DNA from: an uncultured Opitutia bacterium
Lineage (GTDB): Bacteria > Verrucomicrobiota > Verrucomicrobiia > Opitutales > UBA953
Length of the DNA stretch: 64,000 nucleotides
Direction: 5' to 3'
Assembly (NCBI GenBank): GCA_903855995.1
Contig: CAIOAN010000012.1
Location: 1-64,000 of the forward strand
The notes beneath the pieces were generated by a model. The model worked only from the letters and a program-made list of their open reading frames with translations. It did not search any database and was not told where the DNA came from. The translations under genes and the position numbers were made by a program. Of the stretch, positions 1 to 64,000 are shown one piece after another; position 1 is the stretch's first letter; the number at the start of each line of letters is the position of its first letter.

Positions 1-19
1 GCAAGCAGCTCGGGCTCGA

Positions 20-1162
20 GTGATGTCGTCGCCCGTCCAGCCTGGGACCGGCCTTTACCTGCACGTCCCTTTCTGCGCGTCCTCGTGCGACTTCTGTTCC
101 TTCTACCAAGAACAACCTAAGCGCGGCGAGATCGACCGCTATCTCGGCGCGATTGAACGTGAGATGGAGCTGCATCCTCCGGGCCGTGTCGAAACCGCCT
201 TCTGGGGCGGCGGTACGCCGGGCCTGCTTCCGGCGGAGGATTTGCTTCGCCTCGGCCGAGCCATGACCAAGGCCGCCGGGCAACCGGGGGAATGGACCGT
301 TGAACTCGCCCCGTCGTCCGTCCGGGCCGACAAACTCGCGGCCCTCAAAGAAATCGGCGTAACCCGCGTTTCGATGGGTGTGCAAAGCTTTGACGACGCC
401 ACGCTCGATGCGCTCGGCCGGCGCCATTCGCCGAAGCAAATCATGGAAGCATGGGAGCTCATCGAGGCCGCCGGCTTCAAGAGCCGTAACCTCGACCTCA
501 TCTTCGGCATTCCCGGACAGGATGAGATTCGTTGGACCGAAGATCTCCGCCGCGTGGTTGAGCTCAAGCCCGACCATCTCTCGACCTATTGCCTGACGTT
601 TGAAGAAGACACGGCGATGTTCGTAAAACTCTCGCAAGGCAAAGTGAAGATCGACCGTGAACTTGAAGCCCGCCTCTACCGTGGCACCTGGGAAATGCTC
701 GAAGCGCACGGCTACGCCCAATACGAGACGTCTAACTTCTCCCGTCCTGGCCACGCATGCCGCCACAACCTCATCACTTGGGAAATGGGTTCATGGATTG
801 GCTACGGCCCTTCCGCCTCCTCGCAATGGGGCGACCGCCGCTGGACCAACCCCGCCAACCTTGATCAATGGATCAAAGGCATCGAAGCCAGCTCCCCAGC
901 ACTCGAGCAGGTCAAAGATTTGAGTAAGGCTGACCTGCTCTGCGACGCCCTGGTCTTCGGCCTCCGCCTCAACGCCGGCGTGCAACCGGCGGAACTCGCT
1001 CAACGCTTCGGCACCGCGTTGCCCGCGGGCGTGCTTCGCCTTTTCGCCAACCTCATCGGCGAAGGCCTGATGGAAAACATCGGCCCCACCTATCGCCTGA
1101 CCGGCGAAGGCCGCATGCGGGCCGACGCGGTCGGCGTGGCCGTGCTGGAGCAGTTCGACTAG
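20..1162 (+). CDS. hemW: Radical SAM protein HemW (coproporphyrinogen III oxidase-like, probable heme chaperone)
   Basis: A 380-residue radical-SAM protein. The cluster motif HVPFCASSCDFCSF gives the CxxxCxxC triad at C19, C23 and C26, which binds the SAM-cleaving 4Fe-4S cluster. WGGGTPGLL follows at about 62-70, then the TIM-barrel strands (VSMGVQSF, DLIFGIPGQ) and a HemW-type C-terminal domain. The family is related to oxygen-independent coproporphyrinogen oxidase HemN, but this shorter form is generally regarded as a heme-trafficking protein. The start is uncertain. GTG at 20 is followed directly by ATG at 23, and the frame stays open to the left edge of the window, so a further upstream start cannot be excluded. 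Family members normally begin close to the LYLHVPFC motif, which favours position 20 or 23. Confidence 0.87.
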   Translation: MMSSPVQPGTGLYLHVPFCASSCDFCSFYQEQPKRGEIDRYLGAIEREMELHPPGRVETAFWGGGTPGLLPAEDLLRLGRAMTKAAGQPGEWTVELAPSSVRADKLAALKEIGVTRVSMGVQSFDDATLDALGRRHSPKQIMEAWELIEAAGFKSRNLDLIFGIPGQDEIRWTEDLRRVVELKPDHLSTYCLTFEEDTAMFVKLSQGKVKIDRELEARLYRGTWEMLEAHGYAQYETSNFSRPGHACRHNLITWEMGSWIGYGPSASSQWGDRRWTNPANLDQWIKGIEASSPALEQVKDLSKADLLCDALVFGLRLNAGVQPAELAQRFGTALPAGVLRLFANLIGEGLMENIGPTYRLTGEGRMRADAVGVAVLEQFD

Positions 1163-1177
1163 CGCGAGCCGCGGCCT

Positions 1178-1951
1178 TCAGCGCGAAAGTTCGCGCCAGC
1201 GGAGGTTGCGGTATTCCACCTTCATCGGCGGGCCCACGTGGACCTGCACGCCGATCTTGCCCTCGGGATGGCGAGCGGAAGGCTCATCGTCCACGACGAC
1301 GCTCATCACGTGCCCGTTAAGAATATGGATCTGGGTGCCGCCGCGGACGACCAGGTGATATTCGTTCCATTCACCGTTATGGATGAAGGCAGTGAGCTCC
1401 TTGATGTCGCCGAGCGAGCCGATTACCTCGGCCTTCTGGCCAGGCCGGACACGCGTGATCTGGCCGCGCATCGCATTAAAGGTCCGGCCGCGTTCCTCAT
1501 AATTCTGCCCGGTATATTTATTCGGCCCGTCGATGTCCGCCTGCGGCCCCGTCAACGCGAAAGGAAGGCCGGGCACGTCGGCGCTGTGGTAATTGATGCC
1601 GCTGTTGCCGTGATCGGAAATACGATACTCCGCCTTGAGTTCAAAATCTCCGGGCGCCGCACCGTCCCAGATGATGAAGGTATTGTTCTTGAGCAAGGTG
1701 GCCGGAGTTACTTCGCCCACCATGGACCCGCCCTGTACGCGCCAATACTTCGGGTCTCCCTTCCAGCCCGCGAGCGACTGGCCGTCGAACATCGGACGCC
1801 ATTGGAGCGCAGCCTCATCCGAAGGCACGGGCATGGTCTGCTTAGGCTTGGTTGGGCCGGTCTTCTCCTGGGCCGACAGGCACGCTGCCAAGAACAACGC
1901 GAGCTGGAAAGTCACTCGAGGAACTGCGAAGAGAATCGGCCTCATGCGCAT
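1178..1951 (-). CDS. Secreted DUF1080 / 3-keto-disaccharide hydrolase domain lipoprotein
   Basis: A single DUF1080 (3-keto-disaccharide hydrolase) jelly-roll domain fills most of the protein, from WRPMFDGQSLAGWKG through the typical GNSGINYHS and EWNEYHLVV segments to a closing VEYRNLRWREL. Such proteins are abundant in Verrucomicrobiota and Planctomycetota and are linked to carbohydrate breakdown. The N-terminus has a hydrophobic stretch ending in LAAC, a plausible lipobox, so the mature protein may be a lipoprotein in the envelope. The open frame extends to 1981, but the ATG at 1951 (or 1945) leaves a normal-length signal sequence. It ends 15 bp from hemW on the opposite strand. The exact substrate cannot be read from the sequence. 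Confidence 0.82.
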   Translation of the reverse strand: MRMRPILFAVPRVTFQLALFLAACLSAQEKTGPTKPKQTMPVPSDEAALQWRPMFDGQSLAGWKGDPKYWRVQGGSMVGEVTPATLLKNNTFIIWDGAAPGDFELKAEYRISDHGNSGINYHSADVPGLPFALTGPQADIDGPNKYTGQNYEERGRTFNAMRGQITRVRPGQKAEVIGSLGDIKELTAFIHNGEWNEYHLVVRGGTQIHILNGHVMSVVVDDEPSARHPEGKIGVQVHVGPPMKVEYRNLRWRELSR

Positions 1952-2071
1952 GCATTTCGAACAACTGGACCCAGCATGCAACGGCTATGTCGGCGAGACA
2001 AACGCCCGAAATCATCCCATTAGATGAGTGCGGACCGTTGCAGTCTCCCGCTCTCCTGCTTACATCAGGAC

Positions 2072-3355
2072 ATGCGTTACCCCGCCCTGCTCGCCTTCTT
2101 TATCCTACTCGGAGTCTCTGGGGTGCAGGCCGCCGATCTTGCCGGCTGGACCGAGATAGCCCCGCGCGACGAGATTCGTCCAAACTTCTCGCACGACGCC
2201 CAGACGCTCGTTATTACGCACGACACCCGGGAAGGCTTGGATGGATGGTATCAGCAGACCTTCCCCGTCAAAGGGGGCGACTTCATGAAGTTCAGCGCCA
2301 CGCGCAAGACCACCGGCGTCGAGAATCCGCGCCACAGCGGCCTCGCGCGCATCGTCTGGACTGATGCCAAAGGGAGGAACGTCGTCTCAGCGACTCCGGG
2401 CGCGACGGCTGAGCCCGAGCATCCGATTGACGGTCCGCTTGACGCCCAAGGCCGAGCTATCGTTGCCGGCATCTATCAGGTTCCGCCCAAGGCCACGCAA
2501 GCGACCATCGAACTCCATCTCCAGCATGCCCCGAAGGGGCGCGTCGAGTGGAGCGACATCATCTTCGAGAAGTCCGCGGCAACGGCGTCCCGCAAGGTCC
2601 GCCTCGCGACGGTACAATACATTCCGACCGGCAAGTCGCCGCGACAGAACTGCGAAGAGTACGCCCCGATGATCGCCGAGGCCGCCAAGCAGAAGGCCGA
2701 TCTCATCGTCCTCGGCGAGACCGTGCCTTACGTGCGCACGAAGCTTCAGCCCTCCGAATGCGCCGAGCCGATCCCGGGGCCCACCACGGAATATTTCGGC
2801 GGCGTAGCCAAACTAAACGCCATTCATATCGCCCTCAGCCTCTACGAACGCGAAGGCCACCTTGTCTACAACACCGCCGTTTTGATCAGCCCCGAAGGAA
2901 AACTGCTCGGCAAGTACCGCAAGGTCTGCCTGCCGCACGGCGAGGTTGAGAAAGGCGTCGCGCCGGGCACGGACTATCCTGTCTTCGATACGAAGTTTGG
3001 CAAAGTCGGCTTGATGATCTGCTACGACGGCTTCTATCCCGAAGTCGCCCGCGCCCTGACAGCCAACGGAGCCGAAGTCATCGCCTGGCCAGTCTGGGGC
3101 TGTGATCCGTTGCTCGCTCGTGCCCGCGCCTGTGAGAACCGCGTGTATGTCGTCAGCAGTACCTTCACCGACCCGAAGAATGATTGGATGATCTCCGCGG
3201 TCATCGACCCCGCCGGAAAAATCTTAGCCCAGGCGAAGGAAAGCGGCAGCATCGTCGTCTCCGAAGTCGATCTCTCGAAGCCACTCGCGGGACCTTACAA
3301 CCTCGGCAGCTTCCACGACATCGTGCAGCGCCACCGCCCGGGCGCAGCGAAGTAA
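2072..3355 (+). CDS. Secreted carbon-nitrogen hydrolase (nitrilase superfamily) with N-terminal beta domain
   Basis: The protein begins with a signal peptide (MRYPALLAFFILLGVSGVQA). An N-terminal region of about 150 residues, probably a beta-sandwich, has no enzyme motif. The C-terminal 250 residues are a nitrilase-superfamily domain. The Glu-Lys-Cys triad is visible in LIVLGETVPY, GKYRKVCLP and VGLMICYDG (E232, K300 and C333 when counted from the more upstream in-frame ATG at 2024). The domain cleaves non-peptide C-N bonds, and its substrate is not predictable here. ATG at 2072 is preferred because it places the signal peptide at the N-terminus. Export of a nitrilase-fold enzyme is unusual, since most are cytoplasmic. 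The gene runs divergently from the DUF1080 gene and converges on the trmL operon. Confidence 0.83.
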   Translation: MRYPALLAFFILLGVSGVQAADLAGWTEIAPRDEIRPNFSHDAQTLVITHDTREGLDGWYQQTFPVKGGDFMKFSATRKTTGVENPRHSGLARIVWTDAKGRNVVSATPGATAEPEHPIDGPLDAQGRAIVAGIYQVPPKATQATIELHLQHAPKGRVEWSDIIFEKSAATASRKVRLATVQYIPTGKSPRQNCEEYAPMIAEAAKQKADLIVLGETVPYVRTKLQPSECAEPIPGPTTEYFGGVAKLNAIHIALSLYEREGHLVYNTAVLISPEGKLLGKYRKVCLPHGEVEKGVAPGTDYPVFDTKFGKVGLMICYDGFYPEVARALTANGAEVIAWPVWGCDPLLARARACENRVYVVSSTFTDPKNDWMISAVIDPAGKILAQAKESGSIVVSEVDLSKPLAGPYNLGSFHDIVQRHRPGAAK

Positions 3356-3427
3356 GCCAGGGGCTAGGCGAGCGGAGGGAGGAGATAATGAGAGGACTGA
3401 GTGGAGGAAGCAGTGGATGGCCGGGTC

Positions 3428-3455
3428 GATGACAGAGGACTGAATCGATGACAGA
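3428..3455 (+). repeat. Left inverted repeat of cassette 1
   Basis: This 28-bp arm reads GATGACA-GAGGACT-GAATC-GATGACA-GA and matches the reverse complement of 3913-3940 at 25 of 28 positions. A further GAGGACTGA copy lies upstream near 3394, so the array is longer than the paired arm. Confidence 0.75.
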
Positions 3456-3522
3456 ACCCTCCAGGCCACGCTTGGGTAACAGCCTTCGTTGCGATGAGAC
3501 GGTGAAGCGGCCACCCCGAAGC

Positions 3523-3903
3523 ATGGAAACAACTCCGGACGGACCGCCCTATCGACAGCTCAAGGCTTGGATAGAATCAAGGGACTTGGCCGTGTTGATT
3601 TACAGGCTTCGCGCAAGACGACCAGCATCCATGGATTGAGGACTCGCCGACCAGATACGACGCGCAGCCATTTCAATCCCCTCGAATGTCGCCGAAGGTA
3701 TCGGTCGGGGGACAAATCGGGATTTACTTCGATTCCTCTACATCGCCCGCGGCTCCCTGTGCGAACTCGAGTCACAGATAGACGTCTGCCAGCGCACCGG
3801 CTTAATCAAAATCGAGGACAGCCGAAACATCACCGACCAAATGTCCTTGGTCGGACGCCTGATTGGCGGATTGATCAGCTACCGAAAATCCCGACCCGAC
3901 TGA
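3523..3903 (+). pseudogene. Four-helix-bundle (S23-type) protein, interrupted by an in-frame TGA
   Basis: From ATG 3523 the frame reads YRQLKAWIESRDLAVLIYRL and then meets TGA at 3637-3639 (codon 39). It continues without a frameshift as GLADQIRRAAISIPSNVAEG, then GRGTNRDLLRFLYIARGSL and so on to TGA at 3901-3903. Joined, the two parts give a full-length member of the four-helix-bundle/S23 family (about 126 residues). The stop falls where the second copy at 10.7-11.1 kb has Phe (DFALVDQ against D*GLADQ), in the loop between helices 1 and 2. A single TGG-to-TGA change would explain it. The segment starting RRAAIS matches the second copy at 37 of 50 residues. An upstream ATG at 3448 lies inside the left repeat and is less likely. 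TGA is an ordinary stop elsewhere in the window, so the simplest reading is a recent nonsense mutation. Confidence 0.8.
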
Positions 3904-3912
3904 CTATGCCCC

Positions 3913-3940
3913 TCCGTCATCGATTCAGCCATCTGTCATC
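3913..3940 (-). repeat. Right inverted repeat of cassette 1
   Basis: The reverse complement reads GATGACA-GATGGCT-GAATC-GATGACG-GA and pairs with 3428-3455 with three mismatches. More GATGGCA and GATGACG units continue to 3959. The outermost one overlaps the trmL stop codon (TGA, 3957-3955 on the minus strand). Confidence 0.75.
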
Positions 3941-3954
3941 TGCCATCGACTCCG

Positions 3955-4425
3955 TCATCTCCCCTTAATCTGCCTCAGCGCCTCGTAGGTCGCAATGCCG
4001 CAGGCGGTCGAAAGGTTGAGCGAACGCGTCTTGTCGTTGAAGTGTGGGATCTTCACTTCGCGGTCCGCGCCGAACCAAGCGTGGATCTCATCGGGCGTGC
4101 CGGAGCCTTCGTTGCCGAAGACAAGTCCGTCGCCTTCCTGGAACTCCGCATCCCAGAGGCCGCGCGTCGTCTTGGTCGTGAAGAGCCAGAGACGCTCCGG
4201 CCGGCCGGGCGAGGCAAGGAAAGCTTCCCAGTTGTCGTGGTGGCGGACGTCGAGTTCGTGCCAGTAATCCATGCCAGCGCGACGCAGTTTGGCGTCGTCA
4301 ATCTTGAAGCCTAACGGGTGGACGAGGTGTAGCACGCAACCCGTCACGGCGCACATGCGGCCGACGTTGCCGGTGTTCGGCGGAATCTCCGGGCGGAGCA
4401 GGACGAGGTGGAGCGGCGCCTTCAC
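3955..4425 (-). CDS. trmL: tRNA (cytidine/uridine(34)-2'-O)-methyltransferase TrmL
   Basis: A 156-residue SPOUT methyltransferase that 2'-O-methylates the wobble base of certain leucine tRNAs. Family signatures are LLRPEIPPNTGNVGRMC at the N-terminus, LVFGNEGSGTP for the SAM-binding trefoil knot, and SLNLSTACGIATYEALRQ at the C-terminus. The length fits the minimal TrmL form. It is last in the rpoZ-smpB-trmL unit, and its ATG overlaps the smpB stop by 4 bp (4422-4425), which suggests coupled translation. Its own stop codon lies inside the outermost heptamer of four-helix-bundle cassette 1. Confidence 0.92.
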   Translation of the reverse strand: MKAPLHLVLLRPEIPPNTGNVGRMCAVTGCVLHLVHPLGFKIDDAKLRRAGMDYWHELDVRHHDNWEAFLASPGRPERLWLFTTKTTRGLWDAEFQEGDGLVFGNEGSGTPDEIHAWFGADREVKIPHFNDKTRSLNLSTACGIATYEALRQIKGR

Positions 4426-4889
4426 TTCCGTCGGCTCATCGCGCGCGAGATCTCGCGCTTGGCTTCGCGTTCCTTGATATCCTGACGCTTGTCATGCATC
4501 TTCTTGCCCTTGCCCACGGCGAGTAGGCACTTCGCCAGGCCGTGCTTGAAGTAGATCTTCAGGGGAATGATTGCGTGGCCGCCGGATTGAATCTCCGCGG
4601 CGATCTTCTCGATCTCCGCCTGCTTCAGAAGCAACTGGCGCGTACGGTAGGAGGCATGGTTGTTGAGGTTGCCGAAGTCATACTCCGCGATGTGCGCGTG
4701 GTAGAGCATGATGCCCTTCGGGCTGATCTTAATAAACGCGTCGGCGATGTTGGCCCGACCGGCGCGAAGGGACTTCACCTCGGTGCCACGCAAGACGATC
4801 CCGGCCTCGAAGGTCGGGCCAATGAAATAGTCGCGTCCCGCCTTCGGGTTATTGACCTCGGGTAGAACGTGCTCTCGGCGGGCGGCCAT
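4422..4889 (-). CDS. smpB: SsrA-binding protein SmpB
   Basis: A 155-residue SmpB that binds the tRNA-like part of tmRNA and brings it to stalled ribosomes for trans-translation. The beta-barrel core is clear (GIVLRGTEVKSLR, ANIADAFIKI, YDFGNLNNHA). The basic C-terminal tail GKGKKMHDKRQDIKERE is the part that enters the mRNA channel. It sits between rpoZ and trmL on the same strand. No tmRNA gene is visible in the window. Confidence 0.95.
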   Translation of the reverse strand: MAARREHVLPEVNNPKAGRDYFIGPTFEAGIVLRGTEVKSLRAGRANIADAFIKISPKGIMLYHAHIAEYDFGNLNNHASYRTRQLLLKQAEIEKIAAEIQSGGHAIIPLKIYFKHGLAKCLLAVGKGKKMHDKRQDIKEREAKREISRAMSRRK

Positions 4890-4941
4890 CGGAAAACGAA
4901 AGGGCTACTCGCCGGCAAGCCGGCTGCGGCGGAAAGCTGCC

Positions 4942-5187
4942 TTAGGCAGGCAGGCGATCTTCCGGACGGAACTCCCAGGAGATGCGACCTTCGATGATCT
5001 CGCGGAGGGCCATGTCCTCAGGGGAAAGCTTCTCGAAGACGTCACCCAAGGTGTGGTTGTACTTCGGAGGCTGGACGGAGTAGTCGGCCGTGCTGCGGAG
5101 CTGCTTCACGCGCTTCGAGACCACATTGATGAGAATGTTGGCGTCGGGGATGACTTTACGGGCTTCCTGGAGGTAATCGTCGCGCAT
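4942..5187 (-). CDS. rpoZ: DNA-directed RNA polymerase omega subunit
   Basis: An 81-residue protein starting MRDDYLQEARKVIPDANIL. It has the omega pattern of an N-terminal helix followed by LINVVSKRVKQL and the late EDMALREIIEGRISW segment. Omega binds the C-terminal end of beta-prime and helps core assembly. The open frame runs upstream to 5280, but the region before ATG 5187 (MAGQRHFMGQK...) is not family-like, so the internal start is chosen. It heads the rpoZ-smpB-trmL unit, 52 bp before smpB. The beta-prime gene rpoC lies at the far end of this window. Omega proteins diverge strongly, so confidence is moderate. Confidence 0.78.
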   Translation of the reverse strand: MRDDYLQEARKVIPDANILINVVSKRVKQLRSTADYSVQPPKYNHTLGDVFEKLSPEDMALREIIEGRISWEFRPEDRLPA

Positions 5188-5303
5188 GGTGGGTTTCCCG
5201 AGTAGGGAACCACGGAACCTAGGGCACGACCCCCCCGTGGCAAGCGATTTTTGGCCCATAAAATGCCTTTGCCCTGCCAAAACACTGGGTTAAGCCCATA
5301 AGC

Positions 5304-5705
5304 ATGCCCGACAAGAAGCCTTACGGTGAAACCATGAAGTCCAAGGGAGGCCTAACCCGGCTCATCAACGCCCTCCGCTACACCTGGGACGGACTCCGTG
5401 CCGCCGCCAAGCACGAGGAGGCCTTTAAGCAGGAACTCATGGTGGTAATCCCTCTCTCCATCGCGGCTTGGTTTGTGCCCGTCCCTGCCTACGAACGTGC
5501 CCTACTCTTCGCGGTTCTTCAGTTCATCCTCATCGTCGAGCTGATCAATTCCGCGATTGAGGCCAACACGGACCACATCTCGCTCGAGCGCCATCCACTG
5601 GCCAAGCGGGCGAAGGACATGGGCAGCGCCGCCGTCTTCCTGACCATCGTCATCGCGGTCAGCACCTGGGCGGCGGTGCTGTGGAGTAATTTCCCGCAGA
5701 AATAA
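5304..5705 (+). CDS. dgkA: Diacylglycerol kinase DgkA
   Basis: A 133-residue inner-membrane kinase with three predicted membrane helices. It phosphorylates diacylglycerol to phosphatidate, recycling lipid left over from envelope glycan synthesis. The catalytic segment IVELINSAIEANTDHIS contains the two key glutamates (E79 and E86). HPLAKRAKDMGSAAV is the family signature before the last helix. A second in-frame ATG at 5334 (MKSKGGLTRLINALRY) resembles the usual E. coli N-terminus and could be the true start. The gene is divergent from rpoZ and convergent with the EIIA-like gene. Confidence 0.93.
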   Translation: MPDKKPYGETMKSKGGLTRLINALRYTWDGLRAAAKHEEAFKQELMVVIPLSIAAWFVPVPAYERALLFAVLQFILIVELINSAIEANTDHISLERHPLAKRAKDMGSAAVFLTIVIAVSTWAAVLWSNFPQK

Positions 5706-5707
5706 AC

Positions 5708-6253
5708 CTAGGCCTTCGGCTCTTCGCCAGCCGGAGGCTTGGCGCTGAGACGGAGCATCCGCGCACGGGCGTCGGGCGAGGATTCGCTGAGGGCGACCGT
5801 TACCCAATCCAGCAGACCATGGCGCACTTCACCCAAGGTCTCACACTTGCGTAGAGATTCGATACCCCCCGAGGCGGTGATGGCCTTCGCGAGGCCGGAC
5901 ATCTCCTTGAGAAAGCCCACGCGCTGGCAGTCAGGGATCCAGTAGGCCACGACGAGGTTCACACGATTGCCGTCTTCGGCCTCGTAGTCGATGCCAGCGG
6001 AGGACCAACCCAGGGCGCAGAAAATTTCGGCATTGATGCCTTCGACGCGCGCGTGTGGGCAGGCCACGCCGGGGGCGATAGCAGTATTTCCGGTGCCTTC
6101 GCGGGCGAACATCGCCTCGACCACGCCGGAATCATCGGGGATTTCCGGAATGGCTTCGAGTACGCGGCCAAGGAATTCAAACGCTCCGCGCTTGGAAGTC
6201 TCGGTCAGTTCAAAAAGTCGGCCGGCCTGGAGGGCTTCAAGAAGGATGCGCAT
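5708..6253 (-). CDS. PTS EIIA-like (PtsN/fructose-type) protein
   Basis: A 181-residue protein with a fructose/nitrogen-type EIIA domain. The phosphorylatable histidine is H67 in GVACPHARV, equivalent to the IPH motif of PtsN, and the FAREGTGNTAIAPG lead-in is typical. In nitrogen PTS systems such proteins regulate transporters and metabolism rather than carry sugar. The start is set at ATG 6253, 13 bp after the mgtA-type gene; the frame is open to 6295, which would overlap that gene. Same-strand tight linkage with an Mg-transporting ATPase suggests a possible regulatory link. The C-terminal 40 residues are not recognisable. No EI or HPr gene lies in the window. Confidence 0.78.
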   Translation of the reverse strand: MRILLEALQAGRLFELTETSKRGAFEFLGRVLEAIPEIPDDSGVVEAMFAREGTGNTAIAPGVACPHARVEGINAEIFCALGWSSAGIDYEAEDGNRVNLVVAYWIPDCQRVGFLKEMSGLAKAITASGGIESLRKCETLGEVRHGLLDWVTVALSESSPDARARMLRLSAKPPAGEEPKA

Positions 6254-6266
6254 CGGAGAGTCGGAA

Positions 6267-8903
6267 TCAGGCCGCGCGAAGGCGCGGGCGGGCAATCAAA
6301 TGGGCGAGGGTGACATAGGCAACCGTCATCAGCGCAAGGGCCACCCAGAAGGTCACCCCAAGGGAAGCGCCAGCGAGGCCGAGGCCCTTGGTCCATGGCG
6401 AGAAGGTCAGCCACCCAGCGAAAGTCACCGCCGAGAGGGTCGTCAAGGAAAGCTGCCAGGAGGCGCGGGACTGGATGAACGGCATCTGTGCCGAGCGGAT
6501 GACGTGTACCACGAGCGTCTGGGTGATGTTGGATTCGATGAACCAGCCGGTATGGAAGAGGACGATGAACTGAGCCTGCCCAGCGGAGTTCCCGGCGGCG
6601 ACAAGCTGACTCCAGGTGCCGCCGCAGACGTGCGGACAGACCACGAACCACATCAGGGCGAAGGTGAGATAATCGAACAAGGATGACACCGGCCCAAGCC
6701 AAACCATAAACCCGCGGATGCCGCTGATATCCCACTGGCGCGGCTTGAGAATCTGATCGGACTCGACGCGGTCGAACGGAATCGCGGTCTGCGAGAAGTC
6801 GTAGATGAAGTTGTTAAGCAGAATGAGGATCGGGCTGAGCGGCTCGAATGGCAACAGAATCGCCGCGCCGAGCACGGAGAACATATTGCCGAAGTTCGAC
6901 GAGGCCCCCATGCGGATATACTTCTCGATATTGCAGAAGATGCGGCGGCCTTCGTCGATGCCGTCGACGAGCACCAGGAGTGATTTTTCGAGCAGGACGA
7001 CGTCGGCGGATTCCTTCGCGACATCCACCGCGGTGTCGACGGAGATACCCACGTCGGCGGCCTTGAGGGCGAGCACATCGTTGATGCCGTCGCCCATGAA
7101 GCCGACCGTATGTCCCTGGGCCTTGAGCGAACGGATGACCTGCTCCTTCTGCGAAGGCGTCAGGCGGGCCATGATATCGGCCTCCAGCACCGCAGCATCG
7201 AAGGTCGCCTTATCCATCGCGGCAAGCTGGGCGCCGGTGAGGACGCGGCCGACGGGCATGCCGACATCCGCGCAGACCTTGCGGGAAACGAGTTCGTTGT
7301 CGCCGGTGAGAATTTTGGCGCGGACGCCGCGGCTCTTGAGGCCGGCGAGCGCGGTCGCGGCGGTTTCCTTGGGCGGGTCGAAGAAAGCAAGATAGCCGAG
7401 CAAGACCAAGCCGGCTTCGTCGGCCGTCGAGAAGACTTCCTTCGAACGATCAAACTCGCGGTAAGCCAGCGCAATCACGCGGAAACCCTGGGCTGAGAGC
7501 GAGCGATATTCCTCCATGACCTCGTCCTTGATCAAAGGAATCATCGTGTGGATCTCATCGTCGATCTGGTAGCGATCGCAGACGGCCAGAATCTCTTCCA
7601 CTGCGCCCTTGCAGATGAGTAGGTGATCTCCTTCGTGATCCACGACCACCGACATACGGCGGCGCTGGAAGTCGAACGGAATCTCGTCGACCTTACGGCA
7701 GCTGCGCTCGACGTCGAGATCGGTGCGATTGAGAATCGCGCGGTCAAGCAGGTTGCGGAGACCCGTCTGGTAATACGAATTCATCCAGGCGTAGCGCAGG
7801 ACGTCCTCGGAGTCGCGGCCGATGACATCGACGTGACGCTGAAGGACGATGTGGTCCTGCGTGAGCGTGCCGGTCTTATCGGTGCAGAAGATGTCCATCG
7901 CCCCGAGGTTCTGAATCGCATCGAGTCGCTTCATGACGACCTTGAGGCGAGCGAGGGAGCGCGCTCCCTTTGAAAGGCAGGCCGCGAGGATCATCGGCAG
8001 CATCTCCGGGGTGAGTCCGACGGCGACCGTCAGGGCGAAGAGGAAGGCCTTCTGGACGCTATGAGTGTGCCAGGCGTTGAAGCCGAAGGTAAGCGTCACC
8101 ATCACCAACATCATGCGAATCATCATCCACACGAAGCTGCGGGTACCCTTTTCGAAGGCGGTCTGATCCTTGCGCTCGACGAGGCGGGCGGACATCGCGC
8201 CGAACTGCGTCTCACGGCCAGTGGCCAAGACTAGTGCCTTCGCCGAACCACTCTGCACATTGCTGCCCATCAAGCAGCCGTTGGGGCACTCCTGCGCGGA
8301 AACATCGCCCGCGACCGTCGCCATCACCACGCGTTCGACGGGCATGGATTCACCGGTCAGCGCCGACTGGGAAAGAAAGAAATCCTTGGCCTGGATGACA
8401 CGGCAGTCCGCCGGAATGATCGAACCGGCGGCCAGCACCACGACGTCCCCCGGGACGATCTGGTCGATCGGCACGGTGATCTCGACACCGCCCCGGATGA
8501 CGTCGCACGTCGATTTCACCATCGCCTGTAGCTTCGCGATGGTCGCCGCCGAGCGGCTCTCTTGGAAATAGGAAAGGAAGACGGAGAAGAAAACCATGCC
8601 GCCGACCAAGGATGTGCTCAGGATGCGCTTGGTCTCGTCGTCCTCAAAAATAAACGAAAGCACGCAAATCACGATTAGTTGGACGACCAGCGGCTCCTTG
8701 AACTTGCGCAGCAACTCGATGATCGGCCGCGGACGGGGTGCGGTGACTGAATTGGGTCCGAACTCGGCGAGCCGGGCGGCGGCCTCGTCGGCGGTGAGCC
8801 CTTCGCGCCGCGACTTGACCGAGGTAAAAGCCTCTTCCTCCGGGCCATGCAGCAACTGCGTCGTACGGTGATTTTCTTCAGGGGCTTGCTTCTGGACGGC
8901 CAT
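6267..8903 (-). CDS. mgtA: Magnesium-translocating P-type ATPase (MgtA type)
   Basis: An 878-residue P-type ATPase. Landmarks are an N-terminal cation-ATPase domain, TGES in the actuator domain (183-186), the TM4 motif VGLTPEMLP (about 295-303), the phosphorylation loop DKTGTLT with D342, and hinge motifs TGDNELVSRKVC and GDGINDVLALKAADVG. About ten membrane helices flank these. TPEMLP and the C-terminal helices with NNFIYDFSQ place it in the P-IIIB Mg2+ importer group. It sits in the inner membrane and heads a two-gene unit with the EIIA-like protein. No Mg-sensing leader is evident upstream, where only 180 bp separate it from rpmB and that stretch carries the rpmB terminator. Confidence 0.93.
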   Translation of the reverse strand: MAVQKQAPEENHRTTQLLHGPEEEAFTSVKSRREGLTADEAAARLAEFGPNSVTAPRPRPIIELLRKFKEPLVVQLIVICVLSFIFEDDETKRILSTSLVGGMVFFSVFLSYFQESRSAATIAKLQAMVKSTCDVIRGGVEITVPIDQIVPGDVVVLAAGSIIPADCRVIQAKDFFLSQSALTGESMPVERVVMATVAGDVSAQECPNGCLMGSNVQSGSAKALVLATGRETQFGAMSARLVERKDQTAFEKGTRSFVWMMIRMMLVMVTLTFGFNAWHTHSVQKAFLFALTVAVGLTPEMLPMILAACLSKGARSLARLKVVMKRLDAIQNLGAMDIFCTDKTGTLTQDHIVLQRHVDVIGRDSEDVLRYAWMNSYYQTGLRNLLDRAILNRTDLDVERSCRKVDEIPFDFQRRRMSVVVDHEGDHLLICKGAVEEILAVCDRYQIDDEIHTMIPLIKDEVMEEYRSLSAQGFRVIALAYREFDRSKEVFSTADEAGLVLLGYLAFFDPPKETAATALAGLKSRGVRAKILTGDNELVSRKVCADVGMPVGRVLTGAQLAAMDKATFDAAVLEADIMARLTPSQKEQVIRSLKAQGHTVGFMGDGINDVLALKAADVGISVDTAVDVAKESADVVLLEKSLLVLVDGIDEGRRIFCNIEKYIRMGASSNFGNMFSVLGAAILLPFEPLSPILILLNNFIYDFSQTAIPFDRVESDQILKPRQWDISGIRGFMVWLGPVSSLFDYLTFALMWFVVCPHVCGGTWSQLVAAGNSAGQAQFIVLFHTGWFIESNITQTLVVHVIRSAQMPFIQSRASWQLSLTTLSAVTFAGWLTFSPWTKGLGLAGASLGVTFWVALALMTVAYVTLAHLIARPRLRAA

Positions 8904-9032
8904 GACGGAAAGGGGAAAGCCAGCCTACAAACGCCCCGCGACTGAGCCAGCCCATAACTCCACCGACTTCGACGATGGCGTGACGGGCGGGCAACAACTT
9001 GCGGCGACCTAGGCCGGATCCGCGCCGGGCAC

Positions 9033-9061
9033 AAAAAACCCGCCGAGGTCCGGCGGGTTTT
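9033..9061 (-). terminator. Intrinsic terminator downstream of rpmB
   Basis: On the minus strand, AAAACCCGCC and GGCGGGTTTT pair across a 7-nt loop and run into a T tract (TTTTTT). This is a classic Rho-independent terminator 20 bp after the rpmB stop. Confidence 0.88.
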
Positions 9062-9081
9062 CAAGGTCCTGAGGAAAGGAC

Positions 9082-9312
9082 TTAGCCCTTGGTGACCAGC
9101 CCGGCCTTGATGGCCTTGACCGAGACCCACTGGCGCTTCACCGAGCCGTTAGGCTGGACGACGCGGATGCGTTGAACGTTCGGCTTGAACGTACGCTTGG
9201 TCTGCTTGACGAGCTGGAAGCCGATGCCGCCACTCTTCTTGGACTGACCGCGGTGAATGATGCGGCGGCCCTTGACGGGGCGCTTGCCGGTGACGACGCA
9301 GATACGGGACAT
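9082..9312 (-). CDS. rpmB: 50S ribosomal protein L28
   Basis: A 76-residue L28 starting MSRICVVTGKRPVKGRRI. It has the basic RGQSKKSGG and RTFKPNVQRIRV segments and a W-V-S-V-KAIKAG C-terminus. The open frame reaches 9345, but the ATG at 9312 is preceded by AGGAG about 10 nt upstream and matches the family start. It is a monocistronic-looking gene followed by a strong terminator. Confidence 0.95.
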   Translation of the reverse strand: MSRICVVTGKRPVKGRRIIHRGQSKKSGGIGFQLVKQTKRTFKPNVQRIRVVQPNGSVKRQWVSVKAIKAGLVTKG

Positions 9313-9382
9313 AGTGTTCGGGCTCCTTTTGGAAAGTCGGAGCAAAGGAGTGCCGAGGCTCTTGGCAAGCGGTAATTACCCC

Positions 9383-10552
9383 TTAAGTCCGCTTCAGAGC
9401 CCGTTCGAGCCCCTGCAATCCTGCAGAAAGACCGTCCGGAGGCGTCAAAAGGCTTAAAACGACACTTGGGAGGGAGGGCGGCATGCCAAAGAAATATCCA
9501 GGGTGAAGCCAGACCCCCTCACTGAGAGCGTTCATCACAAACCGGTCCTCATGGACGCCAGGCGGTAAAGCCAGAACGGCAGTCCAGCCCGCTGGGCGAG
9601 GCAAGACCGTGCAGCCCGTCGCCGAAGCAGTCGTCCAAGTCCGGAGGGTCGCCTCACCCTGAGCCAGGCGGGTGCGGACCAGCGCGCGGAGGGGTTCGGC
9701 CCGGCGGAGGAGATCAGGCAGGGCCAACTGAGCAGGGGTGTTGACCGAAAGGAAAGCGTCGGCGATGTGCTCGAGGCGGCGACAAGCCTCGAGCGTGGCG
9801 ATGGCCGGCCCGGCCACGACAATCCAGCCAAGCTTCAGCTGCGGCGCGAGCGCCACCTTGGAAAGGCCGCTCAGCACGAAGGTCAGCACATTCGCTTCGC
9901 CGGCCCAAGTACCCGGCGAGGCCACACCTTCGGCGGGATAATCCAGAAAAACTTCGTCGCAGACGATCGCCAGGCCGTTCTTCAAAGCGAAGCCGCGCAG
10001 GACGTCGCGATCACGACGACCCACGAAAGCGCCCGTCGGGTTGGAAGGGTTGATGGCGAGAATCGCCCGGGTCTGACGATTCACACTGAGCGTCGCCGAA
10101 TCGATGACCCACTCGCCAGCCAGCTGCACGAGCTGATACGGACGGAGCGTCACGCCTTCGAGCGCGGCGATTACTTCGAGCAATGGGTAGGCGGGCTCGG
10201 GCACCAGGATTTCATCGCCTGGGTTGCACAGTAACTTGAAGACCCAAGAATAGGCTTCGCTCGTGCTGGCTGTCAGGCAGAGACGGTCGACCGGTACGCG
10301 GGCACCGCGCGAAGAGTAGTAATCAGAAACGGCGGTGCGAGCGGAGGAGAGGCCGAACGGCGTCGGATCCTGCCGCTGAATACCGTCGCGGCGCAGGAGC
10401 GGACCGAGGTCGGTGGCGGACCAAGCGAAGCCGGCGTTGGCGGGATTGGAGTCCGAGAGGTCGAGCACCGGCTGGCCAGCGGCGAGACGTTTCTCCTTGG
10501 CCTTGCTCAGGGCGTTAGTCGTGTCGGCGAAAGAGAGTCTCGAACTGAACAT
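9383..10552 (-). CDS. PLP-dependent aminotransferase (class I/II fold)
   Basis: A 389-residue fold-type I aminotransferase. AILAINPSNPTGAFV, CDEVFLDYP and the Schiff-base lysine K232 in LSGLSKVALAPQLKLGW are all present. A C-terminal arginine expected to bind the substrate carboxylate is not obvious in the rather divergent C-terminal half. The substrate is not predictable. The start codon lies only 13 bp from the left inverted repeat of four-helix-bundle cassette 2. The upstream region that would hold its promoter is therefore element sequence, or the gene is read through from the four-helix-bundle gene, which has the same orientation. Confidence 0.85.
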   Translation of the reverse strand: MFSSRLSFADTTNALSKAKEKRLAAGQPVLDLSDSNPANAGFAWSATDLGPLLRRDGIQRQDPTPFGLSSARTAVSDYYSSRGARVPVDRLCLTASTSEAYSWVFKLLCNPGDEILVPEPAYPLLEVIAALEGVTLRPYQLVQLAGEWVIDSATLSVNRQTRAILAINPSNPTGAFVGRRDRDVLRGFALKNGLAIVCDEVFLDYPAEGVASPGTWAGEANVLTFVLSGLSKVALAPQLKLGWIVVAGPAIATLEACRRLEHIADAFLSVNTPAQLALPDLLRRAEPLRALVRTRLAQGEATLRTWTTASATGCTVLPRPAGWTAVLALPPGVHEDRFVMNALSEGVWLHPGYFFGMPPSLPSVVLSLLTPPDGLSAGLQGLERALKRT

Positions 10553-10565
10553 AAAGAAGGTAGAA

Positions 10566-10594
10566 GCGGTTGGCGGTTAGCGGTTGGCGGTTGG
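10566..10594 (+). repeat. Left inverted repeat of cassette 2 (heptamer array)
   Basis: The arm reads GCGGTTG-GCGGTTA-GCGGTTG-GCGGTTG-G. It is identical over 29 of 29 bases to the reverse complement of 11246-11274. Confidence 0.93.
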
Positions 10595-10659
10595 ACCGCG
10601 AAGGTGGCAACAATCCGCAAGCAGACCCCACAAGCAAGGGTTATGAGCCCGGAGGGGAC

Positions 10660-11121
10660 TTATGTCCTATGGCGCGTGTCAGTAGACCGGAAGGACGGAG
10701 CCGAAGGCCCGATTACCTTGTCGGGCTCGGCGGCGCCGTCGCGACGAGAGGCCCGGAATCGAACAAGCCCTCCGAGGGGACGGCCAGCTTCCTCGGCGCG
10801 GCCCAGAAGCGACTCGCAGATACGGCTATCCAGAAGGCCGGCCTCCTGCATCACCTCCACCTGGGTGCGCAGCTCACACAAGGAACCCCTCGCGATGTAA
10901 AGGAACCTCAGGGCGTCCTGATTCGTCCCCCGGCCAGCGCCTTCGGCGATGTTCGACGGCACAGAGATCGCCGCCCGGCGAAGCTGATCGACGAGTGCGA
11001 AGTCATTCCGGACCGCCGCGACATTCACGACTCGATACACTTCGACCGCGAGGGCCTTGGCGGCCTTCCATGCCGAAAGATCGCGATAACTGACTACCTT
11101 GGGATTCTCTTGGGGATGCAT
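10660..11121 (-). CDS. Four-helix-bundle protein (S23/IVS-encoded family)
   Basis: A protein of about 153 residues in the TIGR02436-type four-helix-bundle family. YRDLSAWKAAKALAVEVYR forms helix 1, LVDQLRRAAISVPSNIAEG the signature, and GRGTNQDALRFLYIARGSL plus CELRTQVEVMQEAGLL the later helices. Relatives were first seen as ORFs of intervening sequences in 23S rRNA of Leptospira and Coxiella, and Avd of diversity-generating retroelements shares the fold; nucleic-acid binding is suspected. ATG 11121 (MHPQENPKVVSYRDL) is preferred, with GGGGAG just upstream; the frame is open to 11256. About 30 residues after RFRASR extend beyond the usual family end. The intact copy here contrasts with the TGA-interrupted copy at 3.5 kb. 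Confidence 0.82.
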   Translation of the reverse strand: MHPQENPKVVSYRDLSAWKAAKALAVEVYRVVNVAAVRNDFALVDQLRRAAISVPSNIAEGAGRGTNQDALRFLYIARGSLCELRTQVEVMQEAGLLDSRICESLLGRAEEAGRPLGGLVRFRASRRDGAAEPDKVIGPSAPSFRSTDTRHRT

Positions 11122-11245
11122 AGACTCCCCATCATCAAGAAACGCGCTCCCACCGCACGTCCCGCTATTACCCATGACACGACTGACAAACTTCCTCCAC
11201 GCCCAGACCCCATAATATCCCCACCCTGCCGCTTTGTGCGCCATC

Positions 11246-11274
11246 CCAACCGCCAACCGCTAACCGCCAACCGC
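11246..11274 (-). repeat. Right inverted repeat of cassette 2 (heptamer array)
   Basis: The exact reverse complement of 10566-10594. It lies 64 bp before the fabV start codon, so the element also borders the fabV 5' region. Confidence 0.93.
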
Positions 11275-11338
11275 CGCCACCCCCTTTGCCTCCCAATTCC
11301 AGATTGAACTCATCCCCTCCCCCTCCAAAGGTGTCCCC

Positions 11339-12541
11339 ATGTCCCAGCAAGTCGTGAAGCCCCGTGTCCGTGGGTTCATCTGCATCACCTCCCACCCCGA
11401 CGGCTGTGCCGCCGCCGTTCGTGAGCAGATTGCCTACGTAAAATCCCGCCAACCCATCCAAGGTGGACCCAAGTCCGTCTTAGTGATCGGCGCTTCCACG
11501 GGCTACGGCCTGTCTTCTCGCATCTCCGCCGCCTTCGGTTCCGGCGCCGCCACGCTCGGCGTGTTTTTCGAACGCAACGGCGAAGGCGACAAGCCCGGCT
11601 CGCCCGGCTGGTACAATACCGCCGGCTTCCACGCCGAAGCGAAGAAGGCCGGCCTCAAGGCCGTCTCGATCAATGGCGACGCCTTCTCGGCGGAGCTAAA
11701 GACCCAAGTCATCGATGCCATCAAGTCGAAGATGCCTGGCGGAAAGATCGACCTCGTCGTCTACTCCCTCGCCTCCCCTCGCCGCACCGCTCCCGATGGC
11801 GTAACATATAAGTCCGTCCTCAAACCAACCGGCGCACCTTTCCACGCCAAGAACCTCGATACCGACCGCAAGGTCGTGAACGACGTCACCCTAGAAACCG
11901 CCTCGGCCGACGACATCGCGCAGACGGTTAAGGTCATGGGCGGCGAAGACTGGGAACTCTGGATGAACGCCCTCGACGGCGCCGGCGTCCTCAAAGAAGG
12001 CTGCCAGGCGGTCGCCTACTCCTACATCGGGCCGCAGGTCACCTGGCCGATCTACAAGGACGGCACCATCGGCAAGGCGAAGGAAGACCTCGAACGCGCC
12101 GGTCGCAAAATCGACAGCCTGATGAAGCTCCATCGCGGCCGCGCCTTCGTCTCAGTCAACAAGGCCGTCGTCACGCAGGCCAGCTCCGCCATCCCGGTCG
12201 TCCCCCTCTACGTCTCGCTGCTCTTCAAGATCATGAAGGCCAAGGGCACGCACGAAGGCTGCATCGAGCAGATCCAGCGCCTCTTCGAGAAGCAGATGTA
12301 CAACGGCAACGCCCTCGACTTCGACGAGAACGGACGCGTCCGCATCGATGACTGGGAAATGTCCGACGACGTACAGAAGGCCGTCTTCGACGTCTGGCCG
12401 CATGTCACGACCGAGACTTTCGACACCCACGCCGACTTTGCCGGCTACCAGGCCGACTTCATGAAGAACTTCGGCTTTGGCCTCGCCGGCATCGACTACG
12501 AAGCCCCGACCGAAGTCGAACGCACCCTCGAGGACGCTTAA
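11339..12541 (+). CDS. fabV: Enoyl-ACP reductase FabV (NADH-dependent trans-2-enoyl reductase)
   Basis: A 400-residue FabV/TER-type enoyl reductase for the last step of fatty-acid elongation. The NADH-binding motif GASTGYGLSSR is at 51-61. The catalytic Tyr-x8-Lys pair is Y239 and K248 in IYKDGTIGKAK. The family-specific PRVRGFICITSHPDGCAAAV opening and the long insert compared with FabI are both present. FabV-type reductases are generally triclosan-tolerant. It is followed immediately by parA, whose GTG start abuts its TAA stop. Confidence 0.95.
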   Translation: MSQQVVKPRVRGFICITSHPDGCAAAVREQIAYVKSRQPIQGGPKSVLVIGASTGYGLSSRISAAFGSGAATLGVFFERNGEGDKPGSPGWYNTAGFHAEAKKAGLKAVSINGDAFSAELKTQVIDAIKSKMPGGKIDLVVYSLASPRRTAPDGVTYKSVLKPTGAPFHAKNLDTDRKVVNDVTLETASADDIAQTVKVMGGEDWELWMNALDGAGVLKEGCQAVAYSYIGPQVTWPIYKDGTIGKAKEDLERAGRKIDSLMKLHRGRAFVSVNKAVVTQASSAIPVVPLYVSLLFKIMKAKGTHEGCIEQIQRLFEKQMYNGNALDFDENGRVRIDDWEMSDDVQKAVFDVWPHVTTETFDTHADFAGYQADFMKNFGFGLAGIDYEAPTEVERTLEDA

Positions 12542-13318
12542 GTGACCAAAGTCTTCTCCATCGCGAATCAGAAAGGCGGCGTCGGTAAGACGACCACCAC
12601 CGTGAACCTCGGCGCCGGCCTCGCACGCCTCGGCATCCCGACCCTCATCGTTGACCTCGACGCGCAGGCCAACGCAACGAGCGCGCTCGGCATCGAGAAA
12701 ACCGAAGGCAAGTCCCTCTACAAGGTCCTGCACGGCGAAGCCAAGGCCGCCGACATGGTTGTCGCCACATCCACCGACAAGCTCGACCTGATCCCTTCCG
12801 AGGTCGACCTTGCGGCCGTCGAATCCGAACTGGCCCAGGCGGAGAACTACCTCGGCCGCCTGCGCGAAGCCCTCGCGCCGCTCATCGCCGCGGGCAAATA
12901 CAAAGCCATCCTCATCGATTGCCCGCCCGCGCTCGGCATGCTCTCCATGAACGCGCTCGGCGCCTCGGACCATCTGATCGTCACCCTGCAGACCGAATAC
13001 CTCGCGATGGAAGGCCTCGGCCAGATTCTCGGCGTGGTCGACCAGCTCAAGGCTGCCGGTGCGACCGATAAGCTCACCGTCGGCGCGATCGTGATGACGA
13101 TGTACGACGTACGCACGAAACTCTCCCGCCAGGTCGTCGAGGAAGTGAAGACCCACTTCCCTGCCCTCGTGATGGACGCGATGATCCCGCGCACGATCCG
13201 CCTGTCGGAGTGCCCGAGCCACGGCCAGACGATCTTCCAGTACGACATCCACTCCCCGGGCTCCGTCGCCTACGACGCGCTCGCCAAGGAGTTCGCCAAG
13301 CGCTTCGCGCTGAAGTGA
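12542..13318 (+). CDS. parA: ParA/Soj-family partition ATPase (orphan, no parB adjacent)
   Basis: A 258-residue deviant-Walker ATPase. The motif KGGVGKTTTTVN (K11, K16) defines the ParA/MinD superfamily. VDLDAQANATSALG is Walker A', and ILIDCPPALGMLSMNAL is the Walker B region, typical of chromosomal Soj/ParA. Such ATPases bind DNA non-specifically and segregate chromosomes or cargo with a ParB-like partner. Translation starts at GTG 12542, directly after the fabV stop. No ParB or parS is visible nearby. The downstream gene overlaps by 4 bp but is not a ParB. It may therefore be the main Soj with a distant parB, or an orphan positioning ATPase. Confidence 0.88.
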   Translation: MTKVFSIANQKGGVGKTTTTVNLGAGLARLGIPTLIVDLDAQANATSALGIEKTEGKSLYKVLHGEAKAADMVVATSTDKLDLIPSEVDLAAVESELAQAENYLGRLREALAPLIAAGKYKAILIDCPPALGMLSMNALGASDHLIVTLQTEYLAMEGLGQILGVVDQLKAAGATDKLTVGAIVMTMYDVRTKLSRQVVEEVKTHFPALVMDAMIPRTIRLSECPSHGQTIFQYDIHSPGSVAYDALAKEFAKRFALK

Positions 13319-14010
13319 GCGGCGCCGGCCAGCCGCGCGTCCGCCGAGTCCGGAGTTTCGAGGAACTCAGGGCCACGCGTTTCGCCGATGGCGTCAACGC
13401 CCTCTACTGGGAACGGACGCTGCCCGGCGATTACGCCGAGGTGATCGCGAAGCTCGGACATGGCGATGGCATCGTGCCGCTCGAGGATGAACGCATCCAA
13501 GCCCTCGACCTGACGCCCGCCGGTAGACTTGCCGCCGAGGCGATGCTCGCCGATCAACAGCTTTTACGGGACCACGACCTCGCACCATCACTTAACTGCG
13601 TCTACGACTGCGTGCGCGGCACCGCCGCCGGCACCGTGCCGACCGATGTTACTTCGTTTCACGTCGATAGCGCGCCCGTCGAGGTCGACACCTGGCTCTG
13701 CACCTACCACGGCGCCTGCAGCGAAGGGCTCCGCAACGAAGACGCCGCACTCAAGGTCGAGATTCCGGAGATTCGCGCGGTGCTCCTAAAGGAATACGGC
13801 GGCGCGGACGACGCCAGCTTCGCCGAGTTCCTGCATGAACACAGCTACGACTCGCACTACGCTCCGAAGCCCGGCGCGACGCCCTACCCCTTCGGCACCT
13901 TCACGCTCTGGCGCATCGCCACGCGCTGGCCCGGCAGCCCAGTGCCGCCGTGTATCCACCGCGCCCCGGAAAACCACGCCGGCTCACCGCGCCTACTGCT
14001 GATCAGCTGA
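13315..14010 (+). CDS. Uncharacterised protein, possibly DUF1826-like
   Basis: A protein of about 231 residues. GTG at 13315 overlaps the parA TGA (GTGA), so translation is probably coupled to parA. Recognisable landmarks are a SFHVDSAPVEVDTWLCTYHG segment, which resembles the HVD...LCTY core of DUF1826 proteins, and a C-terminal PPCIHRAPE. No membrane segment, signal peptide or enzyme motif stands out. His and Asp in the HVD segment plus the late His could bind metal in a cupin or dioxygenase-like fold, but that is speculation. The function is unknown. The frame continues upstream inside parA to 13210, but GTG 13315 avoids the overlap. Confidence 0.7.
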   Translation: MSGAGQPRVRRVRSFEELRATRFADGVNALYWERTLPGDYAEVIAKLGHGDGIVPLEDERIQALDLTPAGRLAAEAMLADQQLLRDHDLAPSLNCVYDCVRGTAAGTVPTDVTSFHVDSAPVEVDTWLCTYHGACSEGLRNEDAALKVEIPEIRAVLLKEYGGADDASFAEFLHEHSYDSHYAPKPGATPYPFGTFTLWRIATRWPGSPVPPCIHRAPENHAGSPRLLLIS

Positions 14011-14011
14011 T

Positions 14012-15070
14012 TTACTTCACCAAGGTCAGCTTGGACGGGTAGCGGCGTTCGGCGTTCCATTCGCCGAGGTAGATATCGCCGGCGGAGTCGACGTAGAGGT
14101 CGTGCCCATGCCTGAAGACGGACTGCGCCTGGCTGAGTGGCTGGAGCTTACCGTCGATATACTTGGGCTCGCTACCACCCGGTGCGCTGAGGACCTTCTT
14201 GGTGACGCGATCCAGCACGAGCAGGAAGCCCGACTGCGCGAGGCGCTTGCCCTTGGCATCCTTGCTCCAGCAGACGGCGGTATAAATCTTATCGCCACGG
14301 AAGCACAGCTGACCCGCGAAGGCGCCTGGCAGGTCAATGGTGTCGACATACTTACCGTCCAAGGTGAACGCCTTGAGCTGGTTCTGGCTGCGCGAAGGAA
14401 CCCAGACGAGCGGGCCGCGCGGGTCGGAGGCGTCGATCGAGATGCCGTGGGCGTTGCTGAGATTGGCGGCATCCTTCGTCGGCCCGCCCCATTTCTTAAG
14501 CAATTTTCCTTCGAGTGTGAACTCGTAGATGAAATTCGAGCCGTAACCATCGGCGACGAGCAACGTGCCGGCGGGAGTCCGCGCGACCGCGCATGGCATG
14601 AACTTGCCATCGCTCAACCCGAGCTCCTTCGGCGTCGGAAACTTGCGCACGACCTTCCCGTCGGTCGTCAGTAGAGTAATGCGCCCTTCAACAGCGGATG
14701 GGTTCCAGCCTTCAGCCGCCATGTGCCAGCCGGAGTCGACGTGCACGAGATACTCCACGCCGTCTTGTTCAAAAATTGCGAGGCCGTGCCCGCCGCCGAG
14801 GCCGGCACTGATCGAACGCACGTAGCGGCCATCTTTCTCGAAGACGATGAAGTCGTTCTTCGGGTGATCGGTCACCAAGTAGATGCGGCCAGCCTTGTCC
14901 TCAGCCAGCGCGTGCGAATTGACCACCGGGGCGACCGCCGGATCGGCCTTGGCCCATTTCATGTCGACGGAGTAGCGAGCGGAGCCGTGCCCGAGGATGA
15001 GGACATCTTTTTCCTGCGAGAACAGGGCCGCACAAATAAACACAAGGGTGACACGCATAGATTTTATCAT
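14012..15070 (-). CDS. Secreted NHL/six-bladed beta-propeller protein
   Basis: A 352-residue protein with a short signal peptide (MRVTLVFICAALFSQ, starting at M1 or M5) and repeated beta-propeller blades. Blade-like repeats include HALAEDKAGRIYLVTD, CAVARTPAGTLLVADGYGS, HGISIDASDPRGPLVWV and HDLYVDSAGDIYLGEW. The order resembles NHL-repeat or peptidyl-amidating-lyase-like propellers, but the lyase metal and catalytic residues cannot be assigned with confidence. It is probably periplasmic or extracellular. Its ATG overlaps the stop of the upstream small gene by 4 bp (15067-15070), indicating co-transcription. Confidence 0.72.
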   Translation of the reverse strand: MIKSMRVTLVFICAALFSQEKDVLILGHGSARYSVDMKWAKADPAVAPVVNSHALAEDKAGRIYLVTDHPKNDFIVFEKDGRYVRSISAGLGGGHGLAIFEQDGVEYLVHVDSGWHMAAEGWNPSAVEGRITLLTTDGKVVRKFPTPKELGLSDGKFMPCAVARTPAGTLLVADGYGSNFIYEFTLEGKLLKKWGGPTKDAANLSNAHGISIDASDPRGPLVWVPSRSQNQLKAFTLDGKYVDTIDLPGAFAGQLCFRGDKIYTAVCWSKDAKGKRLAQSGFLLVLDRVTKKVLSAPGGSEPKYIDGKLQPLSQAQSVFRHGHDLYVDSAGDIYLGEWNAERRYPSKLTLVK

Positions 15071-15381
15071 CCGAGGATTTCGGTAGCGATTTCTTCCCAG
15101 AGGTCGCCGATCTGGGCCGGCTTCCGCACCGGCCGGCCGGCTTCCGCGAACCAGTAGCGGGCGTTAGCGAGATCGCCCTCGATGAGGTGCAGTAATGCAT
15201 GCAGCCAGGAACCTATCGGCGTCTCGATATCCTGGGCGATTTGATGCGCCGCATCCCATTCTCCCTTCTTGATCAACCAGAGCACCCTGGCCTCGGGCGA
15301 CAGACCGGCAGGCGGCTGCGGATCGCGGGCGGCGGAAATCTTAAGCTCGGCGGGGGTCATGTCGGGTAAAGTCGTCATCAT
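15067..15381 (-). CDS. Small conserved hypothetical protein
   Basis: About 104 residues from ATG 15381 (a second ATG follows at 15378). The core reads LWLIKKGEWDAAHQIAQDIE, then SWLHALLHLIEGDLANARYWF. This helical pattern resembles one or two TPR-like hairpins. There is no signal peptide or catalytic motif. The upstream extension of the frame to 15462 is not family-like. It overlaps the propeller gene by 4 bp. The function is unknown. Confidence 0.68.
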   Translation of the reverse strand: MMTTLPDMTPAELKISAARDPQPPAGLSPEARVLWLIKKGEWDAAHQIAQDIETPIGSWLHALLHLIEGDLANARYWFAEAGRPVRKPAQIGDLWEEIATEILG

Positions 15382-15476
15382 TGGGTCCGAAGGTGGGCGG
15401 TGACAATTCCGGAGCGAAGCCCTGCCCCCTTGCCAAGCAGGCCGCGGGCTCCATTCTGGCAACCACCCCCCTTCTG

Positions 15477-16466
15477 ATGATCCGTCACATCATCCGCCAT
15501 CGCCCCCTGATTGTCGCCTCTGGCGTTGCTTTCATCCTCCTCGTCGATGCGTCGAATCAGATGGAAGTCCCCATACGCCACGTGCCCGGCGAAATCTACA
15601 ATCGCTACCTGAGCACCCTGCGCGCCAGCGACGCCCCCGCCCGACTGCTCGACGAAGCCAAGGCGGACAACGCCCAGGCCCAATATATTTATGCGCTGCG
15701 CCACACGCGCTTCGCTCCCGCCGACCTGCAAATCGAGCCCGATTCAACAGTCGCCTTCACCTGGATGAGCAAGGCCGCCGCGAATCGCCACCCCCGGGCC
15801 ATGGCCGTGCTTGCGCTCTATTACTTAAAAGGTATCGGCACAGCAAAGGACGAAGAGAAAGCGAGCGCGTGGGCGCAGAAGGCTTCCGACAAGGGTCAGC
15901 CGATGGGAACCCGCCTGCTGGGCGAACTGCGCCTCATCGAGGCGGAACGATTGGAACAACAGTTCAAGGCCCAGCACGCGACCGAGGACGAAAGTTCGGG
16001 CAGTTTTCAAATCGCCCGCAAAGCGATGCAGGCGCGCCGTAACGAAATCAGCAAGGCGGGCTTCGGGCAGATTGAGTTAGCCGCCAAGGCCGGAGATCCG
16101 CCCGCCCTGCGACTTCTGGGCAAGGCCTACGAAGAAGGCCACCCCGGCTTCACCCAGAACTACCGCGCCGCCATGGATTACTACAATCAGGCGGCCTTGA
16201 AGCGCGATCCGCTTGCCATGCAACTGCTCGCCGAACGGTATGAAGGCGGCACGACGACACCCCAGAGCCTTTCGTCCGCCTACGCCTGGCGCCTCGTAAT
16301 CTTCGAACTATCCGGAGACGACAAAGACCGGAGCCGGCTGGGCGAGCTGAAAAAAGTCATGAACCTCGCCGAGATACTCGCCGGACAAGAACAAGCCCAG
16401 ATAGCCCTCCGGCAGCTCCCGTCGGAAAACGACGCGGCTCTGGCCCGGCTCAGCCAAAGCCGCTGA
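15477..16466 (+). CDS. Sel1-like repeat protein with N-terminal membrane anchor
   Basis: About 329 residues starting MIRHIIRHRPLIVASGVAFILL, an N-terminal signal anchor. At least four Sel1/TPR-like units follow: AQYIYALRHTRF, AMAVLALYYLKGIGTAKDEE, ALRLLGKAYEEGHPGFTQNY and AMQLLAERYEGGTTTPQSL. Sel1 repeats are protein-interaction scaffolds often found in the periplasm. A coiled-coil-like charged stretch separates the second and third units. The open frame runs upstream to 15381, but ATG 15477 puts the membrane segment at the N-terminus. The specific role is unknown. Confidence 0.75.
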   Translation: MIRHIIRHRPLIVASGVAFILLVDASNQMEVPIRHVPGEIYNRYLSTLRASDAPARLLDEAKADNAQAQYIYALRHTRFAPADLQIEPDSTVAFTWMSKAAANRHPRAMAVLALYYLKGIGTAKDEEKASAWAQKASDKGQPMGTRLLGELRLIEAERLEQQFKAQHATEDESSGSFQIARKAMQARRNEISKAGFGQIELAAKAGDPPALRLLGKAYEEGHPGFTQNYRAAMDYYNQAALKRDPLAMQLLAERYEGGTTTPQSLSSAYAWRLVIFELSGDDKDRSRLGELKKVMNLAEILAGQEQAQIALRQLPSENDAALARLSQSR

Positions 16467-16518
16467 CCTAAAGACGAACGGGGTTTGACGCATCGGGGCT
16501 TCCCGCCTCGATAGCGTC

Positions 16519-19500
16519 ATGTCCGTTCAGCCACGCCGTGCCTTGACCGGCGTGCCCGCGCACGCCTGGGCGGCCTGTGCCTGTTCCGAAGGTGCGGAGC
16601 GGAGCGTAATCATCCTTCTAGCCTCCAATCTCGGCGCGGCCGAAACCTTGGCGGAAGAAACCTCGCAGCTCCTCACGCTACTCAACGGCGCCCTGCCCGT
16701 CGCCCGCACCCTGACCGAATCTGACGCAGCGGTTCCGGCCTTCGAGGCCGACTGTGACCTGCTCGGCGTGCTCTCCCTGCTGCGCCATGGCGGCCACGAC
16801 CCAAAGAAGCCGCTGCTCATCGCCTGCACCCCGGGATCCATCACCCGACGTTCGCCCGCCCCCGAGGCGAGCGCCCAGGCGGAGATCGTCGTGCGCAAGG
16901 GCGAGAAACTTGCGCTCCGCGATTTCGCCAAACGGCTGGCGGAAGATTTCGGCTACGCCCACGAAGCCCTCTGCGAACAGCCTGGCGAGTTTGCCCTGCG
17001 CGGCGGCATCCTCGACGTCTACCCGCTCAACGCCCAGATGCCCGTGCGCATCGACCTCTTCGGCGACACGGTGGAATCACTCCGCCCATTCGACCCCGCG
17101 ACGCAACGCAGTGAAGGCGAAGTCGACGGCCTCGTCATCTGCGCCCCGCGCGACGATTCGGGCACCGCACCCGAAGCCCCTTTCTTCCGGCACCTACCCG
17201 CCGACACGCTGATCATCTCGGTCGACCATTGCCACGAGGACGTTCTCTGCACGGAGCTCCACCGGGCTAAAGTCGATGAGCTCATCCTCGAGGAAACCGA
17301 TGATGCTCCGGTCGGCTACGAGGCCCTCGCCCTTGAATCTGCGCCAGGGGAATCACTGCTCATCGGCGGCGCCACGGATAGCTCGGAGGCCCGACCCGCC
17401 TTGCTCCGCGCCGCAGCCTCGCTGGCCAAAGACGGCCGACCCTGCCTGCTCGCCGGCGACACGGATGGATCGGTCGATCGACTGAACGCGGATATCGCCG
17501 GCGCCAAGATCCGCGGCTTTACCCCGCGCGTCATCCATGGACGCTTCGGGGGCGGCATTCTTCTCGCCGCCGGAAAACTTCCCGGACTGCTCCGGGACGG
17601 ACTCATCCTGCTCACCGAGCGCGAACTATTCGGAAGGCGGAAGCGACCACTCGCCTCCTTGCCGCGCCGGCGCACCGCCGTTCGGGCCGCTGTCGGCCGC
17701 GCCCTTGACTTTGGCGAACTCGCCGACGGCGACGCGCTCGTGCATGCGACCCAAGGCGTCTGCCTATTCCGTGGCATCAAGGCCCACGAGCATAACGGGC
17801 GAACCGAAGACTTCATCGGCCTCGAGTTTGCGACGAAATCGATGTTGCACCTCCCCCTACGGGAATCGCATCTCCTCACGCGATACATCGGCATCGGCCG
17901 GATTCATCCGAAACTTTCCAAGCTCGGTGGAGGCGGCTGGGAAAAGTCGCGTAAGGCCGCCGAGAAAGCGACCGTGGACCTCGCCGCGCAATTGCTGGCG
18001 ATGCAGGCCGAGCGCTCCACCAAGCCAGGCATCTCGCACCCGAAGGATGCAGAAAACGCCTGGATGGGCGAGTTCGAACGTTCCTTTCCACACCGCGAGA
18101 CACCCGACCAAGCGCGCGCCATCACCGAAGTAAAAGCCGACATGGAACGGGCGGCGCCGATGGATCGGCTCGTCAGCGGCGACGTCGGCTTCGGCAAGAC
18201 CGAGGTGGCCTTACGCGCCGCGTTCAAATGCGTACTCGGCGGGCGACAGGTCGCGATTCTCGCGCCCACGACCGTCCTCGCCCAGCAACACTTCGAAAGT
18301 TTTAAAGAGCGTCTGGCCCGCTGGCCCGTCTCCGTCGAACTCCTCAGCGGCTACCGCACCGCCAAGCAGAAGGCCGACGTCCGGGCGCGGGCCGCGGCCG
18401 GCACGGTGGATATCGTCGTCGGCACACACGCACTGCTTTCCGATGGCACGAGCTTCGGCCGCCTCGGCCTCGTCATCATCGACGAAGAACATCGCTTCGG
18501 CGTTCGCCACAAGGAGCGCCTCAAACAGTTGCGGTCCGAAGTCGACGTGCTCGCCATGAGCGCCACGCCGATTCCGCGGACCCTCTACCTCGCCTTGGTC
18601 GGCGCACGCGACCTGAGCGTCATCGAGACGCCGCCGCGCGAACGCCTGCCCATCCGCACCGTCGTGCGCAGTTACGACGAGAAACTCGTGCGCGACGCCG
18701 TGAAAGCCGAGCTCGCCCGCGGCGGACAGGTCTTCTACCTGCACAATCGCGTGGAAACCATCCGGGCCGTCGCGGAACGCCTTGCGGCGCTGCTCCCCAA
18801 GGCGCGCATTATCGTCGGCCACGGCCAGATGGGCGCGGGCGAACTGGAAGAGACCATGTCCGCGTTTGTCGCCGGCGAATACGATGTGCTCGTCTGCACG
18901 ACGATCATTGAAACCGGTTTGGATATCCCGAACTGCAACACCCTGATTATCGAGGGCGCGGACCGCTTCGGACTGGCGCAGCTCTACCAGCTGCGCGGCC
19001 GCGTCGGTCGTTTCAATCGCCAGGCTTACGCCTACCTCTTCCTCCACCGCCACGCCGCGCTCGTCGGCACGGCACATCGGCGCCTGTCCGCTATCCGGCA
19101 ATATAACCAGCTCGGTGCCGGCTTCCGTATCGCCATGCGCGACCTCGAGCTGCGCGGCGCGGGCAACATCCTCGGCGCGGCCCAGAGCGGCCACGTGGCC
19201 ACCGTGGGCTTTGATTTATATTGCCAGCTGCTACGCCGCAGCGTGGCCAAGCTGCGTGGCGACAAGGGAGCGATTAGCGAACGCTGCGAAGTAAACCTCG
19301 ATTTTATCGACCACACGCAGGCCGCTCTCGGCACCGAGCAGGCTAATTCGAGCGACGGCGAAGTCGCCTTACTAACCGCCACGCTCCCCGCAGACTGGAT
19401 TCCCGAGACCCGCCTGCGCATCGAGGCGTTCCGCCGCGTGGCCCTGGCCCTCGACGGCGCGGAGGTCGCCGAACTACGGACCTCGCTCAAAGACCGCTAC

Positions 19501-19752
19501 GGCAAGCTTCCGCCTGAAGCAGAAGCCTTGCTGAGCCTGGCCGAGATTCGCTGTCTGGCGGAGGAGAAAGGTGTCATTTCCGTGACAACCGACGGCCATA
19601 CTTTGCGCTGCCTAAGCATCGCAAATCAACGGGCTCCTGAGCCGATTATGGTCGGCAACCGGTTTCCCCGCTTGACCGTCAAGGACCCCCTGCGGAAACT
19701 GAAAGAAATCCGAGGATTCCTCGCACGCATCCTTCCTCCTTCCGGTACATGA
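16519..19752 (+). CDS. mfd: Transcription-repair coupling factor Mfd
   Basis: A 1077-residue Mfd. This DNA translocase pushes RNA polymerase stalled at lesions off DNA and recruits UvrA. Order: a UvrB-homology module (FALRGGILDVYPLNAQMPVRI at about 155-175), the RNAP-interacting domain (LVHATQGVCLFRGI), then the RecG-like motor with Walker A GDVGFGKTEVA near 554 and DEEH near 655. The TRG motif follows (GRVGRFNRQAYAYL), then a C-terminal regulatory domain. It is somewhat shorter than the usual 1,100-1,200 residues, with the shortening in the N-terminal region. It overlaps the following chaperone gene by 4 bp. Confidence 0.95.
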   Translation: MSVQPRRALTGVPAHAWAACACSEGAERSVIILLASNLGAAETLAEETSQLLTLLNGALPVARTLTESDAAVPAFEADCDLLGVLSLLRHGGHDPKKPLLIACTPGSITRRSPAPEASAQAEIVVRKGEKLALRDFAKRLAEDFGYAHEALCEQPGEFALRGGILDVYPLNAQMPVRIDLFGDTVESLRPFDPATQRSEGEVDGLVICAPRDDSGTAPEAPFFRHLPADTLIISVDHCHEDVLCTELHRAKVDELILEETDDAPVGYEALALESAPGESLLIGGATDSSEARPALLRAAASLAKDGRPCLLAGDTDGSVDRLNADIAGAKIRGFTPRVIHGRFGGGILLAAGKLPGLLRDGLILLTERELFGRRKRPLASLPRRRTAVRAAVGRALDFGELADGDALVHATQGVCLFRGIKAHEHNGRTEDFIGLEFATKSMLHLPLRESHLLTRYIGIGRIHPKLSKLGGGGWEKSRKAAEKATVDLAAQLLAMQAERSTKPGISHPKDAENAWMGEFERSFPHRETPDQARAITEVKADMERAAPMDRLVSGDVGFGKTEVALRAAFKCVLGGRQVAILAPTTVLAQQHFESFKERLARWPVSVELLSGYRTAKQKADVRARAAAGTVDIVVGTHALLSDGTSFGRLGLVIIDEEHRFGVRHKERLKQLRSEVDVLAMSATPIPRTLYLALVGARDLSVIETPPRERLPIRTVVRSYDEKLVRDAVKAELARGGQVFYLHNRVETIRAVAERLAALLPKARIIVGHGQMGAGELEETMSAFVAGEYDVLVCTTIIETGLDIPNCNTLIIEGADRFGLAQLYQLRGRVGRFNRQAYAYLFLHRHAALVGTAHRRLSAIRQYNQLGAGFRIAMRDLELRGAGNILGAAQSGHVATVGFDLYCQLLRRSVAKLRGDKGAISERCEVNLDFIDHTQAALGTEQANSSDGEVALLTATLPADWIPETRLRIEAFRRVALALDGAEVAELRTSLKDRYGKLPPEAEALLSLAEIRCLAEEKGVISVTTDGHTLRCLSIANQRAPEPIMVGNRFPRLTVKDPLRKLKEIRGFLARILPPSGT

Positions 19753-20831
19753 ACGTCCCCCTCCTCTCCTTCGCACTCCTGCTCGGCGCCTCCGCGGCAT
19801 CCGGACAGAGCGCTCCCGCTAGTTTGGAGGAAACGGCCGCGCAGCGCATGACGGCTGTCAACTCTGACCGCATCGTCGCCTCGGCCGCCGGACAAGGCAT
19901 CACCGCCTCCGACATCCGCCGCCAGCTCGAACCTTCCATCCAGCAACTTCGCGCCAAAGGCCAGAGCGACGTGACGTTTTTCAAGGAACTCGAAAAAGTC
20001 AAAGACGAGACGCTCAATGCCATGACCGAGCACCAACTCGTCATCGCCGAGTTCCGCGCCAGCGCCGCCAAACTCCCGGGGATCTACACCGACGGGCGCA
20101 TCGAAGAAATCATCCGCCATGATTTCGGCGGCGACCGCAATCGCTATGTCGCCTCCCTCCGGGCCGGCGGCTTGACCCCGCTTTCCCACCGCAAATTCAT
20201 CGAAGACGAGATCATCTTTGATTACATGGTTAGCGAAGTCCGGCGCACCGCCCTTGTCGTCGGACCCGGCCAGATCTCTGAATATTTCGAGAGTCACAAG
20301 CCCGACTTCGTGCGCAACGAGCAGATTCGCTTTCGTCAGATCACCCTGACCACGGGGGCGGCCGAATCGACCGAAGACGCACGTGCGCGTGCGACCGTCT
20401 GGGCCGACGCCCTGCGCCACCCCGAAAAAATCCCGGCCACACTCGCCCGTTTCAAAATCAACACCACCAAACTTAATTCCGCGCCCACGTTCGGCGATAT
20501 CGCCGAGCGCATCAGTACCGACGGTTACGCCACGAAGGGCGGCGACTCCGGCTGGCGGGACGTCGACGCCATCAACGAAAAAGTCGTCGGTATCATCAAG
20601 AAACTGCCGATCGGGCAGGCCTCTGAAGCCATTGAATTCGACCTCCCCGGCGGCAAGCCTGTCTGGTTCATCGTCGTCCGGGAAGGCATCCACCCCAAGG
20701 GCTACGCCGACCTGAATGACCCCGATGTCATCATAGACATCGAAAACCGCGTGCGCGCCGAGAATTTCAAAGCGGCGATGACCACCTGGATCGCTGACCT
20801 GCGCCGCAAGCACCTCGTCGAAATTCGCTGA
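19749..20831 (+). CDS. SurA-like periplasmic peptidyl-prolyl isomerase/chaperone
   Basis: A 360-residue exported protein. The signal peptide (MNVPLLSFALLLGASAASG) precedes a SurA-type N-terminal chaperone region (SDRIVASAAGQGITASDIRRQLEP). A parvulin (PpiC) domain follows at about 195-320, with EQIRFRQITLTT, the GGDSGWRDVDAINEKV signature and a VWFIVVREG closing strand. It is expected to assist outer-membrane protein folding. Its start overlaps the mfd stop by 4 bp, and malQ begins 1 bp after its stop, so the three genes look co-transcribed. Confidence 0.82.
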   Translation: MNVPLLSFALLLGASAASGQSAPASLEETAAQRMTAVNSDRIVASAAGQGITASDIRRQLEPSIQQLRAKGQSDVTFFKELEKVKDETLNAMTEHQLVIAEFRASAAKLPGIYTDGRIEEIIRHDFGGDRNRYVASLRAGGLTPLSHRKFIEDEIIFDYMVSEVRRTALVVGPGQISEYFESHKPDFVRNEQIRFRQITLTTGAAESTEDARARATVWADALRHPEKIPATLARFKINTTKLNSAPTFGDIAERISTDGYATKGGDSGWRDVDAINEKVVGIIKKLPIGQASEAIEFDLPGGKPVWFIVVREGIHPKGYADLNDPDVIIDIENRVRAENFKAAMTTWIADLRRKHLVEIR

Positions 20832-20832
20832 G

Positions 20833-22347
20833 ATGAGTGCGAACCGACGCGACCCTAAGGCCGAAGTCGGCCGGGTTCCCGCCGCCCCCTTCCACTGCAA
20901 GGCCTTTCCGGTGCGCACCGCCGGGGCCCTCCTCCATGTCACCGCGCTACCCGGCGATGGGCCGGTCGGTAATCTCGGTGCCGCGGCGCACCGCTTCGTC
21001 GACTTCCTCCACGCGGCCGGTTTCAGTTGGTGGCAAGTCTGCCCCCTGGGCCCGACCGGCTACGGAGACTCGCCGTACCAGGCCCTTTCCGTATTCGCCG
21101 GAAATCCTTACCTACTGGACCTGGACGACCTTGAGGCTCGCGGCCTCGTCACCGCCGAGGAAAAAGCCAGCCAACGCCGACAGGGCGACGAGCCTACCGA
21201 CTATGGACGTCTGTGGAATGAGCTGCGACCCCTCCTGCACAAGGTTGCCGAACGTGGCCGCGCCCTGCTAGCCACCGACCAAGCCTTCGCCGAGTTCCGC
21301 CTGAAAGAGGCCAGCTGGCTGGATGATTGGTGCCGCTTCTCCGCGCTGCGTGAAAGCAACGGCTTCACCGCCCCGCACACCTGGAGCAGTCAGGCCGTCA
21401 GCGAGGAGGCACGCGCCGAAGCCGCCGTACTGCAGTTCCTCTTCGCCGTGCAATGGAAAGCCCTCCGTGCCTACGCGCATCAACGCGGCGTGCGCCTTTT
21501 CGGCGATGAACCTATCTACGTCTCGAGCGACGGGTGTGATGCGAAGTTCCGCCCCGAGCTTTTTCAACTCGACGCCGCCGGTCGCCCGACCGCCGTCGCC
21601 GGTGTGCCACCGGATTACTTCGCCGAAGACGGCCAGCTCTGGGGTAATCCGCTTTACCGCTGGGATCATCACGCCGCCGACGGCTTCGCTTGGTGGAAGG
21701 CGCGGGTACGGCACGACCTAGAACTGTTTGACGCCATCCGCATCGACCATTTCCGCGGTATTCATGACTACTGGAGCGTGCCCTCCGGTGCGCCCAACGC
21801 CCGCGGCGGCGAATGGTGCCAAGGGCCGGACCTGTCGTTCACGAACGCGCTCGGCGATCTGGCGCTCGTCGCCGAAGACCTTGGCCTGCTCTCCCCCGGC
21901 GTGGAGGTGCTCCGCAAAGCCGCGAAACTACCTGGCATGTCCGTGCTCCAATTCGGCTTCGGCGGAGAACTCGCACAAAATCCGCACTACCCACCCAACA
22001 TCACCGAAGACCGGATTGTCTATACCGGTACGCACGACAACGACACCCTCGTCGGCTGGTATAAGCAGGCTCAGCCCCAGGAACGTGCGCGCCTCGACGA
22101 ACTCTACGGCGCGATGGAAAGCCCGCACATCACGCTAGCGGAGGCCGCCCTGGCCGCGCCAGGTATCGCGACGTTCATCCCCGCCCAAGATTTGCTCGGA
22201 CTAGGCTCCGAGGCGCGCTTCAACACGCCAGGCAACCCACAGGGCAACTGGACGTGGCGCATGACGGATGCGCAGCTAACCCAACTCACCTGCGCGGCGG
22301 ATAGCTGGAAGCAGCGCCTACGGGCCGCCCGGCGACTCAGCGCGTAA
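20833..22347 (+). CDS. malQ: 4-alpha-glucanotransferase (amylomaltase) MalQ
   Basis: A 504-residue GH77 enzyme that transfers maltodextrin segments between alpha-1,4-glucans. The nucleophile D305 sits in AIRIDHFRG, the acid/base E348 in LVAEDLG, and the transition-state Asp D402 in GTHDNDT. WWQVCPLGPTGYGDSPYQ and GDEPIYVSSDG are further GH77 signatures. It is the compact bacterial form without N-terminal starch-binding domains. The 3' end overlaps ettA on the other strand by 11 bp. Confidence 0.95.
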   Translation: MSANRRDPKAEVGRVPAAPFHCKAFPVRTAGALLHVTALPGDGPVGNLGAAAHRFVDFLHAAGFSWWQVCPLGPTGYGDSPYQALSVFAGNPYLLDLDDLEARGLVTAEEKASQRRQGDEPTDYGRLWNELRPLLHKVAERGRALLATDQAFAEFRLKEASWLDDWCRFSALRESNGFTAPHTWSSQAVSEEARAEAAVLQFLFAVQWKALRAYAHQRGVRLFGDEPIYVSSDGCDAKFRPELFQLDAAGRPTAVAGVPPDYFAEDGQLWGNPLYRWDHHAADGFAWWKARVRHDLELFDAIRIDHFRGIHDYWSVPSGAPNARGGEWCQGPDLSFTNALGDLALVAEDLGLLSPGVEVLRKAAKLPGMSVLQFGFGGELAQNPHYPPNITEDRIVYTGTHDNDTLVGWYKQAQPQERARLDELYGAMESPHITLAEAALAAPGIATFIPAQDLLGLGSEARFNTPGNPQGNWTWRMTDAQLTQLTCAADSWKQRLRAARRLSA

Positions 22348-24013
22348 GCCGGCGATACTTCGGACGGCGCGGCGTATCCGAATCGAGGCCGAGGCGCTTG
22401 CGCCGATCTTCGAGATAGTCGCCGTAGTTGCCCTCGTGCCAAACGACCGTGCTGTTGTCCTCGAACGCGAGGATGTGTGTGGCCACGCGGTCGAGGAACC
22501 AACGGTCGTGGGTCACGATAACCGCGCAACCCGCAAAACCTTCGAGCGCATCCTCCAACGCGCGGATGGTATTCACATCGAGATCGTTGGTCGGCTCATC
22601 GAGCAGCAGCACGTTGGCGCCGGACTTGATGAGTCGAGCGAGGTGGATCCGGTTGCGTTCGCCCCCCGACATCACCCCGACCTTACGCTGCTGCACATCG
22701 CCCGTGAAACCGAAACGCGCGGCGTAGGCGCGAGCCGGCACCATGATCTTCCCGAGATGCACCATATCCTGCCCATCAGAAATCGCGGACCACAGCGGCA
22801 CATCGGCCGGCAGGGCGTCGCGCGACTGATCGACGTAGGCGATTTTCACCGATTCACCGACAGTGAGCGTGCCCTTGTCGGGCTTCTCCTGTCCAGTGAT
22901 CATACGGAAGAGCGTGGTCTTGCCGGCGCCATTAGGGCCGACGACCCCGACGATTCCGCCCGCAGGCAGGGTGAAATTGACATCCTCCATCAGGATGCGG
23001 TCGCCGTAGCCCTTCATGAGGCCGCGGGCGTCGATGACCGCGCCGCCGAGACGCGGGCCCGGGGGAATCCAAATTTCCGCGGCTTTTTCCTGCTGTCCCT
23101 GGTCCTGCGTGAGCATCTGTTCGTAGGCACGCAGGCGGGCCTTATTCTTCGCCACGCGGGCTTTGGGCGAGGCGGCGGCCCATTCGCGTTCACGCTCCAT
23201 GGAGCGCGAACGGGCGGCGGATTGCTTCTCCTCCATCTCCAGGCGTTGCTGCTTCTGCTGCAGCCAAGAAGAGTAATTGCCTTTCCAAGGGATACCGCGG
23301 CCGCGATCGAGCTCTAAGATCCAGCCCGCGACGTTGTCCAGGAAGTAACGGTCGTGCGTGATCGCGATGACCGTCCCCTTATAACTCTGCAGATGCCGTT
23401 CAAGCCAGGCGACCGTGTCGGCATCGAGGTGATTGGTCGGTTCGTCGAGCAACAGGATGTCTGGCTCCATCAGCAGCAGGCGGCACAGCGCCACGCGGCG
23501 CTTCTCGCCGCCTGAGAGCGCGGAGACGACCGCCTCACCCGGCGGGCAGCGCAGGGCCTCCATCGCCATCTCGATGCGAGCGTCGAGATCCCAGCCGCCG
23601 CGCGTATCAAGAATCGTCTGAATCTCACCCTGGCGGGCCAGAATCTTTTCCTGCTCCTTTATGTCGTCGGTCTCCGAGACCTTCACGAACGTCTCGTCAT
23701 ACTCCTCCAGCAGCACCTTCATCGGGCCAGCCGCCTGCATCACGCATTCGCCGACCGTGAGATGTTCATCGAGCCGGGGCTCCTGGGCGAGATAGCCGAG
23801 CGTATAGCCCGGGACCTGAGAAATGGCGCCGTCGAATTCCTTGTCCTCGCCCGCCATGATTTTTAGCAGCGTCGACTTGCCGGAACCGTTGAGGCCGAGG
23901 ACGCCAATTTTGGCCCCATAATAATATGAAAGGGAGATGTCCCGGAAAACGGGCTTCTTTTCGAAGAACTTCGTCACCCCCGTCATTGTGAAAATCACCT
24001 TGTCGTCGGCCAT
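22337..24013 (-). CDS. ettA: Energy-dependent translational throttle protein EttA (ABC-F ATPase)
   Basis: A 558-residue soluble ABC-F protein with two ATPase cassettes and no membrane domain. The first has GLNGSGKSTLLK and LSGGEKRRVALCRLL; the second has GPNGAGKTTLFRM and MSGGERNRIHLARLI. The linker between them holds the charged helical stretch with SARSRSMEREREW, and the first cassette contains the arm. EttA binds the ribosomal E site and gates entry into elongation according to ATP/ADP. N-terminal IFTMTGVTKFFEKKPVFRDI fits EttA better than Uup. Divergent from nusA across a 184-bp gap. Confidence 0.93.
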   Translation of the reverse strand: MADDKVIFTMTGVTKFFEKKPVFRDISLSYYYGAKIGVLGLNGSGKSTLLKIMAGEDKEFDGAISQVPGYTLGYLAQEPRLDEHLTVGECVMQAAGPMKVLLEEYDETFVKVSETDDIKEQEKILARQGEIQTILDTRGGWDLDARIEMAMEALRCPPGEAVVSALSGGEKRRVALCRLLLMEPDILLLDEPTNHLDADTVAWLERHLQSYKGTVIAITHDRYFLDNVAGWILELDRGRGIPWKGNYSSWLQQKQQRLEMEEKQSAARSRSMEREREWAAASPKARVAKNKARLRAYEQMLTQDQGQQEKAAEIWIPPGPRLGGAVIDARGLMKGYGDRILMEDVNFTLPAGGIVGVVGPNGAGKTTLFRMITGQEKPDKGTLTVGESVKIAYVDQSRDALPADVPLWSAISDGQDMVHLGKIMVPARAYAARFGFTGDVQQRKVGVMSGGERNRIHLARLIKSGANVLLLDEPTNDLDVNTIRALEDALEGFAGCAVIVTHDRWFLDRVATHILAFEDNSTVVWHEGNYGDYLEDRRKRLGLDSDTPRRPKYRRLTR

Positions 24014-24136
24014 GGGGGATTAGGTTCGAAGAAGCGCCCCCGGGGGCAAGCGGAACCCGGCGGGCGGGGGCCTTTCCCGCTCTTGACATCGGAAGGGGGC
24101 GGACCAAGGTGGGAGTCAGTTCACCTTTACCGAGGT

Positions 24137-24161
24137 GGGTCCTGCCGGACCCGCTTTTTTT
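24137..24161 (+). terminator. Terminator-like hairpin (possible attenuator) in the nusA leader
   Basis: GGGTCC (24137-24142) pairs with GGACCC (24147-24152) over a 4-nt loop, followed by GC and seven T residues, which is the form of an intrinsic terminator. It lies about 36 bp before the nusA ATG. A TTGACA box at 24083 is a candidate -35, though no good -10 follows. Upstream, CACCT (24122) can pair with AGGTG (24133), and AAGGTG (24106) with CACCTT (24122). Alternative folds are therefore possible, as in an attenuator. Autoregulation of nusA is known in other bacteria; here it is inference. Confidence 0.6.
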
Positions 24162-24197
24162 GTCCCTAAATACTTTCACCGAACACCCGCACCTACC

Positions 24198-25445
24198 ATG
24201 AGCGTCGATATCAAACCCTACCTCCAGTACCTCGAGAAGGAGAAACACATCCCCAAGGAGGACGCCTGCGCCCTCATCGTCGAGGCCATCAAGTCCTCCG
24301 TCGAGAAGTCGGTCATGGCCGGCCAGAACGTCGAAGTCACGGCCGACCCCATCTCGGGCAAGCTCGAGGCCCACGTCATCTACCGCGTCACCGACTCGGC
24401 GATCGACCCCCTCCAGGAGATCAACCCCGTCGCGGCCGCTCTTATCCGCCCCGACGCCAAGGTCGGCGAAGAGATTCGCAAGCCCATCAACGTGGCCGAC
24501 CTCGGCCGCATCGCCGCCAAGACCACCCAGCAGCTCCTCAATCAGCGCTTCCGTAAAATCGAGAAGGACCAGGTCTTCCAGGAGTACAAGGATAAGGTCG
24601 GCGATATCGTCACGGGTATCGTCCGCCGCACCGAACGCGGTAACGTCGTCATCGAGCTCGGCACCGCCGAGGCCGTCCTGACGCACAAGGAACGCTGCCA
24701 TGGCGACGAATTCCGCACCGGTGACCGCATCCGCTGCCTTCTCCTTGAAATCCGCGAAGACCCGCAGCGCGGCCGAGAGTTCGTGCTTTCCCGCGCCAAC
24801 CCGGCGTTCGTCCGCCGCCTCCTCGAACTCGAGGTCGCTGAAATTGCCGACAAGACCGTCACCATCGCCGCCATGGCCCGCGACCCAGGCTACCGCACCA
24901 AGATTGCCGTCGACTCGCGCGACCCGAAAGTCGACCCCGTCGGCGCCTGTGTCGGCGCCCGCGGCGCCCGTGTCCGTAATATCGTCAAAGAACTCGGCGG
25001 TGAGAAGATCGATATCATCCGCTACCATCCTGAGCCGCTCAAGCTGCTCGAGGAAGCGATTCGCCCGGCCAAGCCGCGCAATGTCCGCATCGACGAGCGC
25101 AGCCGCAGCATCTTCTTTGAAGTGGATGAAGACGACATGCGTATCGCCATCGGCAGCAAGGGCCGCAACGCCCGCCTAACCTCCAAGCTCATGGGCTGGG
25201 GCCTCAATATCCAGAAGGCCACGCACGCCGCCGAGAGCTTCGAAGCGAAGGCCGGCGACGCCGCCGTCCGCATCGCTGAGCAGCTGGCCCTCGCGCCGGA
25301 GCTTGTCGCAAAGTTCGTCGGCCTCGGTATTTCCAGCGTCGAAGCCCTCGAAGGAGCGACCGTGGAAGACTTCAAGGAAAGCGGCATCCCGACCGAAGAG
25401 GTCGAAGCTGTCCTCGCGGCCTACGCCAAGGCCCGCCGCGCCTAA
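24198..25445 (+). CDS. nusA: Transcription elongation/termination factor NusA
   Basis: About 415 residues starting MSVDIKPYLQYLEKEKHIPKE. Domains in order: an RNAP-binding N-terminal domain, an S1 domain (KVGDIVTGIVRRTERGNVVIEL), KH1 (DPVGACVGARGARVRNIVKEL) and KH2 (IAIGSKGRNARLTSKLMGW). A short helix-hairpin-helix tail follows (LVGLGISSVEALEGATVEDF-like). NusA modulates pausing, termination and rRNA antitermination. The frame is open to 24135, but that region overlaps the hairpin, so ATG 24198 is chosen. There is no rimP gene directly upstream, unlike the common rimP-nusA-infB order. Confidence 0.95.
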   Translation: MSVDIKPYLQYLEKEKHIPKEDACALIVEAIKSSVEKSVMAGQNVEVTADPISGKLEAHVIYRVTDSAIDPLQEINPVAAALIRPDAKVGEEIRKPINVADLGRIAAKTTQQLLNQRFRKIEKDQVFQEYKDKVGDIVTGIVRRTERGNVVIELGTAEAVLTHKERCHGDEFRTGDRIRCLLLEIREDPQRGREFVLSRANPAFVRRLLELEVAEIADKTVTIAAMARDPGYRTKIAVDSRDPKVDPVGACVGARGARVRNIVKELGGEKIDIIRYHPEPLKLLEEAIRPAKPRNVRIDERSRSIFFEVDEDDMRIAIGSKGRNARLTSKLMGWGLNIQKATHAAESFEAKAGDAAVRIAEQLALAPELVAKFVGLGISSVEALEGATVEDFKESGIPTEEVEAVLAAYAKARRA

Positions 25446-25489
25446 GCCCCCTTCCTTAAGTCCCCTCCCAGCACCACCCGAACGAGCAC

Positions 25490-27904
25490 ATGACCGAGAA
25501 GAAGAAACCTGAAGCCAAGAAGGCGGCCGCGACCCAGCGCTTCAGCGACGTGGCCAAGGAGCTCGGCATCGAGGTCAAGGCGCTGCTCGCCCTGGTCGAT
25601 CAGTTCGTGGCGGCCCGCCCGGACTACAAGGATTACGTCTACACGGAGGGCAAGAAGCCCGCCGCCTCGAGCAACTTCGGCAAGACTTACCGCGACGACT
25701 TCATGACGTTCGCAGAAGATAAGTTGCCAAAGAAGGCCGAGCCCGTCGTCGAAGCACCGAAGGCCCCTGAGCCCGTCAAGCCCGTCGCACCCGTGGCACC
25801 GGTCGCTTCCGTGACTCCGGTCGCGAAGCCCAATTCGCCCGCCCCGGTGAGCCTGCCGCCGCGCCCTACCATCGCGCCCGTGACTCCGGTCGCCCGCCCG
25901 CCCGTGACGCCTCCGTTGCCCCGCCCTTCGCCGGCCCAGCCGCCGAAAGTCGAACTGCCTCCAGTCGTCATCAGCAACACGCCGCCGACGCCGCCTGCCC
26001 GCCCGAGCAATATGCCTCCGGTCGTCCGCCCGCCCGCGGCGCCGATCGTCAATCGCCCCGCCGCCACCAGCAATCAGGCCGCCCCGGGAAGTAAAGGAGC
26101 GATCACCGTCCGCCCGCCCATCGTGGTGCGCGACTTCGCCATCGCCCTGAATCTTAAGCCCTTCCAGGTCATCGGTAACCTGATGGAACTGAACAAGGTC
26201 GTCAGCGTCTCCTCGGTCATCGAGGAAGCCGACGCCCGCAAGGTCGCCGAACGTCACGGCTACACACTGGAGATCCGCCACCGCGGTGAAGGCGTCCAGC
26301 CCGTCAAGAAAGTCGAAAAGCCTTCCGAAGACGATCCGGCCCTGATGACTACGCGTCCGCCAGTCGTCTGCGTGCTCGGTCACGTCGACCACGGCAAGAC
26401 CACCTTGCTCGACTTCTTCCGCAAGACCAACGTCGTCTCCGGGGAAGCCGGCGGCATCACGCAGCATATCGGCGCTTACTCTGTGGCCTATCTGGGCGAG
26501 AAGCCTGAATACAAAGGTCGCTCCGTCACCTTCCTTGATACCCCGGGTCACGCCGCTTTCGCCAAGATGCGTGAACGCGGTGCGTCCGTCACCGACATCG
26601 CTGTGCTCGTCGTGGCCGCGGATGACGGTTTCATGCCGCAGACCGAAGAGGCCCTTAAGTTCGCCCAGAAGCACGCCAGCGCGATCGTCACGGCGATCAA
26701 TAAGGTCGACTCCAAGGGCGCCAACATCGACCGCGTAAAGCAGCAGATGCAGCAGCGCGGCATCACGCCGGAGGATTGGGGTGGCGAAACCATCACCAGC
26801 CCGGTCTCGGCGCTCAAAGGAACCGGCATGACCGAGCTACTGGAATCCATCCTTCTTCAGGCTGAAGTCCTCGACCTCAAGGCCAACGCGAAGTGCCCGG
26901 CCCAGGGCGTCGTCATCGAATCGCAGATGGAGACCGGTCGCGGCCCCACCGCCACCGTCATCGTGCAGAAAGGCACCCTCAAGCCCGGCGACTCGTTCGT
27001 CTGCGGCGAGACTTGGTGCAAAGTGCGCGCGCTGATGGATGAACGCGGCACCCGCCTGCCCTCGGCATCTCCGGGCGTTCCCGCTCTCGTCCTCGGCTGG
27101 GATGCTGTCCCGGCCCCGGGCACCAAGTTTAAGACCGTCAAGAACGACCGCGAAGCGCGCGAGATCGCCGAAGAGGCAGCCCTCGCCGCCCGCAAGGCCG
27201 CCGAGGCCGTGCAGCAGGCACCCAACACCGGTGCCCGCCCCGGCATGTCGGACCTGGAACGCCTCATGGCCGCCCTCGCCCAGGACAAGGAGAAGATTCT
27301 CCGCGTACTGCTCAAGGCCGATGTCAACGGAACGCTCGAAGCCCTCGAAGGTTGCCTCCTCGAAATCAAGTCGACCAAGGTCCGCCTCGAAATCGTCGGC
27401 GGCTCCGTCGGCCCGGTCACGCAGGGCGACGTCGCCCTGGCCGAAGCCGCCAAGGCGGTCATCGTCGCCTTTGACACTAAACTCGAGAACGGCGTCCAGC
27501 CGCAACTCAAGCGCACCGGCGTCCGCCTCGTGACGCATGACATCATCTACGAGCTCATCACGCTCGTGAAGGATGCGATGTCGGAACTCCTCGATCCGGA
27601 AGTCCGCGAGAACAAGCTCGGTGCCGCCGAAGTGCGCGCCGTCTTCGCTCTCGGCAAGGAACACAAGGTCGCCGGTTGCATGGTCACCGAAGGCCTCATC
27701 CGCCGCGCCGCTAAGGCCCGCGTGGTGCGAGCCGGCAAGATCATCCACAACGGCCCGGTCGAGACCCTGCGTCGCTTCAAAGACGACGCCTCCGAGGTCA
27801 AAGCCGGCTTCGAATGCGGCATCAAGCTCGGCGGCTACGACGAATACCAGCCAGGCGATATCATCGAAGCAGTCGAGATGGTGCAGATCCGTCCTTCGCT
27901 TTAA
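25490..27904 (+). CDS. infB: Translation initiation factor IF-2
   Basis: An 804-residue IF-2. A variable N-terminal region of about 230 residues is very rich in Pro, Ala and Val. The conserved G domain follows: G1 GHVDHGKTTLLDFF near 297, G3 DTPGHAAF, and G4 as NKVD in AINKVDSKG. Domains II-IV that bind initiator tRNA complete it. GHVDHGKT and the QHIGAY switch I are canonical. It brings fMet-tRNA to the 30S subunit. It lies 44 bp after nusA and 5 bp before rbfA in a standard cluster. Confidence 0.97.
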   Translation: MTEKKKPEAKKAAATQRFSDVAKELGIEVKALLALVDQFVAARPDYKDYVYTEGKKPAASSNFGKTYRDDFMTFAEDKLPKKAEPVVEAPKAPEPVKPVAPVAPVASVTPVAKPNSPAPVSLPPRPTIAPVTPVARPPVTPPLPRPSPAQPPKVELPPVVISNTPPTPPARPSNMPPVVRPPAAPIVNRPAATSNQAAPGSKGAITVRPPIVVRDFAIALNLKPFQVIGNLMELNKVVSVSSVIEEADARKVAERHGYTLEIRHRGEGVQPVKKVEKPSEDDPALMTTRPPVVCVLGHVDHGKTTLLDFFRKTNVVSGEAGGITQHIGAYSVAYLGEKPEYKGRSVTFLDTPGHAAFAKMRERGASVTDIAVLVVAADDGFMPQTEEALKFAQKHASAIVTAINKVDSKGANIDRVKQQMQQRGITPEDWGGETITSPVSALKGTGMTELLESILLQAEVLDLKANAKCPAQGVVIESQMETGRGPTATVIVQKGTLKPGDSFVCGETWCKVRALMDERGTRLPSASPGVPALVLGWDAVPAPGTKFKTVKNDREAREIAEEAALAARKAAEAVQQAPNTGARPGMSDLERLMAALAQDKEKILRVLLKADVNGTLEALEGCLLEIKSTKVRLEIVGGSVGPVTQGDVALAEAAKAVIVAFDTKLENGVQPQLKRTGVRLVTHDIIYELITLVKDAMSELLDPEVRENKLGAAEVRAVFALGKEHKVAGCMVTEGLIRRAAKARVVRAGKIIHNGPVETLRRFKDDASEVKAGFECGIKLGGYDEYQPGDIIEAVEMVQIRPSL

Positions 27905-27909
27905 AAAGC

Positions 27910-28281
27910 ATGTCGCAGCGCCAGCTCCGGGTAGCCGAACTTGTCCAGCGGGAGATCTCCTCCTCGCTGCGTCAGGGCTGGGCCGCGGAGGCCGCCCTGA
28001 TCACCATCACGACGGCGACCGTCTCGCCCGACCTGCGCCAGTGCCGCGTCGGCTACGCCGTCGCCGGCGATGAAGCAGCCCACAAGGCGGCCCGCGCCCT
28101 TCTGAAGCGCATTCGCACCGAGCTGCGCTCGACGGTCGGCGGCATCCTGCAAATGAAGCACACGCCGGAAATCCTGTTCACCCAGGACGACATCACCGGC
28201 GGTGTGGCGCGCGTCCAGGCCATGCTGGACGAGCTGTCCCGCAAGGACCGCGAAAACAAGCCTAAGTCCGATAACGACTAA
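27910..28281 (+). CDS. rbfA: Ribosome-binding factor A
   Basis: A 123-residue KH-fold 30S maturation factor from ATG 27910. Family features are RVAELVQREISSSLRQGW at the N-terminus, VSPDLRQCRVGYAV and LRSTVGGILQMKHTPEILF. The longer open frame from 27814 overlaps infB and is rejected. The 3' end overlaps mcsB on the opposite strand by 4 bp. In many genomes rbfA is followed by nrnA-truB-ribF; here those lie 13 kb downstream. Confidence 0.92.
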   Translation: MSQRQLRVAELVQREISSSLRQGWAAEAALITITTATVSPDLRQCRVGYAVAGDEAAHKAARALLKRIRTELRSTVGGILQMKHTPEILFTQDDITGGVARVQAMLDELSRKDRENKPKSDND

Positions 28282-29351
28282 ACCGTCGGCGGGACGAGTT
28301 CGGGTAGATCGCGGAGCGCCTCGCGCACCACGGCGGCACGCCTACGGTCACGGCCATCGGTATCTAATTCCTCGCCGGCCCGGGCCTGCACGTGCGCCGG
28401 CTGGCCTTCAATCATCAGGCGATCGACGATATGGCGTCGCTCCTCATGGAGGCAGCCCATGTCGCAGGCGAGCCGCAGGTGGGAAAGCATGTTCATCGCC
28501 TCGGAACTCGTCAGCAGGCGGGCATAGCGCAGAACGCCGGCTGAGCGCGCGATGCGATCAAGGAAGCGCTCCCCTTCATCCTGGGCTAGCTTACGGCGGG
28601 CGTTCCACTCCTGCTCGATGACATTCTTAATCCAGCCACCGAGGTGCTTAAGAATCGCATCCTCCGACAGGCCGAGCGTCTGCTGGTTAGAAATCTGAAA
28701 AACGTTACCAGCGGCTTCGGTACCTTCGCCCAGCCAACCGCGGACCGCGAGCCCGTCCTGGTTAAGCGCACGGGAAACCTTATCCATGTGGCCGGCCAGA
28801 CAGAGCCCGGGTAGATGGACCATCGCAGAAGCACGCAGGCCGGTGCCGACGTTCGTAGGACACGCGGTAAGATAGCCAAGACGGTCGGAAAAGGCCAGTT
28901 TGAGATGAGCACCCAGGGCATCATCAAGCTGCTCGGCGATATTCCAGGTACCGCGCAGATGCCAGCCGGCCTTGACGACCTGAATGCGCAAATGGTCCTC
29001 CTCATTGATCATAACCGAGCAGGTCTGATCGCGGCTGATGACAGCCGCGCCGCTCTTGCCGGCGGCGAGTTCTTTCGAGACCAGGTGGCGCTCGACCAGC
29101 ACGGCGCGGTCGCGGTCGGCCAGTTCACCCATGCGGAGTACGTGACCGCGGCGGAACTTGGGCAGATCGTTCAGCGCATCCACGCAGCGCTCGGAGATCT
29201 CCTTGCGTTGCGGCACCTTGGCCCAACCCGGGAAAGGCATTCCATCGAGATTGCGCGCCAGACGGATGCGGGTGCTGAGCACGACGGCCTGTTGACCGCC
29301 CAGCAGGTGCGTCAGCTCGCTCTCATCATCAAGGATGTCTTGGACGGACAT
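28278..29351 (-). CDS. mcsB: Protein-arginine kinase McsB
   Basis: A 357-residue member of the ATP:guanido phosphotransferase family that phosphorylates arginines on proteins to mark them for ClpCP. VVLSTRIRLARNLDGMPFPG, LGYLTACPTNVGTGLRASAM (catalytic loop with its Cys) and NVFQISNQQTLGLSED are the family hallmarks. The mcsA start is upstream on the same strand with 2 bp between the genes. ClpC is encoded at 38.7-41.2 kb in this window. No CtsR repressor or YwlE phosphatase gene is visible. Confidence 0.95.
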   Translation of the reverse strand: MSVQDILDDESELTHLLGGQQAVVLSTRIRLARNLDGMPFPGWAKVPQRKEISERCVDALNDLPKFRRGHVLRMGELADRDRAVLVERHLVSKELAAGKSGAAVISRDQTCSVMINEEDHLRIQVVKAGWHLRGTWNIAEQLDDALGAHLKLAFSDRLGYLTACPTNVGTGLRASAMVHLPGLCLAGHMDKVSRALNQDGLAVRGWLGEGTEAAGNVFQISNQQTLGLSEDAILKHLGGWIKNVIEQEWNARRKLAQDEGERFLDRIARSAGVLRYARLLTSSEAMNMLSHLRLACDMGCLHEERRHIVDRLMIEGQPAHVQARAGEELDTDGRDRRRAAVVREALRDLPELVPPTV

Positions 29352-29353
29352 GA

Positions 29354-29839
29354 TTAGGAAGGGGTGAGTTGTTTTTCCAACGCGGCGATCTCATCGCGCA
29401 GGCGAGCGGCCACCTCATAGTCTTCGGCGCTGATCGATTTTTCCATCTCCAACCGGGCGGCGACAAGCCGGCGGCGCAGCTGGGCGGCCGGCAAGACACC
29501 CGCCGGCGCCCGACCGACATGCTTAGGCTCATGTTGCACCTTGGCGAGCAAGCCACCGAGCGCATCGCCAAAAGTCTCCCAGCAGGACGGGCAACCCAGC
29601 CGGCCACGCTTGCGGAAGTCGATATCAGTGAAGCCGCACTGCGGGCAGGTAATCGTCGGGGCGGCAGGCGTGGCGGCCGTCAAGGCGTCGGCCAGCTGGA
29701 AAACTGCGGGATCCGTCGCTCCGCCCTTCTGGGCGCAAGCCTCGCAAAGATGCACCTTGGTGACCTTCCCGTGCACGACCTGGGAGAGGTGAACCGTGGC
29801 GGCCTCCTCGCAGAGCGAGCACTTGAGCGGCTTGGACAT
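29354..29839 (-). CDS. mcsA: McsA-like zinc-finger/UVR-motif protein, McsB activator
   Basis: A 161-residue protein with four CxxC pairs (C7/C10, C32/C35, C65/C68, C83/C86) that can bind two zinc ions. A C-terminal UVR motif follows (LRRRLVAARLEMEKSISAED, then YEVAARLRDEIAALEKQL). This is the McsA layout: zinc binding stabilises and activates the McsB kinase, and the UVR helix pair contacts partners. It is transcribed directly ahead of mcsB. Confidence 0.92.
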   Translation of the reverse strand: MSKPLKCSLCEEAATVHLSQVVHGKVTKVHLCEACAQKGGATDPAVFQLADALTAATPAAPTITCPQCGFTDIDFRKRGRLGCPSCWETFGDALGGLLAKVQHEPKHVGRAPAGVLPAAQLRRRLVAARLEMEKSISAEDYEVAARLRDEIAALEKQLTPS

Positions 29840-29937
29840 CGGTAACTACAGAAAACAGGCCTGCCTGACTTGGCAAGGGGAAGCGGGGAGCGGGGTTTGA
29901 CTTCACGCCCGTCGGACGCTTGATGGAGGCCCGTCAG

Positions 29938-31179
29938 ATGTCCACCAAGCCCCGCATTGTCATCACCGGCCTGGGCCTCACCGCCCCCAACGGCAACTCG
30001 CTCGGCGAGTTCCGCGCCAACCTCCTGGCCGGCAAGGCGCGCATCGCCGTCATCGACGTGCGCCACATGGGGCGTCACCCCGCCGGCGTCTGCGACTTTG
30101 ACGCCACCAAATGGCAGAAGCGAAAGGAAATCCGCAACGGAACGCGCGTCGGTTCGATCTCCATCTACTGCTCACGTGAAGCCCTCGGCGACTCCGGCCT
30201 CGACTGGGAGAAGGTCGATAAGTCGCGCGTCGGCGTCTACCTCGGCATCACGGAGCACGGCAACGTCGAGACGGAGAACGAAATCCACAACATCTCCCTG
30301 TTCGGCAACGATACCAAATATTGGACGCACCACCACAACCCCCGCACCGTGGCGAACAACCCGGCGGGCGAGGTGACGATGAACATGGGCATCACCGGCC
30401 CCCATTACACCATCGGGGCCGCCTGCGCCGCGGGTAACGCTGGCCTGATTCAGGCCGCGCAGATGCTGCAGCTCGGCGAGGTCGATATCGCCTTCGCCGG
30501 TGGCGTCTCGGAATCCATCCACACTTTCGGTATCTTCGCCGGCTTCAAGAACCAGGGTGCGCTCGGCGCCCATGAAGACCCCACGAAGGCCTCCCGGCCT
30601 TTCGATAAGAACCGCAACGGCATCGTGATTTCCGAAGGTGGCGCGATTTATGTCCTCGAGCGTCTCGACGACGCCCTCGCCCGCGGCGCCCGGATCATCG
30701 CGGAAATCGCCGGCTGGTGCATCAACTCCGACGCCACCGACGCCGTCCTACCCAACCCCGAGCGCCAGACGGAATGCGTCCGTATAGCCCTCAAGCGGGC
30801 GGGCATGAAACCTCAGGACATCCAGATTGTCTCCACCCACGCGACGGCCACCGCTCTCGGGGACATTCAGGAATGCACCGCCTTGCGTGCCGTCTTTGCC
30901 GACTGCCCAGACACTAAGATCAATAATACCAAGAGCTTCATCGGCCACTGCATGGGGGCTGCCGGTGCCTTGGAATTAGCAGGTAATCTGCCCTCTTTTG
31001 ACGACGGCTGGGTCCACCCGACCATTAATATCGACGAATTAGACCCCGAATGCGCCATGCCGGGACTGGTAATTAACCAACCCGTCAAGGTGGAGCGGGT
31101 AAATACCATCCTGAACAACTCTTTCGGCATGCTCGGCATCAATTCCGCCCTCATTGTTAAGAAATATGGGGTTGCCTGA
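29938..31179 (+). CDS. Beta-ketoacyl-ACP synthase (KAS II/FabF-like)
   Basis: A 413-residue condensing enzyme of the thiolase fold. The nucleophile C163 lies in TIGAACAAGNAGL. The two catalytic histidines are H301 (VSTHATATALGD) and H337 (KSFIGHCMGAAGALE), with K332. STHATAT differs from the usual EAHGTGT, marking a divergent FabF subfamily. GGAGG 7-8 nt before ATG 29938 is one of the few strong ribosome sites in the window and decides the start against ATG 29923. An acyl carrier protein gene follows at 31215, so the pair likely works together, possibly in a specialised acyl chain rather than bulk fatty acids. Confidence 0.88.
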   Translation: MSTKPRIVITGLGLTAPNGNSLGEFRANLLAGKARIAVIDVRHMGRHPAGVCDFDATKWQKRKEIRNGTRVGSISIYCSREALGDSGLDWEKVDKSRVGVYLGITEHGNVETENEIHNISLFGNDTKYWTHHHNPRTVANNPAGEVTMNMGITGPHYTIGAACAAGNAGLIQAAQMLQLGEVDIAFAGGVSESIHTFGIFAGFKNQGALGAHEDPTKASRPFDKNRNGIVISEGGAIYVLERLDDALARGARIIAEIAGWCINSDATDAVLPNPERQTECVRIALKRAGMKPQDIQIVSTHATATALGDIQECTALRAVFADCPDTKINNTKSFIGHCMGAAGALELAGNLPSFDDGWVHPTINIDELDPECAMPGLVINQPVKVERVNTILNNSFGMLGINSALIVKKYGVA

Positions 31180-31214
31180 CAGGGTTTGGGCGTTTGAAAC
31201 AAACCCCTGACAAC

Positions 31215-31475
31215 ATGACAAAGGAAGACATCAAGCAGGTCGTACTCGACATCATTGCCGACATCGCTCCGGACGAGAATCTCGCCGCCGTGAAGCCGGA
31301 AGTCCGTCTGCGCGACCAGCTCTCACTCGATTCGATGGATTTCCTAGATATCGTCATGGAACTCCGCAAGAAGCACGGCATCGAGGTCCCGGAAGCCGAC
31401 TACGTTCAGCTGGCATCTTTGGACTCCTGTGCGAACTACCTGCTTCCGAAGTTTCTGGCTAAGTCCGGCAAGTAA
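31215..31475 (+). CDS. Acyl carrier protein
   Basis: An 86-residue ACP with the phosphopantetheine site S40 in LSLDSMDFLD, an acidic surface and four helices of standard spacing. ATG 31215 (MTKEDIKQVVLDIIADIAP) is the natural start; a TTG at 31194 would add seven residues. It sits 35 bp after the ketosynthase and has the same orientation. The sequence is more divergent than a typical AcpP (LRKKHGIEVPEADY), so a dedicated carrier for the adjacent synthase is plausible. Confidence 0.88.
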   Translation: MTKEDIKQVVLDIIADIAPDENLAAVKPEVRLRDQLSLDSMDFLDIVMELRKKHGIEVPEADYVQLASLDSCANYLLPKFLAKSGK

Positions 31476-31524
31476 GGGACTTCACCTACCGGACCCGAAA
31501 GGCCGCTGAAAGGCGATCTTTTCA

Positions 31525-31540
31525 TTGCAGGATCCTGCAA
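31525..31540. promoter_or_regulatory. 16-bp perfect palindrome
   Basis: TTGCAGGATCCTGCAA is self-complementary over all 16 bases and lies 64 bp before the probable GTG start of the next gene. It could be a dimeric regulator's operator. No promoter boxes were recognised beside it. Confidence 0.35.
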
Positions 31541-31603
31541 CCACCCCGACCCGTCGGTGTTCTAGATTTGCGGACACCCTGCACTCCCCCTCATATTCCC
31601 CCT

Positions 31604-32596
31604 GTGAACCCCGTCCGCCTCCTCGCCCTCGTTCTCGGTCTATCCGCCACGGCTTCCGCCGAGACTATCCAGCTCCGCAAGGCCGGCAACGCCACCGTGG
31701 TAAGCTTCGAGTACATCACCCAGGACGAGACCTCCATCATGGTGAAGCTGACCGACAAGGATGCCGTCCTGAGCTACAAGTGGGAGGACCTTGATGTGGA
31801 TTGGGTGAAAAAGAATAATCCCAAAATCTGGGCCGAGCGCGAACTGCTGCTGGCCAGCGCCGACGGCGACAAGAAGATGTCGAAGAAGGACGCGGAAGTA
31901 GACCCGTTCGCCGCTGAATTCGTGGCGACCGACGCCAAGTCTCTCGCCAAAAACATCACCATCGCCCTGCAGGACGGGCTCAAGGGCATCGACATCGTGA
32001 AGATTGACGTCGTGTGCAAGGAATTCCAATTGGACGAAGCCCTCTTCTGGGTCGGCTACGAAGACCTCAAGAAGGCCAGCAAGGTCGTCTCCAAAACCGA
32101 AGTCGTCTCCAAAACCGAGGCGACGACCGAAGAGAAGGTCGAGAAGACCGTAGCAAAACCCCGCCCGGCGGTGGTCACCGGACTCAAAACCAAAGCGGCG
32201 GCGACGAAGGCCAGCACCCGCACCCCTGAGAATCTCGATAAAGACGCGGCGGCGAAAAAGGACTATGATGCCGATACCAAGCCTTTCAACGCCATAGGCT
32301 ACATGCGCATGCTCAGCGAAGGCGGCTCAAAGGGAAAGCCCGCCTGGATGATCCTGCGCCGCGCGACCGAAGACCGGAAGAACATCCTGGCTGCGCTCAA
32401 GAAGTACGAGACGATCGCCACCGAGCTGGCGGAGAAGCCCGAAGCCAAAGCCTCCCGCGCCGAGATTCTCGTGCTCAAGAAAGCGATTAGCTCCGCCATC
32501 GAGTCGATTGAGAAGGTTAATCGCGACAACAGCGCCGTGGAGGCCCGCCTCCAGAGCGACTGCCGCGCCCTGCTCAACCAGCTCCCGCTGCGCTGA
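31604..32596 (+). CDS. Exported hypothetical protein, Lys/Ala-rich
   Basis: About 330 residues from GTG 31604. The signal peptide MNPVRLLALVLGLSATASA precedes a short beta region (TIQLRKAGNATVVSFEYITQ, EDLDVDWVKKNNP). A long charged, helical portion follows, with a low-complexity Lys/Thr/Ala linker at about 160-210. The linker contains a tandem 18-bp duplication (VVSKTE twice, 32084-32119). A TTG at 31568 would give a longer form without a clean signal sequence. No known domain is recognised. Periplasmic or surface location is inferred. Confidence 0.65.
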   Translation: MNPVRLLALVLGLSATASAETIQLRKAGNATVVSFEYITQDETSIMVKLTDKDAVLSYKWEDLDVDWVKKNNPKIWAERELLLASADGDKKMSKKDAEVDPFAAEFVATDAKSLAKNITIALQDGLKGIDIVKIDVVCKEFQLDEALFWVGYEDLKKASKVVSKTEVVSKTEATTEEKVEKTVAKPRPAVVTGLKTKAAATKASTRTPENLDKDAAAKKDYDADTKPFNAIGYMRMLSEGGSKGKPAWMILRRATEDRKNILAALKKYETIATELAEKPEAKASRAEILVLKKAISSAIESIEKVNRDNSAVEARLQSDCRALLNQLPLR

Positions 32597-32620
32597 ATTT
32601 CAGATCCCCCCGCAAAGAGT

Positions 32621-32650
32621 CCGGCCGCCTCCCCGAGGGAAGACGGCCGG
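32621..32650. terminator. Probable bidirectional terminator hairpin
   Basis: CCGGCCG and CGGCCGG pair around an inner CCTC/GAGG stem between the exported-protein gene (+) and tRNA-Ala (-). T tracts on either side are weak, so this could serve both units or be Rho-assisted. Confidence 0.45.
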
Positions 32651-32656
32651 TTTGAA

Positions 32657-32732
<76 letters not shown>

Positions 32733-32842
32733 GTTAAATGGAAAGGTAAACAAAGGTCCCCGCGCGGGCACGGTCAACGCTTTTTTCCCGCCCCCGGGAG
32801 TCTCTGGTTGCCAATGGGCGGTGGCCCCTTTGCCTTTCGAGC

Positions 32843-33517
32843 GTGGAAGAGTCCGAAAACAACCCAGAAGCCGTCGAACCGGGCGCCGAAGCCCAAACCA
32901 GCGCCCCAGGCGGCCGGGCACAGGGCGGCATCCGCATCGAAAAAGATTTCATCGAATCTCTCCCTGTCGGCGAGTGGAACGGACCTATCGAGCTGATTGA
33001 ATCCGAACGGGATGCCGAAAAGGCCATCGCCTCACTCGCCCGGGACCGGGTCCTCGGCTTTGATACGGAAACCAAACCTTCGCACACGCGCGGTGAATAC
33101 AACCTGCCCTCGATCCTTCAGCTTGCCGGAGAGCATCATATCTTCGTCTTCCGCCTCGATCACTGCGGCGGAATCCCCCTCGCCTTTCCGGTCCTCTGTA
33201 ATGGCCGCCAAGCCAAGGTGGGCGTCGCGGTCCGCGACGACGTGAAAAACCTCCGCGCGCGCGCGCCGTTCGATGATCGCGGCTTCATCGACATCGCCGA
33301 CCACACCAAGAAGACCGGCTTGGTCAACACGGGCCTCCAAGCTCTGGCCGCCCACTTCCTGCAACTGCAGATGAAGAAGTCGAAGAAAGTGCAGACTTCG
33401 AACTGGGCGAAGCCACTCGACGAACGTCAGATCCAATACGCGGCCAATGATGCGTGGTTTAGCCGAGAGCTTTTCCTGAAACTCGAATCCGACGGTCTGA
33501 TTCCGAAGTTCGAATGA
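32843..33517 (+). CDS. RNase D-like 3'-5' exonuclease (DEDDy)
   Basis: A 224-residue single-domain exonuclease starting at GTG 32843. The DEDDy residues are visible: D74 and E76 in [11 protein letters not shown]132 in AVRDDVKNL, and Y199 with D203 in QYAANDAW. It lacks the HRDC domains of full RNase D, so it resembles the short exonuclease forms found in many bacteria. The N-terminal 40 residues are acidic and Ala/Gly/Pro-rich. It shares a 4-bp ATGA overlap with the ferredoxin gene that follows. Confidence 0.87.
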
Positions 33518-33873
33518 GTTCCCAGGCCTCCCGCGCAGCCGAGGCCTTGGGGTTGGATTCCACTCGCCGTCATATCTTTCTCTGCGTCAAATCGTCGGAG
33601 CAGGCCTGTTGCGGGGGCGAACTCGCGCTCAAATCCTGGGAGCACCTCAAGACACGACTTAAGCAACTCGGCCTGTCTGAACGTGGTGGCATGCAGCGCT
33701 CCAAGGCGGATTGCCTGCGCATCTGCGTCGGCGGGCCTATCGCGGTGATTTATCCGGAAGGCGTGTGGTATGGCCAATGCACCCCCGAGAACCTGGACCG
33801 TATCATCACTGAGCACCTGATGGGCGGCAAGGTCGTCGCCGACCTCCGTATCGCCGGGCCTATTTCGGCTTAA
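33514..33873 (+). CDS. (2Fe-2S) thioredoxin-like ferredoxin
   Basis: A 119-residue protein of the thioredoxin-fold 2Fe-2S ferredoxin family. Candidate cluster ligands are C24 (HIFLCVKSS), C32 or C33, C67 and C71 ([10 protein letters not shown]). [18 protein letters not shown] closes the domain. Such proteins are electron carriers with poorly known partners. Translation is coupled to the exonuclease by a 4-bp overlap. Its 3' end overlaps the FAD oxidoreductase gene on the other strand by 14 bp. Confidence 0.88.
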
Positions 33874-35470
33874 CTTCTTTTTTCTTCGGGATGTCGACCT
33901 TCTGGGCCAGGGCCCGAAGCTTCGGATAAAGCTCGGCGTAAGACACGTCCTGGACGGCTGAGCCCGACTTCACGGCCATCGATGCCGCTACGCCGGCCGA
34001 CTCGCCAAGGATCATCCATACTGGCTCCATGCGGATGGAAGTCATGGCGATATGGCTCGCGGAGACGCAGACGGGGACGAGGAGATTGGCGCACTGTTCC
34101 TTTTTCGGCACAATCGAACGGTAAGGAATCCGATAGATGCCGCGATGCTCGTCCTCGAGGTAGAGCATCGAGTAGTAGCCTCCCATGAGGGCCACCTTGC
34201 CTTCGAGGGCGACGGTGGCGTAAGGCCACTCATCGACGCCATAGGATGCCAGGCCGACCGAATCAGTGGGATTGGTCCGCCCCTCCATGTCCTTCTGGGT
34301 GACGACGTAATCCGAGACCATCCGCCGAGCCTCGCGCACGTAGAGCTGATGAGGGTAGCCCTTGGTGTCGTCGAACGCACCTTTCTCCAAGCCGGCGCTG
34401 AGGGCGACCTCCTTCTGCTTCGCGGGCACCGACGGGTCGGTACGGAGAAAGTGCGTCATGCCGCGGACGAAGTCCTGCTGCTCCTTCCAGATGCGTGCGC
34501 GGGTAGCGTAATCGCCATCAGGGTAGCCAGCGTTATGGCCGTAATTCGTGGGGGCGAAAAGCGCGCGGGCGAGATTGCCGGCGCCACCGGAATAAACCCG
34601 CCCGCCGCTCTTCTCCCAGCCTTCGACCTTACCGCGCATCACGCGCCCGGAAAGGATATCTATGCCCTGCTGGAACGCTCGGCGATACAGTTCATACTGC
34701 CTCGGGTCGTAGGGGGCCGGCGGCTCGATGGGCAAACCCTCGCCCTTAAAAACGAAGCGCCAACGGAAGCCGTAGCCCATCGTAAGTTTGTCGGCCTCGC
34801 CGACCGGAGCGACGGGCGTCGACTGAAGGCCCGGCAGCAAACCGCTCTGCGGATCGCCCGCTTTCACGTAGGGATCAATCGCGTAGACCGACATCGGCGG
34901 CTGCGCCCCGGCCAGGCTTTCGCCGTACGTCGGCTTGGCCTCACGACCGAACGCATAGGCGACGCCCGCCCGCGCCATCAGGTCGCCTTCGTAGGAGCAA
35001 TCGATGAAGACCTTCGCCGTAATCGTGCGGGCGCCGGCCTTGGATGGCAGCGCCGGCGGACAGCCATATTCATCGAACGGTGCCAGATCCAGGGCGATGG
35101 TACGAATGACGCCGGCGGATTTTTCCACCGCGCTGACCCGATGCTCGAACAGGACCGTGATACCGGCGGCCTTGAGCATCTCGCCGAAGACGGTGCGATA
35201 CTGCGCGTCCTTGAAATCCTTCTTGAGGATCGGACGCGTCGAACCGCTCACGGCTTCCTCGCGACCCCAATCGATGTGCATCAGGCCGCCGCCGGTCATG
35301 CCGCCAAGCCAGCGGCTGGGCTCCACGACGATGACCTTCGCGCCCTCCTTCGCAGCGGCACAAGCCGCCATCACGCCGCTCGCGTTGCCGCCATAGACGC
35401 AGACATCGTAGGATTCGGCCGCACAAAGCGTCGACAGACCGAGGAGGAGGACGGCGAGGTGGCGCAACAT
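33860..35470 (-). CDS. Secreted FAD-dependent oxidoreductase (FAD_oxidored family)
   Basis: A 536-residue protein with a signal peptide ([19 protein letters not shown]). The Rossmann FAD site is [20 protein letters not shown], followed by the [16 protein letters not shown] segment typical of FAD_oxidored (PF12831) proteins. [17 protein letters not shown] and the late [19 protein letters not shown] are further family marks. These proteins are expanded in Verrucomicrobiota and Planctomycetota, often beside sugar catabolism genes. The substrate is unknown. It is the last gene of a long minus-strand run. Confidence 0.87.
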
Positions 35471-35518
35471 GGGGATGGCCCTTTGCTAAACCACCCTGAC
35501 CGAAAGTCAAAGCGCTGC

Positions 35519-36064
35519 TTACTTCAAAGCCTTCTCGATAGCCTTCTCCAGCTCTTCGGAGTCGGGCTCGACGTCGGACCCGAAGCGGGCAATCAGTTTA
35601 CCGTCGGCACTGATCAGGAATTTGTTGAAATTCCAGCCGACCGGACCCGGATGACCTTCGTCCTTGCTCATGAGTTTTTCGAACAGCGGATGCGGCGCGT
35701 CGCCCTTGATTTTCACCTTGGCGTACATGGGGAAGGCGACCTTGAAGTTTGTCTTGCAGAACTTCTTGATGTCCTTCTCCGAACCAGGCTCCTGTCCGCC
35801 AAAATCATTGCACGGGAAGCCAGCAACCACGAGCCCCTTGGCTTTAAAATTATCATAAAGGGCCTGCAGCCCCGTATACTGTCGGGTGTAACCACACTCA
35901 CTGGCGACGTTCACGACGAGCCACGCCTTGCCACCTTTGACAGCTCCGAGCGTCGTGGCCTTACCGTCGATATCCTTGACGGGGACGCCGAGGAGACCGG
36001 GCGAAGTTTCCGCGGCCATAAGCGAAGTCATCAAGAGAGCGCAGGCGAGGGCGTGTCTAATCAT
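35519..36064 (-). CDS. Exported glutathione-peroxidase-family thiol peroxidase
   Basis: 181 residues from ATG 36064 with a signal peptide (MIRHALACALLMTSLMAAE). The peroxidatic cysteine is C57 in NVASECGYT; Q91 (FGGQEPGS) and W144/N145 (GWNFNKF) complete the GPx tetrad. Cysteines C85 (GFPCNDF) and C103 suggest a thioredoxin-type resolving mechanism rather than glutathione. Location in the periplasm is inferred. The frame starts at 36076, but the second Met gives a better signal sequence. Confidence 0.9.
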   Translation of the reverse strand: MIRHALACALLMTSLMAAETSPGLLGVPVKDIDGKATTLGAVKGGKAWLVVNVASECGYTRQYTGLQALYDNFKAKGLVVAGFPCNDFGGQEPGSEKDIKKFCKTNFKVAFPMYAKVKIKGDAPHPLFEKLMSKDEGHPGPVGWNFNKFLISADGKLIARFGSDVEPDSEELEKAIEKALK

Positions 36065-36108
36065 GTGATCATTCAACCCGCTTCCTGAAGGGGGTCAAGC
36101 GACCGCCC

Positions 36109-37038
36109 TTAGGGCATTTCGGCACCCCGGGCGGCGGTGACGAGATGATACCACTCCTCCCGGGTCAATTCCAGCTGGTCAGCGGCGGCGTGCTGGCGAA
36201 TTCGAGCCGGATTCGTGCTACCAACGATGGGAATCAGGCGGGAGGGGTGCTTGAGCAGCCAGGCGAGGGCCACCACCTCGCGGGTGACGCCACGCTCCCC
36301 AGCGATGCGATCGAGCACGGGCAAGATAGCCTTAGGGTTATAATGCGCCTGCCCGGGCAGCAGGTCCTTGCCACCTGAGCCAAGCAAGCCGGCCCCGAGC
36401 GGACTCCAGGCCAGCGGCGTGACCTTCAGCTGCTGACATTGATCCAGCGTACCATCGTGCAAGGCATACAATTGGAGCAGGCTCACCTCGACCTGATTCA
36501 CCGCGAGCGGGAACGGCAGGCGCGACTGGAGCAGGGAGAACTGCGAGGGGCTGAAGTTACTGACGCCGAATTCGCGCACCTTGCCCGACTGGCGAAGTTC
36601 AGCGAAAGCTCCGGCGACCTCGTCCGCATCCATCAGATAATCCGGTCGGTGAAGATGTAGAAGGTCGATCGTCTCGACTCCCAACTGCCGCAGGGACAGC
36701 TCCGCCTGGGCGAGCAGATGGCCCCGGGAAAAATCATAGCGCACCGGGGCGCCTGCCGGACGATTCTTGAAGCGGATCCCGCCCTTGGTGGCGATAACCA
36801 TACGCGCCCGCAGTCCCGGACTCTCCCGCAGAATACGGCCGAACACGCGCTCCGCCTCGCCGTCGCAATAAATGTCGGCGTGATCGAAGAGCGTATAGCC
36901 GGCGTCGACCGCTGCGAAGATCGCTGCCCGCGCCGTTTCATAGTCCGCGGCGGCGTCCCCGCGCGTGGCGATGCGCCAGCACCCGTAGGCCAGGCGGCTG
37001 GATTGCAGCGATGTCTGACCGAGCGTCTGCGTGCGCAT
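36109..37038 (-). CDS. Aldo/keto reductase
   Basis: A 309-residue NADPH-type reductase with an (alpha/beta)8 barrel. The catalytic tetrad reads D52 and Y57 (FDHADIYCDG), K85 (IATKGG) and H130 (LLHLHRPDY). FGVSNFSPSQF and a late IPIVGSTNPARI cofactor loop are typical. It resembles the YdhF-like subgroup. The substrate is not predictable. Confidence 0.9.
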   Translation of the reverse strand: MRTQTLGQTSLQSSRLAYGCWRIATRGDAAADYETARAAIFAAVDAGYTLFDHADIYCDGEAERVFGRILRESPGLRARMVIATKGGIRFKNRPAGAPVRYDFSRGHLLAQAELSLRQLGVETIDLLHLHRPDYLMDADEVAGAFAELRQSGKVREFGVSNFSPSQFSLLQSRLPFPLAVNQVEVSLLQLYALHDGTLDQCQQLKVTPLAWSPLGAGLLGSGGKDLLPGQAHYNPKAILPVLDRIAGERGVTREVVALAWLLKHPSRLIPIVGSTNPARIRQHAAADQLELTREEWYHLVTAARGAEMP

Positions 37039-37047
37039 GGCGGAAGA

Positions 37048-37821
37048 TTACTTGGCGGAGGTCGGGCCGATGCGGGTCTTGCTGAGCGCCAGGTCATCGA
37101 TCCACACCGTGAAGCCTTCGCCGGCGGCGGCCTGGTAATTCAGCCAGCCGAAGGTCAGGCTGTCGTAGATCGCCGGCAGCTCGGCGCCCGCGAATTTCCC
37201 AGCTCCTTTATTAACCGCAATATCGGCGACTTCCTGACCGTTGATATAAAAATGGTAGGACTGCGTGGCGTTATCAACGGACCATTCGGCGAGCGTCCAT
37301 TCATCGGAATACTTCGCGCGGGTCTTGGCGCCGGCGCCGAACTCCCCGCGCTTAGCCGTCTGCACATTATACATCCAGGCATAGGTGCCGGTCATATTGG
37401 TGGAGCAACCCATAAGGCGCACCTCGATCGGATCGTTGAAAAGCGGACTGGTGGCCTTCCCGCTGACTAACGTCGTATGGATCGAGGCGCTGGTCTTACC
37501 TTCGGGGACGAGCGGGAGCGGCGAAGGGGTCTTCACCTTGAAATAAAGTCGGCCCCAGAACTGTCCGCCGAGCACGGCGAGTTCCGGGCCGGTCTTGGTG
37601 AGCGTCCGGCCGCCTTTCGTCGCCGGCTCGATGCGCAGCGACTTCTTGCCCGAATGGGAAACATCATCGACAACCCCGATGGCCCCTTTCTTGGCATAAC
37701 CCTTCGGGGTCTCGCCCACTGGGGTGCTCTCGAAATCCTCATTAAGGATGAGTTTGGCAGTATCTGCTGAGACGGCGGCCGAAGCAAAAAGGACGCCAAG
37801 GAGGAGAAGACGGGGAGACAT
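37048..37821 (-). CDS. Secreted jelly-roll protein, possibly Cip1-like/polysaccharide-binding
   Basis: 257 residues with a signal peptide (MSPRLLLLGVLFASAAVSA). A beta-rich domain follows: LNEDFESTPVGETPKGY, SLRIEPATKGG, FWGRLYFKVKTP and a late FTVWIDDLALSKTRIG. The pattern resembles concanavalin-like or Cip1-like cores found in polysaccharide-active proteins. No catalytic residues are assigned. It lies 9 bp from the aldo/keto reductase gene in the same orientation. Confidence 0.6.
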   Translation of the reverse strand: MSPRLLLLGVLFASAAVSADTAKLILNEDFESTPVGETPKGYAKKGAIGVVDDVSHSGKKSLRIEPATKGGRTLTKTGPELAVLGGQFWGRLYFKVKTPSPLPLVPEGKTSASIHTTLVSGKATSPLFNDPIEVRLMGCSTNMTGTYAWMYNVQTAKRGEFGAGAKTRAKYSDEWTLAEWSVDNATQSYHFYINGQEVADIAVNKGAGKFAGAELPAIYDSLTFGWLNYQAAAGEGFTVWIDDLALSKTRIGPTSAK

Positions 37822-37861
37822 GGGCGGAGGTTAGAGCCCCTGCCCCTCGCAGGTCAGCCTT

Positions 37862-38269
37862 TTAGTTGTCGCCCGCGCCATCCTTCGGCCAAACAGCTTC
37901 CAAGACCGCCCGGAAAGCATCGCCGGGAATCAGGGTGTCCTCTCGGTCGATGATTTCGACGCAAGCACAGTTATCCCAGTATTCACCTTCTTTCTTTATA
38001 TTCCAGAAAGCCAGCGCGAGGGTCTGCCATAATTCAAAGCCTTCGAGCTGCCCGCGAGGCAACCAGGCGACCGCCACCGCCACCTCCTCGGTCATGTCGG
38101 ATTCTTCCCAGAGCACGTCGAACTTGCGGCACTCACTGGGCCCGAGGAACTGCGTCACGAATTCGGTATGCTTCGGACCGGCCTCGAGGTAATAGCGGCA
38201 AACGACCTCGCGCTCGGCCGGCTCAAGTTCTTCGCCGCCGTCATCATGATAAGTGAAAGGGTCCGCCAT
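37862..38269 (-). CDS. Hypothetical acidic protein
   Basis: 135 residues, markedly acidic, with no signal peptide or membrane segment. HTEFVTQFLGPSECRKFDVLWE, VAWLPRGQLEGFELWQTLALAF and CACVEIIDREDTLIPGDAF suggest a small alpha/beta cytoplasmic fold. It is not recognised. It lies in the minus-strand run between DUF423 and the jelly-roll gene. Confidence 0.65.
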   Translation of the reverse strand: MADPFTYHDDGGEELEPAEREVVCRYYLEAGPKHTEFVTQFLGPSECRKFDVLWEESDMTEEVAVAVAWLPRGQLEGFELWQTLALAFWNIKKEGEYWDNCACVEIIDREDTLIPGDAFRAVLEAVWPKDGAGDN

Positions 38270-38310
38270 GCCTCAACCTCTGAGGGGGAAGCGGCTTCGG
38301 CAAGTCAGGA

Positions 38311-38652
38311 TTACTTGCGAGCAGACCAAGCCAGCGCCACCCAGCCGGCGATCAACAGTGTGCCGCCGATCGGCGTGATGGCGCCGAGCCAACGCGGAGC
38401 ACCCAAGGCCAGCGCGTAGAGCGTGACAGCAAAGATCGCGGAACCAGCGGCCCAAAGGCGGGCCGGCCAAGCGGAATGTGCCGCGATCGCACCAATGGCG
38501 ACCGCGTGGGTCAGCAGATAGAAAGTCGCCGTCTGCCACCAGCCGGAGGCTTCCGGAATGAGCGCTAGGCGATCCTTCAGAGCATGGGCGCCGAAGGCCC
38601 CCAGCGCGATGGCGATCGCGCCGAGGAAGCCAGCGGTGACCAGACGATTCAT
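38311..38652 (-). CDS. DUF423 family small membrane protein
   Basis: 113 residues with four predicted membrane helices. The family start MNRLVTAGFLGAIAIALGAF, then GAHALKDRL, WWQTATFYLLTHAVAIGAIA and ITPIGGTLLIAGWVALAW are all typical of DUF423 (YwdK/YgdD type). The function is unknown. It starts 3 bp after the clpC stop and is probably co-transcribed with it. Confidence 0.88.
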   Translation of the reverse strand: MNRLVTAGFLGAIAIALGAFGAHALKDRLALIPEASGWWQTATFYLLTHAVAIGAIAAHSAWPARLWAAGSAIFAVTLYALALGAPRWLGAITPIGGTLLIAGWVALAWSARK

Positions 38653-38655
38653 CGC

Positions 38656-41205
38656 TTAGGCGCCGGCGTCGGCGCCGCTCTTCTTCTGCGTGAAAACGAG
38701 GCCCTTCTCGCCCACGGAAACGATGACCGGCTCTTCCTTGTGGTAGTCGGCCCGCAGGATGGATTCCGCGAGCGGATCCTCCAGGAGGCGCTCCACGGCG
38801 CGACGCAAAGGACGGGCGCCGTACTTTTCATCCCAGCCGTTGTCGACGAGGTAGGCACGGGCGGCTTCGTTCACGACGAGCTTCACGCCGAGATCCAGCA
38901 GACGCTTGGCCACCTTAGCGACCTCGATATCCACGATCTTGGTCATGTGCTCCTTGGCGAGCTGCTGGAAGATCACGATATCCGTGAGACGGTTGAGGAA
39001 CTCAGGCTTAAAGGCGCGCTTGGTCTCATCCATGATGCGATCCTTCAGCTTCTCGTAGTCCCGGGTCGAATCGACACCGACATCGAAGCCGACCGAATTA
39101 TTACGCTGGAGCACATCGGCACCGACGTTCGAAGTCATGATGATGATCGTGTTGCGGAAGTCGACGACGCGACCAAGTGAATCGGTCAGGCGGCCGTCTT
39201 CGAGAGCCTGCAGGAGAAGCTGGATGACATCCGGGTGGGCCTTCTCAATCTCATCGAAAAGCACGACCGAGTAAGGCTTACGGCGCACGGCTTCCGTGAG
39301 CTGACCGCCTTCGTCATGACCAACGTAGCCGGGAGGCGAACCGATGAGGCGCGAAACCGTGAACTTCTCCATGTACTCGGACATGTCGATCTGGATGACC
39401 GCTTCCGTCTCGCCAAACATGCGTTCCGCAAGCGAGCGCGCCAGGAGCGTCTTGCCGACGCCGGTCGGGCCAAGGAAAAGGAAGGAACCGATCGGACGGC
39501 GCGGGTCCTTGAGGTCGGCGCGGGAGCGACGGAGGGCGCGGGCGACGACTTCGCAGGCGCGATCCTGGCCGATGACAGCCGTCTGCAGGTCTTTTTCGAG
39601 CTCGAGCAGCTTCTTGGTCTCTTTCTTTTCGAGACGATTGAGGGGTACGCCCGTCCAATCCGCGACGATGTGGAGCATTTCATCTTCGCCGACCACGATG
39701 CGCTTCTCGTCGCGCTTCTTCCGCCACTCCTCGAGCATCTTCTCGCGCTTGGCACGGAGCTTCTTCTCCTGGTCGCGCAGATTGGCGGCCTCCTCGAACT
39801 TCTGATTGCGCGAGGCATCCTCCTTCTGCTGGACGATTTTATCGATATCGGCCTGGGCGGCGTCGATCTCGGGTGGGAGATTGAGGGAGCGGATACGGGC
39901 GCGCGCACCGGCCTCATCCATCACGTCGATGGCCTTGTCTGGCAGGTGGCGGGCGGTGATGTAGCGATGCGAAAGGCGGACCGCGGCCTCGATGGCGGCG
40001 TCGGTGTATTCGCACTTATGGTGCTCTTCGTATTTCGAGCGGATGCCGCGGAGAATCAGCACAGCGTCCTCGGGCGTCGGGTCGTCGACCTTGACGGACT
40101 GGAAGCGGCGCTCAAGGGCGGCATCCTTCTCGATGTGCTTGCGGTATTCAGAAAGCGTGGTGGCTCCGACACACTGGATTTCACCGCGTGAGAGCGCAGG
40201 CTTCAGGATATTAGAGGCATCCATCGCACCTTCGGCGGCGCCGGCGCCGACGATCGTGTGCATTTCGTCGATAAACAAGATGACGTTCTTGGCGCGCTTG
40301 ATCTCATCCATAATGCCCTTGATGCGCTCTTCGAACTGACCGCGATACTTCGTGCCCGCGACCATCAGGGCGAGGTCGAGGGTGATGACCTTACGGTCGA
40401 GCAGAATCTCCGGGACGACGCCCGCGGCGATTTCCTGGGCGAGGCCTTCGACGATGGCGGTCTTACCCACGCCAGCTTCGCCGATGAGAACTGGATTGTT
40501 CTTCGTGCGGCGGCAGAGGATCTGCACCACGCGGCGAATCTCTTCCTTGCGGCCGATGACCGGATCGAGTTCGCCGGCCTTGGCCAGCTCGGTCAGATCG
40601 CGACCGAAAGTCTTTAGGAGCGAGAGGCGTTCGCCGCGACCGGGACGGCCGCCTTCTTCAGAGGAGCGGCGAGCGGAAGGCGGGGCGTCATCCGAGGACT
40701 CTTCCGACGGAGGGGGCGGGTCGCCTTCCTTCTTTTCAGATTCATCCGCGGCCGACGGATCGATATCGGCCAAGATTTCTTTGCGGCAGCGCTCCAGATC
40801 CACGTCGAGCTGCTGCAAGACGCGGGCGGCGACGCCCTCCCCCTCCTTCAGGAGGCCGAGGAGAATATGTTCGGTCCCGACGTAAGCGTGTCCCAGCGCC
40901 CGCGCCTCGGTGACGGCATGGGCCATCACTTTCTGCACGCGCGGGGTAAGCGGAATGGTGTCCGGAGCTTTCGCTTCCTCGGGACCTGGACCAACCTGCT
41001 TCTCAACGGCGCCGCGCACGGTCTTGAGGTCGAGGCCCATACGGCCGAGCACGTTGACCGCGACACCCTCGCCGAGCTTGATCAGCCCGAGCAGAATGTG
41101 CTCCGTGCCGACGTAGTTGTGATTGAACCGGCGGGCTTCCGCCCGGGCCAGCTCCACGACCTTGCGGGCGCGGGGAGTGAAATTATTGTTTTTGTCCTTA
41201 TCCAT
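38656..41205 (-). CDS. clpC: ATP-dependent Clp protease ATP-binding subunit ClpC
   Basis: An 849-residue HSP100 unfoldase. Two Clp_N repeats lie at about 5-145 ([36 protein letters not shown]). A Ser/Pro/Glu-rich linker of about 40 residues follows at 151-190. AAA1 has [15 protein letters not shown] (242-), then a middle domain with a UVR motif ([19 protein letters not shown]). AAA2 has [15 protein letters not shown] and ends [13 protein letters not shown]. The UVR motif and M-domain define ClpC rather than ClpB. With McsA/McsB in the same window, degradation of arginine-phosphorylated proteins is likely. A TTGAAC/CATAGT pair upstream is a weak promoter candidate. Confidence 0.96.
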
Positions 41206-41359
41206 AAAGTTGGGTTTGGGCTAAATGCCCGTACGAGGTTGGTAGCAGGGACTATGCCCGAACCTTGCGGAGGTTCAAGCGTTCCCCCGAAGTTGGTAAT
41301 AACCCTGCCTTTTGACTTTGCCAGCGGACCCACCCGACTGTTTCTTCATTCACAAAACC

Positions 41360-42361
41360 ATGGGTATCAGCATGCAAGCGGCGGGCCAGGCCCTCCGAGA
41401 CCTCATTAAAGGTCTCAAAGGGCGAAAAGTCGCCGTATTAGGCCATATGCGCCCCGATGGTGACTGCATTGGATCGCAGACCGCTCTCTGCCGACTGCTG
41501 CTGGCCGAGGGCGTGGACGCCCTCTGCATCAACCGTGACCGCATCCCCCCGAACCTCGTGCCCTATGCGCAAGGCGTGACCTTCCTGAAAGCGGCTGATT
41601 ACAATCCGGATGGCCGCGAGGCCATTGCCGTCGACTGTGCCGATGCGTCTCGGGTAGGGACGGAACTGCTCAGCAAGTTCCCGCTGGGGGTCTTGGCCAA
41701 CATCGACCACCACGCCTCCAATCCCGACTACGCCCAGATCAACATCGTCGTGCGCGAAGCCGCGGCGACCTGCCACATCCTCGCCGCCGGCGCGCTCGCC
41801 GAAGGGCTGGCGGTCGATGCAATCACCGCCAAGGCCCTACACCTCGGCATCCTGACGGATACTGGCCGCTTCTGCTACCGGAGCACCACGGCCGACGTCT
41901 TTGCCATCATCGCCGAGCTCGTGCGTCGAGGCGCCGATCCTGCCGAAGCTAATTACCGGGTCTTTGAACAGGAGAGTCGCGGCAAACTCGAGCTCACGAA
42001 ACGCTTCCTGAATACCATCCTCTTCCATGAGGACGGGAAAATCTGTTCAGGTGAACTCACCCAGGCGGATTACATCGCGACCGGCACCTCGAAGGAAGAC
42101 AAGGAAGGGCTCGTCGAATTCCCCCGCTCCGTCGAGGGTGTCGAAATTGCCGTGCTCATGGAAGAAGGCGTCGACGGCATCCGTGGCAGCCTCCGGGGCC
42201 GCGACCCGAAGCTCCGCCTAGACCTCTGCGCCGGCAAACTTAACGGCGGCGGCCACATGCTCGCAGCAGGTTTCAATATGCAAGGCTGCCGATTGCCCCA
42301 AGACCGTGAGAAGATCCTCGGCATCGTCATCGCCCACTATCGCGAATACTCCGCGAAATGA
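41360..42361 (+). CDS. nrnA: Bifunctional oligoribonuclease/PAP phosphatase NrnA-like DHH phosphoesterase
   Basis: About 333 residues of the DHH/DHHA1 family. Metal-binding motifs are [23 protein letters not shown] and [12 protein letters not shown]; the DHHA1 part ends [10 protein letters not shown]. Members degrade nano-RNAs and dephosphorylate pAp, or hydrolyse cyclic dinucleotides. Start ATG 41360 (alternative 41372); the frame is open to 41312. It overlaps truB by 4 bp in an nrnA-truB-ribF unit. Confidence 0.92.
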
Positions 42362-43083
42362 GCGAGCCCATCGCCGAGCCCTCGGGCGTGCTCCTGGTCG
42401 ATAAGCCGCAGGGCATCACCTCGCACGACGTCGTCGACAGCGTGCGCCGGCTCTACCGCACCCGCCGCGTCGGACACGCCGGCACGCTCGACCCGATGGC
42501 GACGGGGCTACTCATCCTGCTCGTCGGCAAAGCCACCAAGGCCTCCGACCAGCTGATGGCGCAGGACAAAGAATACCTCGGCGAAGCCACGCTGGGCGTC
42601 GTCACCGACACCCAGGACGCCGAAGGCGAGACGCTGGAGACGAACCCCGTACCCGAGATCACCGAAGCACAGGTGCGGGCCGCCCTCGCCACGATGCTCG
42701 GCGATCAGTTTCAAATTCCGCCGATGCACTCGGCGAAGAAGATCGGCGGCCAGAAGCTCTATGACCTCGCGCGCAAGGGTATCGAAGTCGTCCGCGAGCC
42801 CCGCGCCATCAGCCTCTCCGAATTCGAACTACTCTCGTGGCAGAGCCCAAAAATCAACTTCCGCGTCCGCTGCACCAAAGGCACCTATGTGCGTACGCTG
42901 GCGCTTGACCTCGGCCGCAAGCTCGGCCCGGGCGCCCACCTCTCGATGCTCCGCCGCACCCGCTCCGGCCAGCTCGACCTGTCGCGCGGCCATACGCTCC
43001 CGCAGCTCGGCGCGATGAACGACGACCAACTCCTCGCCGCCCTGGTGCCCACGCAGGAAGCCATCGGTGCCGCCCAAGGATGA
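42358..43083 (+). CDS. truB: tRNA pseudouridine(55) synthase TruB
   Basis: 241 residues. The catalytic aspartate is D45 in [27 protein letters not shown] and the [14 protein letters not shown] motif are standard. It makes pseudouridine 55 in the tRNA T-loop. The C-terminal PUA region is reduced, as in the shorter TruB types. It overlaps nrnA upstream and ribF downstream by 4 bp each. Confidence 0.95.
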
Positions 43084-43985
43084 GCGACGAACCTTCCATC
43101 CACCTTGCCATCGGCGCCTTTGACGGCGTCCACCTAGGCCATCGGGCAGTCCTCCATTCCGCCCGCGAGGCCGCCCGAGCGGACGGAGGTATCGTTGGCG
43201 TGCTCACCTACGACCCGCACCCGAGTAAGGTCCTGCGACCGGAGTCGTCGGTCCCGCTGATCTTCACGCGCGACCAGAAAGACGACCGACTGACCGAAGC
43301 CGGAGCCCAGCTAGTCCATCACGAGAAATTTGATCGCGCGCACGCCGGCATCGAGGCGGCGGATTTTCCGAAGTGGCTGAAGCAGACCTTCCCCCAACTG
43401 AAGTCGCTCCATGTCGGCTCTAATTTCCAATATGGCCGCGGACGCGCCGGCAATGGCGAGACGCTCATCGCGCATGGCGCCTCCGAAGGCCTGGGCGTGA
43501 GGCTCGTCTCGGCGATCGGCCTCGGGGATGAGACCGTGAGCAGCTCACGCATCCGCCAGTGCCTCGCCTCGGGCGACCTTGCCCTCGCGAACGCGATGCT
43601 GCTGCGTCCTTACGAAGCGGAAGGAATGATTATCGGCGGACGGCACCTCGGCCGTACCATCGGGTTCCCCACGGTCAACATCGCCTGGGAGCCCGAGCTC
43701 AAGCCCGCCTTCGGCGTCTACGCCGTTGAAGTCATCTTCAAGGGAGAAGCAATGCCCGCCGTGGCCAACTACGGACAACGTCCCACCGTCGAAAGCGGCC
43801 CCGTCGCCCCTCTGCTCGAAGCGCATATCCTGCGAGGCACGGCGCCGACCACCGGTGACGCCGTCCGCGTCCGCTGGGTCCGTCGCCTGCGCGACGAACA
43901 GAAGTTCGCCGACCTCGCCGCCTTGCAGGCGCAGATCGCCAAGGACTCAGCGCAGGCCAAGCAAGCGCTGGGCTTACTGGGCTAG
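43080..43985 (+). CDS. ribF: Bifunctional riboflavin kinase/FAD synthetase RibF
   Basis: 301 residues. The N-terminal FMN adenylyltransferase domain has [14 protein letters not shown] and the [10 protein letters not shown] loop. The C-terminal flavokinase domain has [11 protein letters not shown]. It makes FMN and then FAD from riboflavin. It is the last gene of nrnA-truB-ribF and overlaps the beta-helix gene on the other strand by 12 bp. Confidence 0.95.
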
Positions 43986-45140
43986 CCGCGAGCGATATTC
44001 CGAAGGCACCAGGGATTCGATGAGCACCTGTCGTTCGGCCGGAGCCCCATCGGTCTCGACCTTGCCGCCCGACTTCAGTTCATCTCCTTCCAAGGTGAAG
44101 CGACGGGCGAAAAGCGTGGCATCCTTGGCGACGGACACGGAACCCTTCGATCCCTCGCGATGGATGAGTACGTTGTCCAAGCGCAGTTCGCTGTGTTGAT
44201 CTTTGCCACCCGAGACCTGCAAGGCATGCTCCGAGGACGACAGCACCACCGCATCCGAGACTGCATATCGGCCATCATTCAGGAAGTAGAGATCAAAAGC
44301 CAGATTGTCGGCCAAGAAAACATGTCGGTAGGTTGTCTTGGCGGCCACCGTATCCGTGATGCCGGTGCTGTTGCCTATAGCGACCAGCCCATCGACGCGA
44401 TATTCAGCGGACTCATGAGCACTGACGCCATCGTCACCGCACTCGATGGCGCGGATATTTTCGAATACCACGTCACGGCAATCGCCGTGGATATTGAAAC
44501 CGTCATTATGCGGGTGCGTCGCCGTGATATTCCGAATCACCAAATGGGCATTAGCCCCACCCAAGCCGACCCCGACCGAACGCACCGGAACGAAAATCCG
44601 CGCGTCCGGGAGTTTCTGTCCGGCCGGGAGTCGGATGAAGAATGAACCGAAGATTTGGTTCGCCATCGCCTTGTCCCGGGCATGGTCCTGCACGAACGTC
44701 CACTCTCCGGCCTGCAGGTCTTCGACTTTCTTGAACGGCGCCTTCTTCCCCTTGGAGGTGCGACCCATATGATTCATCTTCCCGTCCCAAAGGAAGAACC
44801 AGCGCATGATAATCGGGTCATCCAGCCGGGTCAGAAGTTTCGAGGCCTCGAAGAGCCCGGGCGAAACCTCCGTCCACTGCTTAGGGTCGAGCGGATCAGA
44901 GCCCTCCAACGTGGCGCCATGGCCGTCGAGCGTGATCGGCTTACCGGGCTCGCCCTTCTTGCCATAGAAGCCTGCGTAATCGCGGTACACGATAGGCTGG
45001 AGGTGAATCGTGTCTCCCGGCTGCGCTAGTTTGATGGCTGCGGCGATGGTCTTCACATCCTCGCCTACGCGGATGTCGCGGGCTGACGCCGCCACGGTGG
45101 CGGTAATCATCACGCCCCAGATCCACGGGAGCAGCCTCAT
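43974..45140 (-). CDS. Exported right-handed beta-helix (pectate-lyase-fold) protein
   Basis: About 388 residues from ATG 45140, which overlaps the mpl stop by 4 bp. A signal peptide (MRLLPWIWGVMITATVAASA) precedes a parallel beta-helix. The opening is KTIAAAIKLAQPGDTIHLQP, with repeats such as LVIRNITATHPHNDGFNIHG, DVVFENIRAIECGDDGVSAH and YRVDGLVAIGNSTG. The HNDGFNIHG/GDDGVSAHE pair looks like the active-site region of poly- or mannuronan-type lyases and epimerases, but the activity cannot be assigned. Location in the periplasm or outside the cell is inferred. Confidence 0.78.
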   Translation of the reverse strand: MRLLPWIWGVMITATVAASARDIRVGEDVKTIAAAIKLAQPGDTIHLQPIVYRDYAGFYGKKGEPGKPITLDGHGATLEGSDPLDPKQWTEVSPGLFEASKLLTRLDDPIIMRWFFLWDGKMNHMGRTSKGKKAPFKKVEDLQAGEWTFVQDHARDKAMANQIFGSFFIRLPAGQKLPDARIFVPVRSVGVGLGGANAHLVIRNITATHPHNDGFNIHGDCRDVVFENIRAIECGDDGVSAHESAEYRVDGLVAIGNSTGITDTVAAKTTYRHVFLADNLAFDLYFLNDGRYAVSDAVVLSSSEHALQVSGGKDQHSELRLDNVLIHREGSKGSVSVAKDATLFARRFTLEGDELKSGGKVETDGAPAERQVLIESLVPSEYRSRLAQ

Positions 45141-46555
45141 AAGGCGACGGCTTGGGCGAATTTCTTGATGATGCCACCGAAAGCGCCGTTCGAGAAGAAC
45201 ACCACGCAACGCGGGGACTTGTCCGACTTCACGAGCGTGATGAGATCGGCGAGCAACGCGTCATTGGAAATCGGGGCGAAGCCCTTCTTGCCGGCAGCGG
45301 TAATCGCCGCGGCCACGCCTTCGCTGTCAAAACGTTCTTCGCCCAGTTTGTCGGCGCGGTGCGGCGGAGCGAGAAAGACCTCATCGCCCTTCTTGAGCGC
45401 CTCGCGGAAAGCGTCCTGCATCACCTTGCGAGCAGCAGTGTTGCTGCGCGGCTCGAAACAGGCCACCAGGCGATGCTGCGGGTAGCGGGCGCGTAACGAT
45501 TCCAGCGTCAGGTCAAGGGCCGTCGGGTGGTGACCGAAGTCCTCGATCACCGTCAGCTCAGGACGGTCGACGAGCACCTGCTGGCGACGCTGGACGCCTT
45601 GGAACTTATCTAATGCATCTAGCTTCAACTTCGTCGGATCCTTAGCATCAAGCAGGAGACCGGACGAGACGGCGGCCATCGCCGCGTTGCGGGCGTTGAA
45701 GAGACCCGGAAGGGCCCACTTCACCCTGCCCCACTCCTTACCCTTCCAAAGCAGCGTGAACGACGAACTCGTCGGCGACTCCTGGAAATCAGCGATGACT
45801 GCGTCGTTGCCTGCGCCCGTGCCAACGCGCACGACGGGGGCCCAGGTGACGTTCTTCACCAGACCGAGGACGTTGGCGTCATCTCCGTTGGCGACAATCG
45901 CGCCGTCGCGCGGGACGATGCGGATGACGTGGGAGAACGTGCGCAGGACGTCGTCGAGGTCGCGGAAGATGTCGGCGTGATCGAACTCACAGTTGTTGAT
46001 CGCGAGCACGTGCGGCAGGTACTGGATGAACTTGCTACGCTTATCGAAGAAGGCCGTGTCGTATTCGTCGCCCTCGATGACAAAAGGCCCCCCCTTCTTA
46101 CCAGGATGGGAGGAGTCCGGGAGGTCGCGCGGGACGCCACCGACGAGCCAGCCCGGCTCGGCGCCGTTGGCCTTGAGCAGCACCGCCGCCATGCAGGTCG
46201 TGGTTGTCTTGCCGTGCGTGCCAGCGACGACGAGGTTACGGCGTTCGTGCAGCAGACGGGTGCGCAGCAGTTCGGGAAGCGAGATGTAGGGCTGGGTGCG
46301 GGCTTCAAGCAGCCATTCCACTTCGGGATGTCCGCGCGAGGCGACGTTACCGACGACGACGAGGTCGGGCTTGAGCTGGGCCAGGCGTTCGGCGGACCAG
46401 CCTTCAAGAATATCGACGCCGGCGCCGCGTAGGTGATCGGACATCGGCGGGTAGATGCCGGTGTCGGATCCCATGACCTCATGGCCCAAGGCGCGCATCA
46501 GCAAGGCGGCGTTACCCATCGCCGTACCGCAGATGCCCATGAAATAAATGCGCAT
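45137..46555 (-). CDS. mpl: UDP-N-acetylmuramate:L-alanyl-gamma-D-glutamyl-meso-DAP ligase Mpl
   Basis: 472 residues from ATG 46555 (MRIYFMGICGTAMGNAALL). The Mur-ligase ATP site AGTHGKTTTTC is at 111-121, NNCEFDHADIFRDL follows, and VIEDFGHHPTA marks the C-terminal domain. IEGDEYDTAFFDKRSKF distinguishes Mpl from MurC. It reattaches recycled murein tripeptide to UDP-MurNAc. The frame is open to 46603, but the internal Met is the family start. Confidence 0.93.
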   Translation of the reverse strand: MRIYFMGICGTAMGNAALLMRALGHEVMGSDTGIYPPMSDHLRGAGVDILEGWSAERLAQLKPDLVVVGNVASRGHPEVEWLLEARTQPYISLPELLRTRLLHERRNLVVAGTHGKTTTTCMAAVLLKANGAEPGWLVGGVPRDLPDSSHPGKKGGPFVIEGDEYDTAFFDKRSKFIQYLPHVLAINNCEFDHADIFRDLDDVLRTFSHVIRIVPRDGAIVANGDDANVLGLVKNVTWAPVVRVGTGAGNDAVIADFQESPTSSSFTLLWKGKEWGRVKWALPGLFNARNAAMAAVSSGLLLDAKDPTKLKLDALDKFQGVQRRQQVLVDRPELTVIEDFGHHPTALDLTLESLRARYPQHRLVACFEPRSNTAARKVMQDAFREALKKGDEVFLAPPHRADKLGEERFDSEGVAAAITAAGKKGFAPISNDALLADLITLVKSDKSPRCVVFFSNGAFGGIIKKFAQAVAL

Positions 46556-46662
46556 GGGGCAGATAAAAGCCCTCCCGGAGCAGAGGGCGAGAAACTTAGG
46601 CAAGCGACTCGCCCAAACAGGAGGACCCCGGTCACCTTGCGGCGGCCGGGGCCCTGTACCTT

Positions 46663-46811
46663 AATCTGACTGTGCTAGCTTGGCTTTCGCTGTCTGTTAC
46701 CTGACTGACTGTCCGTTACCTTCGCTGTCTGACTGGCTTTCCGTCTGTTTTCACCGACTTCCGGCCATACCGACTTCGACTTTCACCGACTGAGCCGTCC
46801 TCACTGACAAC
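46663..46811. repeat. Degenerate short-repeat array between hpf and mpl
   Basis: About 150 bp of non-coding sequence made of related CTGACT/CTGTCTG/CCGACTT units. Repeats include TTCGCTGTCTG at 46686 and 46721, GTTACCT at 46696 and 46715, and TTCACCGACT at 46750 and 46782. On the minus strand it is purine-rich. It looks like the terminal arrays of the four-helix-bundle cassettes but encloses no gene. The whole 46556-46833 gap holds nothing else recognisable apart from a GC-rich stem near 46624-46653. Confidence 0.5.
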
Positions 46812-46833
46812 CGGCCGGCACCACACCGTCTTC

Positions 46834-47193
46834 TTACGCCGCCTTTCCCAACTCGCCTAGGTCTGTCGGATGCGGATGATTCCTTTTTTCCTTATCCAGG
46901 CGATGGCGGCGGCGAAGCTGGCGGTCGACTTTATCGACCAAAATATCGATGGACTTATACAAGTCGTCGGACTCTTCCCTGACGACGATGTCCGGGCCCG
47001 GCAGTTCCAGCCGGATTTGAGCCCCGAATTCGCGACTGTGGTCGCTACAGCGGGTGTGGACGAGTTCGACGTGCACGCGGACGATCCGCGGGTTGTGGCG
47101 CAGCAGCTTCTCTGCCTTGGCGCGCACCGTTTCCTTCAGGGCGTCGGTGAGGTCCATATGGACCCCGGTCACGACGATCGGAGCACTTGTCAT
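46834..47193 (-). CDS. hpf: Ribosome hibernation promoting factor, short form
   Basis: 119 residues from ATG 47193 (MTSAPIVVTGVHMDLTDALKE). It has the beta-alpha-beta-beta-beta-alpha core of HPF/YfiA, with IVRVHVELVHTRCSDHSREF and DIVVREESDDLYKSIDILVD, plus a basic DKVDRQLRRRHRLDKEK tail. It binds the decoding centre of idle ribosomes. It lacks the dimerisation domain of long HPF. Upstream Met codons overlap the divergent SDR start at 47234 and are not family-like. Confidence 0.87.
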   Translation of the reverse strand: MTSAPIVVTGVHMDLTDALKETVRAKAEKLLRHNPRIVRVHVELVHTRCSDHSREFGAQIRLELPGPDIVVREESDDLYKSIDILVDKVDRQLRRRHRLDKEKRNHPHPTDLGELGKAA

Positions 47194-47233
47194 GTGTGTT
47201 GTGTTTTGTGGGGTGACGTGAGAATCTGCGCCC

Positions 47234-48052
47234 ATGTCAAAGAACAAGACCGTCGATGATTTCTTCAGGAGTTTTTCCGTGGTTATCATATCAGGAGCTT
47301 CTTCCGGGATTGGTCGCGCCATTCTCTCGCGTATCGGTAATTCTGGGACCTCCGCGTCGGTGTTCAATCTTTCCCGCACACCTCCCGAGGGGGTCCCGAA
47401 TTCCCTTAAGTTCACTCATCTTACCTGCGACCTCTCTCAACCTGCTGCCCTCTCGTCGGTTGTCTCTGAATTACAGAAACTAATGCCCCGAGAAGGTAAG
47501 ATGTTACTCATTAATAACAGCGGCTTCGGGGCGTACGGAGAATTTCCGGCCCCGGCGCTCGACCATACCTTGAAGATGATCGACGTGAATGTGCGCGCGC
47601 CGGTCGAACTCACCGGTCGACTTTGGGAAGAGCTGAAAGCGCGCGGCGGCATGGTGGCCACCGTCGCTTCGCTCGCTGGCTTCCAACCGACGCCGTTGAT
47701 GACCACTTATGCCGCGACGAAATCCTTCATGCTTGATTGGAGCGTCGCGCTCGACGCCGAGGCCAAGCGTCACGGAATCCGTTGCGTCGCGATCTGTCCC
47801 GGCCCGGTCTCCACGAACTTCTCCAAGGCCGCCGGCTTCGCGAGCTCCACTGGGCTGAGCGGCCAGACGGCGGAAGAATGCGCTGATGAAGCCATCTGGG
47901 GCATGGCTAAACACCGCCCCGTCGTCATCACAGGCTGGCGGCATAAGATCCTTGGCTTTGTCTCCGCCCGCCTACCCAAGCCCTGGGCTGCCGCGATCGG
48001 CCTGCGGGTGATTCAGCGCCTGAAACTCGACCGCTTTGTGAAGAAGGCCTGA
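47234..48052 (+). CDS. Short-chain dehydrogenase/reductase
   Basis: 272 residues of classical SDR type. The cofactor motif GASSGIG is at 21-27 and NNSGFGAYG near 94-102. The catalytic residues are S146, Y159 and K163 in VATVASLAG and TTYAATKSF. It resembles the DltE/YqjQ-like subgroup. The C-terminal region has a hydrophobic ending. Base use changes along the gene: the first third is rich in T-ending codons and less GC-rich than the rest. The substrate is unknown. Confidence 0.88.
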   Translation: MSKNKTVDDFFRSFSVVIISGASSGIGRAILSRIGNSGTSASVFNLSRTPPEGVPNSLKFTHLTCDLSQPAALSSVVSELQKLMPREGKMLLINNSGFGAYGEFPAPALDHTLKMIDVNVRAPVELTGRLWEELKARGGMVATVASLAGFQPTPLMTTYAATKSFMLDWSVALDAEAKRHGIRCVAICPGPVSTNFSKAAGFASSTGLSGQTAEECADEAIWGMAKHRPVVITGWRHKILGFVSARLPKPWAAAIGLRVIQRLKLDRFVKKA

Positions 48053-48054
48053 GC

Positions 48055-49716
48055 CTACTTCGCGCCGTCGAGCAATTCGCGGGCGTGGGAGAGAGCGACC
48101 TTGCTCGAGCGGTCGCCGAGCATACGGGCCAGTTCGGACTCGCGATCCTTACGCCTCCCGTGGACTGGAGCGATCTCAACCGTCGTCGACTTATCGTCCT
48201 GCGTCTTGGTCACAACCAGATGGGCGTGGCCAAGGGCGGCGACCTGCGGGAGGTGCGTCACGCAGAAGACCTGATGGCCCTGACCGAGGGCGGCCAGTTC
48301 GCGGCCGACCTGGGCGCCGATCTCGCCGCCGACATTGGCGTCGACTTCATCAAAGACCAGGATCGGCGTGCGATCGACGGCGGCGAGGACGGTCTTCAAC
48401 GCGAGCATCACGCGCGCGGCTTCCCCACTGGAGGCGATTTGGTCGAGCGGAAGGAGATCCTGGCCGGCGTTAGGGCAGAAAAGGAAGCGGACGGCATCAG
48501 CACCGTACGGGCCGAGTTCCGCGACGGCGACCTCGATCCGCAGGTCGGCCTTCTTGAAGCCGAGCGAACCGAGCATCTTGCGGGCGGCGGCGGCGAGTTT
48601 CTCGGCAGCCTTGGTGCGGGCGTCCCGGAGCACTTCGGCCTGCTTGCGGAGATCTTTCTCCACCTTCGCGGCCTCGGCTTTCAATTTTGCGACGCGCGCT
48701 TCGACATCACCCTGCGAGGCGAGCCGACGACGGAGGGCTTCGCGCTTTTCGCGCACCGCGTCAGCGCCGGGTCCGTACTTGCGACGGAATTCCAACCAGA
48801 GGTTCATCTTGCCGTCGAGTTCGGCGGCGGACTCCTCGTCGGAGGAAAGTCCGCGGCCTAGGCGCGCGAAGTCGGCGCGGATATCTTCCGCCTCGGCCGC
48901 GAGGGCATTCAGACGGTCGCGGAGCGAAGCCGCATCAGCGTCGATGCGGGCGACATCATCGCCGGCTTTGAGAAGTTTCGGCAGAACTTCACCCAGACCG
49001 TCCGAGCTCAGGCCAGATTCGAGCTGACCGAGTAAGGCCGCAAGTTCCTGGGCGCGAGATGAGCGAGCATGATCGCGCTCAAGCTTCGTGATAGACTCTT
49101 CGGAGAGGTCGAGCGAATCGAGTTTCTCGAGCTGGGAGCGAAGGAAGGCCTCTTCGTCCTCGGAAAGACGTTCGGCCGTGGCCGCCTCGGCGGCTTCGCG
49201 GAGCAGCTCGTTCCGCTGACGCCAGCCGGCGCGATAGGTCGCGAGAGCGGCGGCGAGACCGGCGTGCAGGTCGAGCATCTCCAGTTGTGTCTCGGCGCGC
49301 ATCAGCTTCTGCGGTTCGCCTGGGCCATGGAAATCGATCCACAGCTCGCCGAGTTGCTGGAGCTGCGTGAGCGTGGCCGAGCCCCCATTGATGGAGATAC
49401 GGCCCGCCTTGGTCGCATGGACTGAGCGCTTCAGGATGAGCAGGCCGTCGTCGCAGGCCGGCAAGTCGAGGGACTTCAGCACTTCGTTGAAGCGCTTGTC
49501 GCCGTCGGTCTCGAGTTCGGCTTCGACCGAGCATTCGTCGGCGCCCTTGCGGACGATTGTCTTCGCAGCGCGATTACCCGCAAGGAGCGAAAGTGCGCCG
49601 AGCAGGACGGACTTCCCGGCGCCCGTCTCACCTGTGACCACCGTGAAGCCCGCACCCAGCTCGAGCTCGGTGCGGTCCATCAGGGCGAGGTCGCGGATTT
49701 GAAGGCGGCGGATCAT
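48055..49716 (-). CDS. recN: DNA repair protein RecN
   Basis: A 553-residue SMC-like ATPase. Walker A is VTGETGAGKSVLLGALSLL at about 28-46. Long coiled coils fill 150-370. The C-terminal head has SSGEAARVMLALKTVLAA and Walker B PILVFDEVDANVGGEIG. It acts early in double-strand break repair. It overlaps the YggS-type gene upstream by 4 bp and converges with the SDR gene. Confidence 0.95.
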   Translation of the reverse strand: MIRRLQIRDLALMDRTELELGAGFTVVTGETGAGKSVLLGALSLLAGNRAAKTIVRKGADECSVEAELETDGDKRFNEVLKSLDLPACDDGLLILKRSVHATKAGRISINGGSATLTQLQQLGELWIDFHGPGEPQKLMRAETQLEMLDLHAGLAAALATYRAGWRQRNELLREAAEAATAERLSEDEEAFLRSQLEKLDSLDLSEESITKLERDHARSSRAQELAALLGQLESGLSSDGLGEVLPKLLKAGDDVARIDADAASLRDRLNALAAEAEDIRADFARLGRGLSSDEESAAELDGKMNLWLEFRRKYGPGADAVREKREALRRRLASQGDVEARVAKLKAEAAKVEKDLRKQAEVLRDARTKAAEKLAAAARKMLGSLGFKKADLRIEVAVAELGPYGADAVRFLFCPNAGQDLLPLDQIASSGEAARVMLALKTVLAAVDRTPILVFDEVDANVGGEIGAQVGRELAALGQGHQVFCVTHLPQVAALGHAHLVVTKTQDDKSTTVEIAPVHGRRKDRESELARMLGDRSSKVALSHARELLDGAK

Positions 49717-50411
49717 GCGGAGGGACGGCTACCGAACAAAGCGGAGCCGACACGAACACAAGTAGAACCTGCGGCGACCGCGGATTCAAGGTCTCCGCTC
49801 ATTCCCATGGATAATTCCGGCAGGGCCACACCAAAGCGGGCAGCCAAGGCGTCACGGCAGAGACGCAGCTCAGCAAAGGTCCGGTCGGCGACCGCGGGGT
49901 CGTCGGAAAGGGGTGCGATGGCCATCAAGCCCTTCACGACCAAGGCCGGCTGGGCGAGGGCGGCCTCCAGAAGGCACGGTGCATCGGCGAGGTCGCAGCC
50001 GAACTTCGCGGGATCATCGCCCGAGTTCACCTGAATCAGCACCTCGCGACGCAGCCCCATCTCACCGGCCAGGCGGCCGAGGCGGGTCGCCAGTTCGGCG
50101 GAATCGACGCTCTGAATCACATCGAAGGCCTGAAGGGCCTGCTTCGCCTTATTGGACTGCAGATGGCCAATCAGCTCCCACCTCAGATCGGCGGGCGCCA
50201 GGGGGCGCTTCGCCATGGCCTCCTGCACCCGGTTCTCCCCTACCGAGCGCAATCCACAGCCATAGGCCAGTAAGGCGGCCTCGACGGGATGGGTCTTCGT
50301 CACGGGCAGCAGCCGGACCGATGCGGGGTCACGGTGCGCCTGGGCGCAGGCCGCCCCAATGCGGGCCAGCACCCCCTCGCAATGGGCCTTAAACTGGTCG
50401 GAGGTGACCAT
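49713..50411 (-). CDS. YggS/PLPBP family pyridoxal-phosphate homeostasis protein
   Basis: About 232 residues from ATG 50411 (MVTSDQFKAHCEGVLARI). The PLP lysine is K39 in LLPVTKTHPVEA. GENRVQEAMAK, WELIGHLQSNKAKQAL and the late LSMGMSGDLESAVAAGSTCVR are family signatures. It is a single-domain TIM barrel that buffers PLP and has no known enzyme activity. Translation is coupled to recN by a 4-bp overlap. Confidence 0.93.
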   Translation of the reverse strand: MVTSDQFKAHCEGVLARIGAACAQAHRDPASVRLLPVTKTHPVEAALLAYGCGLRSVGENRVQEAMAKRPLAPADLRWELIGHLQSNKAKQALQAFDVIQSVDSAELATRLGRLAGEMGLRREVLIQVNSGDDPAKFGCDLADAPCLLEAALAQPALVVKGLMAIAPLSDDPAVADRTFAELRLCRDALAARFGVALPELSMGMSGDLESAVAAGSTCVRVGSALFGSRPSA

Positions 50412-50503
50412 TTGAACCAGAGGGAGGGATAACCCGCGGGGAGTCAATGCGAGGGGCTCTGAAGCGGCCCCAGCCGCGACCCGCCTGATAAGCGTATCTA
50501 CAC

Positions 50504-50532
50504 TTGAAGCCCAAGCCCATTAGTTTTATTAA
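50504..50532 (+). promoter_or_regulatory. Sigma-70-type promoter of the LysR gene
   Basis: TTGAAG (50504-50509) and TATTAA (50527-50532) are separated by 17 bp and lie 20 bp before the LysR start codon. This gives a short leader, and the local sequence is AT-rich against a GC-rich background. Confidence 0.6.
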
Positions 50533-50552
50533 TCCAACTGACTTTCACATCC

Positions 50553-51452
50553 ATGCATATTGAGAACCTCAAGATCTTCCGTGACCTGGTGGACAACGAA
50601 AGTTTCTCCAAGGCCGCCAAGCTCAACGCCATCACCCAGTCGGCAGTCAGCCAGCAGCTGCGCTCGATGGAAAAACACTTCAACGTCCTGATCGTCGACC
50701 GGAGCCAGAAGCAGTTCCGCCTGACGCGCGAAGGCCGGAGCCTCTATGAGGCCGCCAAGGACATCCTCAATCGCTATGAACAGGTTGGCAGCGAGATGCA
50801 GGAAATGCGCAAGGTCGTCAGCGGTACCGTCCACATCTCCACCATCGTCTCAATCGGCCTGCACGAGCTCCCGCCGCACGTGAAATCATTCATGCAGGAG
50901 TTTCCTCACGTGAACGTACGCGTCGAGTACCGTCGCTCCAACCTCGTCTACGACGACGTCATCTCGAACGCCGTCGACTTCGGTCTGGTCGCCTTCCCGC
51001 AGAAGACCCGTCAGGTTGAAATCATCCCGCTCATGGAAGACCAGCTGGTCGCCATCTGCTCGCCGAAGCACAAGCTTGCCGCAAAGAAGGAAATCGATCT
51101 CGCCGACCTGCAGGGCGGCAAGTTCATCGGCTTCGACCAGGATATCCCGACCCGCAAGGCGCTCGATCAGTTCTTCCGCGAGCAGCGCATCGAACTCGAA
51201 CCCTCCATGGAGTTCGACAACATCGAGACGCTCAAGCGCGCCGTTGAGGTCGATGCCGGCGTGGCGCTCGTCCCCGAAGGCACTATTCGCCAGGAAGTGG
51301 AACAAGGCACGCTGGTCATGTTGCGCCTGCGCGACCGTCGCGTAGCCCGCCCGCTGGCCATCCTGCATCGCAAGGGGCGCGTGCTGACGCCGGCCATGAA
51401 GCGTTTCATGACGCACCTGCTCAACAGCACGAGCATCAAGAGCGCGGCCTGA
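50553..51452 (+). CDS. LysR-family transcriptional regulator
   Basis: 299 residues. The N-terminal winged helix-turn-helix covers about 1-60 (FSKAAKLNAITQSAVSQQLR), followed by a linker helix and a two-lobed effector domain (TVHISTIVSIGLHELPPHV, ISNAVDFGLVAF). The C-terminal half resembles CysB/CysL-type sensors. The target is unknown. The neighbours are the divergent YggS gene and the convergent membrane protein. Confidence 0.92.
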   Translation: MHIENLKIFRDLVDNESFSKAAKLNAITQSAVSQQLRSMEKHFNVLIVDRSQKQFRLTREGRSLYEAAKDILNRYEQVGSEMQEMRKVVSGTVHISTIVSIGLHELPPHVKSFMQEFPHVNVRVEYRRSNLVYDDVISNAVDFGLVAFPQKTRQVEIIPLMEDQLVAICSPKHKLAAKKEIDLADLQGGKFIGFDQDIPTRKALDQFFREQRIELEPSMEFDNIETLKRAVEVDAGVALVPEGTIRQEVEQGTLVMLRLRDRRVARPLAILHRKGRVLTPAMKRFMTHLLNSTSIKSAA

Positions 51453-52049
51453 TCAGACCCTGCGCGCAGCCGCGCGAGCGGCGACGGCAAAGCCTGGAAG
51501 CGCCTGGGCAAAAAGCAGTCCGAGCCCGATCCAGAGCAGACTTTGGCCGGCAGGGGCTCGCAGCGCCGTGCCCGCGCAACCCCACCACAGCAAGGCGCCC
51601 AGCAAGGGCTCCCAGGCTCGACGTAAGGCGGCCCGCGCAAGAGACCAGGAGCCGAGCAGTGCGCAGGCGAGAGCCGTCGCCACCGGAGCCGGCATTAAAC
51701 CCAGCACGCCATAAGCATAGACGATGAACCCCAGCGAAACTACCAAGCCGGCCAGCACGGCGGCGTTCACGCGAAAATGGGTCGGAAGGAGGTAAAGTTT
51801 CACCCGGTGAGCATGCAGGTAATAAAGCGAGGCCACCGAAGCCATCGTAAGCGTGAGAGCCCAGATGTAGAAAAAGCCGCGAATGGGGATGGCGAAGCGT
51901 TCAATCGCCCATTGTGCCAGAAAGCACTTCGCCAGAATCAGCGACCAGAGGGCGCCGAGACGATCCGTGACCAACGCCTCACGGTAGGCGCGCTCCACCG
52001 AGAGCGAGAGCTCGGCTTCCTGGGCGGGCGGCAGCGAAGTGACCGGCAT
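51453..52049 (-). CDS. Hypothetical integral membrane protein
   Basis: 198 residues with about five or six predicted membrane helices (ALWSLILAKCFLAQWAIERF, FFYIWALTLTMASVASLYYL, NAAVLAGLVVSLGFIVYAYG, PVATALACALLGSW, LLWIGLGLLFAQAL). No family is recognised. It starts 3 bp after the stop of the conserved 482-residue gene upstream and is probably co-transcribed with it. Its stop abuts the LysR stop. Confidence 0.68.
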   Translation of the reverse strand: MPVTSLPPAQEAELSLSVERAYREALVTDRLGALWSLILAKCFLAQWAIERFAIPIRGFFYIWALTLTMASVASLYYLHAHRVKLYLLPTHFRVNAAVLAGLVVSLGFIVYAYGVLGLMPAPVATALACALLGSWSLARAALRRAWEPLLGALLWWGCAGTALRAPAGQSLLWIGLGLLFAQALPGFAVAARAAARRV

Positions 52050-52052
52050 GGT

Positions 52053-53501
52053 CTATCGTGCCCACAACTTGAGACTGCGGATCGCGATCGCCACCGAGGG
52101 CGGCACCTCTTTCTCCCAGCCTGGCTCGTTTTTCCGGATTCGGTCAGCCAGGGTGCGCGGCTGGCACGCCATCGCCAACGGGTCCGCGCCGGTGATCGGC
52201 ACGAGAAAACCATTGTTCAAAAGATGCTGGAAAAGGCCCGCCACGGAAGGACGCATCTGAATGTCGGAAGCCGTCACAACGGAATCCTCGGCTACGCTGT
52301 AACTCTCCGGGAAGCAGACCTTGCAGGCAATGGGATCAAGGATGAGGCGGCGCAGCTGATCTCCACACATCGGGTAGACCATGACCCGGACGCCGTCCTT
52401 GAAGAGGCGGCCGCAGGACTCCAAGACGCCGCCCTCAAGATGGGTGTAGTGCTCGGGGTTGAAGAGATCAACGAGGTTGTTCATGCCGGCCACCAGCGTG
52501 ATGCTACCCGTGGTATGGAGTCGGAAATAAGCGGGCAGGCGATACCAGCCGCGGTGACGGGTGACCAGCAACGGATGCTGCATCGCGCCGACCAGGCGAA
52601 TGCGGTCGATCAGTTCCGACTCCGGGTGCGGGTCCGCCCCGATGCACATCTCGAAGATCGGCAAGACATCCTTGCCGCCCTCAGGCAGGCTGCGCATCGC
52701 GCAGACGAGCATATCCTCGTTGACGAGCGAAACCGGCCGGAAAGTGCCTCGCGCCACGAGCACGGATTTCTTGTAAAAATATTCACTGGGGACCTGTGGG
52801 TCGCCTTCCGGGCCGAAAAGCACGGCATCGGTGAGGCCGAGACGAACCAGTCGCAACGCGGCGGCCCGATTATCAAAGGCGCCGAACGCCGGCCCGCTGA
52901 AATGGGCGAACTCAACCTCCACCCGGCCCGCCCCGACCTCGTCCACGAGGGCGGTCAGAAAGTTGTCGACGCTGTCGCGGGTGTTGAGCGCTGCGTAGAT
53001 TAAATTGACCCCGACCATGCCCAGTGCGTCCTGCTGGCGCCCGGCGTCCTTATCCCAGAGTCGCAGGTGGAGAATGACCTCGCTCGGCTCGGCCTCGGGG
53101 GCGTCCTGAAAACGAATCCCAATCCAGGAGTGCCCCTGCCCTTTGCCGTCGTGCGGGATTGTCGCCACCGTATCCGCGAAAGCGAAGAAGCGGGTGACCG
53201 TACCACGCTCGGCCTTCAGCCGGTCGACCAGCAACCCATACTCATGATTAAGCATCTGTTCGAGCCGCTCCCGGGAGACATAGCGCTGAGGGTGGCCGTA
53301 AATCGCGTCACTGACGCGCATGTCATAGGCCGAGATGCTCTTGGCAACCGTACCGGAAGCACCGCCAGCCTTGAAGAAATGTCGGACAACTTCCTGCCCC
53401 GCGCCGATTTCGGCAAAAGCCCCGTAGGCCGATCGGTCCAAATTGATCGCCAGGGCTTTGCGGGAGGTGGCGGCACCCGCCACGGTCGAAGGCTCGAACA
53501 T
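52053..53501 (-). CDS. Conserved uncharacterised 482-residue protein
   Basis: A soluble protein with strongly conserved-looking blocks such as SRKALAINLDRSAYGAFAEI, GAGQEVVRHFFKAGGASGTV, AKSISAYDMRVSDAIYG and AGMNNLVDLFNPEHYTHLEG. I have the impression that similar proteins occur in Bacteroidota and Verrucomicrobiota, sometimes labelled nicotinate-nucleotide adenylyltransferase. That label is not supported here, since the HxGH motif is absent. There is no signal peptide or membrane segment. It is the first gene of a two-gene unit with the membrane protein and divergent from sppA. The function is unknown. Confidence 0.8.
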   Translation of the reverse strand: MFEPSTVAGAATSRKALAINLDRSAYGAFAEIGAGQEVVRHFFKAGGASGTVAKSISAYDMRVSDAIYGHPQRYVSRERLEQMLNHEYGLLVDRLKAERGTVTRFFAFADTVATIPHDGKGQGHSWIGIRFQDAPEAEPSEVILHLRLWDKDAGRQQDALGMVGVNLIYAALNTRDSVDNFLTALVDEVGAGRVEVEFAHFSGPAFGAFDNRAAALRLVRLGLTDAVLFGPEGDPQVPSEYFYKKSVLVARGTFRPVSLVNEDMLVCAMRSLPEGGKDVLPIFEMCIGADPHPESELIDRIRLVGAMQHPLLVTRHRGWYRLPAYFRLHTTGSITLVAGMNNLVDLFNPEHYTHLEGGVLESCGRLFKDGVRVMVYPMCGDQLRRLILDPIACKVCFPESYSVAEDSVVTASDIQMRPSVAGLFQHLLNNGFLVPITGADPLAMACQPRTLADRIRKNEPGWEKEVPPSVAIAIRSLKLWAR

Positions 53502-53639
53502 AGATGTAAATTAAGACCAGGAATCGCAGGGCATCGAGAGGAAAGAGGAGGCGAAAAAGTTGCTTTTGGTTGGCGAAAAGAAGATACGCCGACATTGTAG
53601 GCAAATCACCCCTACTTCCGCGCTTTCCTCATCAACCCC

Positions 53640-55454
53640 ATGAAAGAATTCTTCAAATCGGTCCTCGCCTCGGCCCTCGGTGCTTTCGTCGCTGGCGTCG
53701 CCGCCTGCTTCCTGATGGTCGTGCTGATCGTCGCCATCGCGAGTTCGGGCTCCAAGAACTCCGAAGCCACCGCGGTGAGCCTCAAGTCCAAGACGATCCT
53801 GGTGATCGGCAACGATCTCACCCTCACCGACGCGCCATCCTACGGCACCCCGGGCCTGAGCGAACTGCTCGGCGGCGGCGACGGACCGCAGCTTGATCTT
53901 TTACGTGCGCTCGAAGCCATCGATCTTGCCGCCAAAGACCGTAATATCGCCGGCATCCTGCTCTCTGGCCGACTGGCCGCCGGAGTCGTGCAAAAAGCTG
54001 AACTGCGCAAAGCCATCCAGGATTTCAAGAGCACGAGCAAGAAGCCCGTGCTCGCCTGGATCGAGAACGGCTCCCAGGGGGAATTCTACATGGCGAGCGT
54101 CGCGGACAAGGTCTACATGCACCCGGCGGGCGAATTGGAATTCAAGGGGCTCGCCTCCTTCAACATGTATTACGGGGAGACTTTCAAACAGTTCGGCATC
54201 GGCGTGCAGGTCACCAAAGTGGGTAAATATAAATCCGCCGTCGAGCCGCTGATCGGCAGCAGCATGAGTGAACCGGCGCGCGAGCAGGAAGAACTGCTCC
54301 TGAACGGCATCTGGAAACGGGTCGTGGCCGAGGTGGCCAAGTCGCGCGGTCTAACTCAAGCCGCTCTCCAGCAGGCGGCCAACTCGTCCGGCGACTTCAA
54401 TGCGACTACCTCCCTCAAACTTAAATTGATAGATGGCATCCTGCAGCGGGATGAGCTCGTGAAACGCCTACACACGGCGGGCGCCGGTGCCGATGAATCT
54501 GGCACCTCTTTCCGCCAGGTCTCCCTCGGCAAGTATGCCAATAAGGTGACCTTTCCACACAGCGGCGGCCGACTGGCCATCGTCTACGCCGAAGGCGAAA
54601 TCGTCGACGGCTGGGGCGCACCCGGTGAAGTCGGCGGCGACCGACTGGCCCACGACCTCCGCATGATCCGGGGCGATGACCGCGTGAAAGCCGTCGTGCT
54701 CCGCGTCAATAGCCCCGGCGGTTCGGCCTTCGCCAGCGACATCATCGCCCGCGAAGTGGAACTCCTCCGCAAGAAAGGCCTCCCTGTTGTTGTTTCTATG
54801 GGCGACGTCGCCGCCAGCGGCGGCTACTATATCGCCGCCAAAGGTGGCATGATCATGTCAGACCCTTCGACCATCACCGGATCGATTGGCGTGTTCGGCC
54901 TGCATTTTAACTACGAAGAGTTGGCCAAAAAAGTGAATCTTGGCACCGATGGCGTGAAGACCAACCGCTATGCCGATCTTCTCGAAATGCACCGCGCCGC
55001 CACGCCGGAGGAACTGGCGATTGTTCAGACCATGGTGGACGGCGTCTATGAAGACTTCCTCAAGATCGTCGCCGACGGGCGCAAGATGACACGCGACAGC
55101 GTACACGAAATCGCCCAAGGCCGCGTCTGGTTGGGCAAAGACGCCCAAGGCATCAAGCTGGTCGATAAATTCGGCGGCCTGCGTGACGCCATCAAGGAGG
55201 CCGCCACCCTGGCCAAGCTGACTCAGGCCGAATGGATTCAGGTGCCCGCCTTGCATTCCGGACGGGAGACCCTGCTCCAGAAACTACTTTCAGACGGCCA
55301 AGATGAATCTCCGCTGTTCGCCAAGACTTCCGGCGAACGCGACCTGGCGCTCCAATTCCTGAAAGCCCACGCCGAGACGCTTAAGTCCATCCGGGCACTG
55401 AACGACCCGAAGGGCATTTACCTCACCTGCCCGCTCATCCTCCGCAAGCAGTGA
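53640..55454 (+). CDS. sppA: Signal peptide peptidase SppA, 67-kDa type
   Basis: A 604-residue membrane-anchored serine protease with one N-terminal helix (about 12-35) and two tandem ClpP-like repeats. The Ser-Lys dyad is split as in E. coli SppA: K198 in KVGKYKSAVEP from the first repeat and S393 in GDVAASGGYYIAA from the second. It degrades released signal peptides in the membrane. TTGGCG/CATTGT with 17-bp spacing upstream is a weak promoter candidate. Confidence 0.94.
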   Translation: MKEFFKSVLASALGAFVAGVAACFLMVVLIVAIASSGSKNSEATAVSLKSKTILVIGNDLTLTDAPSYGTPGLSELLGGGDGPQLDLLRALEAIDLAAKDRNIAGILLSGRLAAGVVQKAELRKAIQDFKSTSKKPVLAWIENGSQGEFYMASVADKVYMHPAGELEFKGLASFNMYYGETFKQFGIGVQVTKVGKYKSAVEPLIGSSMSEPAREQEELLLNGIWKRVVAEVAKSRGLTQAALQQAANSSGDFNATTSLKLKLIDGILQRDELVKRLHTAGAGADESGTSFRQVSLGKYANKVTFPHSGGRLAIVYAEGEIVDGWGAPGEVGGDRLAHDLRMIRGDDRVKAVVLRVNSPGGSAFASDIIAREVELLRKKGLPVVVSMGDVAASGGYYIAAKGGMIMSDPSTITGSIGVFGLHFNYEELAKKVNLGTDGVKTNRYADLLEMHRAATPEELAIVQTMVDGVYEDFLKIVADGRKMTRDSVHEIAQGRVWLGKDAQGIKLVDKFGGLRDAIKEAATLAKLTQAEWIQVPALHSGRETLLQKLLSDGQDESPLFAKTSGERDLALQFLKAHAETLKSIRALNDPKGIYLTCPLILRKQ

Positions 55455-55460
55455 CCGGGT

Positions 55461-56240
55461 TCAAGGCTGGCGAGGAATCTGCGCCCGAGCCTCTGGTAGC
55501 CAAGCCTGCAGCTGCTTCACGCGAGTGGCGTCCGCCGGGTGAGTTGAAAGAAACTCCGGAGGCTTAGCTCCCCCGATCTTAGAGAAGCGCTCCCAGAAGG
55601 CAGGGGCGGCGTCAGGATTATAACCGGCGCGAGCCATGAAGAGCAGGCCGAGGTGATCCGCCTCGGATTCGTGGCTGCGACTAAAGGGCAGCAGGATGCC
55701 ATACTGGGCCCCGACACCGACGGCGGCCATCCAGGTCGAACGGGTCTTTGTCGTCGAATTCTTGGTGGCCTCGTCGGCCACCGCGGCGGCGATGGCGACG
55801 CTCATCGATTGGGAGACGCGCTCAGAGCCGTGGCGGCAGATTACGTGAGACACTTCATGTCCGAGGATGACCGCGATATCGTCATCCGTAGGCGCATACT
55901 GGAACATCCCTGAATTGAAACCGATTTTCCCGCCGGGCATCGCGAAGGCGTTCGGGGTCTTGTCATCGATGACGGCGAACTCCCAGCGAGCGGAGGGGGG
56001 CAGGACGCCCGCTCGATCGTCGCGCCGGGCAGCGGCGACGATCTTCAACCCGATTTCCTTGATCTTCGCGAGGCGCTTATCGTTCGGAAGCTTCTTCATC
56101 TTTGAGAACTCCGAGGCGGACATGGAGGCGACCTCGGATTCATCAACAAAGATCAACTGGGAGCGGCCGGTGATGGGCGCATGCTGGCAGCCAACCAGTC
56201 CGAGAGCCATGAGCAGGAAGATGGAGAGCGGGGTTTTCAT
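55461..56240 (-). CDS. M48-family metalloprotease, lipoprotein
   Basis: 259 residues from ATG 56240. The signal peptide ends in the lipobox LVGC (C18). The zinc site is HEVSH (H128, E129, H132) with E191 in ESEAD. QYGILLPFSRSHESEADHLG and FLSTHPADATRVKQL are typical of the LoiP/BepA-like M48C group, which maintains outer-membrane proteins. It starts 13 bp after the BY-kinase gene and is last in the polysaccharide export unit. Confidence 0.9.
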   Translation of the reverse strand: MKTPLSIFLLMALGLVGCQHAPITGRSQLIFVDESEVASMSASEFSKMKKLPNDKRLAKIKEIGLKIVAAARRDDRAGVLPPSARWEFAVIDDKTPNAFAMPGGKIGFNSGMFQYAPTDDDIAVILGHEVSHVICRHGSERVSQSMSVAIAAAVADEATKNSTTKTRSTWMAAVGVGAQYGILLPFSRSHESEADHLGLLFMARAGYNPDAAPAFWERFSKIGGAKPPEFLSTHPADATRVKQLQAWLPEARAQIPRQP

Positions 56241-56253
56241 GGGTTGTAGAAAA

Positions 56254-58563
56254 TCAGGATTTGGCAGGCGGCGCAGATTCAGTGGAATCCTGGCCATCTA
56301 CGTAATACTTCCGGTAGGTGGAATCGTACGTATCCGTGTAGGCCGAAGCCATGCGCATCGACATGCTGTTCAAAACGACGCCCAGCAAGGGGGCCTCGGC
56401 TTCCTTCAGGCGGCTCAGGCAGGCGATGGCACTGCGCATGTTCACGACATTGTAGCGCACGACGTAAATAACGCCGTCGACCTTGGGGAGAAGATGGAGC
56501 GCATCCGAAACCGCGCCGATAGGCGGCGAGTCGATGAACACGCGGTCGTAACGGCTGCGCAGCTCATCGAGCATCGCCAAGAATTTCGGGTTGTTGATGA
56601 CCTGCGTCGGGTTCTTACAGCTCAAGCCGACAGGGAGCACATCGAGTCCAGGGGAAACGTCGCGCACGATGGCCTCATCCAGCGTCATCTCCGCATTGAA
56701 CCATCGGCTCACGCCACCGTCGCCGGTGAAGCCGAGGGACGGGCCGACGTTCGGGAGGCGAAGGTCAGCGTCGATCACGATCACTCGTTCGGCGTGCTGG
56801 GCGAAAATCAAAGCCAGGTTGGTGGCCACGAAAGTCTTCCCTTCGCTGGGGCGGGAGGAAGTCACCAAGAACACCTTGCTGCCGGCGACCGAAGGATTGA
56901 CCTTCATCGCGGAGTAAATGGAGCGGACGGATTCGACCGCGATGCGATCCTTGTCCTGACGGGCCAGCAGGGCGCGATCCGGACCGGAGGTGGCCGTGAC
57001 CCGCGGAATCGTGCCGAGCAGAGGCAAGCCGAGGCCGGCTTCGACATCCTTGACCGACTTGATGCGGTCATCGAACGTGCCCATGATGACGATTAGCACG
57101 ACGCCGAAGCCGACGCCCACGCCGAAGCCAAGCATCGCGTTGAAGTAATAGTTCTTATTGATCGGCTTGTCCGACACCGAGGGCATGTCGAGAATGCGGA
57201 TGGAGGTGCTCGTCCCGGAGGTAGAGGAGCGCAGCTTGGCCTCCTCGTAGCTCAGCTTCATGCGGGAAAGGAATTCTTCGCTGGCCCGGATGTCCTTGTC
57301 GACGCGTTCGAGCTCAATATTGGCCGCCTGGAGCTTGGAGATCTCGCTCTCCTTCGCCTCGAGATTGCGCAGGATGGCGTCGTAGCGCGAACGGGCATTC
57401 TGTAGGGAGGACTGAATGCGGCTGACCGAGATCACGACTGCATCCTGGAACTCCTTCTGCGTCTGGACCAGTTTCTCGCGGGCCGTGATCATCTTGGGGT
57501 TCTTTTCGGTGTAGATCTTCTGCATCGTGCCGATCTCGATCTTCAGTGAGCTGAGCGCCGTAAGCGTCGCCGCCACGTTCGTGTCGGCGCGGACCTGGGG
57601 AATGTCGGCCATGTCCCGCTTGGTCTTCACGTAGTCCGCGATGAGGCCGGCGATGATCTCCAGCTCGTCCACCTGCTTGCGGGTCTCTTCGCGATCCTTG
57701 ACCAGGACACCGCGTTCGGCGGTGAGCGTATTCGTATCCTTGGCGATCGAGAGGAGCTTCTGCGTCTTGATCACATCGTTCTTCTGCTCATAGAGCCGGC
57801 GCACCTTGTCCTCGAGCGTCTCGATCTCGATGCGCGCCTTCTCGACCAGCGGATTGGTGATCGTGAGCCGCTCGTCTTCGCTGTATTTCTGGATGGCGTC
57901 GCAGAAAAGCCGCGCCACCTGGCGGGAGAGATCTCGGTTCGGGTGCGTGAAATCCACGTTGATGACCAAGGTCTGGCGCTGGGGGTTGATCCCGCGCTGC
58001 TTGGCGAACACTTCCTGTTCGGTGAGCGGACCGCTGAAGACACTGCCCGCCTGATAGGGCTCGAGCACGAGTTTACGCTCAGCGGACGTGAGCCGCTTCG
58101 ACACAGCTTCGATGATGACGGCACTACGCATCGCTTCGACCGCCGTGAAGAAATCGTCGTTGGAGACGATCTTGAAGTTTTCTTCCGCCGCCGAACTGCC
58201 GCCGGCCAGATTAGGGGCAAGGCGGAAGACCCGAAGCCGCCCGGTCGCGCGGTATTCCGGGAGTGTGTTATAAGTGAAGAGAAGCCCGATGGTCAGGAAG
58301 ACCAGCGCCGAAAGAATAATCCACCAATAGCGCTCTCGCAGCATGGTGAGATAGTTGCTGAGGGCATTCCCCTCCCCGCCCGAACCATATTTACCGTAGC
58401 CGCCACCGCCATAACCGCCCTGCCCGCCTCCATAATTACCGGCGCCATAGGAGCCGTAGCCGCCCCCGTAGCCGCCGTAGGAACCGTAATTACCATAACC
58501 AGGATTACGCCTGGGACCCGGCGCAGGCGGCTGATTCTGAGACTCGGGAGCGGGAGGGGCCAT
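56254..58563 (-). CDS. Polysaccharide co-polymerase/BY-kinase (Wzc-like) with Gly-Tyr-rich N-terminus
   Basis: 769 residues. Residues 20-60 are a Gly/Tyr low-complexity tail with ten tyrosines. A Wzz domain lies between membrane helices at about 79-97 and 475-496, with long periplasmic coiled coils. The cytoplasmic bacterial tyrosine kinase domain has Walker A SSRPSEGKT (K576), Walker A' VIVIDADLRLPN (D598, D600) and Walker B VFIDSPP. The C-terminal tyrosine cluster is Y742, Y746, Y750, Y753 and Y754. It controls chain length and export of exopolysaccharide with the Wza-like protein 4 bp upstream. The Gly-Tyr tail is unusual for the family. Confidence 0.93.
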   Translation of the reverse strand: MAPPAPESQNQPPAPGPRRNPGYGNYGSYGGYGGGYGSYGAGNYGGGQGGYGGGGYGKYGSGGEGNALSNYLTMLRERYWWIILSALVFLTIGLLFTYNTLPEYRATGRLRVFRLAPNLAGGSSAAEENFKIVSNDDFFTAVEAMRSAVIIEAVSKRLTSAERKLVLEPYQAGSVFSGPLTEQEVFAKQRGINPQRQTLVINVDFTHPNRDLSRQVARLFCDAIQKYSEDERLTITNPLVEKARIEIETLEDKVRRLYEQKNDVIKTQKLLSIAKDTNTLTAERGVLVKDREETRKQVDELEIIAGLIADYVKTKRDMADIPQVRADTNVAATLTALSSLKIEIGTMQKIYTEKNPKMITAREKLVQTQKEFQDAVVISVSRIQSSLQNARSRYDAILRNLEAKESEISKLQAANIELERVDKDIRASEEFLSRMKLSYEEAKLRSSTSGTSTSIRILDMPSVSDKPINKNYYFNAMLGFGVGVGFGVVLIVIMGTFDDRIKSVKDVEAGLGLPLLGTIPRVTATSGPDRALLARQDKDRIAVESVRSIYSAMKVNPSVAGSKVFLVTSSRPSEGKTFVATNLALIFAQHAERVIVIDADLRLPNVGPSLGFTGDGGVSRWFNAEMTLDEAIVRDVSPGLDVLPVGLSCKNPTQVINNPKFLAMLDELRSRYDRVFIDSPPIGAVSDALHLLPKVDGVIYVVRYNVVNMRSAIACLSRLKEAEAPLLGVVLNSMSMRMASAYTDTYDSTYRKYYVDGQDSTESAPPAKS

Positions 58564-58567
58564 GAAA

Positions 58568-59257
58568 TCAGATGCGGCTGTCTTCGACGTAGATCTGGTC
58601 TTCGTCTTCGAGGATGAAATCTGGCTCCTCGCCCGAGTCGATGCGACGCATGTCGCGGGTGATTACGACGGTGTTGCCATCGCGAATGCGTTTGACGGCG
58701 ACGTCGGACCGGCGGCCGCGCGGGAGAATTCCGCCGGCCGCGGAAAGCGCCCGGCCCAGGGTCAGCGTCTCCTCGGGCGGGATGGAAACCGGCCCGGGCT
58801 TACCGACGTAGCCGGAGACATAGACGCGTCGTTCCGCATAAGTTACCATATTGATGGCCACCTGGGGGTCCTTGAAATATTCCCGGAACCGCGTGGCAAT
58901 CTCGACCTGCGCCTGGGTGAGCGTCAGCCCTGCGACGGGAACCAACTGCTTGAGATACGGAATATCTACCGTGCCGTCGGCATTGATCCGCCGCTCGATC
59001 TGGGTGTCAGGTTCATTGATGACCAACACGCGGATGAAATCACGGGGGCGCAAACGGTAGCTGTTCTGCCGCTCGGACGGATTGATCGGGGCGCTGCCGG
59101 GCTTGGCGGCAGGGACGGGAGCCGATGCTGGCTGGCCAAGGACCAGTACGTTTTCCCCTTCTGGGGCGGCTGCCTCGGTTGAACCCGTCGTGGCGCAGGC
59201 TACCAAAAGTAATGCGGCCCCGAGGGCGCCTAAGATGCTTTTCAGGGCGATGGACAT
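58568..59257 (-). CDS. Polysaccharide export outer-membrane lipoprotein (Wza/BexD-like)
   Basis: 229 residues. The lipobox LVAC (C21) gives an outer-membrane lipoprotein. A Poly_export domain follows (YRLRPRDFIRVLVINEPDTQ, DGTVDIPYLKQLVPVAGLTL, AQVEIATRF), then one SLBB-like domain (RRVYVSGYVGKPGPVSIPPE). It is shorter than E. coli Wza and lacks the last transmembrane helix region of that protein, as in many two-domain homologues. It is encoded between the barrel protein and the kinase. Confidence 0.92.
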   Translation of the reverse strand: MSIALKSILGALGAALLLVACATTGSTEAAAPEGENVLVLGQPASAPVPAAKPGSAPINPSERQNSYRLRPRDFIRVLVINEPDTQIERRINADGTVDIPYLKQLVPVAGLTLTQAQVEIATRFREYFKDPQVAINMVTYAERRVYVSGYVGKPGPVSIPPEETLTLGRALSAAGGILPRGRRSDVAVKRIRDGNTVVITRDMRRIDSGEEPDFILEDEDQIYVEDSRI

Positions 59258-59328
59258 GGACGAAAGTTAGCGACGGCGTGAGGCGCGGTCAATAGGACCC
59301 TCCCGACCAAACCAAAAGACCTTCCGGC

Positions 59329-60585
59329 TTAGTAGCGGAAAGCCGCCGACAAGGTGAACATATTGGAGGTATAGTTCGCGCTCGGGGTCGATGGGGTCTT
59401 TGAATCCGTGAGATTGTAGCTGGCCTGGAAGCTGAGGTGGGAGCTGTACTTGTAGTCAGCACCCAGCATGTAGGTCATGGTATTGACCTGAGTGGAAGCG
59501 GAGAGCACGTCGGACTTGGTGGCCGAGAGATTGAAGGTCAAATCCTCGGCGGCGGAGAAATTCACACCGTAGGTATAGCTCTGGGTCTTCATCTGGCTGT
59601 CCGTCGAGGAGGCCGAGACATCGCGGGAAAGCGTCAGGCTGTGGTTGATCCGCTCCGTCAGCGAGTGATTCAGGCTGATCGAGTAGGACGGGTCATTGAG
59701 CTTCGCACCCGTCTCGTAGCCGTACTGGGCGTAGCCAGCCTTGATGGTGCCGTTGAGTTTTCCGGACTCGGTCAGCTGACCATTGACGGTGAGCCCGGCG
59801 AAATCCTTGTTAAGCTTCGTATGCGCCAGGGGCGTCGGAGCCATGTAGGAGCTGTAAAAAGGCGCGTGCGAGAAATCCGTGACGTCGTGCTGCAGGGCCA
59901 GACCGAAGCTCAGCTTCTCGAAGGCCTGGTAATCGATGGTCAGCGGGATCGACTTGGTGTTTAGCTCCGTCAGCGCATCGGTATTATAATTAAAAGCCCC
60001 GCTGCCCGGGGAGCTCTCGACCTTCACCGGATTGATATAATGGTTATAGGTGTTGGTGTAGCCGAACGAAGCCCGGAACTTCTCGGTCAGACGGTAGTTC
60101 AGATTAATGCCGTTCGAATAGTTAGCCTGCCGAACCAACGTAGGCCCGAGCTGAGCATGGGTGACCCCCTGCTGCAGAAGATCATCATTTCGGGCGGTGA
60201 CGCGGTAGGATGAATCAAGATTGACGGAGAGAGGGCCGCCATCGGCATAACGGATGGCCGCGGATAGGGCGTCGCGCGAATCCTCGAGCGAGCGGAATTC
60301 GGCTTCGTTATAATAAATGTAACTGCGCTTGGCCGTGAGGTTGATCGAAAGCGCGGAATCCTTGCCATATTCCAGGGAGAACCCCGGGGTGACGGCCCAG
60401 TCGGAAGCCGATTTCTTGGCCGAACCGGAGAAGAGATTGTCCGTCATTTCGAGCGCGACGGAGGAGTCGAAGAAAATATCTAGGTCGTCACCGAGCTGCA
60501 CCAAGGGGGAGGATGGCAACCAATTGGCGGCTTGAGCCATGGTGGCGACGGATAGGCAGGAAGCCGCGATAAGAAAACGAGACAT
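59329..60585 (-). CDS. Outer-membrane beta-barrel protein of the polysaccharide cluster
   Basis: 418 residues from ATG 60585 with signal peptide MSRFLIAASCLSVATMAQA. The body is alternating amphipathic strands with aromatic girdles (INLTAKRSYIYYNEAEFRSL, KLSFGLALQHDVTDFSHAPF, YKYSSHLSFQASYNL). It ends in Phe-Arg-Tyr, matching the barrel-assembly C-terminal signal. A similar barrel is common at the head of verrucomicrobial exopolysaccharide operons. It may form an export pore, but this is inferred. The promoter lies at 60605-60633. Confidence 0.82.
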   Translation of the reverse strand: MSRFLIAASCLSVATMAQAANWLPSSPLVQLGDDLDIFFDSSVALEMTDNLFSGSAKKSASDWAVTPGFSLEYGKDSALSINLTAKRSYIYYNEAEFRSLEDSRDALSAAIRYADGGPLSVNLDSSYRVTARNDDLLQQGVTHAQLGPTLVRQANYSNGINLNYRLTEKFRASFGYTNTYNHYINPVKVESSPGSGAFNYNTDALTELNTKSIPLTIDYQAFEKLSFGLALQHDVTDFSHAPFYSSYMAPTPLAHTKLNKDFAGLTVNGQLTESGKLNGTIKAGYAQYGYETGAKLNDPSYSISLNHSLTERINHSLTLSRDVSASSTDSQMKTQSYTYGVNFSAAEDLTFNLSATKSDVLSASTQVNTMTYMLGADYKYSSHLSFQASYNLTDSKTPSTPSANYTSNMFTLSAAFRY

Positions 60586-60604
60586 GTGGGCTGGGGGTTG
60601 AGAT

Positions 60605-60633
60605 TTGATAGGTAAAACGACAGGCCTCATCAA
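60605..60633 (-). promoter_or_regulatory. Promoter of the polysaccharide export unit
   Basis: On the minus strand, TTGATG (60633-60628) and TATCAA (60610-60605) are spaced 17 bp apart, about 20 bp before the barrel-protein ATG. Each box matches the consensus at four of six positions. Confidence 0.5.
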
Positions 60634-60643
60634 CCCCCAAACA

Positions 60644-60683
60644 GAGGCTAAATGGTGAAAACGAGGAGGCTAAATGGTGAAAA
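60644..60683. repeat. Two 18-bp direct repeats upstream of the polysaccharide promoter
   Basis: GAGGCTAAATGGTGAAAA occurs at 60644-60661 and again at 60666-60683, exactly 22 bp apart, or two helical turns. The copies lie just upstream of the -35 box, where an activator would bind. The second copy runs into the A tract of the rpoC terminator. Confidence 0.7.
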
Positions 60684-60713
60684 ACAAAGACCCCGCCCAA
60701 ACGAGCGGGGTCT
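60680..60713 (-). terminator. Intrinsic terminator of rpoC
   Basis: AGACCCCGC (60688-60696) pairs with GCGGGGTCT (60705-60713) over an 8-nt loop. On the minus strand the stem is followed by a T-rich tract (TTTGTTTTT). It lies about 23 bp after the rpoC stop. Confidence 0.9.
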
Positions 60714-60736
60714 CGATACAGGCCCTTTAAGGCCGC

Positions 60737-64000
<3,264 letters not shown>

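Follow-up and report, generated by a model that had tools for sequence, protein, structure and literature searches.

A PF05635 four-helix-bundle gene between inverted heptamer arrays, a probable copy of a class of bacterial mobile elements

The cassette between the aminotransferase and fabV genes

We analyzed a 64,000-nucleotide stretch of DNA (the window) from an uncultured Opitutia bacterium, in which an aminotransferase gene and a fabV gene are divergently oriented and a 709-bp cassette lies in their common upstream region (Table 1). The cassette is bordered by two arms that are identical at 29 of 29 bases in inverted orientation, and the perfect match ends there, with no outward extension. 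A first-pass annotation, made from the sequence alone, had described each arm as four 7-bp units, and this was correct apart from one extra base, each arm consisting of four GCGGTTR units and one base. It had also stated that a four-helix-bundle gene, and no transposase, lies between the arms. Indeed, the sole recognizable gene there is a PF05635 gene on the minus strand (Pfam 23S_rRNA_IVP, E = 3.8e-30), no transposase domain was found in the cassette, in which PF05635 was the only Pfam family matched, and PADLOC gave no match to a defense system. The stop codon of the gene is at 10660-10662, and its likely start is the ATG at 11121, preceded by GGGGAG; a longer, 198-residue reading with a TTG start, on which NCBIfam TIGR02436 (four helix bundle) was matched, would begin within the array. 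An overlapping open reading frame (ORF) on the plus strand (10570-11307) had no Pfam match at E ≤ 0.001.

Table 1. Features of the junction and of a second cassette in the window
Feature	Position	Strand	Location or basis
Left array, GCGGTTR x4 + G (G-rich strand on +)	10566..10594	+	Downstream of four-helix-bundle gene
Right array, perfect inverted copy of left (29/29)	11246..11274	-	Upstream of four-helix-bundle gene
PF05635/TIGR02436 four-helix-bundle (S23p/IVP) gene, 153 aa	10660..11121	-	Pfam, reading frame, fold
13-bp leader, aminotransferase start codon to left array	10553..10565	.	Junction comparison
Aminotransferase gene, left flank of insertion site	9383..10552	-	
fabV gene, right flank of insertion site	11339..12541	+	
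Second PF05635 cassette, decayed	3428..3940	+	Profile match, arms

The inverted arms are not due to chance, since the other inverted pairs in 10300-11600 are sub-repeats of these arms or only 12 to 17 nt long, and since arms scoring at least 14 were found around 74 of 83 PF05635 genes of the genus and order but around a single one of the 194 ordinary ORFs taken from related loci. In a predicted RNA fold the two arms pair with each other (z = -3.7 versus 20 shuffles), and an RNA form of the cassette may therefore be possible. The long hairpin proposed in the first-pass annotation is thus plausible as a predicted fold, but a perfect stem does not seem to be what is kept: the arms of relatives at the fabV locus vary, as judged by eye, in unit number and variant, and most arms away from this locus are imperfect, so it is the unit and the inverted orientation that seem to be maintained. 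Strict compensatory pairing of the arms was rejected on the same variation among the fabV-locus relatives. The second cassette of the window is decayed, its gene match (3553-3867) containing one TGA and its arms (about 3428-3455 and 3913-3940) consisting of GATGAC-type units.

The AlphaFold model of the encoded protein consists of four helices (mean pLDDT, 86.8), and Foldseek placed it nearest to the PF05635-type structures 2GSC (the closest, a PF05635 protein encoded by Xanthomonas campestris) and 2RLD. The accessory protein Avd of diversity-generating retroelements (DGRs) was the next, weaker fold match (4DWL, E 0.029, TM 0.86 by target; also 8UB7), and a resemblance of PF05635 to Avd has been noted in print (PMC10053308). 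Residues Q34, R37, S41, N45, A47, E48, G49, S68, and E71 were invariant in 18 family members. No nuclease, recombinase, or polymerase match was obtained for the protein, PF05635 being its sole family, and this counts against the mobile-element reading. Its nearest solved relative is described as a pentameric ring, and S23p proteins as lacking a known function (PMC4990558).

Inverted arms and gene-less arrays in other genomes

PF05635 genes were found in 37 of 41 genomes of the genus, a wider count than that of the genomes from which cassettes were analyzed, and in many phyla in a scan of named genomes. The source genome of the window has five PF05635 matches, all five with inverted arms scoring at least 16 and each with a different unit. 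The genus and order set comprised 89 genes (orthologous copies counted separately, three from fabV loci; fragments, several weak matches, and the fetched stretch L155 left out), of which 6 were dropped for short flanks. Arms scoring at least 16 were present in 70 of the remaining 83. Ordinary ORFs treated in the same way gave 1 of 194, and mismatched pairs of upstream and downstream flanks, some of which have a unit family in common, gave 101 of 3,000. Across phyla, where the best 80 of at least 590 matches in named genomes were taken and 2 were dropped for short flanks, such arms were present in 36 of 78 loci versus 11 of 417 ORFs, and outside Bacteroidota in 19 of 33 of these best loci. The inverted arms are thus no peculiarity of the window's locus. 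The cassettes below a score of 16 (13 of 83 in the genus and order, 42 of 78 in the wide set) count against a mobile-element reading. On cyanobacterial plasmids (12 of 19 plasmid records: H1, H4-H13, and H15), 9 of 12 PF05635 genes had arms scoring at least 16 and 11 of 12 at least 14, in a set without an ORF control, and most arms were close to the start and stop codons.

Within a cassette, both arms are built from matching units, which differ between protein lineages and are mostly 7 or 8 bp long. A clear unit period was obtained for 48 of the 70 genus and order arm pairs (7 bp in 21, 8 bp in 13, 12 bp in 7, 6 bp in 4, and 11 bp in 3), and the other 22 had no clear period; in 66 of 70 cassettes, purines made up over half of the upstream arm on the coding strand. 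Tandem 7- to 8-bp arrays were found in at least one flank of 36 of 78 wide-set and 27 of 83 genus and order PF05635 genes, compared with 9 of 145 and 2 of 112 control windows, respectively, further from the genes. The unit appears to follow the protein. Among 74 genus and order cassettes with arm scores of at least 14, the fraction of pairs at different loci that have common arms rounds to 0.00 below 50% protein identity (2,165 pairs), is 0.37 at 60 to 70% identity (43 pairs), and reaches 7 of 7 pairs, from few families, at 70% or more.

Two further regularities were tried and rejected. A fixed array length was not found, 30 of 117 arrays having lengths of 4p+1 to 4p+3, where p is the unit period, which is a weak mode only. 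In a TRAP-like model, each subunit of a ring would read a conserved AG in the unit; this idea was dropped because AG was no commoner in the units (16 of 28 families) than in shuffled units (17.1). Separately, a small hairpin with the core GCGAAGC lies between or beside the units in some arm families (at L143, L144, L141, and L066; GGAGCGAAGCTCC, CTGCTGCGAAGCAG), and hairpins with this core are unusually stable mini-hairpins. Some cassettes (L319, L321, and L323) lie within CRISPR-cas operons, namely between cas6 and cas4 on Pseudanabaena and Anabaena plasmids (type I-D in Anabaena) and, in Picosynechococcus, with cas10 on one side and the type III-B Cmr3 gene on the other.

Arrays also occur apart from PF05635 genes. 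In the source genome, GCGGTTR arrays lie at 42 merged places, with 59 matches at up to two mismatches versus 16 for the reversed pattern. The 41 genus genomes contain 0 to 114 GCGGTTR-array matches at one mismatch (reversed-pattern control, up to 19) and 0 to 40 matches to GTGCAAAR (control, 0 throughout). Opposite-strand array pairs within 450 bp were convergent, the orientation found in cassettes, in 19 cases and divergent in none in five genomes, and no opposite-strand pair was seen by eye among the few places listed for G038 and G053. Besides, 33 of 61 genus cassette arms recurred in 190 kb of non-PF05635 sequence, whereas none of the 9 arms from the order and none of the 36 from other phyla did so; this sequence set was partly chosen through two array families, whose counts are inflated. 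G002 has a complete copy of one gene-less array pair that its sister G050 lacks. In intergenic mosaics at L158, L159, L293, and L297, array pairs of one unit family appear by eye to be nested within those of another.

Some genomes, such as G015 and G016, are rich in GCGGTTR arrays and have no matching cassette in their incomplete assemblies, which is a point against the mobile-element reading. Five genomes without a full PF05635 gene (one of them, G006, with a single sub-threshold fragment) have 0 to 5 arrays versus a median of 32, but since these genomes are small (0.9 to 1.8 Mb) and incomplete, their low counts are not independent evidence.

Filled and empty sites

Among the 33 fabV loci of the genus, 30 were fetched, and 29 contained both genes and thus gave a readable junction. 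The window cassette was present in 7 of these 29 junctions and absent from 22, and a lone GCGGTTR-type array was left, as judged by eye, in three of the empty ones (G050, G003, and G039). The first-pass annotation had proposed a mobile element, to be given up if close relatives always kept the arms and gene together here and nowhere else. They do not, and with arrays elsewhere in the genomes and other PF05635 cassettes at other loci, the proposal stands. For 5 of the 7 filled alleles, the sister allele in a flank tree of 25 genomes is empty.

At third positions, the cassette is less diverged than its flanks in several pairs of genomes, for example between G017 and G020 (0.90, versus 0.59 for the aminotransferase gene and 0.72 for fabV) and between G000 and G014 (0.82, versus 0.52 and 0.69, respectively). 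In other pairs it is about as diverged as a flank or more so, as between G000 and G022 (0.63, versus flanks of 0.60 and 0.74) and between G011 and G022 (0.61, versus 0.76 for the aminotransferase gene and 0.83 for fabV), and this counts against the mobile-element reading. The filled alleles have a short leader in common, and the empty alleles have other, longer leaders; homologous exchange of this region could explain how the filled alleles spread. At other loci, a G001 cassette is 97% identical to one of G008 and occupies a different locus; the junction that holds it in G001 is 41 bp long in G002 and 59 bp in G039, and contains other array families in other relatives. Conversely, one site with both flanks homologous holds unrelated cassettes (at most 31% protein identity, different units) in different genomes.

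The cleanest filled and empty cases are named Nostocales plasmid records, most of them circular. Inserts with an intact gene were found in Calothrix brevissima (517 to 518 bp; none in Tolypothrix, Aulosira, or Nostoc carneum), in Nostoc ATCC 53789 (503 to 510 bp; compared with Nostoc C052 and C057), and on a Nostoc edaphicum plasmid (L315), where a 494-bp insert lies antisense between the two ribonucleotide reductase genes and is absent in Calothrix NIES-4105. Intact-gene inserts of 477 to 486 bp are present in Nostoc C052 and at a second site of N. edaphicum (compared with C057 and UHCC 0926). In the same operon family, other plasmids have a further insert of 413 to 433 bp at a position one gene before this, where the 601-bp copy of L336 has a shortened PF05635 gene; different plasmids carry different cassettes at adjacent junctions of one operon family. 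Full elements mostly sit between genes and span 413 to 518 bp in these cleanest cases, and the genes flanking the plasmid inserts are still annotated as open.

The first-pass annotation had suggested alignment to define the ends and any target duplication. In the plasmid comparisons, no target duplication of constant length was found: between 2 and 42 bp of the empty site are gone, or there is an overlap of 3 or 5 bp. In L314, about 45 bp lie between the right array and the resumption of the flank, which indicates that the arrays are near the element ends and not always at them. L314 itself carries a cassette a gene further on, and for this reason its comparison with L335 and L337 was left out. 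At the junction that carries a cassette in Anabaena sp. 90 (L325), Dolichospermum UHCC 0315A has a different sequence, 273 bp long and with GTAGGTTGGGTT-type inverted sequences at its borders, so this pair represents a replacement and not an empty site.

Proposed mechanism, alternatives, and known systems

Comparison between genomes establishes the architecture of these cassettes, the existence of matched gene-less pairs, and the fact that cassettes were gained and lost in the course of evolution. From such comparison, a cassette of about half a kilobase, with no known transposase, appears to have entered many different sites in a wide variety of bacteria. We infer that the PF05635 protein acts on the arrays, and the feature in the window is probably one copy of a mobile-element class that works in this way. 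The full element would consist of a tandem array, a PF05635 four-helix-bundle gene, and an inverted tandem array. The protein would recognize its own array unit, as DNA or as its hairpin or single strand, and bring the two element ends together; enzymes of host replication or repair would then bring the element into a new gap by copying or joining, in many cases at the cost of some target bases. Gene-less array pairs would be nonautonomous derivatives moved in trans, by analogy with the proposed movement of REPINs by RAYTs. With less assurance, we lean toward a broader proposal, in which a very small element class, with one protein of about 120 to 150 residues and no known transposase fold, recognizes tandem 7- to 8-mers at its inverted ends and moves both itself and gene-less pairs, and in which rRNA intervening sequences (IVSs) and several published heptamer-repeat families are its members or remains.

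Movement of the arrays by another enzyme, either a Y1 (RAYT) transposase or general repair, with the four-helix-bundle gene as cargo or accessory, is unlikely, although it is the strongest of the alternatives. It agrees with the absence of any family match but PF05635 in the window protein, with the Y1_Tnp matches found in 20 of the 41 genus genomes, which exceed the cut-off in 16, and with REP-like GTAGGG palindromes that are nested, by eye, with the arrays. Besides, array number correlates about as well with Y1 number (rho, 0.63) as with PF05635 number (rho, 0.59), and Y1 may therefore have a helper role. However, 0 to 88 arrays are present in the 16 genomes in which PF05635 but no Y1 was detected, and by eye none of the eight Y1 loci examined has tandem-heptamer arms: in three of them, inverted repeats scoring at least 16 lie in wide flanks, but by eye these are palindromic or REP-like and not tandem 7- to 8-mers. 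It is the PF05635 genes that carry arms whose units follow the protein lineage. In the source genome, a Y1 transposase gene flanked by GTAGGG-tagged palindromes (L311; contig C10, near 43114) looks like a REPIN/RAYT-type system that coexists with the heptamer arrays.

We consider it rather improbable that the arrays are nonmobile regulatory sites, at which the protein binds array RNA or DNA and controls its own and other genes, and that cassettes spread solely by ordinary horizontal transfer and homologous recombination. Arrays do occur in leaders and shared upstream regions, the pentameric ring reported for the nearest solved relative (PMC4990558) is a shape suited to binding repeats, and the short leader common to the filled fabV alleles is expected from exchange of the whole junction. 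Yet inserts at unrelated junctions whose flanking genes are still annotated as open, cassettes that are nearly identical but sit at different loci, and the unrelated cassettes that share a single locus require nonhomologous entry. Finally, a retroelement in which the four-helix-bundle protein acts with a reverse transcriptase as DGR Avd does, a reading to which the Avd-like predicted fold and its printed counterpart (PMC10053308) lend some color, is highly improbable, and for the genus this mechanism is disfavored because a single genome of the 41 had a match to RVT_1, and this was not the source genome, which is 97% complete.

The likeness to 23S rRNA IVSs, pointed out in the first-pass annotation, looks apt for the mobile element proposed here. 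The window cassette encodes an S23p/IVP protein with 2GSC as the nearest structure, and it shares with IVSs complementary borders and a patchy distribution. In the 23S rRNA IVS of Coxiella burnetii, up to three tandem GACAGAT heptamers and a variant lie upstream of the S23p ORF (PMC4990558), which suggests that rRNA IVSs may belong to the heptamer-armed class. On the other hand, IVSs are located within rRNA genes, from whose transcripts RNase III removes them (PMC4990558), whereas the window cassette lies between protein-coding genes; the accessible part of that paper calls the function and origin of IVSs unclear and describes no intergenic relatives.

REPIN/RAYT systems likewise consist of short repeats that form inverted pairs around a spacer and are dispersed between genes; a genome has several such families, and each is found next to a single-copy gene of its own (PMC3116915). 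The dispersed, convergent pairs found here resemble them, but REPs are palindromic, with a Y1 transposase as their presumed enzyme (PMC3116915), whereas the ends of the present elements are tandem 7- to 8-mers and the gene encodes a four-helix bundle without a Y1 match. Avd functions with a reverse transcriptase and TR/VR repeats (PMC10053308), and the present protein is similar to it in predicted fold and different in that RVT_1 is nearly absent from the genus. Insertion sequences and MITEs of the DDE type differ in that the window cassette has no transposase match and the plasmid sites lack a target-site duplication of constant length.

Published heptamer families may be compared as well. 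The GGGAATC heptamers of Xanthomonas form 70 and 75 convergent pairs in two genomes and were generally not found by their authors to be associated with mobile elements (PMC4692102); they are similar to the present arrays in their convergent pairing, and X. campestris encodes the PF05635 protein of 2GSC. TAACTGA of Beggiatoaceae and cyanobacteria is an intergenic tandem heptamer scattered through genomes, described as a direct repeat with a proposed regulatory role (PMC4679880). In the accessible main text, the former paper does not mention "intervening," and the latter mentions none of "four helix," "four-helix," "S23," and "intervening." A full-text search judged by titles and abstract openings, which covered few subscription papers or preprints, found no paper linking PF05635 to flanking tandem arrays in intergenic DNA. 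The heptamer-armed PF05635 element falls outside REPIN/RAYT systems, insertion sequences, DGRs, and IVSs as these are defined, and we therefore regard it as a new kind of system.

One element class could explain S23p proteins, rRNA IVSs, and intergenic heptamer repeats together, and if IVSs are its rRNA-inserted members, the heptamer-armed class would be the wider one. If the protein indeed binds the unit and moves array pairs, transposition would be driven by a protein that has about 120 residues and no recognized nuclease motif, and the 413-bp insert would be, to our knowledge, among the smallest elements carrying their own gene. Because the unit varies between lineages and yet matches on both arms, these elements would be a good system for studying the evolution of protein-repeat recognition.
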